From Puniceicoccaceae bacterium (GTDB lineage Bacteria; Verrucomicrobiota; Verrucomicrobiia; Opitutales; Opitutaceae): a stretch of 47,074 nt of DNA. Within the stretch, counting starts at the first letter, position 1. Each line of letters starts with the position of its first letter. The stretch spans positions 1 through 47,074 of the forward strand of contig REEB01000097.1 of assembly GCA_007695295.1 (NCBI GenBank), given 5' to 3'. The notes below the pieces were generated by a model. That model was not told the DNA's origin, did not search any database, and was given only the letters and a program-made list of their open reading frames with translations. Below, in pieces: positions 1-47,074 of this stretch. The position numbers and the translations under genes were made by a program.

Positions 1-39
1 TGGCCATGCAGTCCACCTTCTTTTACTCCGCGAACTTAT

Positions 40-813
40 TCAAGTAAATACTAGTTCGTTGCGCCCGGCTATGCGCGCCCACCGCAGCAGACCGCGGCAG
101 GCACTGAGCGTGGCGTGGGTCTGGGCGCGGATTGCCTCGAGGTCAATCGCCAGGAAACAATCGATCATTTCTGTAATGAGCGGCGCAAGCTCCCCGGAGC
201 GGCCGAATGCTTCGGAGGCGTCGATCAGGCCTGCCATTCCGATGCCGAAGCACCCGACATCCGTGGAGAGAATCCAGGCGCCGATCTGCTTGAGGTGAGA
301 GCCGGAATACTCGCCGGCAGCCTGGCGTTCCGAGGGGTCGATGGAGTAGTTCTGATAACAACCTGCGGTGGGAAGAAAGAGGCGCTCGATCAACGGATCA
401 GCCATCCGGCGGGCCGGTCCGCCCGGGCGCAATCGCTCCAACTCAGCCAGTGCCTGAAGCGCCCAGCCATGACCGGAAAGCTGTTGTTCACTGATGCCGT
501 CGGTGTAAATATTGCCAAAGTAGCCTCGCTCATTGAGCTCCGCGGGCCAAGAATCGATGACGCAGTCGAGATAGCGGGCGGCCCGGCCGGTGGCCTGTTC
601 GAGGAGGATCCAGGCGAGGAGAGTCCGGCCTTCGATATCACCCGGCCACTTCTTGAACGCACGATCGCGCTGAAAAACATTTTCCGGCCAGTAGCGCTCC
701 TGCTCCAGGCAGGTGAAATTCATGTGCAGGCGCGTCCAGAGGTCTCCGGCCGGGCGGAACTCGCCCAACGCGGCAAAGGTTTTTGCGTTTGTCGGTGCTG
801 ATGGATCGGGCAT
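40..813 (-). pseudogene. Truncated glycosidase-like protein (beta-L-arabinofuranosidase/GH127-like N-terminal part)
   Basis: The 257-residue product looks like the alpha-helical toroid part of a GH127-like (beta-L-arabinofuranosidase-type) glycosidase. Recognisable stretches are DIEGRTLLAW, the LNERGYFGNIYTDG segment, EQQLSGHGWALQAL, and a late AIRAQTHATLSACRGLLRWA. Family members run to roughly 500-600 residues, and the recognisable similarity stops near residue 250 (about position 60). The frame then ends in a TGA at 40-42, inside a markedly AT-richer patch (about 20-55) unlike the GC-rich gene. None of the three frames in the remaining 40 bases continues the family pattern, so this looks like a truncation or rearrangement rather than a simple frameshift. 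No signal peptide is visible. It is divergent from the sulfatase, and the pair suits degradation of a sulfated polysaccharide. The family call is from memory; exact family uncertain. Confidence 0.6.
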
Positions 814-1012
814 GGCCGAAGGCAGCAGGACTCAGGCGGATGGTCAATTCCCAGTCGATCCATTCGCTAGCGAACGCAGCTTTGCTCCGGGCATTCCGAA
901 AGCTCCCGGAACGGTGAGGCTTCGGAACCGCCGGAAACCGTTGACCAGCAGGAAGCATGGATCCAAAACTCCCAGCCCGCACCGAACCAGCAACCCGCCG
1001 TTGAGACAACAA

Positions 1013-2548
1013 ATGACAGACCCATACGGAAAAATGGCCAACTATTCCGACTTTCGGCGGTGGCTCGCCGATGAGGGCCGGATTCCCCACTCCCCATCCG
1101 CCCAAAGAAAGGCCCGGCCTTCCCCCGCCGCCAAACCAGCCGCTGAGCGTGGCAGACCAAACGTCCTCTGGCTCATGGCCGACCAGTTGCGCTGGGACAC
1201 TTTCGGATTCATGCGCCACTCCATGTGCCGCACCCCGCATCTCGACCAACTCGCCGCCCAAGGCATGGTCTTCGACCGCTCCTACTGCGCGATGGGGGTT
1301 TGTGTGCCGAGCCGGGCGAGCTTTTTCACCGGCCAATACCTCTATCGCCACGGCGCGCTCAACAACCACTACCGCATGAAGCCCGGTCGCCGGACCTTCC
1401 CTGAATTTTTCCGCGATGCCGGATACCGCACCGCCAACTTTGGCAAACACCATTGCGGACGGCCCAGCTCCCAAGTCTGGGAGTATCAGGACAGTTTCCA
1501 AGATGTCCTCGGCGCGACCGCACCGACCCGGGTGCCGTTCCAGAAGCAGTGCTTCAGCGACGCGGTTTACTTTGGTTACGAGAAGTCCGACAACCCCAAC
1601 CTCGTCCTCCACGGCACTTACCCCGCTCCCGTGGAAGCAACCAAAAGCTACCACCTCGCACACTACGCCATCCAATGGCTGGAGTGGAACGACGACCCCC
1701 GCCCTTGGATGCTGCGCGTCTCCCTCGACGATCCACATCCGCCTGTCGTCCCGCCGGAACCCTTCGCCTCCATGTATGATCCCGCCGACATTCCAAGCGA
1801 CCTCGTGGATGCCATGCGCGAATCCCTCGCCCAGAAGCCGCAAACCGTCCGTGACTACGCCCGGCTCCACGGAGACACCCTCATCACCGAAGACGATCAC
1901 CGCCGCCATGCCGCGCGCTACATGGGCTTCGTCACCCACCTCGACGCCCAGTTTGGGCGGGTGCTCCACCATCTGGAAGCAACCGGCGAGGACGGTAACA
2001 CCCTCGTCCTTTTCAACAGCGACCATGGCCACATGATTGGCGAACACGGACTCGCCTGCAAAGGACCGTTGTTCTACGATGGCACCTGCGCCATTCCCAC
2101 CGTCCTGCGCTGGCCCGGGCGCATCACCCCTGGAACCCGCACCGACGCCCTCGTCCACGGCATCGACCTCGCCCCGACCCTCTGCGATCTGCTGGAGATC
2201 CCCGTACCCGACGATCACGTCTTCGACGGCGAGAGTTGGCGACCATTGATCGAGGGGCGGAAGAAGCAAATACGCGACCACACCTTTCTGCAATTCGAGG
2301 ACTTCGGTTTCGCCGTTGTGGACGGTCGCTACAAACTTTGCCACTGGGACTCCGACCCCGAGGGCGCAAATGGCGAACTCTATGACCTGCAGACCGATCG
2401 CTACGAAAAACGCAATCGTTACAACGATCCCGATCTCGCTTCCATCCGCGCAGGCCTCACCGCCCACCTCAAAGCTTGGCGCACCCACCACGCACGTCCC
2501 CAAGACCATCCCCATCCGGAGATTTGGGAGATTGGAGGACAATCCTGA
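1013..2548 (+). CDS. Sulfatase (formylglycine-dependent, S1 type)
   Basis: This protein (511 residues from ATG 1013) should hydrolyse a sulfate ester, probably on a carbohydrate or aryl substrate. The active-site signature C-V-P-S-R is at residues 97-101, where Cys97 would be converted to formylglycine. The metal-binding start WLMADQ (D57, Q58) precedes it. Later come the HPP segment (LDDPHPPVVPP), the NSDHGHMIGEHG metal motif, and a typical C-terminal part ending in a GELYDLQTDRYE-like segment. The frame is open from 713, but that extension runs antisense through the neighbouring glycosidase gene. The start is therefore placed at 1013; ATG 1034 is an alternative, and neither has a clear Shine-Dalgarno sequence. 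No signal peptide is seen, so a cytoplasmic location is likely. The maturase that makes formylglycine is not in the window. Confidence 0.93.
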   Translation: MTDPYGKMANYSDFRRWLADEGRIPHSPSAQRKARPSPAAKPAAERGRPNVLWLMADQLRWDTFGFMRHSMCRTPHLDQLAAQGMVFDRSYCAMGVCVPSRASFFTGQYLYRHGALNNHYRMKPGRRTFPEFFRDAGYRTANFGKHHCGRPSSQVWEYQDSFQDVLGATAPTRVPFQKQCFSDAVYFGYEKSDNPNLVLHGTYPAPVEATKSYHLAHYAIQWLEWNDDPRPWMLRVSLDDPHPPVVPPEPFASMYDPADIPSDLVDAMRESLAQKPQTVRDYARLHGDTLITEDDHRRHAARYMGFVTHLDAQFGRVLHHLEATGEDGNTLVLFNSDHGHMIGEHGLACKGPLFYDGTCAIPTVLRWPGRITPGTRTDALVHGIDLAPTLCDLLEIPVPDDHVFDGESWRPLIEGRKKQIRDHTFLQFEDFGFAVVDGRYKLCHWDSDPEGANGELYDLQTDRYEKRNRYNDPDLASIRAGLTAHLKAWRTHHARPQDHPHPEIWEIGGQS

Positions 2549-2771
2549 AAGCAACGACGAGAAACCTGGGCGCAAAGGCTGGAGACACTATCGTAGAGAG
2601 AATTCCCTGATAAGGCCTGATACGGTCGGCACCCCGGGGATCCACTGCTGCAGTGCGTTTAGGCAAGGCACCAACCGTGGCTGAATCCGTCGCCAAAGGA
2701 TCGGCGGTGAGTGGATGATGGCGTGCGGATCACCGGCCAAGGGGCGCTGTGAAATCCCCGCCACGAGGGGA

Positions 2772-2800
2772 TTGACAACCCCCCGCCAAGGTTCTTCTCT
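2772..2800 (+). promoter_or_regulatory. Possible tRNA-His promoter with overlapping hairpin
   Basis: A perfect TTGACA lies at 2772-2777. The -10 position at 17-base spacing (2795-2800, TTCTCT) is weak. The -35 overlaps the right arm of a 7-bp perfect stem (2753-2759 with 2767-2773, AATCCCC/GGGGATT). The tRNA begins 22 bases after the proposed -10. Position and -35 support a promoter; the poor -10 keeps confidence low. Confidence 0.35.
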
Positions 2801-2821
2801 CATCCCTTTGGCCCCATTTGC

Positions 2822-2899
2822 GGTGGTAGTAGCTCAGTCGGTTAGAGCACCAGATTGTGGATCTGGGGGTCGCCGGTTCAAATCCGGTCTACCACCCCA
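2822..2899 (+). tRNA. tRNA-His (GTG anticodon)
   Basis: A full cloverleaf is present. The acceptor stem is 2823-2829 with 2889-2895 (7 bp). The D-arm starts GCTC at 2832, the anticodon stem is CCAGA/TCTGG at 2850-2866 with anticodon GTG at 2857-2859, and the T-arm has a TTCAAAT loop. The histidine identity pair is encoded: the extra G at -1 (2822) faces C73 (2896). CCA is encoded at 2897-2899. Confidence 0.97.
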
Positions 2900-3075
2900 C
2901 CCTTGATCCGAGGCACGCCTCGCCCCAGGGCCGCCTGCGCCCCGGCCCGAAAACCCACCTCCGGCATGGCTTGGCGATCCTCCCTCTCGCAATGCGGGGC
3001 AGTCCCAATGGCCCGGCAGATATGAATGCCCCTCCCCGGAACCGATGGGCGGGCGACGGAAATTTCTTCCGTCGC

Positions 3076-3750
3076 TCACAACGCCCCGCGATCCTCGAAC
3101 CACCCCTCCGCCATCCGGTCCAGCAAGTCCTCCAGGTGCTCCGGAGATTCAAAACAGGCCTCAAGCTGGGGCGCCATCTCGCGAAACCGGCCATCCCTGA
3201 CCAGACGCCCGTCCGCGGTGGTGCGGGCGAGAAAGATGGATCGACGGGCGGGATCGGGATCGAGCCAACGCAGTTCAACCAGTTGCCGCTCCCCCGCCTC
3301 CTCTCGGATCCGTATCCAAGGCACCACGACGAGCCGCCCGCCATCCCCGGAGGCATGGATTTCCAAGGCCTGCTCGAGGACGGCGGCATTGTCCGAGAGG
3401 TTGCCGGCGACGCGGGCCCGGGCCGAGGCCATCGGGTCGATCACGGCCATCTGCAGAAGGAGTGCGGCCAGGACCAGCAGTACCCCGGCCAGCACAATCC
3501 GGCGCAGCAGCGGTAGTCGCTGCGGGCACAGGGCCAGCCCTCCATAAATCCAGACCAGGGGCAGGCCGAGCAGAGCGGCCCGGCCCAGCCACGGGCACCG
3601 GTCCCCGATACTGAAGTTGAGCCAGCCGGTGGCGAGGAGAACCGAGGCGGCCAACACTCCCGTGAGAAGGCAGGCGCCGCAGAGGGCGGGATGGAGGGAA
3701 GCCACACCGAGATATCGGCCGCCGGCGACGTTTCCTGATTTCCGCGGCAT
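3076..3750 (-). CDS. Hypothetical membrane protein with three helices and a soluble C-terminal domain
   Basis: I do not recognise this 224-residue protein. The N-terminal half has three hydrophobic stretches, at about residues 22-44 (beginning CGACLLTGVLAA), 55-75 (LGRAALLGLPLVWIYGGLAL) and 84-106 (RRIVLAGVLLVLAALLLQ). A roughly 110-residue soluble region follows, with mixed charged and beta-like segments such as RLVVVPWIRIREE and RQLVELRWLDPD and an acidic C-terminus. The reading frame was preferred over the overlapping antisense frames because it alone gives well-formed membrane helices. It points away from the AbgT transporter gene (start 3837), so the two are divergent with under 90 bases between them. 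No partner or function can be inferred. Confidence 0.6.
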   Translation of the reverse strand: MPRKSGNVAGGRYLGVASLHPALCGACLLTGVLAASVLLATGWLNFSIGDRCPWLGRAALLGLPLVWIYGGLALCPQRLPLLRRIVLAGVLLVLAALLLQMAVIDPMASARARVAGNLSDNAAVLEQALEIHASGDGGRLVVVPWIRIREEAGERQLVELRWLDPDPARRSIFLARTTADGRLVRDGRFREMAPQLEACFESPEHLEDLLDRMAEGWFEDRGAL

Positions 3751-3836
3751 GCCATCCGCGACCGGGTGACGAGCCTGTCCGCGGCCCCCGCACCCCGCCC
3801 GCCTTTTGGCTGGCCAAGCCGGCGCGATGCTGGAGC

Positions 3837-5405
3837 ATGCCAGCCTTCGTGGACCCAGAGCCTCCGAAAGCCATCCCCGGTGACCGCCGCAGCCGCCTGC
3901 TCGGCCCTTTTCTCAATGCCATCGAGAAACTCGGCAACCGCCTGCCCGATCCGCTCTTTCTCTACCTCGGCCTGGCCTTCGCGGTGCCGCTCTTGAGCTG
4001 GCCCCTGGCCGCCCTCGGCTGGAGCAAAACCCTGCCCGGCCGGGACGAGGCCATCACCGTCGTGAACCTGCTCACGGCCGACCAGATCCAACGCATGTTC
4101 ACCACCGCGGTGGACAATTTCGTCCGCTTCCCGCCGCTGGGCACGGTGCTGGTGGCGATGCTGGGGATCGGGGTGGCCGAGCGGAGCGGATTTATTCGAA
4201 CCTTTCTCCAAGTCCTGGTGAGCGCGGGGCCGCCCAAGCTGATCAGCGCGGTGGTGGTCTTCGCGGGCGTGATGAGCTCCATGGCGGCGGATGTCGGCTA
4301 CGTGGTGCTGACCCCGCTCGGGGCGGTGATTTTCCTCGGACTCGGCCGCCATCCCCTCGCGGGACTTTGCGCCGCCTTCGCCGGCGTGGCGGGCGGGTTT
4401 TCGGCCAACCTCTTCCTCACCTCCCTCGATCCGCTGCTGGTCGGCTTCACCCAGGCGGCGACCGACCTGATCGATCCCAACCACGTTGTCCGGGCGGACG
4501 CGAACTACTATTTCATGATCGGCTCGACCGTGCTCGTCACCGTGCTGGGCTGGTGGGTCACTGAGCGCATCGTGGAGCCCCGGCTGGGCCAGTGGGACCC
4601 CTCCCGCGGCGATGCGGAAACGGCGGAACTGGCCCCGGTGGCGCCGAGCCCGGCGGAGCGGCGGGCGCTTAGGGCCGCGCTCGGATCACTCGTGCTGATG
4701 GCGGTGCTCTTCCTCGGCCTCACCCTGCCGGAGTCGGCCCTGTTTCGCGACGAAGCCGGCACCCTCGCTCCCTTTGTCGGCGCGCTCGTGCCAGTCATCG
4801 CGCTCGGGTTTCTCGTCCCCGGCCTGGTCTTCGGGTTGGTGGCCGGAAGCATCCGGGACAGCCGGACCGTCGCCGGGATGACCGCAGACACCATGGCGAC
4901 GATGGGGGCCTACATTGTGCTGGCCTTTGCCGCCGCGCAATTCGTGGCCTATTTCCAGTGGTCCAACCTCGGAATCCTGTTGGCCATCAGCGGCGCCGAA
5001 GGGCTGGAGCGGATGGGCCTCGGCACCTTGCCGTTGCTGGCCGCATTCATCGTGCTGGCCGCGGGCATCAATCTCGTGCTGGGCTCCGCTTCGGCCAAAT
5101 GGGGCATCATGGCCCAAGTGTTCGTGCCCATGTTCATGCTGCTGGGCATCAGCCCAGAACTGACCCAGGCCGCCTACCGCGTCGGCGACTCCTGCACGAA
5201 CATGATCACCCCGCTCAATCCCTACTTCCCCATCATCCTGGCCTTCGCGATGAAATACCAGCGCGACCTCGGCATCGGCACCTTGGTCTCCGCCATGGTG
5301 CCTTATGCTCTCGCTTTTGGCGTGGCCTGGATCCTTTTCCTCGGCGTCTGGGTGCTGCTGGGATGGCCCCTGGGGCCGGGCGCGCCGCTGGTTTATCCTT
5401 CCTGA
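3837..5405 (+). CDS. AbgT-family transporter (p-aminobenzoyl-glutamate type)
   Basis: This 522-residue inner-membrane protein matches the AbgT/MtrF family. Characterised members move p-aminobenzoyl-glutamate or export antifolate sulfonamides, using a proton or sodium gradient. The family start is visible (FLNAIEKLGNRLPDPLFLYL), followed by a long periplasmic-type segment ending FVRFPPLGTVLVAMLGIGVAE. Then come the two re-entrant-hairpin regions (SSMAADVGYVVLTPLGA and SASAKWGIMAQVFVPM), a GDSCTNMITPLNPYFP segment, and about ten further membrane stretches. Length is normal for the family. It converges on a dipeptide epimerase gene, which hints at peptide or catabolite use but is not proof. Substrate cannot be read from the sequence. 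Confidence 0.92.
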   Translation: MPAFVDPEPPKAIPGDRRSRLLGPFLNAIEKLGNRLPDPLFLYLGLAFAVPLLSWPLAALGWSKTLPGRDEAITVVNLLTADQIQRMFTTAVDNFVRFPPLGTVLVAMLGIGVAERSGFIRTFLQVLVSAGPPKLISAVVVFAGVMSSMAADVGYVVLTPLGAVIFLGLGRHPLAGLCAAFAGVAGGFSANLFLTSLDPLLVGFTQAATDLIDPNHVVRADANYYFMIGSTVLVTVLGWWVTERIVEPRLGQWDPSRGDAETAELAPVAPSPAERRALRAALGSLVLMAVLFLGLTLPESALFRDEAGTLAPFVGALVPVIALGFLVPGLVFGLVAGSIRDSRTVAGMTADTMATMGAYIVLAFAAAQFVAYFQWSNLGILLAISGAEGLERMGLGTLPLLAAFIVLAAGINLVLGSASAKWGIMAQVFVPMFMLLGISPELTQAAYRVGDSCTNMITPLNPYFPIILAFAMKYQRDLGIGTLVSAMVPYALAFGVAWILFLGVWVLLGWPLGPGAPLVYPS

Positions 5406-5544
5406 GGGCCAGCGGTCGCACCAACCTTGGGCCGGACCGCGGGGTTTCCTGATTGCGGGCCGGACCGGGCGTGTCGGCAAGCCCGGCGGCGATGCCGGGA
5501 TGCCGGCCGCCTCCCCAGTCTAAAACCCCGGCGGCAAGGCTAAC

Positions 5545-6657
5545 TCAGGCCGAATCCGCCGGAAGCGCCCCCGCCAGGCGGACCCCGTGGCCGGGGCTGG
5601 CCGTGTCAATGCGGAGCCACGGCGGCTCGGGCAAATAGCCGCCCTCGAAGGGGCTTTCGGCCAGAAAGAGGGGGGTGTCGAGATCGGCAAAGTGAAACCC
5701 ACCCTGCCCGGCGGCAAAACCCGCCGCCACCGCCATGGCCAGACCGGACTCCACATTGCCGCCGATCATCAGGCCCAGGCCGGCCGCCCGGGCCACCGCG
5801 GCCACCTCCATCGCCTCGAGCAGTCCGGCTTTCATGAGCTTAATGTTCAGGTAGTTGGCCGCCTTGAGGCGGGCGATCCGGAAGGCGTCGGCCGCGGTGG
5901 CCACGCTTTCGTCGGCCGCGACCGGGATGCCGGCTTCGGCGGTCAGGGCGGCCATGCCGTCCAAATCGTCCTTGGCCAACCATTGCTCCAAGAGCACGGG
6001 CCGCAGGGGGAGCAAACGCAGGCCTTCCAGAAGTTCGCGGGCCTCCGCCCGGGTCAGGCTGGCGTTGGCATCCACGATCAGTCGCACTCCCGGCGCGGCC
6101 TCGCCGATGGCCCGGAATCGATCGACGTCGTGGCGGACCCCGGCCCGACCACCGACTTTTACCTTCAAGATGCGAAATCCGGCGGCTGTGGCCTGGCCGG
6201 CTGTGACGGCGGCCTCCTCGGATGATCCGGTGGTGATGGTATAGTCGATTTCGAGCTCGGCCTCGGCCCCGCCGAACCACGACCACAACGGACAGCCCAT
6301 CCTTCGGGCGAGGGCGTCCAGCAGCGCCATTTCCAGGGCCGCCAGCGCCGAACCGGAAGACCGGGAGAGCCGCTCCCGACAGGCCAGTGCGCAGGCCCGC
6401 CATCCCTCGAAGCGCCGCCCCATCAACTCCGGCATCATCTCCAGCAACGCTTCGCGCGCCGCCGCCCGTGTTTCCCCATTATAGGCGGGAAAAGGTGCGG
6501 CCTCCCCCAGCCCCACCGTTCCGTCGTCAAGTTCGAGGCGGAGCAGGAGATTTGCCGCCACCGCCTGTTCGCCACGGGCGATTCCGAAGGGTGCTTTCAG
6601 CGGCAGGTCCAGGGGAAGGACGTCAAGGGTCCGCAGGGAAAAGTCGTGGGGAGCCAT
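5545..6657 (-). CDS. Dipeptide epimerase (L-Ala-D/L-Glu epimerase type, enolase superfamily)
   Basis: This cytoplasmic enzyme (370 residues) has the enolase-superfamily capping domain followed by a TIM barrel. Catalytic residues visible are the KVK pair K165/K167, metal ligands D196 (VDANAS), E224 (LLEQW) and D249 (AADES), and the opposing base K273 (NIKLMK). This spacing is that of the muconate-lactonising subgroup, and the GEAAPFPAYNGET start and AADES motif fit dipeptide epimerases that interconvert L-Ala-L-Glu and L-Ala-D-Glu during muropeptide recycling. The start is ATG 6657; an in-frame extension to 6693 adds 12 unconserved residues. The exact dipeptide preference cannot be predicted by eye, and o-succinylbenzoate synthase or a racemase is a less likely alternative. 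Confidence 0.85.
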   Translation of the reverse strand: MAPHDFSLRTLDVLPLDLPLKAPFGIARGEQAVAANLLLRLELDDGTVGLGEAAPFPAYNGETRAAAREALLEMMPELMGRRFEGWRACALACRERLSRSSGSALAALEMALLDALARRMGCPLWSWFGGAEAELEIDYTITTGSSEEAAVTAGQATAAGFRILKVKVGGRAGVRHDVDRFRAIGEAAPGVRLIVDANASLTRAEARELLEGLRLLPLRPVLLEQWLAKDDLDGMAALTAEAGIPVAADESVATAADAFRIARLKAANYLNIKLMKAGLLEAMEVAAVARAAGLGLMIGGNVESGLAMAVAAGFAAGQGGFHFADLDTPLFLAESPFEGGYLPEPPWLRIDTASPGHGVRLAGALPADSA

Positions 6658-6793
6658 CAACCCGGAGTTGGACCAGCGCCACCGCCCTGCCAATCCAAAT
6701 TCCGCTCACGGTCCGCTCTCCGGCATAACTCAGCCGCCAAGCGGGTTGAACGGTTCGCCCTGACACTCGAATCAGGGTTTCACCCACCCACAG

Positions 6794-6807
6794 ATTTACG
6801 ATTTTTT
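6794..6807 (+). promoter_or_regulatory. Shared upstream element of PEP-CTERM gene 1 (ATTTACGATTTTTT)
   Basis: The motif ATTTACG(A/G)TTTTT occurs 80 bases before the first PEP-CTERM start and again at 7559-7571, 93 bases before the second. The rest of the two upstream regions is not obviously alike. It may be a promoter core, an operator or a remnant of the duplication; no function is shown by sequence alone. Confidence 0.3.
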
Positions 6808-6873
6808 GCTTGATTTCCTGCGAAAACGATCCATTGATTAACCCAAGCTTTTCTAGCCCTTCCAATTCCTACC

Positions 6874-7479
6874 ATGAAAAAATCCATCCTCTCCGTAGTT
6901 TCAGCTGGAGTCCTCGCACTCCCAATCGGCCTATCGGCAAACGTCACCAGCGTCACATTGGACCTCGTAGAATTCGGCAACCTTACCGGGCTGTCGGTCA
7001 CCGGGGTAAATCAAACCGCCAGCCCCTCCCCTCTCTACGCCCTTGGCTTTGAGGTCGATGTCGGCAGCCTTCTGCCCACCATGGGCGGCACGCTCGAGCA
7101 CTCTGGTTCGTCCATCACCTTCGATGGCACCACCACCGTGGGTGACTTTTCGCTCGGCTTCGATCTCGCTCGCGATATCGGGCTGAACAGCGGCTACTAC
7201 CTCAAGGACTCACTGAACGATCTGGTCCTCTTCGATGTTGTCTTCCCGCAGATCTCCCTCTCCGGGATGGACTTCTCCTTCGGCCCGTCCCTGCTCGTCA
7301 TCTCCGCCGAGCTGGAGACCTTCGTGGGTGCCAGTGGCATTGCCGGCTCCTTGGTCGGCATGTTCCGCGTCGATGCCATGGTTGACGACGGTGTTGTCAT
7401 TCCCGAGGCCAGCACCTACGCCCTCATTCTGGGCTTGGGCGCCCTCGGCTTCATTCTCTTCCGCCGCCGGAAGGCCTGA
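6874..7479 (+). CDS. PEP-CTERM sorting domain protein, copy 1
   Basis: This 201-residue exported protein starts with a signal peptide (MKKSILSVVSAGVLALPIGLSA) and ends with a PEP-CTERM-type tail. The tail has IPEAST, a hydrophobic helix (YALILGLGALGFILF) and the basic cluster RRRKA. Such tails are recognised by an exosortase and mark proteins for processing during envelope or exopolysaccharide assembly. The usual PEP is PEA here. The middle is rich in beta-like alternating segments, Ser/Thr/Gly and Asp, and has no catalytic motif I can recognise. A paralogue of 204 residues follows directly at 7652, mostly identical at protein level. A strong terminator lies 26 bases after the stop, so the two copies are probably separate transcripts. 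No exosortase gene is in the window. Confidence 0.88.
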   Translation: MKKSILSVVSAGVLALPIGLSANVTSVTLDLVEFGNLTGLSVTGVNQTASPSPLYALGFEVDVGSLLPTMGGTLEHSGSSITFDGTTTVGDFSLGFDLARDIGLNSGYYLKDSLNDLVLFDVVFPQISLSGMDFSFGPSLLVISAELETFVGASGIAGSLVGMFRVDAMVDDGVVIPEASTYALILGLGALGFILFRRRKA

Positions 7480-7504
7480 TCAGTTTATTTTCTGATCCAA
7501 TTTC

Positions 7505-7532
7505 AAACCCGCCCTTCGGGGCGGGTTTTTTT
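7505..7532 (+). terminator. Rho-independent terminator after PEP-CTERM copy 1
   Basis: A perfect 10-bp stem (7505-7514 with 7519-7528, AAACCCGCCC/GGGCGGGTTT) is closed by a TTCG tetraloop and runs into seven T at 7526-7532. Confidence 0.93.
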
Positions 7533-7558
7533 GTGTTCGCATCGCAACGACGGCCATA

Positions 7559-7571
7559 ATTTACGGTTTTT
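7559..7571 (+). promoter_or_regulatory. Shared upstream element of PEP-CTERM gene 2 (ATTTACGGTTTTT)
   Basis: Second occurrence of the ATTTACG(A/G)TTTTT motif, 93 bases before the start of the second copy and 27 bases after the preceding terminator. Its place between terminator and start makes a promoter-linked role plausible. Confidence 0.3.
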
Positions 7572-7651
7572 CACAAATTGGACTTGCCCGAGCGGGCTTC
7601 TGGGGCTTCCCTTGGCCCCAGCTTTTCCCAACCCGTAACACCTCCACTCTC

Positions 7652-8266
7652 ATGAAAAAACCATTCCTCACCCTCCTGACCTCGGCGGCCCTGGCTTTGC
7701 CACTTTCGCTTTCCGCCTCCAACGTGACCAGCATCACCCTGGACTTGGTGGAGTTCGGAAACCTTACCGGCCTGTCCGTTTCCGACGTCAACCAGACTGC
7801 TTCGCCCTCACCGCTTTACGCCCTCGGCTTTGAGGTCGATCTCGGCAGCGTTCTTCCCACCATGGGCGGCACACTCGAGCACTCGGGCTCGTCGATCACT
7901 TTTGATGGCACGGTGACGGTGGGAGACTTCTCCATCGGCTTTGATCTTGACCGCGATATTGGCCTCAACAGCGGCTATTTCGTCAAGGACACCCTCAACG
8001 ACCTCGTGCTCTTCGATGTGACCTTTCCCCAGATCTCCCTTTCTGGCAACGACTTCTCCTTTGGTCCGTCGCTGCTCTTGATTTCCTCCGAGCTGGAGTC
8101 GTTTCTCGGCAAGGATCAAGGCTCCATCGCAGGTTCTCTCGTCGGCATGTTCCGCGTCGACGCCATGGTTGACGACGGTGTTGTCATTCCCGAGGCCAGC
8201 ACCTACGCCCTCATTCTGGGCTTGGGCGCCCTCGGCTTCATTCTCTTCCGCCGCCGGAAGGCCTGA
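7652..8266 (+). CDS. PEP-CTERM sorting domain protein, copy 2
   Basis: This 204-residue paralogue of the preceding gene has the same plan: a signal peptide (MKKPFLTLLTSAALALPLSLSA), a beta-rich Ser/Gly/Asp middle, then the IPEAST tail with a hydrophobic helix and RRRKA. It carries a three-residue insertion (around GKDQGS) relative to copy 1. At DNA level the middle regions differ at many third codon positions, but the last 105 coding bases (8162-8266) are identical to 7375-7479 of copy 1. The preceding 20 bases also match, with only one base different between the two blocks. That pattern points to recent gene conversion of the 3' end. It has its own terminator. The molecular function is unknown; it is probably a surface or matrix protein. 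Confidence 0.88.
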   Translation: MKKPFLTLLTSAALALPLSLSASNVTSITLDLVEFGNLTGLSVSDVNQTASPSPLYALGFEVDLGSVLPTMGGTLEHSGSSITFDGTVTVGDFSIGFDLDRDIGLNSGYFVKDTLNDLVLFDVTFPQISLSGNDFSFGPSLLLISSELESFLGKDQGSIAGSLVGMFRVDAMVDDGVVIPEASTYALILGLGALGFILFRRRKA

Positions 8267-8285
8267 TTTTTTCAGTCAATTACCC

Positions 8286-8316
8286 AAGCCGCTCCACTTC
8301 GGAGCGGCTTTTTTTT
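8286..8316 (+). terminator. Rho-independent terminator after PEP-CTERM copy 2
   Basis: A perfect 10-bp stem (8286-8295 with 8301-8310, AAGCCGCTCC/GGAGCGGCTT) with a 5-base loop, followed by T to 8316. It also separates the gene from the convergent rlmN. Confidence 0.93.
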
Positions 8317-8355
8317 GGCCTCAGCTTCGCTTTGTTCAGGTCAGCCGGGCGCTGA

Positions 8356-9516
8356 TCATCCCTGGCCGGTGAAAGACGAGAAGGATGGAATCAAAGGCGC
8401 TGGACGATCCTGCTCCACTTTGAGGCGAAGCTGCCCACAGGCCGCGCTGATGTCGCCCCCTTTCTCCCGCCGGATCGTCACGCTCACCCGGCTCCTGCGC
8501 ACCTGCTCCACAAAAGCCTCCTGCCGCTCCAAGGACGGCCGTTCCCAAGGGAGACCGTCCACCCGATTGTAGGGGATGAGATTGACGTGGGCGTGCAGGT
8601 CAGCCGCGATCTCACCGAGCCGCGCCGCCTGCTCGGGACTATCATTCACTTCAGCAATGAGGATGAACTCCAGGGTAACCATCCGCCCATGGCTGCGGGT
8701 GAACTCCCGCACCGCCGGCAGCAGGACTTCCAGTGGATACTTCCGGTTGATCGGCATGATCTGGTCGCGGACCTCGTTGGTCGCTCCGTGCAGGCTGACG
8801 GCCAGCCGACACTGGAGCGCCTCCTTGGCCAGGCTCAGAATCTGCGGCACCAGCCCTGAAGTCGAAACCGTGATCCGGCGCGCCCCGAAGTTAAAACCCC
8901 AAGGTGCATTGATCGTCGTCAGAGCGGCCAGCAGCGCATCATAATTCGCCAGCGGCTCACCCATGCCCATGACCACGATGTTGTCGAAGGGCACGCGTCC
9001 GGTCGGGTCGCGCCCGGACCGGGCCTCTTCCAACCGGCAAACCTCCAGCACTTGCGCCACGATTTCACCGGCACTCAGATCCCGCTTCCAGCCCGCCAGC
9101 CCGGAAGCGCAAAACCGGCATCCATAGGCACAGCCGACCTGAGTGGACAAGCAGATGGTCCGGCGCGATTGCTCCTGGCCGACTCCCTGCTGGGGCGCCC
9201 GGATGAGAACGGTCTCGATCAACGAGCCATCCCTCAGCTCGAGCAGCAGCTTGTCGGTGACATCGCTGGACGTCTTGTCCAGCACGAGGCGCGTTGGCTC
9301 CAAGTCGAAACCCTCGGGAAGGGCGGCCCGGAGGGCGCGGGGCAGGTTGGTCATCTCCTCCCAGTCCGCCACCCGATGGTGAAACACCCACTCAAGAATC
9401 TGGCGGCCGCGGAAGGCCGGTTCGGCCCGTTCAGCCAGCCAACTTTCAAGGGCGGGCGGAGTCAGTCCGGCGGCAGGTGGCAGTGGAGGGGAAAATTTCA
9501 CGTTGGCGAAAGACAA
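8356..9516 (-). CDS. rlmN: Dual-specificity RNA methyltransferase RlmN
   Basis: RlmN is a radical-SAM enzyme that methylates C2 of A2503 in 23S rRNA and A37 of some tRNAs. The 386-residue product has the iron-sulfur motif C129-A-Y-G-C133-R-F-C136. It also has the GMGEPLANYD segment, the LAVSLHGA segment, and the methyl-carrying cysteine near the C-terminus in GGDISAACGQLR. Length and order are normal. It is divergent from the permease gene at 9570, with 53 bases between starts, and converges with the PEP-CTERM pair. Confidence 0.96.
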   Translation of the reverse strand: MSFANVKFSPPLPPAAGLTPPALESWLAERAEPAFRGRQILEWVFHHRVADWEEMTNLPRALRAALPEGFDLEPTRLVLDKTSSDVTDKLLLELRDGSLIETVLIRAPQQGVGQEQSRRTICLSTQVGCAYGCRFCASGLAGWKRDLSAGEIVAQVLEVCRLEEARSGRDPTGRVPFDNIVVMGMGEPLANYDALLAALTTINAPWGFNFGARRITVSTSGLVPQILSLAKEALQCRLAVSLHGATNEVRDQIMPINRKYPLEVLLPAVREFTRSHGRMVTLEFILIAEVNDSPEQAARLGEIAADLHAHVNLIPYNRVDGLPWERPSLERQEAFVEQVRRSRVSVTIRREKGGDISAACGQLRLKVEQDRPAPLIPSFSSFTGQG

Positions 9517-9569
9517 TCAGATGACAAAGGTGGGCGGCGGACCGGCAGGCGCCGGCTGCGTTCCAAACT

Positions 9570-10706
9570 ATGCCTCTTCTCCACCGCTACATCTTCAGAA
9601 GCGTTTTCGCGACGTGTTTTTTTTCCGTCGCCCTCGTCTCTTTCGTTCTGCTGACCGGCAATGCCATCCGCGACATCATCATGCTGTTGGCCGACGGTCA
9701 GTTGGGGCTGTGGATGACGGTGCGGCTCCTGGCCATCCTCTTCCCCTATGTTTTTTCCTATGCCCTACCCCTGGGCATGCTGGCGGGCATCCTCCTGGTG
9801 CTGGGGCGCATTTCCGCCCAACACGAAGTCACCGCCATGCGTTCGGCCGGCATCGGGGTCCTCCAAATGACTTCGCCCATTCTCCTGCTGGCGGTGCTCG
9901 GCACGGCCCTCAGCCTGACCGTGAACTTCTACTTCGGTCCCCAGGCGCGTACCAGCTACCGCGAGGAGCTGACCACGGCCATCCGGGAAAATCCGCTCGG
10001 CTTCATCGTCGAACGCACCTTTGTCCGCCAGTTCCCCGGCTATGTGCTGTACGTCGGTGAGCGCGACGGCCGCCAACTGCAGGACTTCTGGATCTGGGAA
10101 CTCGACGAGGCCCAGCGAGTCCGCAATTTCCTCCGCGCCGAAACGGGGTATTTCGATTTCGATGAGGAGACGAACTCACTCATCCTCGTCCTGCAGCGGG
10201 GCCAGTCGGAATTCCGCCATCCCCAGGAGCCTGAGAATTTCGCCCGCCCCCGGCCCGCCCTCGCCTTTGAGCGGGCCAGCATCCAGCTTCCCTTGGACCG
10301 GATCTTCGGAGGCGAATCCTTTCGCCGCAAGCTGTCCTGGATGACCTTCGGTGAACTCAGGGCCGAGGCCGCGGCACTCCAGACCCCGGAAGCCGCCGCC
10401 CGGCCCGAAGCCCGCCACCAGCTGCTCCAAGTGCGCATGGCCACCCAGGAGAAGTTCGCCATGGCTTTTTCCGTTTTGGCTTTTGCTCTCCTCGCCGTTC
10501 CTCTCGGCATCCGCGTCCAGCGCAAGGAGACCTCCGCCAATCTCGCCCTCGCCGTTGCCCTCGCCATGGGCTATTATTTTTTGCTCATTGCCATCGGCTG
10601 GCTGGACCGCTACCCCGCGCTCCGTCCGGACCTGCTGCTCTGGCTGCCCAATCTACTCTTTCAAGGGCTGGGGATTTTCCTTTGGTGGAGGCTTGGGCGG
10701 AATTGA
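9570..10706 (+). CDS. LptF/LptG-family permease (lipopolysaccharide export)
   Basis: This 378-residue inner-membrane protein belongs to the LptF/LptG (YjgP/YjgQ) family. With LptB and LptC, these proteins extract lipopolysaccharide from the inner membrane and pass it to the periplasmic bridge. The family opening is clear (LLHRYIFRSVFATCFFSVAL), with helices 2-3 around ILFPYVFSYALPLGMLAGILLV and the conserved EVTAMRSAGIG turn. A periplasmic beta-jellyroll region follows (about residues 130-250), then three C-terminal helices (MAFSVLAFALLAVPLGIR and onward). Which of LptF or LptG it is cannot be told by eye, and no partner gene is adjacent. A channel gene follows closely on the same strand. Confidence 0.88.
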   Translation: MPLLHRYIFRSVFATCFFSVALVSFVLLTGNAIRDIIMLLADGQLGLWMTVRLLAILFPYVFSYALPLGMLAGILLVLGRISAQHEVTAMRSAGIGVLQMTSPILLLAVLGTALSLTVNFYFGPQARTSYREELTTAIRENPLGFIVERTFVRQFPGYVLYVGERDGRQLQDFWIWELDEAQRVRNFLRAETGYFDFDEETNSLILVLQRGQSEFRHPQEPENFARPRPALAFERASIQLPLDRIFGGESFRRKLSWMTFGELRAEAAALQTPEAAARPEARHQLLQVRMATQEKFAMAFSVLAFALLAVPLGIRVQRKETSANLALAVALAMGYYFLLIAIGWLDRYPALRPDLLLWLPNLLFQGLGIFLWWRLGRN

Positions 10707-10784
10707 AATTGCTTCTCACGGAGGTTGCAAAGCCAACCGCAGCAACCAGACTCCCTCGCTTCTCCTCAACAACCTGCCCTCAAC

Positions 10785-11624
10785 ATGCCTGAAGAATCCA
10801 CTGTCGAAGAAGTCGTCGATTTCCTTGTCCGGTTTATGGCCGAATACGGCCTTTCCGTGCTCGGGGCTCTCATCACCCTGATTGTCGGTTACATCATTGC
10901 CAACTTCGCCCGCAAGCTGCTCAACCGGGCGATGGCCAGGACCAAGGTCGATCCGGTCCTGCAACCCTGGCCGGGTGCCATCGCCAAGCTGGTCATCATC
11001 GTCGTGACCATCATCGCGGTCCTCGACCGCTTCGGCGTCGAAACCACCAGCATGATCGCCGTGGTCGGTGCCGCCGGTCTTGCCATCGGCCTCGCCCTCC
11101 AAGGCACCTTGAGCAATGTCGCCAGCGGCGTCATGCTGCTCATCTTCCGTCCTTTCGGAGTGGGCGATGCCGTCAACATCGACGGCGAGGTCGTCATCAT
11201 CTCAGAGATCGGCCTCTTCATGACCTTCGCCAATCTGCCGGACGGCCCCCGCGTCATCATCCCCAACTCGCGGGTCTGGGGCAACAAGGTCGTCAACTTG
11301 TCCATCACCGTCGAGGACCGCCGCCGCATCAATGAGGTTTTCTGCATTTCCTATGCCGACGACATGGGCAAGGCCATCGAGGTTCTGAAGCAAATGTGCG
11401 AGGAGGAGGAACGCGTGCTCAAGGACCCACCGCCGCTCGTCGCCGTCACCAAGCTCAACGACAGCTCGGTCGACTTGGTTTTCTGGGCCTGGACGAAACG
11501 CGCCGATTGGTGGCCGACCCGGCTCGACCTCATCAAGCGGGGCAAAGAGCGCCTCGAAGCCGCCGGCATCACCATCCCCTTCCCGCAAAGGGATGTGCAC
11601 CTCTTCAACGAGAAAACCGGTTGA
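10785..11624 (+). CDS. MscS-family mechanosensitive channel
   Basis: This small-conductance channel (279 residues) opens under membrane tension to release solutes in hypo-osmotic shock. It has three hydrophobic stretches: GLSVLGALITLIVGYIIANF, KLVIIVVTIIAVLDRF, and the pore helix with the MscS Ala/Gly pattern (AAGLAIGLALQGTLSNVASGVMLL). The beta domain (RPFGVGDAVNIDGEVVIISEIGLF) and PNSRVWG follow, and a C-terminal alpha/beta region ends before the terminator. The start is ATG 10785. A TTG at 10725 is in frame, but the GGAGG beside it sits too close to act for that codon. Sixty to eighty bases separate it from the LptF/G gene, so co-transcription is possible. Confidence 0.93.
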   Translation: MPEESTVEEVVDFLVRFMAEYGLSVLGALITLIVGYIIANFARKLLNRAMARTKVDPVLQPWPGAIAKLVIIVVTIIAVLDRFGVETTSMIAVVGAAGLAIGLALQGTLSNVASGVMLLIFRPFGVGDAVNIDGEVVIISEIGLFMTFANLPDGPRVIIPNSRVWGNKVVNLSITVEDRRRINEVFCISYADDMGKAIEVLKQMCEEEERVLKDPPPLVAVTKLNDSSVDLVFWAWTKRADWWPTRLDLIKRGKERLEAAGITIPFPQRDVHLFNEKTG

Positions 11625-11634
11625 TCGTTTTCCG

Positions 11635-11660
11635 GGGCGCCTTCGGGCGCCCTTTTTTTT
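11635..11660 (+). terminator. Rho-independent terminator after MscS
   Basis: A 7-bp GC stem (11635-11641 with 11646-11652) with a TTCG tetraloop, followed by eight T at 11653-11660. Confidence 0.94.
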
Positions 11661-11694
11661 GTATCCGGATGCCGGTGACCAGGCTGAATCCAGG

Positions 11695-12873
11695 TCAATG
11701 CTCGAGCAACCGGACGCGGCCGTCGATTTTCGGGAACTGCAGGGTCACGACCGTGCCGATGCCCTCCTTGCTCTCGATCCCCACTTGCCCGCCGTGCTCG
11801 CGCATGATTCGCTGCACAATCATCAGCCCGAGTCCGTGACCGCCGCGCTTGGTGCTCTGGTAAGGCTGAAAAACCCTTCCGAGATGCTCGCTCCTGATCC
11901 CGTGGCCGGAGTCGCCGATCTGCAGGATCACGTGCTGGTCGTCGTCGCGAAACTTGAACTTGATCCGCCCTCCCTCACGCATCGCCTCCATCGCGTTTTT
12001 CACTAGGTTGAAGAGAACCTGTTTGATCTGGTTCGGATCCGCCAAGACCGGCGGAGGCGTCACTTCCGTCTCCACCTCCACCTTCAAGCCTCTGTCCTCC
12101 AGCTCTCCCGAGAGGAAAGTCAGCGACTCTTCGAGGATGGCGAGAAGATTGGCCTGTTGAAAATCCGGACGCTGCGGGCGGATGGCTTCGAGAAAATGGC
12201 GGATGATGCGGTCCAGCCGACCCACCTCCGACCGGCTCACCTCCACCGCCTCCCGCAGCTTCTCAGACGCAGGAGAGTGATCCATGCGCTTGAGCTGACG
12301 CTCCATCAGTTGCAGGTGAATTTCCAGCGAGTTGAGCGGATTGCCCAGCTCGTGCGCCACCCCAGCCGCCAGCAGCAGAATGGAGTCGACCCTTTCGCTT
12401 TCGATCCGCTCTTCGGTCGAAACGCGTTCTTCGGTGATGTCGGATAAAATCACCGCCACCCGTTGCGCGGACTCCGGCTGCTCGCCCTCGGCCGGCGTTT
12501 CAAATGCCACCAGATAAAGCCGCACGAAGCGGCGTTCGGGATAGGTCAGCTCCAGCTCACGGGTGGCGCTGCCGCCAGCCTGGACCGCCTCCCGCGGGAG
12601 CGATTTCTCCAGGCCGGGAACCAGCCGCCAGAGCGTCACCCGACCGAGTTCTTCATCCTTCAATCCGATCAGGGTTTTGCCCGCTTGGTTGGCGTATTCG
12701 ATGACCCCGGACGCGTCGATCACGAGGATACCTTCGCGAATCAGGTTGAAGACCGTTTCAAGCAGGCCGCGCTCCCGGGCGAGCCGCTGGGCGAGGTTGG
12801 CGAGATTGACGGTGTCAAGTGAGTCGAGCCGACCGAGAATGCGGTCAAGAGGACTGGATTTTCGGCCGGGCAT
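11695..12873 (-). CDS. Soluble PAS-domain sensor histidine kinase (NtrB-like)
   Basis: This 392-residue kinase has no membrane segment, so it should sense a cytoplasmic signal. A short coiled N-terminus leads into a PAS domain (about 38-150: ETVFNLIREGILVIDASG onward). The HisKA domain follows with phosphoacceptor H174 in GVAHELGNPLNSLEIHL. Then comes an ATPase domain with the N box (NLVKNAMEAM), GDSGHGI, the KRGGHGLGLMIV lid, and GTVVTLQFP. The order is that of NtrB/GlnL-type kinases, which usually pair with sigma-54 activators. No response regulator is adjacent. The gene lies 18 bases downstream of the GNAT-nitrilase gene on the same strand, so the two are probably co-transcribed. Its partner may be elsewhere in the genome. 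Confidence 0.93.
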   Translation of the reverse strand: MPGRKSSPLDRILGRLDSLDTVNLANLAQRLARERGLLETVFNLIREGILVIDASGVIEYANQAGKTLIGLKDEELGRVTLWRLVPGLEKSLPREAVQAGGSATRELELTYPERRFVRLYLVAFETPAEGEQPESAQRVAVILSDITEERVSTEERIESERVDSILLLAAGVAHELGNPLNSLEIHLQLMERQLKRMDHSPASEKLREAVEVSRSEVGRLDRIIRHFLEAIRPQRPDFQQANLLAILEESLTFLSGELEDRGLKVEVETEVTPPPVLADPNQIKQVLFNLVKNAMEAMREGGRIKFKFRDDDQHVILQIGDSGHGIRSEHLGRVFQPYQSTKRGGHGLGLMIVQRIMREHGGQVGIESKEGIGTVVTLQFPKIDGRVRLLEH

Positions 12874-12891
12874 GATCGGGCAGGCTTTTCC

Positions 12892-14484
12892 TCAATCCGG
12901 CAGATCCAGCGGAGTGGAGCGCTCCACATCGGAATCCCGGGGCAGGTTGCGCAGCTTGGCGGTGATTTCGAAGAGATCGCGGCGGCGGTCGCGGCGGGGT
13001 GTCACCGATCCCTGGCTGCGGGACCGGTAGAGATTTTCGATATCAAGATCGGTCACAAGAAGGGTCTCCACGTTGGAGTCCGCCTGCGCCTGGATGCCGT
13101 CACGGGCGAATTCGAAGTCCGAGGGCGTGAAAACCGCCGCCTGTCCGTAATGGATATCCATCGCGGGCACGCTGGGCAGATTGCCGATGATGCCGGCGGT
13201 GACGATATAGACTTGGTTTTCGATCGCCCTCGCCTGCGCGCAATACCGCACCCGCAGGTAGCCCTGCCGGTTGTCGGTGCAGTAGGGCACGAAAATAATC
13301 TCCGCCCCATGATCGGCGAGGTAGCGCGCAGCCTCGGGAAATTCGATGTCGTAGCAGATGAGCACGCCGATCTTCGCCTTCGGCGTCTGCAGCAGGAACA
13401 GTTCGTCGCCTCCGCTGATCCCCCACTCCCGCCGCTCGGACGGCGTGATGTGGAGCTTGGGCTGGGCAAACCACGATCCGTCCGGCTTGAAGATGAGGCT
13501 TTTGTTGTAGAGCCGCTCCCCTTCGAGAATGGGATGACTGCCGGCGATGATGTAGTGGCCGTAGCGACGCGCCAAGCCACCCATCAACTCAATGAAGGGC
13601 TCGGTGTACTCAGAGAGACGGCGGATGCCTTCCAAGGGCGCCAGCGCATCGATCTGGCTCAGCAACTGCACGGAGAAAAACTCCGGAAAAACAACGAAAT
13701 CCGATTCATAATCCGCCGCCGTTTCAACGAAATAGCTCACTTGGGCGGCGAAATCGTCGAACGACGTCACCCGCCGCATCTGGTACTGTACGCAGGCCAC
13801 GCGGACTTTGCGATCGGTGTCGCGCGGTTCACGGTAGTCCGGATTCAACCACTCGATGAAGCTGGCACAGTTGCCGCTGGCCGGATCGGAGAGGTAGTTG
13901 TGCAAGACCCCCCGGGGGACGAATCCCTGCCGGAGGTGGAAACCCAAGACCTCATCCACCAGGTCGCCCGCTTCCACGCGCTTGAGGTATTCCTCCGGAC
14001 TCACCTCCCCGCCCACCGCAGCCAAACCGGCCAGGCGCCCGCCGCCCACCATCCTCCACAGGTTCAATTCCCGGCAGAGGCGGCGCCTTCCTTCATACAG
14101 AAGCGAGCCGATCCCCTGCCTCCGGTGCTCCGGATGCACGTAGGTGTCGACCGCATACAAGGTATCACCCCGCGGATTGTGGTTGTGGAAAAAGCCGCCG
14201 TCGGTGATGCCCGCAAAGGTGTGGGGACGCAGGGGATCCGGCTCCAAGGTCACGATCAACGACGCCGCCCCCCCGACGATTTCACCGTCCAGCTCGGCCA
14301 CCAGTTGCCCGTCGCCAAATGTCCGCAGGTGGTGCGAGAGATGTCCTTCCCGCCAGACCAGGCTCTGGATCTGCAGGTCGCCGTAGCAGATGCGGTTGAG
14401 CGCGACAAGGTGGGGGATGTCCGCCGAAGTTGCGGGCCGGATCAACACCTCCCCGGCTTTGGTTTCCTCGGAAAACGGAGTCAT
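12892..14484 (-). CDS. Fused GNAT acetyltransferase / carbon-nitrogen hydrolase
   Basis: The 530-residue protein joins two enzymes. The N-terminal part (about 10-220) is a GNAT acetyltransferase with VHPEHRRQGIGSLLYEGRRR as the acetyl-CoA loop. The C-terminal part (about 235-510) is a nitrilase-superfamily amidase. Its Glu-Lys-Cys triad is visible as FPEFFSVQ, KLHITPSERREWGI and the nucleophile Cys in GVLICYDIEFPEAAR. The fused architecture occurs in several bacterial groups; the substrate is not established from sequence. The frame is open to 14604, but the first 40 codons are unlike the family, so the start is ATG 14484. A PAS histidine kinase follows 18 bases downstream, suggesting that product or substrate level may be linked to a two-component signal. 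Confidence 0.9.
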   Translation of the reverse strand: MTPFSEETKAGEVLIRPATSADIPHLVALNRICYGDLQIQSLVWREGHLSHHLRTFGDGQLVAELDGEIVGGAASLIVTLEPDPLRPHTFAGITDGGFFHNHNPRGDTLYAVDTYVHPEHRRQGIGSLLYEGRRRLCRELNLWRMVGGGRLAGLAAVGGEVSPEEYLKRVEAGDLVDEVLGFHLRQGFVPRGVLHNYLSDPASGNCASFIEWLNPDYREPRDTDRKVRVACVQYQMRRVTSFDDFAAQVSYFVETAADYESDFVVFPEFFSVQLLSQIDALAPLEGIRRLSEYTEPFIELMGGLARRYGHYIIAGSHPILEGERLYNKSLIFKPDGSWFAQPKLHITPSERREWGISGGDELFLLQTPKAKIGVLICYDIEFPEAARYLADHGAEIIFVPYCTDNRQGYLRVRYCAQARAIENQVYIVTAGIIGNLPSVPAMDIHYGQAAVFTPSDFEFARDGIQAQADSNVETLLVTDLDIENLYRSRSQGSVTPRRDRRRDLFEITAKLRNLPRDSDVERSTPLDLPD

Positions 14485-14626
14485 GGGCAGCCGGCCTTTG
14501 CTAGCGGAGTCCGGCCGGGGCCGGGAGCATGGCCGCGGCCGAAAACCGGGTTTGGTAGTCTGGGCATCCGCCGGACATTGGCAGGCCCACGGCTGCCTTG
14601 GCAAGCCGTCAGCCGCACCGGCGGAC

Positions 14627-14701
14627 TGGAGGCGCGGGCCGGAATCGAACCGGCGTATAGGAGTTTTGCAGACTCCGGCCTTACCACTTGGCTACCGCGC
14701 C
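14627..14701 (-). tRNA. tRNA-Cys (GCA anticodon)
   Basis: Read on the minus strand, the acceptor arms GGCGCGG (14701-14695) and CCGCGCC (14637-14631) pair fully. The anticodon loop is CTGCAAA with anticodon GCA. The T-loop is TTCGATT. The discriminator is U73, the cysteine identity base, and CCA is encoded (14629-14627). Confidence 0.96.
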
Positions 14702-14776
14702 GCAGGCAACAGATCGCTAACTTCCCGGCTCTCATCCGGGCTGGCAAGCGGAATTTACGCTCCGCAGACCACGAAA

Positions 14777-15574
14777 TCAGGCTTCGGACCGTGCCGCCTC
14801 CCGCCACCGACGGGCCACGTCATCCCAGTCGATCACTTCAAAAAAGGCTTCCACATATTCGGAGCGGCGGTTCTGGTACTTCAGGTAGTAGGCATGCTCC
14901 CAAACATCGATGGCGAGCAATGGCACCACCCCGTGCACCGTCAGGTCATGGTGTTTCTCGGCCTGAAAGACCACCAGTTGGTCGCTGAGCGGTTCATAGC
15001 CGAGGAGGCCCCAACCGCTGGCTTCGACCGAATTGGATGCTGCTTCGAAGAGGCGCCGAAACGCGCGGAAGTCACCGAAGTCCGCGGCGATTTTATCCGC
15101 CAGTGCTCCCGTCGGCTCTCCGCCGCCGCCAGGTTTCATGTTCGTCCAGAAAATCACGTGCAGCGAATGTCCGGAGCCGTGAAAAGCCAGCTCCCGGCTC
15201 CAATGCTTGGCCATCGCCGCCGGTTCCTCGCCCGCGGCGATCGCCCGCAGTCGACCCAAGGCCCGGTTGGCCCCGTCCACATAGCCTTGGTGGTGGAGGC
15301 TGTGGTGGAGACGCATCGTCTGCCCATCGATATAGGGCTCCAGCGCATCGTAGGCGTATGGCAGCTCGGGGAGGATGAACTCCCCATCGCTCCAGCCGAT
15401 CGCGTGCGCCGGGACAGCACCCCCGCCCTCACGGGCGGAGGATCTTCCCTGGCCCGCCGCCACTTGGGCCAGCCCAAGGGCGGCGGCGCTCACTCCAAGC
15501 GTTTTCAAGGCGGACCGCCGGTCCAGGTTCACGGATTGTCGGGCAGTGCCGGAATTGGGCTCTTGATGGATCAT
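14777..15574 (-). CDS. Exported Fe/Mn superoxide dismutase with Tat signal
   Basis: The mature part is a Fe/Mn superoxide dismutase, turning superoxide into oxygen and hydrogen peroxide. Family landmarks are ELPYAYDALEPYID, the HHSLHHQGYVDGAN helix, SLHVIFWTNM, and the metal ligands in IDVWEHAYYLKY. The 265-residue product begins with a twin-arginine signal (DRRSALKTLGVSAAALGL), so it should fold with its metal in the cytoplasm and be exported by Tat to the periplasm. The start ATG 15574 leaves a short N-region before RR; a 12-residue longer frame is possible. Iron versus manganese preference was not resolved. It stands alone on the minus strand between tRNA-Cys and the YceI pair. Confidence 0.93.
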   Translation of the reverse strand: MIHQEPNSGTARQSVNLDRRSALKTLGVSAAALGLAQVAAGQGRSSAREGGGAVPAHAIGWSDGEFILPELPYAYDALEPYIDGQTMRLHHSLHHQGYVDGANRALGRLRAIAAGEEPAAMAKHWSRELAFHGSGHSLHVIFWTNMKPGGGGEPTGALADKIAADFGDFRAFRRLFEAASNSVEASGWGLLGYEPLSDQLVVFQAEKHHDLTVHGVVPLLAIDVWEHAYYLKYQNRRSEYVEAFFEVIDWDDVARRWREAARSEA

Positions 15575-15640
15575 AATCTCCCAGTATGAGATGAGCGGGA
15601 GCGGCTTCAACCCCTCCCTGCAAAAAGCGGCCGCGGGTGC

Positions 15641-16273
15641 TCAGCCCCGTGGCGCAATCCCGGCCAAGCTCAGGGTGAGGCGGATTTCATCCGCCACGCG
15701 GTCCAAGTTCTGCCCCGGCCGGATTCCGAAATCCGTCCGGCTGATCGGGAAGTCGCTCCGCACCACCAGCAGATCGCCGTCGGCGTCGATGCCCCCGCGC
15801 GCCCTCAGCATGCCGGGAAGGTAAGTCAGGCGGGCCTGCACCGTCATGGGTTTGGCCACGCCTTTGATCGTCATCGTGCCGGAGAGGGTCGCGAGCACGT
15901 TGCGCTCGTCGGTGCGCTCGTAGGCATCGACCGACTCCACCTCGAACTGAATCTCGGGGTGGGCCTGGACATTGAGCCAGCCGTTGCCGTGCAAGTGCTC
16001 CCGCATGAGGGGATTGCCGACGTGCAGGGAGCCGGCTTCGACGACAATCCGGCCTTTCAGGGACGCGGGATCATCGGGATCATAATGGACGTTGCCGGAG
16101 ATTCCGGTGGCCGTTCCGTTGATGGATTCGAGGGGTGCATCGAGCTGGAACACGATGTTGTTCACCCCCTTGGGGTCCTTGAAGTCGAATTCGATCGGGG
16201 CCGCGCTGAGCGCAGCCGCGGTCAGGCCCAGCCCGGCCGCCAGGAGCAGTCGTTTGATTGTGGATACAGTCAT
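15641..16273 (-). CDS. YceI-family periplasmic protein
   Basis: This 210-residue exported protein (signal MTVSTIKRLLLAAGLGLTAA, cut near LSAA-PIEFDF) has the YceI lipocalin-like fold that binds long-chain isoprenoid lipids. Family signatures are the repeated strand pattern, MREHLHGNGWLNVQAHPEIQF, LSGTMTIKGVAKPM and SRTDFGIRPG. Its ATG overlaps the stop of the upstream 99-residue membrane protein gene (ATGA, 16270-16273), so the two are translationally coupled. Small membrane partners, often cytochrome b561-like, are common beside yceI, but this partner has no histidine pattern of that kind. Confidence 0.9.
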   Translation of the reverse strand: MTVSTIKRLLLAAGLGLTAAALSAAPIEFDFKDPKGVNNIVFQLDAPLESINGTATGISGNVHYDPDDPASLKGRIVVEAGSLHVGNPLMREHLHGNGWLNVQAHPEIQFEVESVDAYERTDERNVLATLSGTMTIKGVAKPMTVQARLTYLPGMLRARGGIDADGDLLVVRSDFPISRTDFGIRPGQNLDRVADEIRLTLSLAGIAPRG

Positions 16274-16569
16274 GATGATTTCTTGGTTGAAACGGATGAG
16301 GTGAAACGCCCGAGCCCGAAACCAGCGGCCAAGAACCCGAGCGCCAGAAGAGAGCCCGCCACCGGAAACTCTATTCCGGGAAGAAATTTGTCCTCGTGGA
16401 CCGGGAAGCTCAGCTCGGTGATGGGATCGACTTCCATCACGGTCACGCTCGTCACCGTCCAGCCCACCCGAAAGCCGCCGTAGCCCCAAAACGCCAAACC
16501 CACGGCGAGGCAGAAAAGACCAATTCCGATGAGGCAGCGGGAGAAGCGGCGTTGGAAGGAATGGTGCAT
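16270..16569 (-). CDS. Small two-helix membrane protein coupled to YceI
   Basis: I do not recognise this 99-residue protein. It has two hydrophobic helices, at about residues 13-33 (IGIGLFCLAVGLAFWGYGGF) and 68-86 (PVAGSLLALGFLAAGFGLG). About 30 residues between them (VTVMEVDPITELSFPVHED region) probably face the periplasm. The stop overlaps the yceI start by ATGA. The frame is open up to 16710; ATG 16569 is chosen because residues before it are low-complexity and overlap the htpG upstream region. It is divergent from htpG. Confidence 0.65.
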   Translation of the reverse strand: MHHSFQRRFSRCLIGIGLFCLAVGLAFWGYGGFRVGWTVTSVTVMEVDPITELSFPVHEDKFLPGIEFPVAGSLLALGFLAAGFGLGRFTSSVSTKKSS

Positions 16570-16715
16570 CAGCCTGCCAAATTGGCCGCATTTTCCCGAA
16601 ACGCAACCGCCCTCACCAGACCCGCCTTCCCGACGGCCGGACGGTGACGCCGAAATCATTCTTGCCTCCAGCTCCCCCAACCGTAACGAAAAACCTTTAC
16701 CCAAACGCAACCACC

Positions 16716-18581
16716 ATGAGTCAGACCCAGGCAGAACGCTTCGAATTCCAGGCCGAAATCCGGCAGCTCCTCGACATCGTCATCCACTCCCTCTACACCG
16801 AAAAGGAGATTTTTGTCCGGGAGTTGGTTTCCAACGCCGCCGATGCCCTTGAAAAACTACGGCACCTCCAGTTGACCGAAAAAACCGTTTTCGACGACCA
16901 CCTCGCGCTCGAAATCAACCTCACCACCGACGACACCAAGGGCACCTTCACCATCCAGGACTTCGGCATCGGGATGACCCGCGAGGAGTTGGTCGAAAAC
17001 CTCGGCACCATCGCCCATTCCGGCTCCCGGCATTTTCTCCAGGCCCTTAAGGAAGGCGGCCAGGCCGGGGCCAGTCTTATCGGCCAGTTTGGCGTCGGTT
17101 TCTACAGCGCCTTCATGGTCGCCAAGTCCGTCACCGTCTACACGCGATCCTGGAAACCGGATGCCCAAGGCTGGCTTTGGCGCAGTGATGGATCCGGAAG
17201 TTACGAAATCGAGCCCGCCGAGGGCCAGCGCCGGGGCTGCAAAATCGTGGTCGAGTTGACCGAGGAGGCGAAGGAGTTCGCCAAAGCCGAGCGCATCCGC
17301 TCCATCCTCCGCCACTACTCGGCTTTCGTGCCCGTCCCGATCAATCTCAACGGCGAGCGCATCAACACCGTCCAGGCGATCTGGTTGCGAAGCCGCAACG
17401 AGATCAAAGACGAGGATTACAACGAATTCTATAAATTCCAAGCCAACGCTTTCGACAATCCGCGTTACCGCCTCCACTTCAGCGCCGATGCGCCCCTTGC
17501 CATTCACGCGCTCCTCTTCGTCCCGGAGGACAATCCCGAGCGTCTGGGCCTCGCTCGCATCGACCCGGGAGTCTCCCTTTACTGCAAAAAGATCCTCATC
17601 GAGCAGCATCCGGAGGATCTGCTTCCGGAGTGGCTGCGGTTTCTACGCGGGGTCGTCGATTGCGAGGATCTTCCGCTCAATATTTCCCGGGAAACCATGC
17701 AGGACCGCGCCCTTCTGGACAAACTGGGGCGCGTCATCTCGAACCGCTTCCTCAAGTTTCTCGATGAGGAGGCTTCCAAACGCCCCGAGGATTACGAGGC
17801 CTTTTATGCCGCCTTCAGCAACTTTCTCAAAGAAGGTATCGTTACTTCCTTCACCCACCGGGAGCCGCTCGCCAAGCTGCTGCGGTTCGCCTCCACCACC
17901 GTCGAGGCCGGCAAAACCACCGGCTTGGCCGACTATGTCTCCCGCATGCCGGAGGACCAAAAGGAGATCTACTTCCTCAGCGGCCCCTCCCGCGATGCTC
18001 TGGAGAGTGGCCCTTACCTCGAGGCTTTCCGCTCCCGCGGCATTGAAGTGCTGTTGCTGACCGACTCCTCCGATCCGTTTGTCATGGATGCGCTCCGCGA
18101 GTATGACGGCAAACCCTTGGTCGCGGCCGATCGTGCCGGCCTTAAGGTCGACGCTGTCGGCGATCCCAATCGCGGCGAGCCGTTGCCCGAGGAGCGGGCC
18201 AAGGCGCTTTGCGATTGGCTCCAAGCGCTCCTCGGCGAACGCGTCAAGGCCATCCGCCCCAGCAACCGCCTGGTCGACAGTCCGGCAATCGCACTCAATC
18301 CCGAGGGCGCCATGTCCGCCCAAGTGCGTCGCATGCTCAAGGCGGCGCGGCAGGTGGTGCCTGATGCGGTTGCGGTCGAGTTCGAGCTCAACCTCCGCCA
18401 TGGCCTCATCCATCGGCTCGATGCGCTGCGCGAGTCACGCGAGGACCTCGCCCGGCTCGTTGGCGAGCAACTCTTCGACAATGCGCTCATGGCGGCCGGC
18501 CTCTTGGAAGATCCGCGACCGATGATCAACCGCCTCAACCGCCTGCTCGAAGAAACCGCCGCCCGCGCCACAGACAACTGA
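16716..18581 (+). CDS. htpG: Chaperone protein HtpG (Hsp90)
   Basis: HtpG is the bacterial Hsp90, an ATP-driven cytoplasmic chaperone. The 621-residue product has the ATP-binding motifs ELVSNAADALEKLR, QDFGIGMTREELVENLGTIAHSG and GQFGVGFYSAFMVA. The middle domain has the catalytic arginine segment (LPLNISRETMQ), and the C-terminal dimerisation domain starts near residue 500. Length is normal. The start MSQTQAERFEFQAEIRQLL is typical; the 24 codons upstream are not conserved. No CIRCE operator is present between it and the divergent membrane gene. Confidence 0.97.
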   Translation: MSQTQAERFEFQAEIRQLLDIVIHSLYTEKEIFVRELVSNAADALEKLRHLQLTEKTVFDDHLALEINLTTDDTKGTFTIQDFGIGMTREELVENLGTIAHSGSRHFLQALKEGGQAGASLIGQFGVGFYSAFMVAKSVTVYTRSWKPDAQGWLWRSDGSGSYEIEPAEGQRRGCKIVVELTEEAKEFAKAERIRSILRHYSAFVPVPINLNGERINTVQAIWLRSRNEIKDEDYNEFYKFQANAFDNPRYRLHFSADAPLAIHALLFVPEDNPERLGLARIDPGVSLYCKKILIEQHPEDLLPEWLRFLRGVVDCEDLPLNISRETMQDRALLDKLGRVISNRFLKFLDEEASKRPEDYEAFYAAFSNFLKEGIVTSFTHREPLAKLLRFASTTVEAGKTTGLADYVSRMPEDQKEIYFLSGPSRDALESGPYLEAFRSRGIEVLLLTDSSDPFVMDALREYDGKPLVAADRAGLKVDAVGDPNRGEPLPEERAKALCDWLQALLGERVKAIRPSNRLVDSPAIALNPEGAMSAQVRRMLKAARQVVPDAVAVEFELNLRHGLIHRLDALRESREDLARLVGEQLFDNALMAAGLLEDPRPMINRLNRLLEETAARATDN

Positions 18582-18639
18582 TTTCATTGGCGCGAACGGT
18601 CCGGCCATGGCAAACTGACGGAAGTCCGTCTCCCTTGCC

Positions 18640-18957
18640 ATGACCACCGAATCACCACCTCCGCCTCCGGAGAAAGGTACGCCTCCGGCCTTCGCCATGC
18701 GGCCTTCCTCCTGGCTCGCCACCGCCTTCATCGGCTTCTTTTTCATCAATGGCGCCTGGCAGGCTCTTTTCCGTCTGCCCATGCTGCAATGGCCGCCCAC
18801 GACCGGCATGCTGCTCGCATCGGGGTTTGCCCTCGTCTGCATCGTCTTTGCCTTTCAGGCCCGCCAACGACCACCATCCGATGATCAACCTCCCGGACCA
18901 CCCTCATCCGCCCGGCGGGACAAGCCGCTGCCTTTCGGGGGACGGCCCTGGGTGTGA
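18640..18957 (+). CDS. Small proline-rich membrane protein, unknown
   Basis: A 105-residue protein I do not recognise. A proline-rich N-terminus (SPPPPPEKGTPPA) is followed by two hydrophobic stretches, at about 26-47 (SWLATAFIGFFFINGAWQAL) and 56-73 (MLLASGFALVCIVFAFQA). The tail is again proline-rich. It follows htpG by 58 bases on the same strand and converges with mgtE (stop at 18964). The helices make it a believable gene, but nothing indicates its role. Confidence 0.55.
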   Translation: MTTESPPPPPEKGTPPAFAMRPSSWLATAFIGFFFINGAWQALFRLPMLQWPPTTGMLLASGFALVCIVFAFQARQRPPSDDQPPGPPSSARRDKPLPFGGRPWV

Positions 18958-18963
18958 CTTGGC

Positions 18964-20349
18964 TCACCCCAATGTCTGCAGTATCAGCGTGGCCACGCCG
19001 AAGTAAATCATCAGCCCCACCACGTCCACCGTGGTGGTGATCAGCGGGCTGCTCGCCACCGCCGGGTCCAGTTTCAACTTCGTGAGTAGAAAGGGAAGCA
19101 TCGAGCCCATCAGATTCGCCACCAGAATAATGCAGGTCATGGCCAGGCCAATCACCAGACCAATCGTCCAATCCCCTCGAAAGGCGCCCAAAACCGAACT
19201 GACCAACCCCATCATCGCCCCCAGCATCAGGCCCACAAAGACTTCCTTGGCCAGGGTTGGCAACCAGGACCGCGTGCGCAGATCACCGGTGGCCAGAGCG
19301 CGCACCACCAGGGTCGCCGACTGCGCTCCGGAGTTGCCACCGCTTCCGATCAGCAGGGGTATGAAAAACGCCAGCACCAGATACGTTTCCAAGGTGGCCT
19401 CGTAGGCCGCGATCACCCCCGAAGAGATCAGATTCACAAAGACCAGCGCCAGCAGCCACCCGATCCGCTTGCGCACCAGCATGAAGGGGCTGGCCAGGCT
19501 ATAGGGGGTTTCCAGCGGGGCGACCGCGCCGATTTTGTGGATGTCTTCGGTGGCCTCCTCTTCGGCCACGTCCATGATGTCGTCGACGGTGACAATGCCG
19601 AGCAAGACACCCTGCGAATCGACGACCGGCAGTGCGTTAAGGTCGTAGAGTTGGACCATTTCAACCGCTTTCTCCCGGTCCTCGAAGGCATTCATGGCGA
19701 TAAAATCATAATCCATCAACGACTCCACTTTGTCGTCCGGAGAGGCCATGATAAACCGCCGCAGCCGGAGGGCATCCAGCAACTTGCCTTCATCGTCGGT
19801 CACATAGACGAGGTTGAAGGTTTCGCGGTCGCGCCCGTAGCGCCGCATATGGGCCAAGGCCTCCGCCACCGTCATGTCCTTCTTAACCCGGATATAGTCG
19901 GGCGTCATCAATCGGCCCACGCTTTCTTCCGGATAGCCCAACAACTGACGGGCTTCACGCAGGTCAGACGGAGAGAGCAGCATCATCATCCGCTGCAGGA
20001 CTTTGGCCGGCAACTCCTCCAGCAGGGCGGTGCGGTCGTCGGGAGTGAGATTGGCCAGAAGATGGCGGGTGTCTTCGTCGGTCAGCTCCGTCAAAAGGGC
20101 GTCCTGGTGTTCGTAGTCGAGATAGGAAAAAACATCCGCCGCTTTCGGCCGGGGTATGGAGCGGAAGAGGAGCACGCGGTCACTTTTGTCGAGGTGGAAC
20201 ATCACCTCCGCAATCTCCGGCGGCTCCCAGTCGCTCAGCTCTTTCGCAGCATCTTTCCACCGGTGCAAATGGATTAACTCCACCACCCCTTGAATGCGCT
20301 GATCCAGCTCCTCCGGAGTGATCGTCGGCTTGGTTTCTTCCGTGTCCAT
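18964..20349 (-). CDS. mgtE: Magnesium transporter MgtE
   Basis: MgtE is a magnesium channel gated by cytoplasmic Mg2+. The 461-residue product has the N domain of short helical repeats (about 25-130, including LTDEDTRHLLANLTPDDR). Two CBS domains follow (about 135-260, with ESVGRLMTPDYIRV and ALPVVDSQGVLLGIVTVDDI). Then a plug helix and five membrane helices include ERAP-type sequence replaced here by SPFMLVRKRIGWLLALVF, the pore motif GGNSGAQSATLVVRALATGD, and a final helix around VDVVGLMIYFGVATLI. The start is ATG 20349; the in-frame extension to 20520 overlaps the upstream gene. It lies 49 bases after the aminotransferase stop on the same strand. No magnesium riboswitch was seen. Confidence 0.95.
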   Translation of the reverse strand: MDTEETKPTITPEELDQRIQGVVELIHLHRWKDAAKELSDWEPPEIAEVMFHLDKSDRVLLFRSIPRPKAADVFSYLDYEHQDALLTELTDEDTRHLLANLTPDDRTALLEELPAKVLQRMMMLLSPSDLREARQLLGYPEESVGRLMTPDYIRVKKDMTVAEALAHMRRYGRDRETFNLVYVTDDEGKLLDALRLRRFIMASPDDKVESLMDYDFIAMNAFEDREKAVEMVQLYDLNALPVVDSQGVLLGIVTVDDIMDVAEEEATEDIHKIGAVAPLETPYSLASPFMLVRKRIGWLLALVFVNLISSGVIAAYEATLETYLVLAFFIPLLIGSGGNSGAQSATLVVRALATGDLRTRSWLPTLAKEVFVGLMLGAMMGLVSSVLGAFRGDWTIGLVIGLAMTCIILVANLMGSMLPFLLTKLKLDPAVASSPLITTTVDVVGLMIYFGVATLILQTLG

Positions 20350-20398
20350 AGTCCAGTCTGGACTGCGGATGCTGGCGGGCTCAAGCCCCGCCTTTGCG

Positions 20399-21316
20399 TC
20401 ATCGCTCGACCATGCGGTTGGCCGGATCCCGCGCCGCCCGCTCATCCGCCCAAGCCTGAAAGCCCCGCCGCAGCTTTTCTCCCTCACTCGCCGTGGTGAT
20501 GGAAAACCGGACCTGGTCAATGGAGCGCACCGGGGCCAGATCCTTCGTCGTGGAGGTCAGAAAACACCCTTCGAACCCTGGTAGTTCCTTCTCTCGCACA
20601 GGACGTTCATCCACCTTCCAGCCGACCAGACCCGCAAAGGCATGTAATAGCAACCGCCGGGTGATGCCATCGAGTATTCCACAGGCCAGGGAAGGCGCGA
20701 CCAAGGTGCGGCCGGTCCAGAAAACAATATTGCAGACGGCCGCTTCCGTCAGCTCCTCCCGCTCGTTCAGCATCAGGACTTCATCAGCGCCGCGCTCCCG
20801 CGCCTCCCGCAGGCAGAGCAGGTTGTTGAGATAATTTCCCGTCTTCCAGGCCGGGTTCAGCGACCAGATGGGGTTGCGTTTCAACGTCCGCGCAATACTC
20901 AGGCTGAGTCCGACCGCAGGGTTGGGAGGGGCCGCGAGTGGTTGGACCAAAATTACCCAGAAAGGATTATCCGCCAATCCGGGATCGAGCCCGATGGACC
21001 CTCCTCCACGGGACAACTGCAACCGTACATAATAGTCGCCCCGGAATTCCGGCCAGCGGACCCCATGTTCACGAATCGTGTTTCGCAGCTCTGCCCTCAA
21101 GCCCGCTTCCGTGAAGGGCACTTTGATGGCAAGCGCATCAGCCGACCGGTGAAGCCGGTCCCAATGTTCCTCAAAGGCGAAAAGGTGGCCCTGTCGCGTG
21201 CGCCAGACTTCATAAACCGCATCTCCGTAGAGGAACCCCCGATCGAGTGGTGAGATCGAGACTTCGCGGGCGTCGCGAATCACTCCAATGGTGTTTGCCA
21301 AAATTGGCGCGGCCAT
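20399..21316 (-). CDS. Class IV aminotransferase (branched-chain / D-amino acid type)
   Basis: This 305-residue PLP enzyme has fold type IV. It may be a branched-chain aminotransferase, D-alanine aminotransferase or aminodeoxychorismate lyase. The PLP lysine is K158 in SLNPAWKTGNYLNNLL. The family start (DRGFLYGDAVYEVWRT) and the PLP-phosphate segment ELTEAAVCNIVFW are clear, followed by GILDGITRRLLL. The KTGNYLNN and DEVLMLN segments lean to the IlvE side, but no substrate is certain. The start MAAPILANTIG at 21316 is preferred to an open extension of 59 codons. mgtE follows 49 bases downstream, so both may share a transcript. Confidence 0.88.
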   Translation of the reverse strand: MAAPILANTIGVIRDAREVSISPLDRGFLYGDAVYEVWRTRQGHLFAFEEHWDRLHRSADALAIKVPFTEAGLRAELRNTIREHGVRWPEFRGDYYVRLQLSRGGGSIGLDPGLADNPFWVILVQPLAAPPNPAVGLSLSIARTLKRNPIWSLNPAWKTGNYLNNLLCLREARERGADEVLMLNEREELTEAAVCNIVFWTGRTLVAPSLACGILDGITRRLLLHAFAGLVGWKVDERPVREKELPGFEGCFLTSTTKDLAPVRSIDQVRFSITTASEGEKLRRGFQAWADERAARDPANRMVER

Positions 21317-21493
21317 GGGACAAACCAAGAGAGCACGGTGCCCGCGGGCGAGCAAAATAACGACGCTTGAGACCCTCCACGGCGTGGTTCCGGTCCCCGG
21401 CGGCGGTGGATCAGGGACTGCTCCCAAGGAAAGGAGGGTTCCCCAATACCCGGGTGTGGTGGATTTCGCAGTGGTAGACAGCCCGCAGACCAC

Positions 21494-21520
21494 AAAAAAG
21501 CCCGCGGAAGACCGCGGGCT
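21494..21520 (-). terminator. Rho-independent terminator of the histone-like gene
   Basis: A 9-bp perfect stem (21499-21507 with 21512-21520, AGCCCGCGG/CCGCGGGCT) with a 4-base loop. On the minus strand it runs into six T (A at 21494-21499). It is 22 bases past the stop of the 21543-21989 gene. Confidence 0.92.
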
Positions 21521-21542
21521 CGATCCTGCAGAGGCGGAAAAA

Positions 21543-21989
21543 TCAGCGGGGCTTGGTCAGACCGAGAGCACGCTTGATGTTTTGCACCGTGGCCAGGCTG
21601 ACGCCGAACTCGCGGGCAAGCTGAGTGCTCTTGCGACCTTCCTTGAGATGGTCACCGATTTTCTGCTTGTCCTCCGCGGTCAAGCGGGCCCGCTTGCCCT
21701 TGCCTTTGCGGGCTGCCTTCTTGGCGGCGGTTTTTTTCGCCGCTTTGCCGGCGGCCTTTTTCGCGACCTTCCGGGCGGCCTTTTTCGCGGCTTTGCGCCC
21801 GGGGCGGCGACCACGGCGGGTAACGCCTCCCAGGCTGGTCAGAGCCTCGATCAGCTCTCCACGGGTTTCGTAACCCATGTCGGTGTGAAGCGAGGCCAGT
21901 TGCGCGGAGCGATCCTTCTCAATCGACTTCTCCAGCTGCTCGACTGCCTTGCGGGCTTTTTCCAGTTCGGTGAGTTTTTCAGTCAACAT
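21543..21989 (-). CDS. Histone H1-like Lys/Ala-rich protein fused to a helix-turn-helix
   Basis: This 148-residue basic protein has three parts. Residues 1-35 form a charged, coiled-coil-like helix (LTEKLTELEKARKAVEQLEK). Residues 58-100 are an H1-like tail of KKAA-type repeats beginning RRGRRPGRKAAKKAAR. Residues 103-146 form a helix-turn-helix (LTAEDKQKIGDHLKEG, then QLAREFGVSLATVQNIKRAL) of the kind found in recombinases and simple repressors. The parts suggest a nucleoid-associated protein that coats DNA with its tail, with some site preference from the HTH; this is inference. The start ML... at 21989 follows an AT-rich stretch (22000-22060), unusual here and likely to hold the promoter. 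It has its own terminator, so it is monocistronic. It is divergent from oppA. Confidence 0.85.
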   Translation of the reverse strand: MLTEKLTELEKARKAVEQLEKSIEKDRSAQLASLHTDMGYETRGELIEALTSLGGVTRRGRRPGRKAAKKAARKVAKKAAGKAAKKTAAKKAARKGKGKRARLTAEDKQKIGDHLKEGRKSTQLAREFGVSLATVQNIKRALGLTKPR

Positions 21990-22193
21990 ACAACCATGAT
22001 CAGAACACACTTGCATGGTTTAGCAACAGTATTATTACGAAAAATTCTGTCTTGATAGGGACTCGTTTCCAACGGCCCAATTCCTGCGGTTTGCCGCCTT
22101 CCGGAACACAGGGCGCCCGACCTGTCATCACGCCACTTGATGGAGGGAAGTTGCAGCGTTGCCAATGCGCCCAACACTGTTTCCATCGGGTGC

Positions 22194-23849
22194 ATGAGAC
22201 CGCATCTTGCGCCGCTCCGTTCCCATCGCCACACGACTTGGATTCCAGTGATTTTGGTCGTGGCGGGCCTTTTCACCGCCGCCTGTCAGCCCCGGCAAAC
22301 CGCCGTGGAAGCGGGTCTTGCCGATCAGGTCCTTCACCTCGGCAATGGCGCCGAGCCGGAGTCACTCGACCCGCACATCACGACGGGCTTCCCCGAGTAC
22401 AAGATTCTCAATACGCTCTTCGAAGGACTGGTGGCGCCGGATCCGCGTGATCTATCCCCCACACCGGGAGCCGCGGCGTCCTGGGACATTTCCGAAGACG
22501 GCACCCGTTACGTTTTTCACCTCCAACCCGAAGGGCGTTGGTCCAACGGCGATCCCGTCACCGCCGGAGATTTCGTCACCTCCTTTCAGCGCGCCCTCTC
22601 CCCCCGGCTCGGCAATCGCTACACTTACCTCTACGACCCGATCGTCAACGCCCGCGCCTTTGCCGAAGCCGAGCTTGATGATTTTTCGCTCGTCGGCATT
22701 CAGGAAATCGACCGCCTCACCCTCGAAATCCGCCTCACCGAGCCGGTTCCCTATTTCCTTTCTTTGCTCACCCACAATGCCTTCTACCCCGTGCATCCGC
22801 CCACCATTCTCGCCCATGGCGACCTCGATGAACGCGCGACGCGCTGGATCCGCCCCGGTGTTCTGGTCGGCAACGGTCCGTTCCGCTTAACGGAATGGCG
22901 CACCAACAGTTTTCTCCGGGTCGAGCGCAATCCGCACTATTGGGACGCCGAAACCGTGGGGTTGAATGCGGTGGTTTTCTACCCGATCGAAAACCAGGAC
23001 ACCGAGGAACGCGCTTATCGCAGCGGACAGATCCACGCCACCAGCTCCCTGCCCCGCGCCACCGTGGCCAGGCTCAGCGAAACCGGCGCACCCGAGTTTC
23101 GCGCCGATCCGTTTGTCGGCGTTTATTATTTCACCCTCAACACCACCCGGCCACCGCTCGACGATGTCCGCGTCCGCCGCGCCCTCGCCCTCGCCATCGA
23201 CCGGGACAACATCGTCGCCACTGTCACCCGCGGCGGAGAGACTCCGGCCCGCCACTTCATCCCGGATTCCACGGCCGGATACCGGCCCGGCCCGCTGCTC
23301 GGGGAGGATGTCGCCGAGGCCCGCCGCCTCCTCGCCGAGGCCGGCTTCCCCGACGGCCGGGGCTTTCCCACGCTTGAGCTCTTGTTCAACACGCTCGAAT
23401 CGCATCGGGAAATCGCCCAGGTGCTCCAGCAGATGTGGCGCGAAACACTCGGGATCAACATCCGCCTCTTCAACCAAGAGTGGCAGGTCTACCTCGCCAC
23501 CCGGCGCAGCGGAAATTTTGACGTTTCCCGTGCCGGGTGGGTCGCTTCCTACAACGATCCCACCGTTTTCACCAACCTGCTCATCAGCGACGCCGGCAAC
23601 AACGACACCGGATGGGCCAACGATGAATACGATCGTCTCGCCGTGCGGGCCCGCCACACCATCGATCCCGGTGAGCGGCTGGCCCTCTTCCACCGGATGG
23701 AAGAAATCCTGCTGAAGGAGATGCCGGTCATCCCGCTTTACTTTTACCGCAGCCACTACCTGCTGCATCCGGCCGTCCGCAACTGGCACCCCACCCCCCT
23801 CAATCAGCATCCGCTCAAACACGTTTATCTCGATCCAGGATCCCAGTAA
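22194..23849 (+). CDS. oppA: Oligopeptide-type ABC transporter substrate-binding lipoprotein
   Basis: This 551-residue SBP_bac_5 (OppA/DppA) protein binds peptides for an ABC importer. It starts with a lipoprotein-like signal (WIPVILVVAGLFTAAC), with Cys at about residue 29; the -3 residue is Thr, which is unusual for a lipobox. The family opening (LHLGNGAEPESLDPHITTG) is present, as are FEGLVAPDP, the WSNGDPVTAGDFVTSFQRAL motif, VRRALALAIDR, and the late NRAGWVASYNDP-like segment (SRAGWVASYNDPTVF). No permease or ATPase gene is adjacent, so it is an orphan binding protein that presumably serves an importer encoded elsewhere. A start 19 codons upstream (22137) is possible. Confidence 0.92.
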   Translation: MRPHLAPLRSHRHTTWIPVILVVAGLFTAACQPRQTAVEAGLADQVLHLGNGAEPESLDPHITTGFPEYKILNTLFEGLVAPDPRDLSPTPGAAASWDISEDGTRYVFHLQPEGRWSNGDPVTAGDFVTSFQRALSPRLGNRYTYLYDPIVNARAFAEAELDDFSLVGIQEIDRLTLEIRLTEPVPYFLSLLTHNAFYPVHPPTILAHGDLDERATRWIRPGVLVGNGPFRLTEWRTNSFLRVERNPHYWDAETVGLNAVVFYPIENQDTEERAYRSGQIHATSSLPRATVARLSETGAPEFRADPFVGVYYFTLNTTRPPLDDVRVRRALALAIDRDNIVATVTRGGETPARHFIPDSTAGYRPGPLLGEDVAEARRLLAEAGFPDGRGFPTLELLFNTLESHREIAQVLQQMWRETLGINIRLFNQEWQVYLATRRSGNFDVSRAGWVASYNDPTVFTNLLISDAGNNDTGWANDEYDRLAVRARHTIDPGERLALFHRMEEILLKEMPVIPLYFYRSHYLLHPAVRNWHPTPLNQHPLKHVYLDPGSQ

Positions 23850-24026
23850 CACCGCCCCCAACGCGCATTCCACCCCCCACCCAACGGGCGCCAGGGCTCC
23901 GCTTTCCGTTCGACGTGAAAAGTGGCCGGGCATCGTGGCCAGTATCTCACCTCCTCCCCTCGCGTGGCTCGAAACCGCCCACCCCGTGGCTGGAAGCAAG
24001 CCAGACGACTTTCAATCTCCGCAACT

Positions 24027-24620
24027 TCAGTGGTAAGCACGGCGGCCTTCGAGCGCGCTTTTCAGGGTAACGGCGTCGGCATAAAGAACACCGCCGCCGC
24101 TGGGAAGACCAAAGCCGATCCGCGTCACCGAGATGAGGGCGTCGAAATGGGTTTCCTTGAGATAGTGGCAGGTCGCCTCCCCTTCGATGTCATTGGGCAG
24201 GGCAAGGATGATCTCGGCGGGTTGCATGCGCTCCAAACGGGCATCCAGGCCGGCCAGGTTGAGGTGCTCCGGCCCCACTTGGTTTATCGGGGACAATTTG
24301 CCGTGCAGGACATGATAAAACCCGCGATAGGCTCCGGACCGCTCAATGGCCAGCAGGTCCGGCACATGCTCGACAAAACAAAGCCGCGAGGCGTCGCGGG
24401 CTTCATCCGCGCAGAGGGAGCAGGGTCCGCCCTCGGAGAGGTTGCCGCATTCCGGGCAACGTATAATGGTGGAGGCGGCCACTTGGAGAGCATCAATCAA
24501 CTCGGGCAGGCGGCCCGGTCGTTCCACCAGCAGGTGGAGCGCAAGCCGCTCGGCCGATCGATAGCCAAGACCGGGAAGGCGCTTGAGCTGCTGGACGAGG
24601 GCTTCGAAAGCGGGTGTCAC
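24027..24620 (-). CDS. recR: Recombination protein RecR
   Basis: RecR acts with RecO (and RecF) to load RecA on gapped DNA. The 197-residue product starts at GTG 24620, with a GAGG close upstream. It has the helix-hairpin-helix (LKRLPGLGYRSAERLALHLL), a four-cysteine zinc finger (CPECGNLSEGGPCSLC), and the Toprim domain (VEHVPDLLAIERSGAYRG onward). The C-terminal Walker-like segment includes TRIGFGLPSGGGVLYAD. It is 111 bases downstream of ybaB, the usual ybaB-recR pair. dnaX, the common third member, is absent here. Confidence 0.96.
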   Translation of the reverse strand: MTPAFEALVQQLKRLPGLGYRSAERLALHLLVERPGRLPELIDALQVAASTIIRCPECGNLSEGGPCSLCADEARDASRLCFVEHVPDLLAIERSGAYRGFYHVLHGKLSPINQVGPEHLNLAGLDARLERMQPAEIILALPNDIEGEATCHYLKETHFDALISVTRIGFGLPSGGGVLYADAVTLKSALEGRRAYH

Positions 24621-24731
24621 CTCGTCAGGCCAAGCGAGCGTCCGGGTGCGCAGAACGACGGGGGCACCGGTCGCGCCCGGGCCGGTTGTTCCACCGTTGG
24701 GATTGAACGGATGCCTTCAAGGGGAGCCGCG

Positions 24732-25040
24732 TCAGAAAAGCCCGGGCATTTGAAATCCAGCGGTCGCCTTCTGCATTTCCGTTTCGTTGAGCTCTTTGGC
24801 TTTGGCCGCGGCATCCCGGATCGCTTCCAGCAGGGTTTCCTCCACCAGCGAGACCTCCTCTTTGAGAAACTCGGGGTCGAGTTTGAGTTCAAGGAAATGG
24901 CCGTGGCCGTTGACTGCGATCTGCACGGCGCCGCCACCGCTTGAAATGTCGATTCGCTGCTGCTCCAGGCTCTCCTGGATTTCCGCGATCTGCTTCTGCA
25001 TTTTCTGCGCCTGCTTGAGTAACTTTCCGACTCCGGCCAT
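24732..25040 (-). CDS. ybaB: YbaB/EbfC nucleoid-associated protein
   Basis: This 102-residue protein binds DNA as a tweezer-shaped dimer. It begins with the family helix (MAGVGKLLKQAQKMQKQIAE) and a conserved strand pair (GGGAVQIAVNGHGHFLELKL). It ends with a second helix and a short tail (TAGFQMPGLF). Length is typical. It precedes recR on the same strand. A GC hairpin lies 56-76 bases before the start. Confidence 0.95.
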   Translation of the reverse strand: MAGVGKLLKQAQKMQKQIAEIQESLEQQRIDISSGGGAVQIAVNGHGHFLELKLDPEFLKEEVSLVEETLLEAIRDAAAKAKELNETEMQKATAGFQMPGLF

Positions 25041-25084
25041 GGGAATAAATTAGGTTGATGGTTGCCTGATCAATCGTGGTGATC

Positions 25085-25116
25085 GAAAAATGCTCGGCCC
25101 CGGAACGACCGGGGTC
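25085..25116 (-). other. Leader hairpin with T-run upstream of ybaB-recR
   Basis: CCCCGG (25098-25103) pairs with CCGGGG (25109-25114) across a 5-base loop, extended by a G-U and a G-C pair. On the minus strand it is followed, after five bases plus a short gap, by TTTTT (25086-25090). The gap to the T-run is long for a terminator, so it could be an attenuator or an unrelated structure. Confidence 0.3.
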
Positions 25117-25236
25117 AAGGTTATAGCCGATCCCCCCGGCCAACGTCGTGGCTCCTCAGCCACCCGCTTCTGATCGCCCCCTTCACTCGCCCGCGCTTGC
25201 CCCGGTCGGCCTCTCTGCGGCAGTCTGGCGCCATCC

Positions 25237-26052
25237 ATGGAGCTCGAGCACACGCATCCTTACCCGGACGACATCTGGCTGCCCCGGCCTTTCACCAAGG
25301 GGACACGCCTCTACTTCGAATACGGACCCCTCGCACTCCGCCTCGAGCGCACCGCCGAAGAAGGCCACCTCGGCATCAAACGCGATCGGCCCGATGACAC
25401 CTGCCATGTCGAGGTCGACCCCGACGATTGGCAGATCAGCATCAGTGAGCGTTTCGCTTTCGACCAAAGTTGGGACGTCCTCCGCCCCACCCCTGTTTTG
25501 CCCGAACGCTCGGTGGTCGTCCGCCCCGATCATGCCTTGAAAATACCTCCCGGGGAAGACGTGCTGTTTTTCGTCAGCATCCCCCTCTCCATCCGGCTCC
25601 TGGCCAGCGGCAACGGCCGGGAAGTCGCCCTCTCGACCGTTCCCACCATGGTCCTTTCCAATACCTGGTTTGGCGATCCGACTGAAGGCGAACTCTGTTT
25701 TGCCCTCAAAACCACCGCCCGACGGTCCCTTGGCGAGATCATCCACCGGCCCTGGCGGGTCATTGCCCCCATCACCATGCACAACCGAGCCGATTCGAAT
25801 CTCGATCTCCAGCGCCTCTGCATCCAGGTCAAGCACCTCGGCATCTTCCTCGGTCGGAGTTTTCTCTGGACGCACCCGATCGACGCCGTCCATCGCGGCG
25901 GTGACCACCCCATCGAGTTCAATTTCGGGGCGGATGCACCCGCGTTTGAACCCATCCGCCAAACCTTCGCCCAGCCCCGCGAAGTGAGAAAAGAAAGTTT
26001 TCTCAAGCGCAGCTTTCATACCCTGCGCAATCCCGGAAGCCTCTTCAATTGA
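25237..26052 (+). CDS. DUF432-family protein
   Basis: This 271-residue soluble protein matches the DUF432 family as I remember it. The key stretches are an IPPGEDVLFFVSIPLSIRLL segment and STVPTMVLSNTWFGDPTEGELCFALKT, the latter with the conserved NTWFG-P-GELC core. It lacks a signal peptide or membrane helices. Its stop codon shares a base with the start of the MscS gene (TGATG at 26050-26054), so translation is probably coupled. That tight link suggests a regulatory or structural partner of the channel. Function is unknown. Confidence 0.75.
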   Translation: MELEHTHPYPDDIWLPRPFTKGTRLYFEYGPLALRLERTAEEGHLGIKRDRPDDTCHVEVDPDDWQISISERFAFDQSWDVLRPTPVLPERSVVVRPDHALKIPPGEDVLFFVSIPLSIRLLASGNGREVALSTVPTMVLSNTWFGDPTEGELCFALKTTARRSLGEIIHRPWRVIAPITMHNRADSNLDLQRLCIQVKHLGIFLGRSFLWTHPIDAVHRGGDHPIEFNFGADAPAFEPIRQTFAQPREVRKESFLKRSFHTLRNPGSLFN

Positions 26053-26960
26053 TGCTCATGTCCACCCTGCCGCTGCTGTCCGTTTTGTCCGACCTTTCGC
26101 TCTGGCTCACGCCCGAACGGGTCGAGAAATCCATCCGTGTCCTCATCCTTCTCGGGGTCGCCCTGCCGCTCGTCTGGGTGGCCGCCCGCATCCTCCGCAA
26201 AGCCGTCACCCGCCGCACCGACCTTCACTATGGTCTCATGGCCTCCAAGGCCCTCTCCTACGGCGGGAGCACGCTCATTGTCGTCATGATCCTCAGCGAC
26301 CTCGGCTTCAAACTCACTCCCCTGCTCAGCGCGGCCGGGATTGTCGGCATCGCCATCGGTTTCGCCGCCCAGACCTCCCTCTCGAATTTCATCAGCGGCA
26401 TCTTCCTGGTCTGGGAAAAGCCCTTCGCCGTCGGCGATGTCATCGCGGTCGGCGACAACATGGGCATGGTGCTTTCGATCGACCTCCTTTCGGTCAAGGT
26501 GCGCCTCTTCGACAACCGCTTCCTGCGGGTGCCCAACTCCCAGCTCATCCAGAACAGCGTCATCAATGTCACCAAATACTCGATACGCCGCCTCGACATC
26601 AACCTCGGGGTCGCCTACAAGGAGGACATCGCCAAGGTCCGCGCCATCCTCCAGGACGTGGCCGACAAAAACCCCTTCTGCCTCGATGAACCGGCACCGC
26701 TGATCATTTTCCAGAAATACGGCGACTCCGCCCTTGAGTTCATGCTCGCGGTCTGGTGCGCCCGGACCGACTTTCTCGCCCTGCGCAACAGCATCATGGA
26801 GCAGATCAAAGTCCGTTTCGACGAAGAGGGCATCGAAATCCCCTTCCCCCACCGCACCCTCTACGCCGGAGAGGCCACCAAGCCGATCCCCGTGCGCATG
26901 GTCGAGCCAATCGCGCCGCCCGGCCCCGCCGCCGAGCCGGGCGAGAAATCCTCCGCCTGA
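26052..26960 (+). CDS. MscS-family mechanosensitive channel (partner of DUF432)
   Basis: This 302-residue channel has three hydrophobic helices (about 25-47, 68-88 and 95-125). The pore helix is AAGIVGIAIGFAAQTSLSNF, then ISGIFLVWEKPFAVGDVIAV, the beta-domain motif RLFDNRFLRVPNSQLIQN, and a C-terminal alpha/beta domain ending IEIPFPHRTLYAGE. A 35-residue proline-rich tail follows. It begins inside the stop of the DUF432 gene and ends nine bases before the 5-oxoprolinase gene, so all three look like one transcript. Residues 20-24 before the first helix resemble the amphipathic N-terminus of MscS. Confidence 0.92.
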   Translation: MLMSTLPLLSVLSDLSLWLTPERVEKSIRVLILLGVALPLVWVAARILRKAVTRRTDLHYGLMASKALSYGGSTLIVVMILSDLGFKLTPLLSAAGIVGIAIGFAAQTSLSNFISGIFLVWEKPFAVGDVIAVGDNMGMVLSIDLLSVKVRLFDNRFLRVPNSQLIQNSVINVTKYSIRRLDINLGVAYKEDIAKVRAILQDVADKNPFCLDEPAPLIIFQKYGDSALEFMLAVWCARTDFLALRNSIMEQIKVRFDEEGIEIPFPHRTLYAGEATKPIPVRMVEPIAPPGPAAEPGEKSSA

Positions 26961-26969
26961 CCCCGCTCC

Positions 26970-29900
26970 ATGCCCGGCCGGCCCGAGTCCTCCGAACCTC
27001 CGCTCCTCTACTGTGCGGACACCGGGGGCACGTTTACCGATTGCCTGCTTTACCCAGGGGACGAGCAACGCCCGCGCCGGACCAAGGTTCTCTCCAGCGG
27101 CCGCTGGCGCACCCGGGTGCTTGGCTGCGACCGCCAGGGCTGCCGAGTCGTCGCCGGGCCGGAGATTCCTCCGGCCCTCTTTGCCGGCGGGCACTGGTGG
27201 CGGTCCGGCGACGACGGCTACACCGGCGAAATTTCCTCTTCCAGCCGCGCCCCCGGCGGCCTGCTCCTTCGGGGCGCCCACCTGGACCGACTGCGGGCCG
27301 GCGACCTCCTCGAGCTCTCCACCGGCGAGGAAGCACCCGTGCTGGGCTTGCGCCTTCTGCTCGGGCTCGCCCGCGGCGACGCTTTTCCGCCCGTCATTGT
27401 CCGCCTCGCCAGCACCCGCGCCACCAACGCTCTGCTCGAAGGCACCGGAGCGCCGGTGGTCCTTTTCACCACCGCAGGCTTCGGCGATGCCCTCACCATC
27501 GGCGACCAGCGCCGCGGCGATCTCTTCGCCCTCGCTCCGTCCCGCCCCCCACCCCTTCACCGTGCGGTGGTCGAAGTCCCCGAGCGCCTCGCCGCCAATG
27601 GGGCCGTGCTCCACCCCCTCGAACCCGGGTTTCGCACCGAACTGGCCGCCCTCCGCGAAAAACATCCCGGCTGCATGGCCGCCATCGCCTTCCTCCACGC
27701 AACCCGCAACCCGGAACACGAGGAGCAACTCGCCCGCTGGCTCACCGAGGCCGGCTGGCCGCTGGTGGTCTGTTCCAGTGCCGTCGGCACCCTCCCGCGC
27801 TGGCTGCCCCGCACCCAGACTGCCGTGGTCGAGGCCTGCCTCGCCCCGGTTATGGCCGCCTATCTGGACCGAGTCCAGGCACCGCTGAAGGAGGTTTCAG
27901 TCCATGTCATGACCAGTGCCGGCGGTCTGGCCCGGCGCTCCCGTTTCCAAGCCAAGGACAGCCTCTTGAGTGGCCCGGCCGGCGGCGTCTGCGGGGCCTG
28001 GGCGGTGGCCCGCCGGGCCGGGGAGCGCGAGGTGCTGGCCTTCGACATGGGCGGAACCAGCACCGATGTGTCCCGCCTGTCCTCAGGTTTTGAATACAGG
28101 GAGGAACTCCGAATCGGCGGAGCCCGGGTCGTTGGCCCCACCCTGCACATCGAAACCGTCGCCGCCGGGGGAGGCTCCTGCTGTGGTTTCGACGGTCATG
28201 CGCTCTTCGTTGGTCCGGGCAGCGCCGGGGCCGATCCCGGCCCCGCCTGCTACGGCGCCGGCGGACCCCTCACCCTCACCGATGTCCACCTCCTCAGCGG
28301 CCGACTCGTGCCCGAATGGTTTGGCATCCCGGTCGATCCGGCCGCCGCCCGCCGGGAACTCGAGGCCGTCGCCCGCGCCGCCGGCCTGCCGGCCTCCGAG
28401 GCCGCGGAAGGTTTTCTCCGCATTGCCGATGAACGCATGGCCGACGCCATCCGCAGGGTATCCGTGCGGGAAGGTTACGATCCGGGCGGACATGCCCTGC
28501 TCGCCTTCGGCGGCGCCGGCGGGCTGCACGCTTGCCGTCTCGGCGGCCTCCTCGGCATCCGGAGGATTTTGTTTCCCCTTCAGGCCGGCCTCCTCAGTGC
28601 CCTCGGCCTCCGGGAAGCGGTCCTCGAAAACTTCGCCGAACGCTCTTGGGAAGCGCCCTTTAATGACTGCGAAAAACGCGCCGAAGAGGCTTGGAGCGAG
28701 CTTGAAGCCGAGGCCGTCGCCGCCCTTGCCGAGCAGGCCGGTGACGATTTCACCCCGGTCCTCGAACGCCGCCTCGCCCTGCGCTTGCTCGGGCAGGAGT
28801 CCTACCTGGTGTTGGAGAGCCGGGCCGATCAGCCCTGCGATTGGCGGGAGGCTTTTGCCCGGCGCTTCCAGCAAGTCTTCGGCTATGACCCCGGCGACCA
28901 TGCCCTCGAACTGGTCTGGATCCAGGTTCGCGCCGGCACCCCACCACAGGACCCGCCCCCGGAGTCCTTCCCCTGCCGCCGCCGCCGCGAACCCGAGGAC
29001 ACCGAAGGCCCCTGGCCGGCGCTCCATCTCGGTTCCGTACGGGCCGGTGATTGGTGGGAAGGACCGGTCGTCTGCGCCGATGCCTTTGCCACCCTGGTCG
29101 TCGAACGGGGCTGGCGCTGCACCTGCGGCGATGCCGGCACGCTGAGGCTCGAGCAGGTTCAGAAGCCGGAGCCTTCCGCCGGAGCCGGGGGTATGACCCC
29201 TGCGGCCGCCACCCCCGAGGTCGTGCGGCGGGAGCTTTTTGCCCGCAGATACAGCCATCTCGTCGGGCAGATGGGGGCCCAGCTCGAGCGCACGGCCGTC
29301 TCCGTCAACGTCAAGGAACGCCACGATTTCTCCTGCGCCCTGCTCGATGCCGAGGGTCGGCTGGTGGCCAATGCACCCCATATTCCGGTCCACCTCGGCG
29401 CCCTCGGGATCTGCGTGCGCCGTGTCGCCGAGGTCATGCCTCTGGGGCCGGGCGAGGTCGTTCTCACCAACCATCCCGCCTACGGCGGCTCCCATCTGCC
29501 CGATCTCACCGTCATCTCCGCGGTCTGGCACGAGGGCCGCCGGATCGGGTTCGTCGCCAACCGCGCCCACCATGCCGAGATCGGAGGCAAGCGCCCGGGC
29601 TCCATGCCCGCCGATGCCGTCTGCCTGGCCGAGGAAGGCGTTTGCCTGCCGCCGTTTCGCCTCCTCGCCGGTGGGCAGGCCCGCTGGGACGAGCTGGAAG
29701 AACGCCTCTCCGGCGGACCCTGGCCGTCCCGCGCTCCGGCCGACAACCTTGCCGATATCCGCGCCCAAGTCGCGGCCAATCAACTCGGCGTGCACCTCCT
29801 CAAGGAACTCTGCCAAAGCGCCGGTCCGGCCGAATGCGCCCGCCAAATGAACCTGCTCCGCGAGCGGGCCGCGGCCGCAGTCCGCGCCACCCTCGATCGC

Positions 29901-30773
29901 CTCGCCGTGGACCGGCACGTCTGCACGGACCAGCTCGACGACGGCACCCCCCTGCGCGCCCGCTGGAGCCGCGACGCCGACGTCTGGACGATCGACTTCA
30001 CCGGCACGGGGCCCGTCCACTCCGGCAACCTCAACGCCACTCCCGCCATCGTCGCCAGCGTCCTCACCTACGTCCTGCGCCTCCTCTGCGGTGAAGACCT
30101 GCCGCTCAACGAGGGTTTGCTCGACCCCGTCCGCCTGGTGCTTCCCGAGGGTCTGCTCAACCCTCCGTTCCAAGAGGATCCGCATCAGTGCCCGGCGGTC
30201 GTCGGCGGCAATGTCGAAACCAGCCAGCGCCTCGCCGACCTGTTGCTGCGGCCGTTTCAAATCGCCGGCGATTCCCAAGGCACCATGAACAACCTCGTCT
30301 TTGGCGACGACCGTTTCGGCTTTTATGAAACCCTGGCCGGGGGCGCCGGCGCGACCGCGGATGCCGACGGCCTTTCCGGTATCCACACCCACATGACCAA
30401 CACCGCCGTGACCGACCCTGAAGCGGCTGAATCGAGGCTTCCGGCCCGCCTCCTCCGTTTTGGATTCCGCCCCGGCTCGGGAGGCCCCGGCGGCCGCCGC
30501 GGAGGCGATGGACTGGTCCGCGAATGGCTCTTTCTCAAGCCCGTCACCTTCTCCCTGCTTACCCAGCGGCGGTCCTCCGCTCCCCGTGGAGCCGCCCGGG
30601 GCGGCGATGCAGCTGCCGGAGCCAACACCCTCATCCTGCCGGATGACACCCGCGAGCAATTGCCGGGCATCATCTCCCGCTCCGTCCCCGCCGGCGCCCG
30701 CCTCCTCATCGAAACCCCCGGCGGAGGCGGCTATGGCGCCGGGCCGCCCTCCGCTGCCGCGGATCACCCATGA
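26970..30773 (+). CDS. 5-oxoprolinase (HyuA-HyuB fusion)
   Basis: This 1267-residue ATP-dependent enzyme should open 5-oxoproline (pyroglutamate) to glutamate. Single-chain 5-oxoprolinases fuse HyuA and HyuB. The HyuA half (about 12-650) has two ATPase phosphate loops, ADTGGTFTDCLLYP and FDMGGTSTDVSRLS. The HyuB half (about 750-1245) has RELFARRYSHLVGQMGAQLERTA, AHHAEIGGKRPGSMP, DFTGTGPVHSGNLNATPA and the late glycine-rich stretch GGAGATADADG. The N-terminus holds about 90 extra residues between the first loop and LASTRATNALLEGTG, including a GDLLELSTGEEAPVLGLRLL stretch, as in a bacterial subtype. Hydantoinase activity is an alternative. The start is ATG 26970, nine bases after mscS. Confidence 0.92.
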   Translation: MPGRPESSEPPLLYCADTGGTFTDCLLYPGDEQRPRRTKVLSSGRWRTRVLGCDRQGCRVVAGPEIPPALFAGGHWWRSGDDGYTGEISSSSRAPGGLLLRGAHLDRLRAGDLLELSTGEEAPVLGLRLLLGLARGDAFPPVIVRLASTRATNALLEGTGAPVVLFTTAGFGDALTIGDQRRGDLFALAPSRPPPLHRAVVEVPERLAANGAVLHPLEPGFRTELAALREKHPGCMAAIAFLHATRNPEHEEQLARWLTEAGWPLVVCSSAVGTLPRWLPRTQTAVVEACLAPVMAAYLDRVQAPLKEVSVHVMTSAGGLARRSRFQAKDSLLSGPAGGVCGAWAVARRAGEREVLAFDMGGTSTDVSRLSSGFEYREELRIGGARVVGPTLHIETVAAGGGSCCGFDGHALFVGPGSAGADPGPACYGAGGPLTLTDVHLLSGRLVPEWFGIPVDPAAARRELEAVARAAGLPASEAAEGFLRIADERMADAIRRVSVREGYDPGGHALLAFGGAGGLHACRLGGLLGIRRILFPLQAGLLSALGLREAVLENFAERSWEAPFNDCEKRAEEAWSELEAEAVAALAEQAGDDFTPVLERRLALRLLGQESYLVLESRADQPCDWREAFARRFQQVFGYDPGDHALELVWIQVRAGTPPQDPPPESFPCRRRREPEDTEGPWPALHLGSVRAGDWWEGPVVCADAFATLVVERGWRCTCGDAGTLRLEQVQKPEPSAGAGGMTPAAATPEVVRRELFARRYSHLVGQMGAQLERTAVSVNVKERHDFSCALLDAEGRLVANAPHIPVHLGALGICVRRVAEVMPLGPGEVVLTNHPAYGGSHLPDLTVISAVWHEGRRIGFVANRAHHAEIGGKRPGSMPADAVCLAEEGVCLPPFRLLAGGQARWDELEERLSGGPWPSRAPADNLADIRAQVAANQLGVHLLKELCQSAGPAECARQMNLLRERAAAAVRATLDRLAVDRHVCTDQLDDGTPLRARWSRDADVWTIDFTGTGPVHSGNLNATPAIVASVLTYVLRLLCGEDLPLNEGLLDPVRLVLPEGLLNPPFQEDPHQCPAVVGGNVETSQRLADLLLRPFQIAGDSQGTMNNLVFGDDRFGFYETLAGGAGATADADGLSGIHTHMTNTAVTDPEAAESRLPARLLRFGFRPGSGGPGGRRGGDGLVREWLFLKPVTFSLLTQRRSSAPRGAARGGDAAAGANTLILPDDTREQLPGIISRSVPAGARLLIETPGGGGYGAGPPSAAADHP

Positions 30774-30822
30774 ACTTCCACGGCCGGGCCATGGGCGGCA
30801 TCCCCGCCTGCCGCAGCCGTCT

Positions 30823-31740
30823 TCAGCTCGCGATCCGCCCGTGCGCGTCCAGCGCCCGCAGCATCTGGAGCGTGAGCACGCTCTTCCATTGGTATTCGAT
30901 CGCCGGCCACGTCTCGGGATAGAGCCCGCCCCAGTCCCAAGTCGGCGCCCAACTGCCGTCGGCATCCTGCCGCTTGATCTCGAAGTTGAGCTGCGCGTTC
31001 ACCAAATCCTTGAATTTTGGATACAGAAAGTCCTGCGGAGTGGGTGCCACTTGGAGCGGTTTGAGTCCGTAGCCGGTCCAAGCCGTGGGTTCGGTCTGCA
31101 CCAGGCGTTCCGCGGCCGGCCCCGCCCGCGAGCGGTACAACTCAACCAACTCGTCCGGAAACCGCGAACAGCGCAGGCTCCGAAGCAGGCAGAGCAGCTC
31201 ATGCATATCGATCTCGCGGTCGGACCTGAGGGCTTCCACCACCGTGGCTTGGGCCGCCTCCACCACGCTCATCGGGATGTCGCCGCGAAAGTGATACACG
31301 TAAGCCAGCAGCTCGGCTGTGGGATTGATCCGAAAGCCCCCGAAGCGCTCCTCCAGCTTTTCCCCCGCCCACCAAGGCGCATGCGGCCAGGCCCAGATTC
31401 CCGCCGGGGCCGCCCGCCAGGCCCCCAGGCCGCGGTCGAAACTGCGGCCCAGCCACTCGAAGGTTGCGGTCACGATGGGGTGGTCTTCGGATAAATCCAG
31501 TTCGCGCATCAGCTCAAGGGCGGCGGCGGTCGAGACCCCGGTGCTGAGCCGGGCCTGGATGTCGGGCTCAATCAGCCCGAAGCCCCCGTTGTCGCGCTGG
31601 TAGCGGGTGAGCTCGAACTCCGCCCGGTCGGTCTCCGCACCTTGGAAAAACACGGTGTAGAGCACTTTGTCGAGGTCGCGCCCATGCTTGTCCAAAAAGG
31701 AGACGGCAGCTTCAAAGCGGGATCGGGAAAGTTGTTTCAT
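30823..31740 (-). CDS. Alpha-toroid (prenyltransferase/squalene cyclase-like) protein
   Basis: This 305-residue soluble protein has repeats of the terpenoid cyclase/prenyltransferase alpha-alpha toroid. These are the YQRDNGGFG-type turn, a WAWPHAPWWAG stretch, and a late ADGSWAPTWDWGGLYPETWP turn. No DxDD protonation motif of squalene-hopene cyclases was seen, so it is probably not a classical triterpene cyclase. It lies downstream of ugd on the same strand, 116 bases away. A GC hairpin (31798-31838) lies in that gap. Function is open. Confidence 0.75.
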   Translation of the reverse strand: MKQLSRSRFEAAVSFLDKHGRDLDKVLYTVFFQGAETDRAEFELTRYQRDNGGFGLIEPDIQARLSTGVSTAAALELMRELDLSEDHPIVTATFEWLGRSFDRGLGAWRAAPAGIWAWPHAPWWAGEKLEERFGGFRINPTAELLAYVYHFRGDIPMSVVEAAQATVVEALRSDREIDMHELLCLLRSLRCSRFPDELVELYRSRAGPAAERLVQTEPTAWTGYGLKPLQVAPTPQDFLYPKFKDLVNAQLNFEIKRQDADGSWAPTWDWGGLYPETWPAIEYQWKSVLTLQMLRALDAHGRIAS

Positions 31741-31797
31741 CGTTCGGTTCGCGATTGGCAGGAATCATGACCTGAAGCGGCAACACAAAACACAATT

Positions 31798-31838
31798 CGG
31801 CGGCCCGGGCCATCCGTTTCTTGACCCCGGGAGCGCCG
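31798..31838 (-). other. Intergenic GC hairpin between ugd and the toroid gene
   Basis: CGGCG plus CCCGGG (31798-31802, 31804-31809) pairs with CCCGGG plus CGCCG (31826-31831, 31834-31838), an 11-bp stem with small bulges and a 16-base loop. There is no T-run after it, so a terminator is uncertain; a mRNA stability element is equally possible. Confidence 0.35.
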
Positions 31839-31856
31839 CCTGTCCAGCCGCCGGTG

Positions 31857-33230
31857 CTATTTTCCGATCCCGAATGCCGTGAAGCCGATCTCGCGCAATT
31901 TCCTGATGTCGAGGATATTGCGTCCGTCAAAGAGGAAGGCCGGCTTCATCATGCCGGCAAAAATGCGCTCGTAGTCGAGCTCCTTGAAGGCATCCCACTC
32001 GGTCATGACCGCGATCGCATGGGCCTGGTCGGCCGCCGCGTAGGGATCGGACTCAATCGTGATGAGCGGGTTGGGCGAACCGTCGGCCAGTTTCGCCGGT
32101 TGCCCGAGATCATGGTAAATCTGCTCCGCGGGCACCTTGGGATCATGGATGGCGAGGTACGCCCGCTCTTCGAGAAGATCGCGGCAAATAGCGATGGCGG
32201 AGGATTCGCGGGTGTCGTTGGTGTCCTTCTTGAAGGCAAAGCCGTAGACGGCGATCCGCTTGCCCGCCACGGTATTGAAGAGGGTGCTGACGATCCGGGC
32301 CGCAAACCGCCGCCGTTGCCAGTTGTTCATCGTCACGACCTGCTCCCAGTAGTCCGCCACCTCGGGCAGGCCGAAGTGATGGCAGAGGTAAACCAGGTTG
32401 AGAATGTCTTTCTGGAAGCAGGATCCGCCGAAGCCGATCGAGGCTTTGAGGAATTTCGGCCCGATCCGCGAATCTTTGCCGATCGCATGGGCCACTTCGT
32501 CCACGTCCGCTCCGGTTTTTTCACAGAGGGCGGAAATCGTATTGATGCTGGAAATACGCTGGGCAAGAAAAGCATTCGCCACCAGCTTGGAAAGCTCCGA
32601 CGACCAGAGGTTGGTCGTGAGGATGCGGTCCCGGGGTATCCACTGGGCATAGATGTCGGCCAAAGTGGCGACCGCCCGGCGCCCTTCGTCGGTCTCCTCG
32701 CCGCCGATCAGGACCCGGTCGGGATTCTGCAAGTCGCCCACCGCAGTGCCTTCGGCCAGAAATTCGGGATTGGAAAGGACTTGAAAGCGCACGCCGTTGG
32801 CATTGGCCGAAAGCACCGCCTGGATGGCCTCGGCGGTCTTCACCGGGATGGTCGACTTCTCGACAATGATTTTCGAGCTCGTGGCCACCTCGGCGATCCG
32901 CCGTGAACACCGCTCCACATAGGTCATGTCCGCCGCCCGGCCGGCCCCGACGCCGTAGGTCTTGGTCGGGGTGTTGACGGACATGAAGATGATCTCGGAA
33001 TCGCGAATCGCGCCATCCACGTCAGTGCTGAAAAAGAGATTTTTGCCGCGTGCCGCTTTTACAATCTCGTCGAGGCCCGGCTCGAAAATCGGCAGGGCGT
33101 CCGAATTCCAGGCCGCGATCCGGTCGGGATTGATGTCGACCACGGTGACGCGGACGTTCGGGCATTTGTGGGCGATCATGGCCATGGTCGGTCCCCCGAC
33201 GTATCCGGCCCCAATGCAGCAAATCTTCAT
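31857..33230 (-). CDS. ugd: UDP-glucose 6-dehydrogenase
   Basis: Ugd oxidises UDP-glucose twice to UDP-glucuronate, for capsule and other polysaccharides. The 457-residue product has the NAD-binding [12 protein letters not shown] near residues 6-16, [11 protein letters not shown] at 154-164, the NAF segment ([12 protein letters not shown]), and the catalytic Cys271 in [10 protein letters not shown]. The [10 protein letters not shown] and [14 protein letters not shown] wording is that of the animal/plant-like group, not the short bacterial one. The start is [10 protein letters not shown] at 33230; 11 extra codons upstream are unlikely. It is divergent from exonuclease III with 157 bases between starts. 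Confidence 0.96.
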
Positions 33231-33387
33231 AACGTGGCAGAGTGTTGGGTTGTCTGTGGACAAGGGGTGATCTCCCCTCGAAGCGGTATCCCCAAGAATC
33301 GACGGCGGAGCAAGTTCCTAAACAGAAGATTCACAACCACCTTTCCCCAGTCCACCGGCTTGCACCCCGGCTACCGGCGGTCCCACC

Positions 33388-34173
33388 ATGAGCCGCGTGA
33401 AAGCGATCACTTGGAATGTGAATGGCGTCCGCTCCTGCGCGGGCAAGGGTCTGCTGGAGTTTTTCCGCCGCGAACAACCCGACTTGTTCTGCCTGCAGGA
33501 GACCCGGATCTCGCCCGAGGATGCGGCCCGGTTCCCCTGGCCTGAGGGCTACCACGCCTATTGGCACAGCGGGGAGCGCAAGGGCTATGCCGGGGTCGCG
33601 CTCTTCAGCCGGCAGGAACCGTTCCGGGTGGACTACGGCCCGGGTCCGGATGGCCCGGACACCGAGGGCCGGCTCCTCACCGCGGAGTTTCCCGGCTTTT
33701 ATCTCGTCACCGTCTACACGCCCAACAGCCGCCGCGACCTCGCCCGCCTCGACTACCGCACCCAAGTCTGGGATCCCCATTTCGCCCGCCACCTCCGCCG
33801 GCTTGACCGCAAAAAGCCCGTCCTCTTCTGCGGGGATCTCAACGTCGCCCGGCACGAGATCGATCTCGCCAATCCAAAGTCCAATGTCCGCAACGCCGGC
33901 TTCACTCCCGAGGAACGGGCGGCTTTCGAGGCCGTGCTCGGCGACGCCTTCATCGACGCCTTTCGCGAAATCGAGCCGGAGCCCGGCCACTACACCTGGT
34001 GGAGCTACCGGTCCAAAGCCCGCGAGCGGAATGTCGGCTGGAGGATCGACTACTGGTGCCTCTCCCGGCGACTCCTGCCCGCTGTCCGGTCCGTGACCAT
34101 CCTCGCCTCCGTTCCCGGCTCCGACCACTGCCCCGTGGCCATCGATTTCGAGCCGCCGGCGCCAAAAAAGTAA
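33388..34173 (+). CDS. xth: Exodeoxyribonuclease III (AP endonuclease)
   Basis: This 261-residue Exo III-family enzyme cuts DNA at abasic sites in base-excision repair. The motifs are ITWNVNGVRS, the metal-binding Glu in CLQETR, YTPNS, the LFCGDLNVARHEIDLANPK core, YTWWSYRSKARERNVGWRIDYW, and the final SDHCPVAI. All key residues are in place. Length is normal. Confidence 0.96.
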   Translation: MSRVKAITWNVNGVRSCAGKGLLEFFRREQPDLFCLQETRISPEDAARFPWPEGYHAYWHSGERKGYAGVALFSRQEPFRVDYGPGPDGPDTEGRLLTAEFPGFYLVTVYTPNSRRDLARLDYRTQVWDPHFARHLRRLDRKKPVLFCGDLNVARHEIDLANPKSNVRNAGFTPEERAAFEAVLGDAFIDAFREIEPEPGHYTWWSYRSKARERNVGWRIDYWCLSRRLLPAVRSVTILASVPGSDHCPVAIDFEPPAPKK

Positions 34174-34281
34174 CCTTTGCCCGCACTCCGGGATTTACCT
34201 CCGCCGCGCCGGAGAGAATCTTTTCGATGATGAGTGCATCCAGAGGGGAAGATCGCAACGATCGACACCGCCGCCATTGCC

Positions 34282-35913
34282 ATGCTTGACGCCGATCTCC
34301 TGGCCAATCTTGGGCTTATCGTGGTCGCGGGGGCCTGCTTCGTCTTCCTCGGCAAATTGATTCGCATGCCGAGTATCGTGGTCTACCTGCTGGCCGGGCT
34401 CGTGCTCGGGCCGGTCACCGGGCTGGTCACGCTTGGCGACACCCTCGAGCTGATCGCCGAGATCGGCATCGCCCTGCTGCTTTTCCTTGTCGGTCTCGAG
34501 TTGAGTTTTGAGAAGATCAAGGATGTCGGCAAGGTCGCGGTGATCGCGGGCATCGGTCAGGTAGTCTTCACCGCCGCAGGGGGCTTCGTCGTTTGCTGGC
34601 TGCTTGGGTTCACCTACATGGAGTCCGCCTTTCTGGCCATCGCCCTCACTTTCAGCAGCACGGTCGTGGTGGTGAAGCTGCTCGACCAAAAGGGTCACCT
34701 CGACAGCCTTTACGGCCGCATCGCGGTGGGGATTTTCCTCGTCCAAGATCTCGTTGTCATCGTCATGCTTACGCTGCTGGCCGGACTCGGCCGGGGCGAG
34801 GGCGGCGGGCCCGGCGAGGTCGCCTGGGGGTTGGTGCTGGCCTTCACCGGCATGGGCGGACTGCTGTTGCTCGCACTGGTCGCCTCCCGTTACCTGCTGC
34901 CGAAGCCGTTCGGCTGGGCTTCCCGCTCGCCCGAAACGATTTTCATCTGGAGCCTCGCCTGGTGCTTTCTCTTTGTACTCACAGCCGAGCACCTCGAACT
35001 GTCCCTCGAGATCGGCGCCTTTCTCGCCGGCATCAGCCTCGCCCAGCTTCCCTACAACGAGGATCTGCGCCGCCGTGTGCACCCGTTGATGAGCTTTTTC
35101 ATCGCGGTCTTTTTTGTCACCCTCGGCATCCAAATGGACTTTTCCGAGGCCCGCCTGCACCTCGGAGCGGCGCTCATCCTCTCGCTCTTCGTCCTCATCG
35201 GCAATCCGTTCATTTTCATGCTCATCATCGCGAAGATGGGCTATTCCGAGAAAACCTCGTTTTCCACCAGCGTCACCGTCGCCCAGATCAGCGAGTTTTC
35301 CTTCATCTTCGCCGCCATGGGGGTGACTTCCGGCCTCATCGCCACCCACATCTTGTCCATCACCGCGGTCGTCGGCCTGATCACGATCTCGGCGTCGGCC
35401 TACATGATCCTCTACAGCGATCCGTTGTACCGCCTCTGCCGCCGCCTCCGCATCCTGGCGCCTTTCCGGGCCGGCCAGGAAGACGACGACCGGCCCCCGC
35501 CGCGGCGGTCCGGCCATGTCATCGTCGTCGGCATGAATGCGCTCGGCCGCACCATCGCCACCCGTCTCTCCGCCAAGGGACACGCGGTCCTCGCCGTCGA
35601 CACCGATCCCTTCAAGCTGCGCGATCTCCCCTGCGACACCCTGCTTGGCAATGTCGACTACGCCTCCGTCCTCGAAGCCGCCGGCCTCGAGCGGGCGCGC
35701 GCCCTCATTTCCGCCCTCCAGATCGAGGAAACCAACTACCTGCTCACCTACCGTTGCAAGGAGTTCGGGGTACCCTGCGCCATTCACGCCTTCGACCTTT
35801 CCCTGGTCCAGGATCTGGTCGACCTCGGTGCGGATTACCTCATGACACCGAAGTTCGACGGGATCCGCCGCCAGAACCAACTCCTCCGGGAAGGCCGCCT
35901 GGAACCGTCATGA
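34282..35913 (+). CDS. Monovalent cation:proton antiporter (CPA2/KefB-like) with TrkA-N, first of pair
   Basis: This 543-residue inner-membrane protein has about 12 helices of the CPA2 family. It begins LANLGLIVVAGACFVFLGKL, and has VVYLLAGLVLGPVTG and ALTFSSTVVVVKLLDQKG. The cytoplasmic TrkA-N nucleotide-binding domain follows (about 410-540, GHVIVVGMNALGRTIATRL). The Rossmann glycine pattern is altered (GMNALG). It likely exchanges K+ or Na+ for protons. Its last base pairs overlap the next antiporter start by ATGA (35910-35913), so the two are coupled. A GTG at 34234 is a possible earlier start. Confidence 0.92.
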   Translation: MLDADLLANLGLIVVAGACFVFLGKLIRMPSIVVYLLAGLVLGPVTGLVTLGDTLELIAEIGIALLLFLVGLELSFEKIKDVGKVAVIAGIGQVVFTAAGGFVVCWLLGFTYMESAFLAIALTFSSTVVVVKLLDQKGHLDSLYGRIAVGIFLVQDLVVIVMLTLLAGLGRGEGGGPGEVAWGLVLAFTGMGGLLLLALVASRYLLPKPFGWASRSPETIFIWSLAWCFLFVLTAEHLELSLEIGAFLAGISLAQLPYNEDLRRRVHPLMSFFIAVFFVTLGIQMDFSEARLHLGAALILSLFVLIGNPFIFMLIIAKMGYSEKTSFSTSVTVAQISEFSFIFAAMGVTSGLIATHILSITAVVGLITISASAYMILYSDPLYRLCRRLRILAPFRAGQEDDDRPPPRRSGHVIVVGMNALGRTIATRLSAKGHAVLAVDTDPFKLRDLPCDTLLGNVDYASVLEAAGLERARALISALQIEETNYLLTYRCKEFGVPCAIHAFDLSLVQDLVDLGADYLMTPKFDGIRRQNQLLREGRLEPS

Positions 35914-37490
35914 TCGGCTTTACCCTCATTCTCCTGGCCGCCGCCGCCGCCTACGGGCTCGCCTGGTTGACGCGGCTGCCCTCCCTCCCCCTGCTGCTCA
36001 TTGCCGGCATGCTGCTGGCGCCCTTGGGCATCGTCCCCGACGAGCGCATCCTCTTCGACACGCTCGAGCTGGGCCTGGCTTTTCTCGTCTTCGTCGCCGG
36101 AGTGGAGCTGAATCCACGCCGCATCGGCCACCGCACCCGGCCCGTGATCTGGATCGGGGTGGTCCAGTTTTTCACCATCGGGGCACTCGGCTTTGGCCTC
36201 GCCCTCGCCCTCGGCCATGGCTGGCAGACCGCCCTCTTCATCGCCTTCGCCCTCTCCGCCAGCTCCACCCTGGTGGTTCTGCGCCACCTCAAGCGGCACC
36301 AGCAGATGTTCGAGCCGTTCGGCCGGGTCGTCACCGGCGTGCTCCTGCTGCAGGACCTCTTCATGATCCTGATCATCGTGGGCCTGGCCCGGATCGGCGA
36401 CACCGTGCTGGACCTGGGCCTCGGGCTCGCCATGACCCTCGGCCTCGCCGTGGCCGCTTTCGCCCTTCTCCGCTGGGTCATTCCCGTATTCCTGAAACGA
36501 CTACACCCGGGCGAGGAGGAACTTCTGCTGGCGGTGCTCTCACTGCTCTTCATTTTCATGGGGTTGGCCCATTTTCTCGAGCTGCCGCTGATCGCGGGCG
36601 CCTTTTTCGCGGGTTTCGCCCTCTCCGGCTTTCCCATGAGCGGTCTGGTCCGGGGCTTGCTCAACTCGCTGGCCGACTTTTTCCTCGCCCTCTTCTTCAC
36701 CGTCCTCGGAGTCCTGATCGTGCTGCCACCGCCCGAACTGCTCTTCCAAACCGGGGTCTTCATCCTTTTCCTCATCCTCGTAACCCCGCCGCTGGTGGCG
36801 GCGGTGGCGGAAGCGACCGGGATGTCATCCCGCGCCTCCATCGAGTCCGGCCTGCTGCTTGCCCAGACCAGCGAATTCTCTCTCATCGTCGGCCTCTCCG
36901 GAATGGTCGCCGGCATCATCACGCCGGAGGTCTTCTCCATGATCGCCCTCATCACCGTCGGCACCATGACGCTCACTCCGCTGATCGCGACCGACCGGGT
37001 CACCTGGCGGTTGATGCGGATTCATCCGCTGCGCTGGCGCCGGCGACAGGAGGAAAACTTCCGCGATCACGCCCTCATGCTCGGCTACGGCACCGCCGGG
37101 CCGCGCATCATCAAGCCGCTCCTTGATGCCGGGATGCGCGTCCTCGTGGTCGATGACGACCCCAACGTTATCGCCCGCCTGCGGCGCGCGGGCATCTCCT
37201 GCTTGCGCGGCGACGGCTCGGACTACCGCACCCTTGAGCTGGCCCATGCGCGCGAGGCCCGCCTCATCCTGTCGTCCATGCGGCGGCCCACCGATGCCGA
37301 AGGCCTGCTGCGCCACCTCGGGCCGGAACGGGCACAGCGGGCCGTCATCCGCGCCTTTGAGCCCGAGGGCGCCCGGCGGATCGAAGCGATGGGCGGGCGC
37401 GTCATCGCCACCCCGGAGATCACGGCCGAGGAAGTGCTCCGGTGGATCGAGACCCTCGGCCCGTCCGCCCGCACCAACGGATCCGAGTAA
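35910..37490 (+). CDS. Monovalent cation:proton antiporter (CPA2/KefB-like) with TrkA-N, second of pair
   Basis: This 526-residue homologue of the preceding gene starts inside its stop (ATGA). It has 12 or so helices (LTRLPSLPLLLIAGMLLAPLG, ALSASSTLVVLRHLKRHQ), AQTSEFSLIVGLSGMV, and a C-terminal TrkA-N domain. The Rossmann loop (LMLGYGTAGPRIIKPL) looks more intact than in the first copy, followed by VLVVDDDPNVIARL. The frame is open far upstream (from 34593), but that part is a shadow of the first gene. The pair could be two subunits of one antiporter; the sequence does not prove it. Confidence 0.92.
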   Translation: MIGFTLILLAAAAAYGLAWLTRLPSLPLLLIAGMLLAPLGIVPDERILFDTLELGLAFLVFVAGVELNPRRIGHRTRPVIWIGVVQFFTIGALGFGLALALGHGWQTALFIAFALSASSTLVVLRHLKRHQQMFEPFGRVVTGVLLLQDLFMILIIVGLARIGDTVLDLGLGLAMTLGLAVAAFALLRWVIPVFLKRLHPGEEELLLAVLSLLFIFMGLAHFLELPLIAGAFFAGFALSGFPMSGLVRGLLNSLADFFLALFFTVLGVLIVLPPPELLFQTGVFILFLILVTPPLVAAVAEATGMSSRASIESGLLLAQTSEFSLIVGLSGMVAGIITPEVFSMIALITVGTMTLTPLIATDRVTWRLMRIHPLRWRRRQEENFRDHALMLGYGTAGPRIIKPLLDAGMRVLVVDDDPNVIARLRRAGISCLRGDGSDYRTLELAHAREARLILSSMRRPTDAEGLLRHLGPERAQRAVIRAFEPEGARRIEAMGGRVIATPEITAEEVLRWIETLGPSARTNGSE

Positions 37491-37589
37491 CTTCCCCGTA
37501 GTTGAATCCATACTACGCCGACCCTCCGGCAGGCCCACTTTTCGGATGCCTTCTTGCCTGACCGGCGAGAATCACCACAGTAAAGCTTC

Positions 37590-39119
37590 GTGACTGTTCC
37601 CAGGGAAACCGAAGTCGCCCTTCGCATGTCGATCTACGACGGGGCTTTCGCGACCATGATGGCCTCCCTCTGCGGAGGGATCTTTCTCGTCGGCTTTGCC
37701 CTCAATGTGCTGGAGGCCAACGCGCTTCAGGTCGGCCTGCTGGCGGCGATGCCGGTCTCGGCCAATATGGCCCAGATCATCGGCTCGATCATCGTCGAAC
37801 GCTACGGCCGCCGCCGCGTGCTCTGCCTCATATGCGTCACGGCGGCCCGCCTTCTCTGGCTGCCCATCCTCGGCCTGCCGTTTCTGGTCTTCGGAGAGGT
37901 GGCCGATCCGCGCATCTGGCTGCTGGTGCTGCTGGTGGGGGCTTCCTGCCTGCTCGGGTCGATCTCCGGGGTGGCTTGGCTGGGCTGGATGAGCGACATC
38001 ATCCCCAGCGACATCCGCGGTCGTTTTTTCGCGCGGCGCAACATCGTCTGCGCGGCCGCCGGCATGGTCGTGATCCTGGCCGGAGGCGCCTTTCTCAACT
38101 TCAGCGAGGCGCAATTCGGCCGGGAAAGCCCCACCGGCTACGTGATTCTCTTCTCCATCGGCATCGTGCTCGGCCTGATCGCCTCCTACTTCCTCTACCG
38201 GGTGCACGACCCCAAGTCCGGCCAAACGCCGCCTGCAGGCGGAGTGACCCGGGCAGCCCTCTTCTCGCCCTTTCGCGACGGCAATTTCCGGGCGCTCATC
38301 GTCTATGTGGCCCTCTTCATGTTTGTCACCCAGATGGCGGGTCCGTTTTACGCGGTCTACATGATCGAAAACCTCCAGGTGGATTTCGGCACCATCACTT
38401 GGCTGATCACTTTCGCCACCCTTGCTTCGCTCTTCATGCTCCGTTTCTGGGGGCCGATCGCGGACGAAATGGGCAACCGACCCATCCTGCTGGTGGCGGG
38501 CTTCGCCCATGCCCTCATCCCCTTGATCTGGGTGGTGGCCCAGGAGGGCGCCTACTACCACGCCCTCGTCCTGGCCCACATCGCCTCGGGCGCCTTTTTT
38601 GCCGCGCTCATGCTGGCCCACGTCAACATCCTGATCAAACTCTCCCCGGAAAAGGGCCGGTCCTTCTACATCGCGGCCTTCAATATGTCGATCGGCCTGG
38701 CCGTGGCGGTCGCCCCCATCCTCGGCGGGGTTTTCCTCAGCCTGACCGAGGGGTGGCAGATGCAGACCGGGCGTTGGACCGTCAACAACCTCCACGCCCT
38801 CTTCCTCCTCTCCGGCGCCCTCCAGATCGTCGTGCTTTTCACCCTCATCGGCCTCCGCGAGGAAGGCTCCAGCTCGCCCCGCGCAGTCCTCCTGCAATTG
38901 CGCAACGACCTCGACCCCCAGACCGGCCTGGCCAGCGCGATGGACTTCGTCAGCGTCCGCGCCGGCCGCACCGGGCGGGTGCTGAAAACCATCGATGAAC
39001 GCACCGATGACTGGTCGGCGCGCTCCGAGGCCATGATCGACCGTCGCCTCGCCGCCCTCGAAACCCGCTTCGCCAAACCACTCGCACACCTCCGGCGCCT
39101 TTTTTCACCACCATCATGA
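37590..39119 (+). CDS. MFS transporter
   Basis: This 509-residue major facilitator protein has about 12 helices. It opens ALRMSIYDGAFATMMASLCGG, has the motif A-like ERYGRRRVLCL loop, GSISGVAWLGWMSDIIP, and the second-half mark EMGNRPILLVAGFAHALIPL. A soluble C-terminal tail (about 440-509) is charged and may interact with other proteins. Substrate unknown. The start is GTG 37590 or ATG 37626. Its stop overlaps the next gene by ATGA (39116-39119), suggesting a shared transcript. Confidence 0.9.
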   Translation: MTVPRETEVALRMSIYDGAFATMMASLCGGIFLVGFALNVLEANALQVGLLAAMPVSANMAQIIGSIIVERYGRRRVLCLICVTAARLLWLPILGLPFLVFGEVADPRIWLLVLLVGASCLLGSISGVAWLGWMSDIIPSDIRGRFFARRNIVCAAAGMVVILAGGAFLNFSEAQFGRESPTGYVILFSIGIVLGLIASYFLYRVHDPKSGQTPPAGGVTRAALFSPFRDGNFRALIVYVALFMFVTQMAGPFYAVYMIENLQVDFGTITWLITFATLASLFMLRFWGPIADEMGNRPILLVAGFAHALIPLIWVVAQEGAYYHALVLAHIASGAFFAALMLAHVNILIKLSPEKGRSFYIAAFNMSIGLAVAVAPILGGVFLSLTEGWQMQTGRWTVNNLHALFLLSGALQIVVLFTLIGLREEGSSSPRAVLLQLRNDLDPQTGLASAMDFVSVRAGRTGRVLKTIDERTDDWSARSEAMIDRRLAALETRFAKPLAHLRRLFSPPS

Positions 39120-40012
39120 ACGCACCCATCGAAACGGCCCCCTCCCGCGATTCCCTCACCGGCATCCCGTCCGAGCTCCTCGGCCGTGTCCTCGACGGCA
39201 CCTCAGCCTTCCTTGCCAACCATGGCGAGGCCGTCGTCTTCGGACTGCTCACCATCCTCATCGGCTGGCTGCTCGCCGTCGTGCTTCGGCATTTCTCGAC
39301 CCGACTGCTCCGGGCGATCGGACTGGACGTGTTCGCCGACCGAATCGGGATCAAAAGCTACCTGGAGCGCCGCGAACTCCCGGGCCGCCCCAGCGTGGCG
39401 GTGGGCTGGGTCCTCTACCTTGTCATATTCTACACCGCCTTCGTCCTCGCTTTTGACCGAATGGGACTGGAAGCGGCCGCCCGTTTCCTCACCACCGTGG
39501 CCGGCTTCCTGCCCCACCTCCTGGTCGCCGCGGTGCTGCTCCTGCTGGGCCTGTTGCTGGCCGGCCTGGCCCGCACCGCTTCGATCGCCGGCGCACGCCT
39601 TCTCGGTCTGCCCGCACCCGATCTGTTCGGAGCTGGCGCCCGGCTATCGGTGCTCCTCCTCGCCCTCGTGGTGACCCTCGACTACCTTGGCTTCGCCTCC
39701 ACCACCATCCTACTCGGAGGACTCGGGGTGCTCCTTTTCGCTGGCCTGGCCAGCGGGCTCATCTTCGCCTTCAGTGCCCGGCGCCTGGCCGAGAGCCTGC
39801 TCGCCCGCGGCTTCCTCACCGCCACCTACCGCCCCGGCCAGCAAATCCGGCTCCCCGGAGTGGAGGGCACGATCATCCGGATCGACTCCACTCTCACCGT
39901 CGTCCGCGGCAGCGAGGGCGAGTTCGTCCTGCCCAACCGCCGTCTCCATGAGGCCACCGTTCTCCTCCTCCCCGGGAATCCCGGACCAGCCGGATCCGGC
40001 AAAGACGTTTGA
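39116..40012 (+). CDS. MscS-like channel protein with TM-helix repeats
   Basis: This 298-residue protein has several hydrophobic helices, including FGLLTILIGWLLAVVLRHF, AVGWVLYLVIFYTAFVLAF and a leucine-rich LLVAAVLLLLGLLLAGLART stretch. It ends in a small beta domain (RPGQQIRLPGVEGTIIRIDS) with the MscS-like PNRRLHEA motif. The architecture is that of mechanosensitive-channel proteins with conserved TM helices. It overlaps the MFS stop by ATGA. The regulator gene starts 36 bases after it, so it is likely in one operon with MFS and the regulator. Confidence 0.82.
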   Translation: MNAPIETAPSRDSLTGIPSELLGRVLDGTSAFLANHGEAVVFGLLTILIGWLLAVVLRHFSTRLLRAIGLDVFADRIGIKSYLERRELPGRPSVAVGWVLYLVIFYTAFVLAFDRMGLEAAARFLTTVAGFLPHLLVAAVLLLLGLLLAGLARTASIAGARLLGLPAPDLFGAGARLSVLLLALVVTLDYLGFASTTILLGGLGVLLFAGLASGLIFAFSARRLAESLLARGFLTATYRPGQQIRLPGVEGTIIRIDSTLTVVRGSEGEFVLPNRRLHEATVLLLPGNPGPAGSGKDV

Positions 40013-40048
40013 CAGAATCCGGTTTGGGCCGATGGAAACCCCTTTAAC

Positions 40049-41479
40049 GTGACCGCAGCCCCTTCCCAGCCCTCCGCCCCAGTCGAAGCCTTTCGTCTGC
40101 TTATCGTCGAAGACGATCCCCTGCTCGGCAAACGCCTCCAGGCCTACTGCCGTTCCCAGGGTTTCGCCCCCACCCTCGCCCGCTCTCTCGCCGAAGCCCG
40201 CCGCGAACTCGGCGGATCCGTCTTCGACGGGCTCCTGCTCGATCTTAATCTCCCCGATGGCCACGGACTCGATCTGCTGCGCGACTCCACCCTCCTGCAA
40301 AGCCTCCCCACCGTCGTCATGACCGGGGAAGGCGGGATCGCCGTCGCCGTCGAAGCCATGAAGGCCGGCGCCGCCGACTTCCTCGCCAAACCGTTCGACC
40401 TCGACCAACTTCCGATCGTTTTAGAGCGCGTCCACGAAACCGAACGCCTCCGCCGCAGCGAGGCCTTCACCCGCTCCACCCAGAGCCGCCAGGGCGCCTC
40501 CCTCTTTTTCGGCGACGGCCTCGCCGGCATCCGTGCCCGGCTGGATAAAATCCTCGCCGCCGACCGCTCCCTCGGTGAGGCCCTCCCCCCCGTTCTCATC
40601 GAAGGAGAAACCGGCACCGGCAAGACCACCATCGCCCGCTGGCTTCACCACGAAGGCCCCCGCGCTTCCGGACCCCTCATCGAGGTCAACTGCTCCGCCC
40701 TCCCCGAAAACCTCGCCGAATCCGAACTCTTCGGCCACGAAAAAGGCGCCTTCACCGATGCCCGCTCCGTCCGCATCGGCTTGTTCGAGGCCGCCGAGGG
40801 CGGCACCCTTTTCCTCGACGAAATCGCCAGCCTGCCCCTCCCAGTCCAAGCCAAGGTCCTCGATGCCGTCGAGGACCGCCGCATCCGCCGCCTCGGTGGC
40901 AACCGGCCGCGGCCCGTCAATTTCCGCCTCATCGCCGCCGCCAATGTCGATCTCCGCGCCGAGGCCACCGAAGGACGGTTTCGCGGCGATCTCTACCAGC
41001 GGCTCGACCTCCTCCGCATCCAGCTCCCCCCGTTGCGCGAGCGCCGCAATGACCTTCTCCCCCTCGCCGAACGCCTCGCCGCCGCTCTCTTCCGCAAATA
41101 CGGACAGAAAAAGCGCCCCTTTTCCGCCGCCGCCCGCCGCAAGCTCCTTTCCCACCCGTGGCCCGGCAACATCCGGGAACTCGCCCATGAGCTGGAACGC
41201 TCCATCATCTTCGAGGACGCCCCCGAACTGACCCTCGAAAACCTCGCCGATCCCGCCTCCGATCAGCCCGACCAACAGCTCCCTTTCCCCGACTGGCTTG
41301 CCCCCGATTTCCAACTCCCCCAAGCCGGCTTCAGCCTCGAGCGCGCCATTCGTCAACTGATTGAACTTGCACTCCGCGAAAGCTCGGGAAACGTTTCCAA
41401 AGCCGCCCGCCGCCTGGGCGTCAGCCGCGACTACCTCCGCTACCGCCTTGAAAACCGACCCCGCAAAAACGGGGAATAG
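40049..41479 (+). CDS. NtrC-family sigma-54-dependent response regulator
   Basis: This 476-residue regulator has the three NtrC parts. The receiver (about 14-130) has acidic D22/D23 and phosphoacceptor D65 ([10 protein letters not shown]), plus K114 in FLAKPF. The AAA+ domain (about 155-385) has Walker A GETGTGKT (186-193), sigma-54 contact loop GAFTDA (233-238, D replacing the usual G), and Walker B LFLDEI. A Fis-type HTH (about 430-470, [20 protein letters not shown], then [17 protein letters not shown]) ends it. The start is GTG 40049. It lies just upstream of a sigma-54 promoter candidate (41606-41620) that reads into the next operon, whose last gene is a histidine kinase. Confidence 0.95.
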
Positions 41480-41605
41480 TCCCCGATTCCTCCGGAAACC
41501 CGGGTGCAACTCACCAGGTTGTCCAGTGCAGCAAACCCTCCAACAATCGAGTGAGTAATATTCTAGCAACTGGCAATCAGATGGTTATGCAATCTCGAGC
41601 CTGGC

Positions 41606-41620
41606 TGGCATCCCACCTGC
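41606..41620 (+). promoter_or_regulatory. Candidate sigma-54 (-24/-12) promoter
   Basis: The sequence TGGCAT-N5-CTGC matches the sigma-54 consensus TGGCAC-N5-TTGC. The GG (41607-41608) and GC (41619-41620) are exactly 12 bases apart. Two positions differ from consensus. The predicted start of transcription (about 41632) is 14 bases before ATG 41646 and 23 before ATG 41655. The gene just upstream encodes a sigma-54 activator. A weak CAAC-N7-GTTG inverted repeat at 41507-41521 could be an activator site. Confidence 0.65.
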
Positions 41621-41645
41621 GACAGAGGACGCAAACCTGAACAAC

Positions 41646-42311
41646 ATGCCGACCATGAAAAGCCTGCTCACTTTCTTCCGCATCACTCTCGCCGCTTTTG
41701 TTCTCTCCGCCGCCGGAGCCGCCTTTGCCGACACCCGCCCAGCCGGGGATACTGACCCCACCTCCGAAAACGAGCAGAACCGGCCCGAATCACCCGAACG
41801 CCCCGAAGCCGTCGCCTCTATCGGTGAGGAGCTTCAATCCGTCATCCGCAGTTACCGGCTTGAGCAGGATGCCCTCCTCGCCGAACGCCGCGATCTCCTC
41901 ACCAGACTCCAGGAAGCCTCCCATGAGGAACGCCGCGCCGCCCTTGCCGCTCTCGAGGCGGCCCAGGCCGAGCGCATCGCCGCCCAACTCGAGCGCGCCA
42001 AAACCATTCGCGAGGCCATCGGCCAGACCGAGGTGCCAACGGATCGCCCCGAATCTCCCCGCGAACGCGATCTGCCCGGCCAAATCCAGAATCTCCTCGA
42101 TCACTTCCGCGCCGAGCGCGCCGCCATGATCGCCGAGCAGCGGGCCTTGCTCGAAAGCCTCAAGGATGCCTCCGCGGAGGAACGCCGCGCCCGACTCGCC
42201 GAGCTGCGCGAAGAACACCGCGAGCGCCTCGAGGCCCAGCGCGAACTCCAGCGGGAGGTACGCGAACGCGTCCGGGATATCCGCGATGAACGCCGTCGCC
42301 CCCGCGGGTGA
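41646..42311 (+). CDS. Secreted coiled-coil protein with an internal repeat
   Basis: The 221-residue product has a signal peptide (MKSLLTFFRITLAAFVLSAAGAA, cut near FADT), so it should be periplasmic. The rest is almost wholly helical, charged and Arg/Glu-rich. It contains two copies of one unit: residues about 59-125 and 144-210 both read ...LL.xL..AS.EERRAxLA (LTRLQEASHEERRAALA and LESLKDASAEERRARLA). An acidic, proline-rich spacer lies before each unit. It may begin at ATG 41655 instead. It resembles the CpxP/ZraP/Spy class in size, place and helicity, but I see no LTxxQ motif. It is the first gene after the sigma-54 promoter. Confidence 0.85.
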   Translation: MPTMKSLLTFFRITLAAFVLSAAGAAFADTRPAGDTDPTSENEQNRPESPERPEAVASIGEELQSVIRSYRLEQDALLAERRDLLTRLQEASHEERRAALAALEAAQAERIAAQLERAKTIREAIGQTEVPTDRPESPRERDLPGQIQNLLDHFRAERAAMIAEQRALLESLKDASAEERRARLAELREEHRERLEAQRELQREVRERVRDIRDERRRPRG

Positions 42312-43519
42312 TCCGGCCGGACCGCCAGTCCTCTCTTTCCAAACCCGTCCGCGGCCGCGGGCGGGTCTTTTCACTTTCGGTCGGCACGCTCTTTCCGATC
42401 CTGCTCGCGCTCTTCCTCTGCTCCGGTCCGGCCACGACCGCGGCGGCCACGTCCGAAGCCCTGCCCGATGATCTCGCCGACCTCGAAGCCCTCCTCGCCC
42501 TGCCCACCCTGCCCGCCTGGAGCCGCGAACTCAAGTTGTCATCCAGTTTCGGATACAGGACTAATTACCGCCTTTCCGCCGTCGATCCGGCAGGTTCGAC
42601 GGTGCACCGGATTGAGGGGGAATGGTTTCTCTGGCCCACCCTCGAGTTTCCCGGTCCCGGACACGTCTTTTTCAGCGGCCAGGTGGACCACTTCACCGCC
42701 GCCGATCCGGTCGAACGCGATCTCCTCTTTCTCGCCCAAGGGGAATGGCGTCCGCCGGCCGCCGAGCGCCGGGTGGCCTTCTCCCTCACCTGGATTTACC
42801 TCGACCAAGTCCTCGACTTGTCCCCGGAGCTCGGGCTTCCCGTCATCGCCCGGGTCCGGGGCCACCTCGTGGAAAGCAGCGCCCGCGCCGAACTGCGCCT
42901 GCCCGGGGAGCGCGAGGTGCGCTTCTCGCTCCATGCCCGGGAGGACGGCTACCGCGAGCGGCTTTTCCGTGGCCGCGAAGCCCGCGCTTCCGCAAGGATC
43001 GCACTGCTCCCTCCGGGAGCGCTCCGCCTTTACCTTGAGCCGCGTCTTCGGCTGCGTGAGTTTCCCCACCGCTTCGCCCGGAGTCTCGATGGCACCCTCC
43101 TGCCAGGCGAGCCCCTCCGCCTCCAGCTGACCGAACTCGAAGCCACCGCCAGCCGCCGGTGGCGCGAAACGGGCCGCCTCAACGCCCGCCTCAGCCTGCT
43201 CGTGCGCCGACAGTCCGATGGCCAGGAGGGCTACGACCGCGCCCGCCGTTTCGGTGGCCGCTTCTTCCTCGATCAAGAGTTCGAAACGTTCTCCTGGGAA
43301 TTGGAGACTGCCCGAACGAAACAAAAGTGGCCCAACCGGACGGCCGGCGAGGAAACCCGCCGCCGCAGTGAATCCTCCGTCCGCGGGCAGCTCTCCAAAC
43401 GCCTCACCGCCTCCCTCACGGCCACCGCTTCCTGTGAATGGGAGCGCACCCGTGGCGACACCCCCAACAGCTCCTACACCGATCGCCGATGGATGCTCGG
43501 CCTCGAACGCACGTGGTGA
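42308..43519 (+). CDS. Outer-membrane beta-barrel-like protein
   Basis: This 403-residue exported protein starts at a GTG that overlaps the previous stop (GTGA, 42308-42311). After a long basic N-region, a signal peptide (TLFPILLALFLCSGPATTA, cut near AAA-TS) is seen. The mature part alternates polar and hydrophobic residues in many short strands (RVAFSLTWIYLDQVLDL, REVRFSLHAREDGYRERL, SLTATASCEWERT). The last residue is an aromatic (LGLERTW), as in proteins assembled by BamA. No family was recognised. Confidence 0.75.
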   Translation: MIRPDRQSSLSKPVRGRGRVFSLSVGTLFPILLALFLCSGPATTAAATSEALPDDLADLEALLALPTLPAWSRELKLSSSFGYRTNYRLSAVDPAGSTVHRIEGEWFLWPTLEFPGPGHVFFSGQVDHFTAADPVERDLLFLAQGEWRPPAAERRVAFSLTWIYLDQVLDLSPELGLPVIARVRGHLVESSARAELRLPGEREVRFSLHAREDGYRERLFRGREARASARIALLPPGALRLYLEPRLRLREFPHRFARSLDGTLLPGEPLRLQLTELEATASRRWRETGRLNARLSLLVRRQSDGQEGYDRARRFGGRFFLDQEFETFSWELETARTKQKWPNRTAGEETRRRSESSVRGQLSKRLTASLTATASCEWERTRGDTPNSSYTDRRWMLGLERTW

Positions 43520-44856
43520 AATCCCATCGCCCGCCGCCGGCCGGTTTGGTCTTCGCCCTCGCCTTCGGGCTGCTTGCAGTGATGACCTCCGCCCTTGCCC
43601 TGCTGCTGCGCGGCCAGCTCCACGAGGCCATTCTGGCCGCCGAAGGCGAGGCCATGCTCGCCCTCGTCAACCAAGCCCGCGCGGACCCGTTTCACGAAGG
43701 CGACCCGGTTTCCATTCTTCTCGAAGCTTCCGGCCGGCCCGGCATTGTGGGCGCCGGCCTTTACGCCAAAGGTCCCCATCCTCTCGAAAGCCTGCCTGTG
43801 ACCCTGCTCCTGCCTCCCCTGGCCCCGGCCGACCGCGCCGCCCTCGAGCAGCGTCCGTTTCTGGTCCGCTTCATCCGCCGCGCCGATGCCGCCGACCTCT
43901 TCGGTTTTCCACTCCGCATCGAGGCCGAATCCCATCCCTTCCTGCCCTTGGTCGAGATCACCCTTCCTTTCACCGCCGGCGAAGGGCCCGGGGCCATCCG
44001 CTTCCTCTCCGAAGGCTGGTCGATGCGGGAACGGCTTCACCGCCTCGATCGGAGCCTCGTTCTGCTGGTCGGCAGCCTGCTCTTGGCCGCCGGCCTGCTC
44101 CTCGCCGGCCTCCTCCACTGGTCCTACAGCCGCCTTCGCAAGAGCCACGGGCTGCTCGAACAATCCTCCCGGGAACTCTCCGAAGCCTCCCGCAACGCCG
44201 CCATCGGCAGCCTGACCGCTCATCTTCTCCACGGGATAAAAAGTCCCGTCCACGGCCTGCTCGCCTCCCTCGAGAATCCGGCCCACGACTCCACCGAAAC
44301 CCGGGAGCTGCTCCGCCTCGCCCGGCAAGGCGCCCAGCGCCTCGAAGCCATGGTCAACCGCACCCTCGGCATCCTCCAGGATGTCCATCACGGCCTTGGC
44401 TTCGAATGGACCGCGGAGGACTTTGGCGAAACCCTTCGGCGCCTCCCTTTGCCCGAGTCCGGATCCCTGCCGCTTCGTATCCAGATTTCTGGCACATCGA
44501 CAATCGACAACCTCCGCGCGAACCATGCGCTGCTCATTCTTGAAACCCTCATTGAAAACGCCCGCGAGGCCGCCGGCCCCGGTACGGAAATCGGCCTTCG
44601 GATCAATGCCCTCGCGGAGCATTGGCACTTCACAGTCCGGGACCATGGCCCCGGCATCGAACCACAGGTCCGGGAGAGACTCTTCCAGCCCGGGCACAGC
44701 ACCAAGCCCCACGGCGCCGGCCTCGGCCTCAGCATCGCCCGCCAACTCGCCCGTCAGGCCGGCGGCGACCTTCGGCTGATCAATTCCGGGCCCGCAGGCA
44801 CCACTTTCCGCCTCGTCCTCCCGGCCCAGCCCAGCCCCTCCAATGCATCCGCGTGA
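43516..44856 (+). CDS. Membrane sensor histidine kinase
   Basis: This kinase (446 residues from GTG 43516) has two membrane helices (about 9-31 and 180-201), bracketing a roughly 145-residue periplasmic sensor domain. A short linker leads to the HisKA region with phosphoacceptor H239 in LLHGIKSPVHGL, where the usual acidic residue after His is Gly. The ATPase domain has ENAREAA, VRDHGPGI, the HGAGLGLSIARQLARQ lid and GTTFRLVLP. The start overlaps the barrel stop by GTGA. It should pair with the NtrC-type regulator at 40049; the two genes flank the coiled-coil and barrel genes. Confidence 0.92.
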   Translation: MKSHRPPPAGLVFALAFGLLAVMTSALALLLRGQLHEAILAAEGEAMLALVNQARADPFHEGDPVSILLEASGRPGIVGAGLYAKGPHPLESLPVTLLLPPLAPADRAALEQRPFLVRFIRRADAADLFGFPLRIEAESHPFLPLVEITLPFTAGEGPGAIRFLSEGWSMRERLHRLDRSLVLLVGSLLLAAGLLLAGLLHWSYSRLRKSHGLLEQSSRELSEASRNAAIGSLTAHLLHGIKSPVHGLLASLENPAHDSTETRELLRLARQGAQRLEAMVNRTLGILQDVHHGLGFEWTAEDFGETLRRLPLPESGSLPLRIQISGTSTIDNLRANHALLILETLIENAREAAGPGTEIGLRINALAEHWHFTVRDHGPGIEPQVRERLFQPGHSTKPHGAGLGLSIARQLARQAGGDLRLINSGPAGTTFRLVLPAQPSPSNASA

Positions 44857-44937
44857 AGGTCCAGAGCCGCCCGCACATGACTCCAAGCCCGAGTTTTCAG
44901 CGTGCATCCACCCATCCCGGCCGTTAGGGATGCGCCC

Positions 44938-45927
44938 ATGAAGAAAACCCCGGAGCCGGAAAAACCGAGGGCCCTCACCTCCTACACCATCGTCCTCGAC
45001 GACGCCCAACAGGAGAAACTGCGGGCTTGGTGCGAACGCCGACTCTGGGAACACCACCAGCCGCCCTACGCCCGCTTCGGCTACCGCGGGCCGGAGGTCA
45101 ACATCGTCGTCTACACCAGCGGCAAGGGCGTCATCCAGGGCCGGGGCACCGAGGAGTTCATCACCCACGTGCTTGAGCCCGAGATCACCGGCGACCCCCG
45201 CCTCGGCTACGACGAGGTCCACCACCCCGAGTGGTTCGAGCTGCACGCCGGCCTCGACGAGAGCGGCAAGGGCGACTTTTTCGGCCCCCTCGTCACCGCC
45301 TGCGTCGTCGCCGACCGACCCCAGGTCGAGGCTTGGCTCAAGGCCGGCATCCGCGACAGCAAAAAAATCGGCGACAACGAGATCCTCAAGCTGGACAAGC
45401 TCATCCGGGACACCAAGGACACCGCCGTCGCCTGCGCCACCTGCTCGATGCCGAAATACAACGAGCTCATGGCCCGGCCCCGCGCCAACCTCAATCTCTT
45501 CCTCGCCTGGCTCCACGCCAAGTCGCTCGAAGAGGCCCTTGCCAAACGGAAGGCACCCTGGGGTTTGCTCGACCAGTTCAGCAAGCAAAACCTTGTCGGC
45601 CGTTATTTCAAGGATGCCGCTTTCGACCTGCGCATGCGCACCCGGGCGGAAGAGGACCCTGTCGTCGCGGCCGCTTCCGTGGTCGCCCGTGCCGAGTACG
45701 TCCGCCGCATGAAGGCGTTGTCCAAGCGCTTCGACATTGAACTCACCAAGGGCGCCGGTCCCAAGGTATCCGCGGAAGCGCGACAGATCATCGAACGGCA
45801 CGGAACCTCCGCCCTCCGTGAGATCGCCAAACTCCACTTCCGAACCGCCTACGAAGTCGTTTCCGCGGCCGGCAAGCTGGACGAACTCCCGCTCCCGCCT
45901 CCGAAGGCCCGCACTCCTTTCCGGTAA
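44938..45927 (+). CDS. rnhC: Ribonuclease HIII
   Basis: This 329-residue enzyme cuts RNA in RNA-DNA hybrids. The N-terminal TBP-like substrate-binding domain (about 14-95, ending FITHVLEPEI) is the mark of HIII. The catalytic part has LHAGLDESGKGDFFGPLV, GIRDSKKIGD and EEDPVVAAASVVARAEYVRR. The start is ATG 44938; 12 codons upstream are in frame but unlikely. RNase HII follows with only four bases between the two genes. Confidence 0.95.
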   Translation: MKKTPEPEKPRALTSYTIVLDDAQQEKLRAWCERRLWEHHQPPYARFGYRGPEVNIVVYTSGKGVIQGRGTEEFITHVLEPEITGDPRLGYDEVHHPEWFELHAGLDESGKGDFFGPLVTACVVADRPQVEAWLKAGIRDSKKIGDNEILKLDKLIRDTKDTAVACATCSMPKYNELMARPRANLNLFLAWLHAKSLEEALAKRKAPWGLLDQFSKQNLVGRYFKDAAFDLRMRTRAEEDPVVAAASVVARAEYVRRMKALSKRFDIELTKGAGPKVSAEARQIIERHGTSALREIAKLHFRTAYEVVSAAGKLDELPLPPPKARTPFR

Positions 45928-45931
45928 TCCG

Positions 45932-46738
45932 ATGGCCGAGGTCGAGTCCGCCCCGAAACAACGCCGCCGCCTCCGCGGCTTCGACCTCGACCGCCTTCGT
46001 GGCGGCCCCGGTATCATCGGGGTGGACGAAGCCGGCCGCGGGGCTTTCGCCGGACCAGTCGTTGCCTGCGCCCTGCTCGCCGGCGAAGCCTTTCTCCGCG
46101 GCTCCTGGTGCCGCCGACACGCCTCCGGGATCGACGACTCCAAAGCACTGAGCCCAGCCCGGCGGGCCCGTCTCCTCGGCCTGCTTCGGCCGCTCGCCGA
46201 GCGCGGCGAGGTCGTCTATGCCACCGGCGTGGGTGAGATCGAGGAGATCGAAACCCACAACATCGTCGGCGCCACCACCCTCGCCATGCGTCGCGCGCTC
46301 CTCAGGGTCGCCCGCCTCGCCGGACTCGACCCGCGCCCGCCCGATCCGCTCTTCGCCTCCGCCCGCCCCACCGCTCCGGCCAATGCACCCCGGTTTCTCG
46401 AAGCTTACACCATCCTCGTCGACGGCCGGCCGCTGCGGGGTCTCGGCTTCAAGCACCAGGGCGTGGTCGACGGGGACGCCCTTTCCCTCACCATCGCCCT
46501 CGCTTCCATCGTGGCCAAGGAAACCCGCGACCGCCTAATGGTGCAGCTCGACGGTCAAGCGCCCGACTACGGATTCGCAAACCACAAAGGCTACGGCACT
46601 CCCTCCCATCGCGAGTCGATTGTCCGGCATGGACCGTCTCCCTGGCACCGCCCGTCGTTTCTCCACAAACTGCTCCGCACCATCGAGGATCCCGGCCAGC
46701 TCACCCTCTTCGGACCGTCGGATCCGGCCGGATCGTAA
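45932..46738 (+). CDS. rnhB: Ribonuclease HII
   Basis: This 268-residue enzyme removes ribonucleotides embedded in DNA. The motifs are GIIGVDEAGRGAFAGPVVA, GIDDSKAL, and VDGDALSLTIALASIVAKETRD. It ends LFGPSDP. The protein is longer than most HII (about 200 residues); a Pro/Ala-rich insert near 128-150 (LDPRPPDPLFASARPTAPA) explains much of this. The start is ATG 45932, four bases after the rnhC stop. Confidence 0.95.
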   Translation: MAEVESAPKQRRRLRGFDLDRLRGGPGIIGVDEAGRGAFAGPVVACALLAGEAFLRGSWCRRHASGIDDSKALSPARRARLLGLLRPLAERGEVVYATGVGEIEEIETHNIVGATTLAMRRALLRVARLAGLDPRPPDPLFASARPTAPANAPRFLEAYTILVDGRPLRGLGFKHQGVVDGDALSLTIALASIVAKETRDRLMVQLDGQAPDYGFANHKGYGTPSHRESIVRHGPSPWHRPSFLHKLLRTIEDPGQLTLFGPSDPAGS

Positions 46739-46864
46739 GTCTTTTCCAACTACGGATCGCTCCGGTCCGCAGGCGGTTTCCCGTTTCCGCCGGACCAGGC
46801 CCGGACCGGTATCAGGCGGGCCAGCCGGACCCTGAGTTCAACAGTGGGACACCCTGTCCATACC

Positions 46865-46912
46865 CGTAATCCTAATCCTAATCGTAATCGTAATCGTAAT
46901 CGCAATCCCATT
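46865..46912 (+). repeat. Tandem hexamer repeat (CGTAAT type)
   Basis: Eight hexamers in a row: CGTAAT, CCTAAT twice, CGTAAT three times, CGCAAT, CCCATT. The edges degrade gradually. Hexamers of this kind are AT-richer than the genome around them. Confidence 0.9.
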
Positions 46913-46990
46913 CCCCCATTCTTTCGCAGGTCCAGCGCCGTACCCCGATGATTCGTCATTACAGTCACCAGCACTCGAACAGCCGATCAA

Positions 46991-47016
46991 GATTACGAGC
47001 AGGATTACGATTACGA
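46991..47016 (-). repeat. Inverted copy of the hexamer repeat (GATTAC units)
   Basis: The units GATTAC, GAGCAG, GATTAC, GATTAC are the reverse-complement type of the CGTAAT cluster at 46865-46912. The clusters lie 78 bases apart in opposite orientation and could pair into a long stem. Confidence 0.85.
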
Positions 47017-47074
47017 CGGGCCGCGGGACACCCCATCCAGCAACCTAGCCATTGCCAATCGACGACTTGCGCAC

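Follow-up and report, generated by a model that had tools for sequence, protein, structure and literature searches.

Based on sequence comparison, structure prediction and analogy with named systems, we propose that a gene on the minus strand of the stretch of DNA analysed here (47,074 nucleotides, hereafter the window) encodes a vertically inherited, chromosomal DNA-binding protein of Opitutales that may work like the nucleoid or silencer proteins H-NS and Rok without being homologous to them; we hold this reading tentatively, at slightly short of an even chance. The order of the parts, the character of the linker and the lack of detectable H-NS and Lsr2 in 38 genomes together suggest a nucleoid or silencer-type protein. 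Comparison or prediction supports the two end domains, the variable basic linker between them, AT-hook-like cores, a wide presence in the taxonomic family and a conserved neighbour. The protein family appears to be undescribed in the literature searched, and its layout, built on a helix-turn-helix (HTH), resembles that of known nucleoid and silencer proteins; no description of it appeared among the titles and abstract openings listed from an open-access library, a search outside which most subscription papers and preprints lie.

The coding sequence at 21543..21989 on the minus strand is an open frame of 148 residues, from an ATG at 21989 to a stop codon at 21543–21545, which combines a coiled-coil-like helix, a basic linker and an HTH, and has homologues. 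A chance ORF was ruled out by a match at E ≤ 1e-3 in 24 of the 25 genomes that make up its taxonomic family, its own among them; across all genomes of this protein search there was such a match in 25 of 38. A plus-strand frame at the same place was also rejected, as the homologues fit the minus frame. An upstream ATG at 22016 was considered as the start; position 21989 is favoured because proteins of the family begin with MxxxKIKEL in the alignment and because a TTGC element lies 37 nt upstream of 21989. The gene is present as a single copy in its own genome, where the other three matches of the protein search had E > 1.

The conserved columns of the family alignment form two blocks, an N-terminal one with the consensus MVTxKIKELxAxxAKxAxLExxIAxExxxELAALPxKYGFxSxxxFIKAVK and a C-terminal one with the consensus RRxRAxITxETKxxVKxLVxAGKTGxEIAKxxGISLPSVQNIKKELGLVKAR. 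From an input of 56 sequences, AlphaFold2 predicted an N-terminal helical domain at residues 1–53 (21831..21989, minus strand; helices 2–37 and 43–53), which the alignment shows to be conserved in the family, and a C-terminal HTH domain at residues 100–148 (21546..21692, minus strand; helices 105–116, 121–128 and 132–141), also indicated by a weak Pfam match and by structure comparison. The model contains no beta strand, and its pLDDT per block is 93–98 for residues 1–50, 51–79 for residues 51–100 and 90–97 for residues 101–140; the N-terminal part modelled alone reached 95.8. An earlier note, made from the letters alone, had described a 148-aa frame at exactly 21543–21989, without naming the strand, and had joined a dimerisation-like helix, a Lys/Ala-rich tail and a C-terminal HTH in this one protein. 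The sequence confirms the frame, and the AlphaFold2 model supports a long helix at the N-terminus with a basic region between it and the HTH; the C-terminal segment, on whose fold that description depended, is predicted to be an HTH with high pLDDT.

For the N-terminal domain, structure comparison gave nothing at Z ≥ 2, and a Foldseek search of the N-terminal model against the PDB gave one insignificant match (E 5.5); the domain may nevertheless have a known fold. The HTH resembles those of GcrA, Hin, resolvase, Tc3 and homeodomains at Z 5 to 7, i.e., a common arrangement. When solved structures were searched by sequence, the window protein had no match at E ≤ 1, and the family profile had 12, only one of which fell under 0.001; this was the repetitive chain CAP REPEAT, matched via HTH-like repeats. 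The predicted recognition helix covers residues 132–141 (21567..21596, minus strand), and seven of the ten invariant columns of the alignment (S131, V135, N137, I138, K139, G143 and L144) are in or next to it. Because of these columns, a site preference of the HTH is plausible, as judged from alignment and model.

The likeness to GcrA raises the alternative of a regulator associated with RNA polymerase, in which the HTH would sit on promoters and another segment would contact the sigma factor. In VIA-align, the HTH indeed scores highest against two DNA-binding domains of GcrA (Z 7.0 with 48 residues aligned at rmsd 1.8, and Z 6.7 with 44 residues at rmsd 1.4); however, a Z under 8 can reflect the mere common three-helix arrangement, the rows of Hin and a serine recombinase (Z 6.5) are tied with them, no GcrA model is among the Pfam matches, and the matched HTH occupies residues 1–46 of GcrA, at the opposite end of the chain from the HTH of the window protein. 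We consider this alternative very improbable.

The region between the two domains is a basic Lys/Ala/Arg-rich linker of 46 residues (residues 54–99; 21693..21830, minus strand) with a net charge of +21 and lower pLDDT; its conformation is uncertain in the AlphaFold2 model, though residues 63–87 are drawn as a helix. Linkers measured between residues 53 and 100 in 95 distinct members range from 14 to 54 residues with a median of 22, that of the window being the third longest, and consist on average of 40% Lys+Arg and 1.3% Asp+Glu. In the sister clade (11 members), both end blocks are kept (hhalign probability 99, E 6e-18), and the stretch between them has 19 to 27 residues, with 29% Lys+Arg and 7% Ala. 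Given this spread in length and the Ala-poor basic linker of the sister clade, the basic linker is, on sequence comparison, the general feature and the H1-like Lys/Ala stretch a secondary elaboration, and an 'H1 tail' was ruled out as the defining feature. The tail of eukaryotic-H1 style that the earlier note had seen therefore holds as a Lys/Ala-rich stretch, and does not hold as a tail, because the stretch is flanked by two folded domains and is an internal linker. At 21721–21796 the DNA contains 3.2 tandem copies of a 24-bp repeat, which overlap the Lys/Ala-rich stretch, suggesting that the linker of the window protein may have grown by repeat expansion. The window protein shares a Lys/Ala-rich, low-complexity basic stretch with linker histone H1 of eukaryotes and with the H1-like tails of bacteria, such as Hc1 and the tail of HupB; the window stretch differs from these as an internal linker of variable length, and no linker-histone or HU model was matched. 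True C-terminal tails were observed elsewhere, i.e., a Lys/Ala/Pro-rich stretch after the HTH in the homologue at L098:6001-6546, and Ala/Pro-rich tails in several other homologues.

Within the linker, residues 58–66 (21792..21818, minus strand) read RRGRRPGRK, which we take to be AT-hook-like and whose core is enriched in family linkers. Three AT-hook-like patterns were tried. GRP/GR[KR]P was present in 27 of the 95 linkers, compared with 4.8 ± 2.0 and a maximum of 13 in 500 residue shuffles; RGR was weaker, with 20 of 95 against 10.7 ± 2.9 (maximum 20), and the combined core occurred in 37 of 95 against 10.0. Since the sequences are related but were counted as independent, the enrichment is inflated.

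Searches for known families gave a consistent result. Against Pfam at E ≤ 10, the window protein had only sub-threshold HTH matches and others below the cut-off, and in NCBIfam nothing came near the cut-offs, so that the profile search for the architecture that had been proposed found no Pfam or NCBIfam family which the full layout fits. One HTH model, HTH_23 (PF13384), scored 19.2 bits against a gathering cut-off of 24.6 for the window protein, and matched 23 of 26 members at E ≤ 0.01. Neither H-NS (PF00816) nor Lsr2 (PF11774) was matched by the window protein (E ≤ 10) or by the 26 members (E ≤ 0.01), and linker-histone, HU and GcrA models were absent from the Pfam matches of the same proteins. 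Rok, H-NS and Lsr2 were also absent among the structure-comparison matches listed (50 per comparison), which excludes none of them. At the genome level, H-NS was found in none of the 38 genomes (positive control, E. coli) and Lsr2 in none of 38 (positive control, Corynebacterium glutamicum), with HU detected in 37 of 38. As far as those models see, the silencer role is therefore vacant in these genomes.

As reviewed in PMC6936261, H-NS-like proteins consist of an N-terminal oligomerisation domain, an unstructured basic linker that helps to recruit the protein to DNA, and a C-terminal DNA-binding domain. The window family, by its predicted domains, has this order of modules in common with H-NS, MvaT and Lsr2, with a long predicted helix in the place of the oligomerisation domain, as well as basic AT-hook-like cores. 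It differs from them in that these cores sit in the linker, that its predicted DNA-binding domain is a three-helix HTH and that its N-terminal domain is not acidic family-wide; it has no Pfam match to H-NS or Lsr2. The net charges of N-terminal domain, linker and C-terminal domain are −3, +21 and +7 in the window protein, compared with means of +1.5, +8.9 and +6.5 in 95 members; the N-terminal value ranges from −4 to +10 across the family, so that an H-NS-like charge asymmetry is not general. Rok of Bacillus is described, in PMC6936261 and PMC9757077, as having two predicted N-terminal helices with a coiled-coil, a linker and a C-terminal domain of the HTH class; a helical N-terminus, a linker and an HTH-class C-terminus are likewise common to the window family. 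By those accounts, the Rok linker is neutral and its C-terminus a winged helix, whereas the window linker is strongly basic (net +21) and the window HTH is predicted to be resolvase-, GcrA- or homeodomain-like.

We examined the distribution of the family with several profiles. Profile A1 was built from 26 of the first 28 homologues, two with long tails (L004 and L006) being left out, and matched 144 of the 273 genomes sampled from the order. In at least 88 of the 144 the match spans most of the profile; some very long frames are counted here, as are three genomes of family f11, of which the one read (G286, locus L137) differs in its N-terminal part. Many matches in the order cover the HTH alone, and five of the 20 wider-group loci read (L130–L132, L136 and L137) have a different N-terminal part. 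In the remote order relatives L136 and L137 that part is followed by a linker rich in Lys and Ala and by a similar HTH, which reads VMNIKAAAGLTKKRK in L136; in these two the linker–HTH half may have recombined with another N-terminal domain, as read from their sequences.

The genome collection contained 182 related stretches, the best 80 of which come mostly from genomes named Opitutaceae, Opitutae, Opitutus or Verrucomicrobia. Locus counts were made on 78 of these 80, without L050 and L066, in which no start was found; profile A2 comprises 55 of the 80 loci and the window, and A3 comprises 45 and the window. A homologue with 63% identity lies in a metagenome-assembled genome labelled Elusimicrobia (L040; MGTX01000015.1, Elusimicrobia bacterium GWA2_66_18), which is either misnamed or misbinned, or carries a transferred homologue. 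Outside the order, A2 matched strongly in a single further family of the class, f56 (three genomes), the remaining matches, at E 1.3e-6 or weaker, being taken as noise. The sister-clade profile, A4, was made from 11 of the 20 order and class loci; L138 was kept out though seemingly of the same clade, and L139 and L140 are closer to the family of the window. It matched 27 of 288 genomes of a phylum-wide sample, all in the same family or order. Several genomes carry more than one copy, with four places in G005. No convincing copy was found in seven genomes of the taxonomic family that are 99–100% complete, five of them from one genus (G102, G172, G199, G246 and G287) and the others G004 and G265; none had an A2 match better than E 0.0046 or one of full length, and G172 reached E 5.7e-4 with A1. 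These seven genomes and the HTH-only matches in the order count, as sequence evidence, against the silencer reading.

The same distribution bears on an origin from a mobile element, in which the HTH of a resolvase, transposase or phage would have been taken up and the resulting DNA-binding protein retained by the host. The C-terminal fold is predicted to be common to the window protein and the homeodomain-like HTHs of resolvases, transposases and GcrA, with matches to HTH_23, HTH_7, Hin and resolvase, and 19 of 26 members have a match with E ≤ 0.01 to PHROG 686 ('HTH DNA binding protein'). In contrast to resolvases and transposases, the window frame has no catalytic domain, and such matches are weak and limited to the HTH and the linker end. 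One short-linker homologue, used as the query, had a single match among 72,556 plasmid records and none among 50,697 phage records. The plasmid match is a member of the family that Opitutaceae bacterium TAV5 carries on a mobilizable plasmid (L163:3001-3408; CP007054.1 89841-90248); its annotation as 'mucin' is evidently wrong. In addition, a viral contig (IMGVR_UViG_3300045996_002259) contains an ORF of 890 aa (L161:778-3450) with an N-terminal part that we take to be ParB-like, a Lys/Ala/Pro-rich linker and then the HTH of the family nearly unchanged (SISLPSVQNIKKEFGLIKPR); judging from the sequence, host and virus seem to have exchanged the HTH. The plasmid copy and the viral HTH speak for a mobile origin; the near absence from phage and plasmid records, the lack of a catalytic domain and a conserved neighbour at 45 of 78 loci speak against it, and we regard this origin as unlikely.

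That neighbour, directly downstream on the same strand in those 45 family loci, corresponds in the window to the ORF at 20399..21493 (minus strand), which we presume to be class IV aminotransferase-like and whose 5' part is probably non-coding; in 70 of the 78 loci the sequence extends downstream for 1500 nt or more. The other neighbours in the window, presumably OppA-like and MgtE-like, were found at none of the 78 loci at E ≤ 1e-8. A terminator-like hairpin with a T run (21498..21521, minus strand; stem of 10 pairs) starts 21 nt past the stop codon, which suggests that the gene is probably transcribed without the downstream neighbour. It has the longest stem among seven intrinsic terminator-like sites in the region, compared with 1.7 in shuffles.

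Upstream of the gene, TTGCTA at 22021..22026 (minus strand), 37 nt from the ATG, is a candidate −35 element or operator. Of 73 non-redundant upstreams from the family, 46 have TTGC at −33 to −41, as a CTTGCTATA element at a fixed distance to the start codon; a C stands before the TTGC in 41 of the 46, and a TATA-like stretch comes after it. These 73 are the 78 upstreams, window included, minus five near-identical ones; L106 is out, with the contig end too near, and L113 was retained though its start is called about eight residues too late. Between −55 and −22, TTGC occurs in 49 of 73 upstreams against 7.9 ± 2.6 in 200 shuffles, with an A/T enrichment 22 to 28 nt past it, as in a −35/−10 pair, and 15 of 73 contain the stricter pair of TTGC and TAnnnT, for which shuffles give 1.5. 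In the window, the −10 is a poor match and a consensus scan gives no sigma-70 promoter there. Shine-Dalgarno sequences were present in 8 of 73 upstreams, no excess over shuffles (9.1), and the conserved CTTGCTATA/TTGC element, at its promoter distance, would place the start of transcription at or close to the start codon and make the transcript leaderless or nearly so. Among 14 further loci read, six also have CTTGC about 53–66 nt upstream. Across the 78 loci, the octamer CTTGCTAT is present 20 times in own promoters and twice in the remainder of the same loci (1.62 Mb of strand), where base composition predicts about 12; this rarity raises the possibility that the octamer may double as an operator.

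Promoter and recognition helix together bring in the main rival to the silencer reading, an ordinary small sequence-specific regulator that would dimerise through its N-terminal helix and bind a fixed operator with its HTH, including the CTTGCTATA of its own promoter, the linker merely boosting affinity. The strongly conserved recognition helix suits such a regulator and counts against a silencer; the TTGC element of the own promoter, with its preceding C and TATA-like sequel, and the skew of CTTGCTAT toward own promoters point in the same direction, as does the moderate codon adaptation. The latter is 0.537, below all 12 ribosomal-region reference genes (0.585–0.759), which were picked by eye around the ribosomal L4 gene and themselves define the index; among 34 further ORFs taken from the window, 10 have higher values, and very high expression was dismissed for want of any sign in codon usage. 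On the other side, CTTGCTATA stands at the position of a −35 box and may be a promoter only, and a very basic linker of variable length with AT-hook-like cores exceeds what small site-specific regulators need. We see this regulator as a possibility to be taken seriously, if rather doubtful on balance.

The nucleoid or silencer-type reading, which we prefer, has to accommodate the evidence against it, i.e., an N-terminal domain that is non-acidic family-wide, the modest codon adaptation and the conserved recognition helix. Under this reading, the N-terminal helix would make dimers or oligomers, the HTH would steer the protein to preferred sites, and the basic linker, lengthened here to an H1-like stretch, would add non-specific and minor-groove binding. 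Binding would prefer AT, and the complexes would spread along or bridge DNA, damping transcription; the conserved element over the own promoter would be an autoregulatory site. In a more far-reaching form, the proteins would constitute an independently evolved xenogeneic-silencer or nucleoid family of Verrucomicrobiota (Opitutales) with a homeodomain-like HTH and an AT-hook-bearing linker, expanded to an H1-like form in the window protein so as to combine site recognition with broad coating; this form is conceivable, and we advance it with more doubt than belief.

H-NS, MvaT, Lsr2, Rok and MucR belong to different families and do one job, helping bacteria to tolerate foreign DNA, according to PMC6936261, PMC9757077 and other reports. 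If the proposed reading is true, Verrucomicrobiota would gain a candidate silencer, and an HTH-based design would be added to those named. The linkers of the family, which vary naturally from 14 to 54 residues, would also serve for gauging the contribution of a basic H1-like linker, and the predicted site in the own promoter would make a first binding test cheap.
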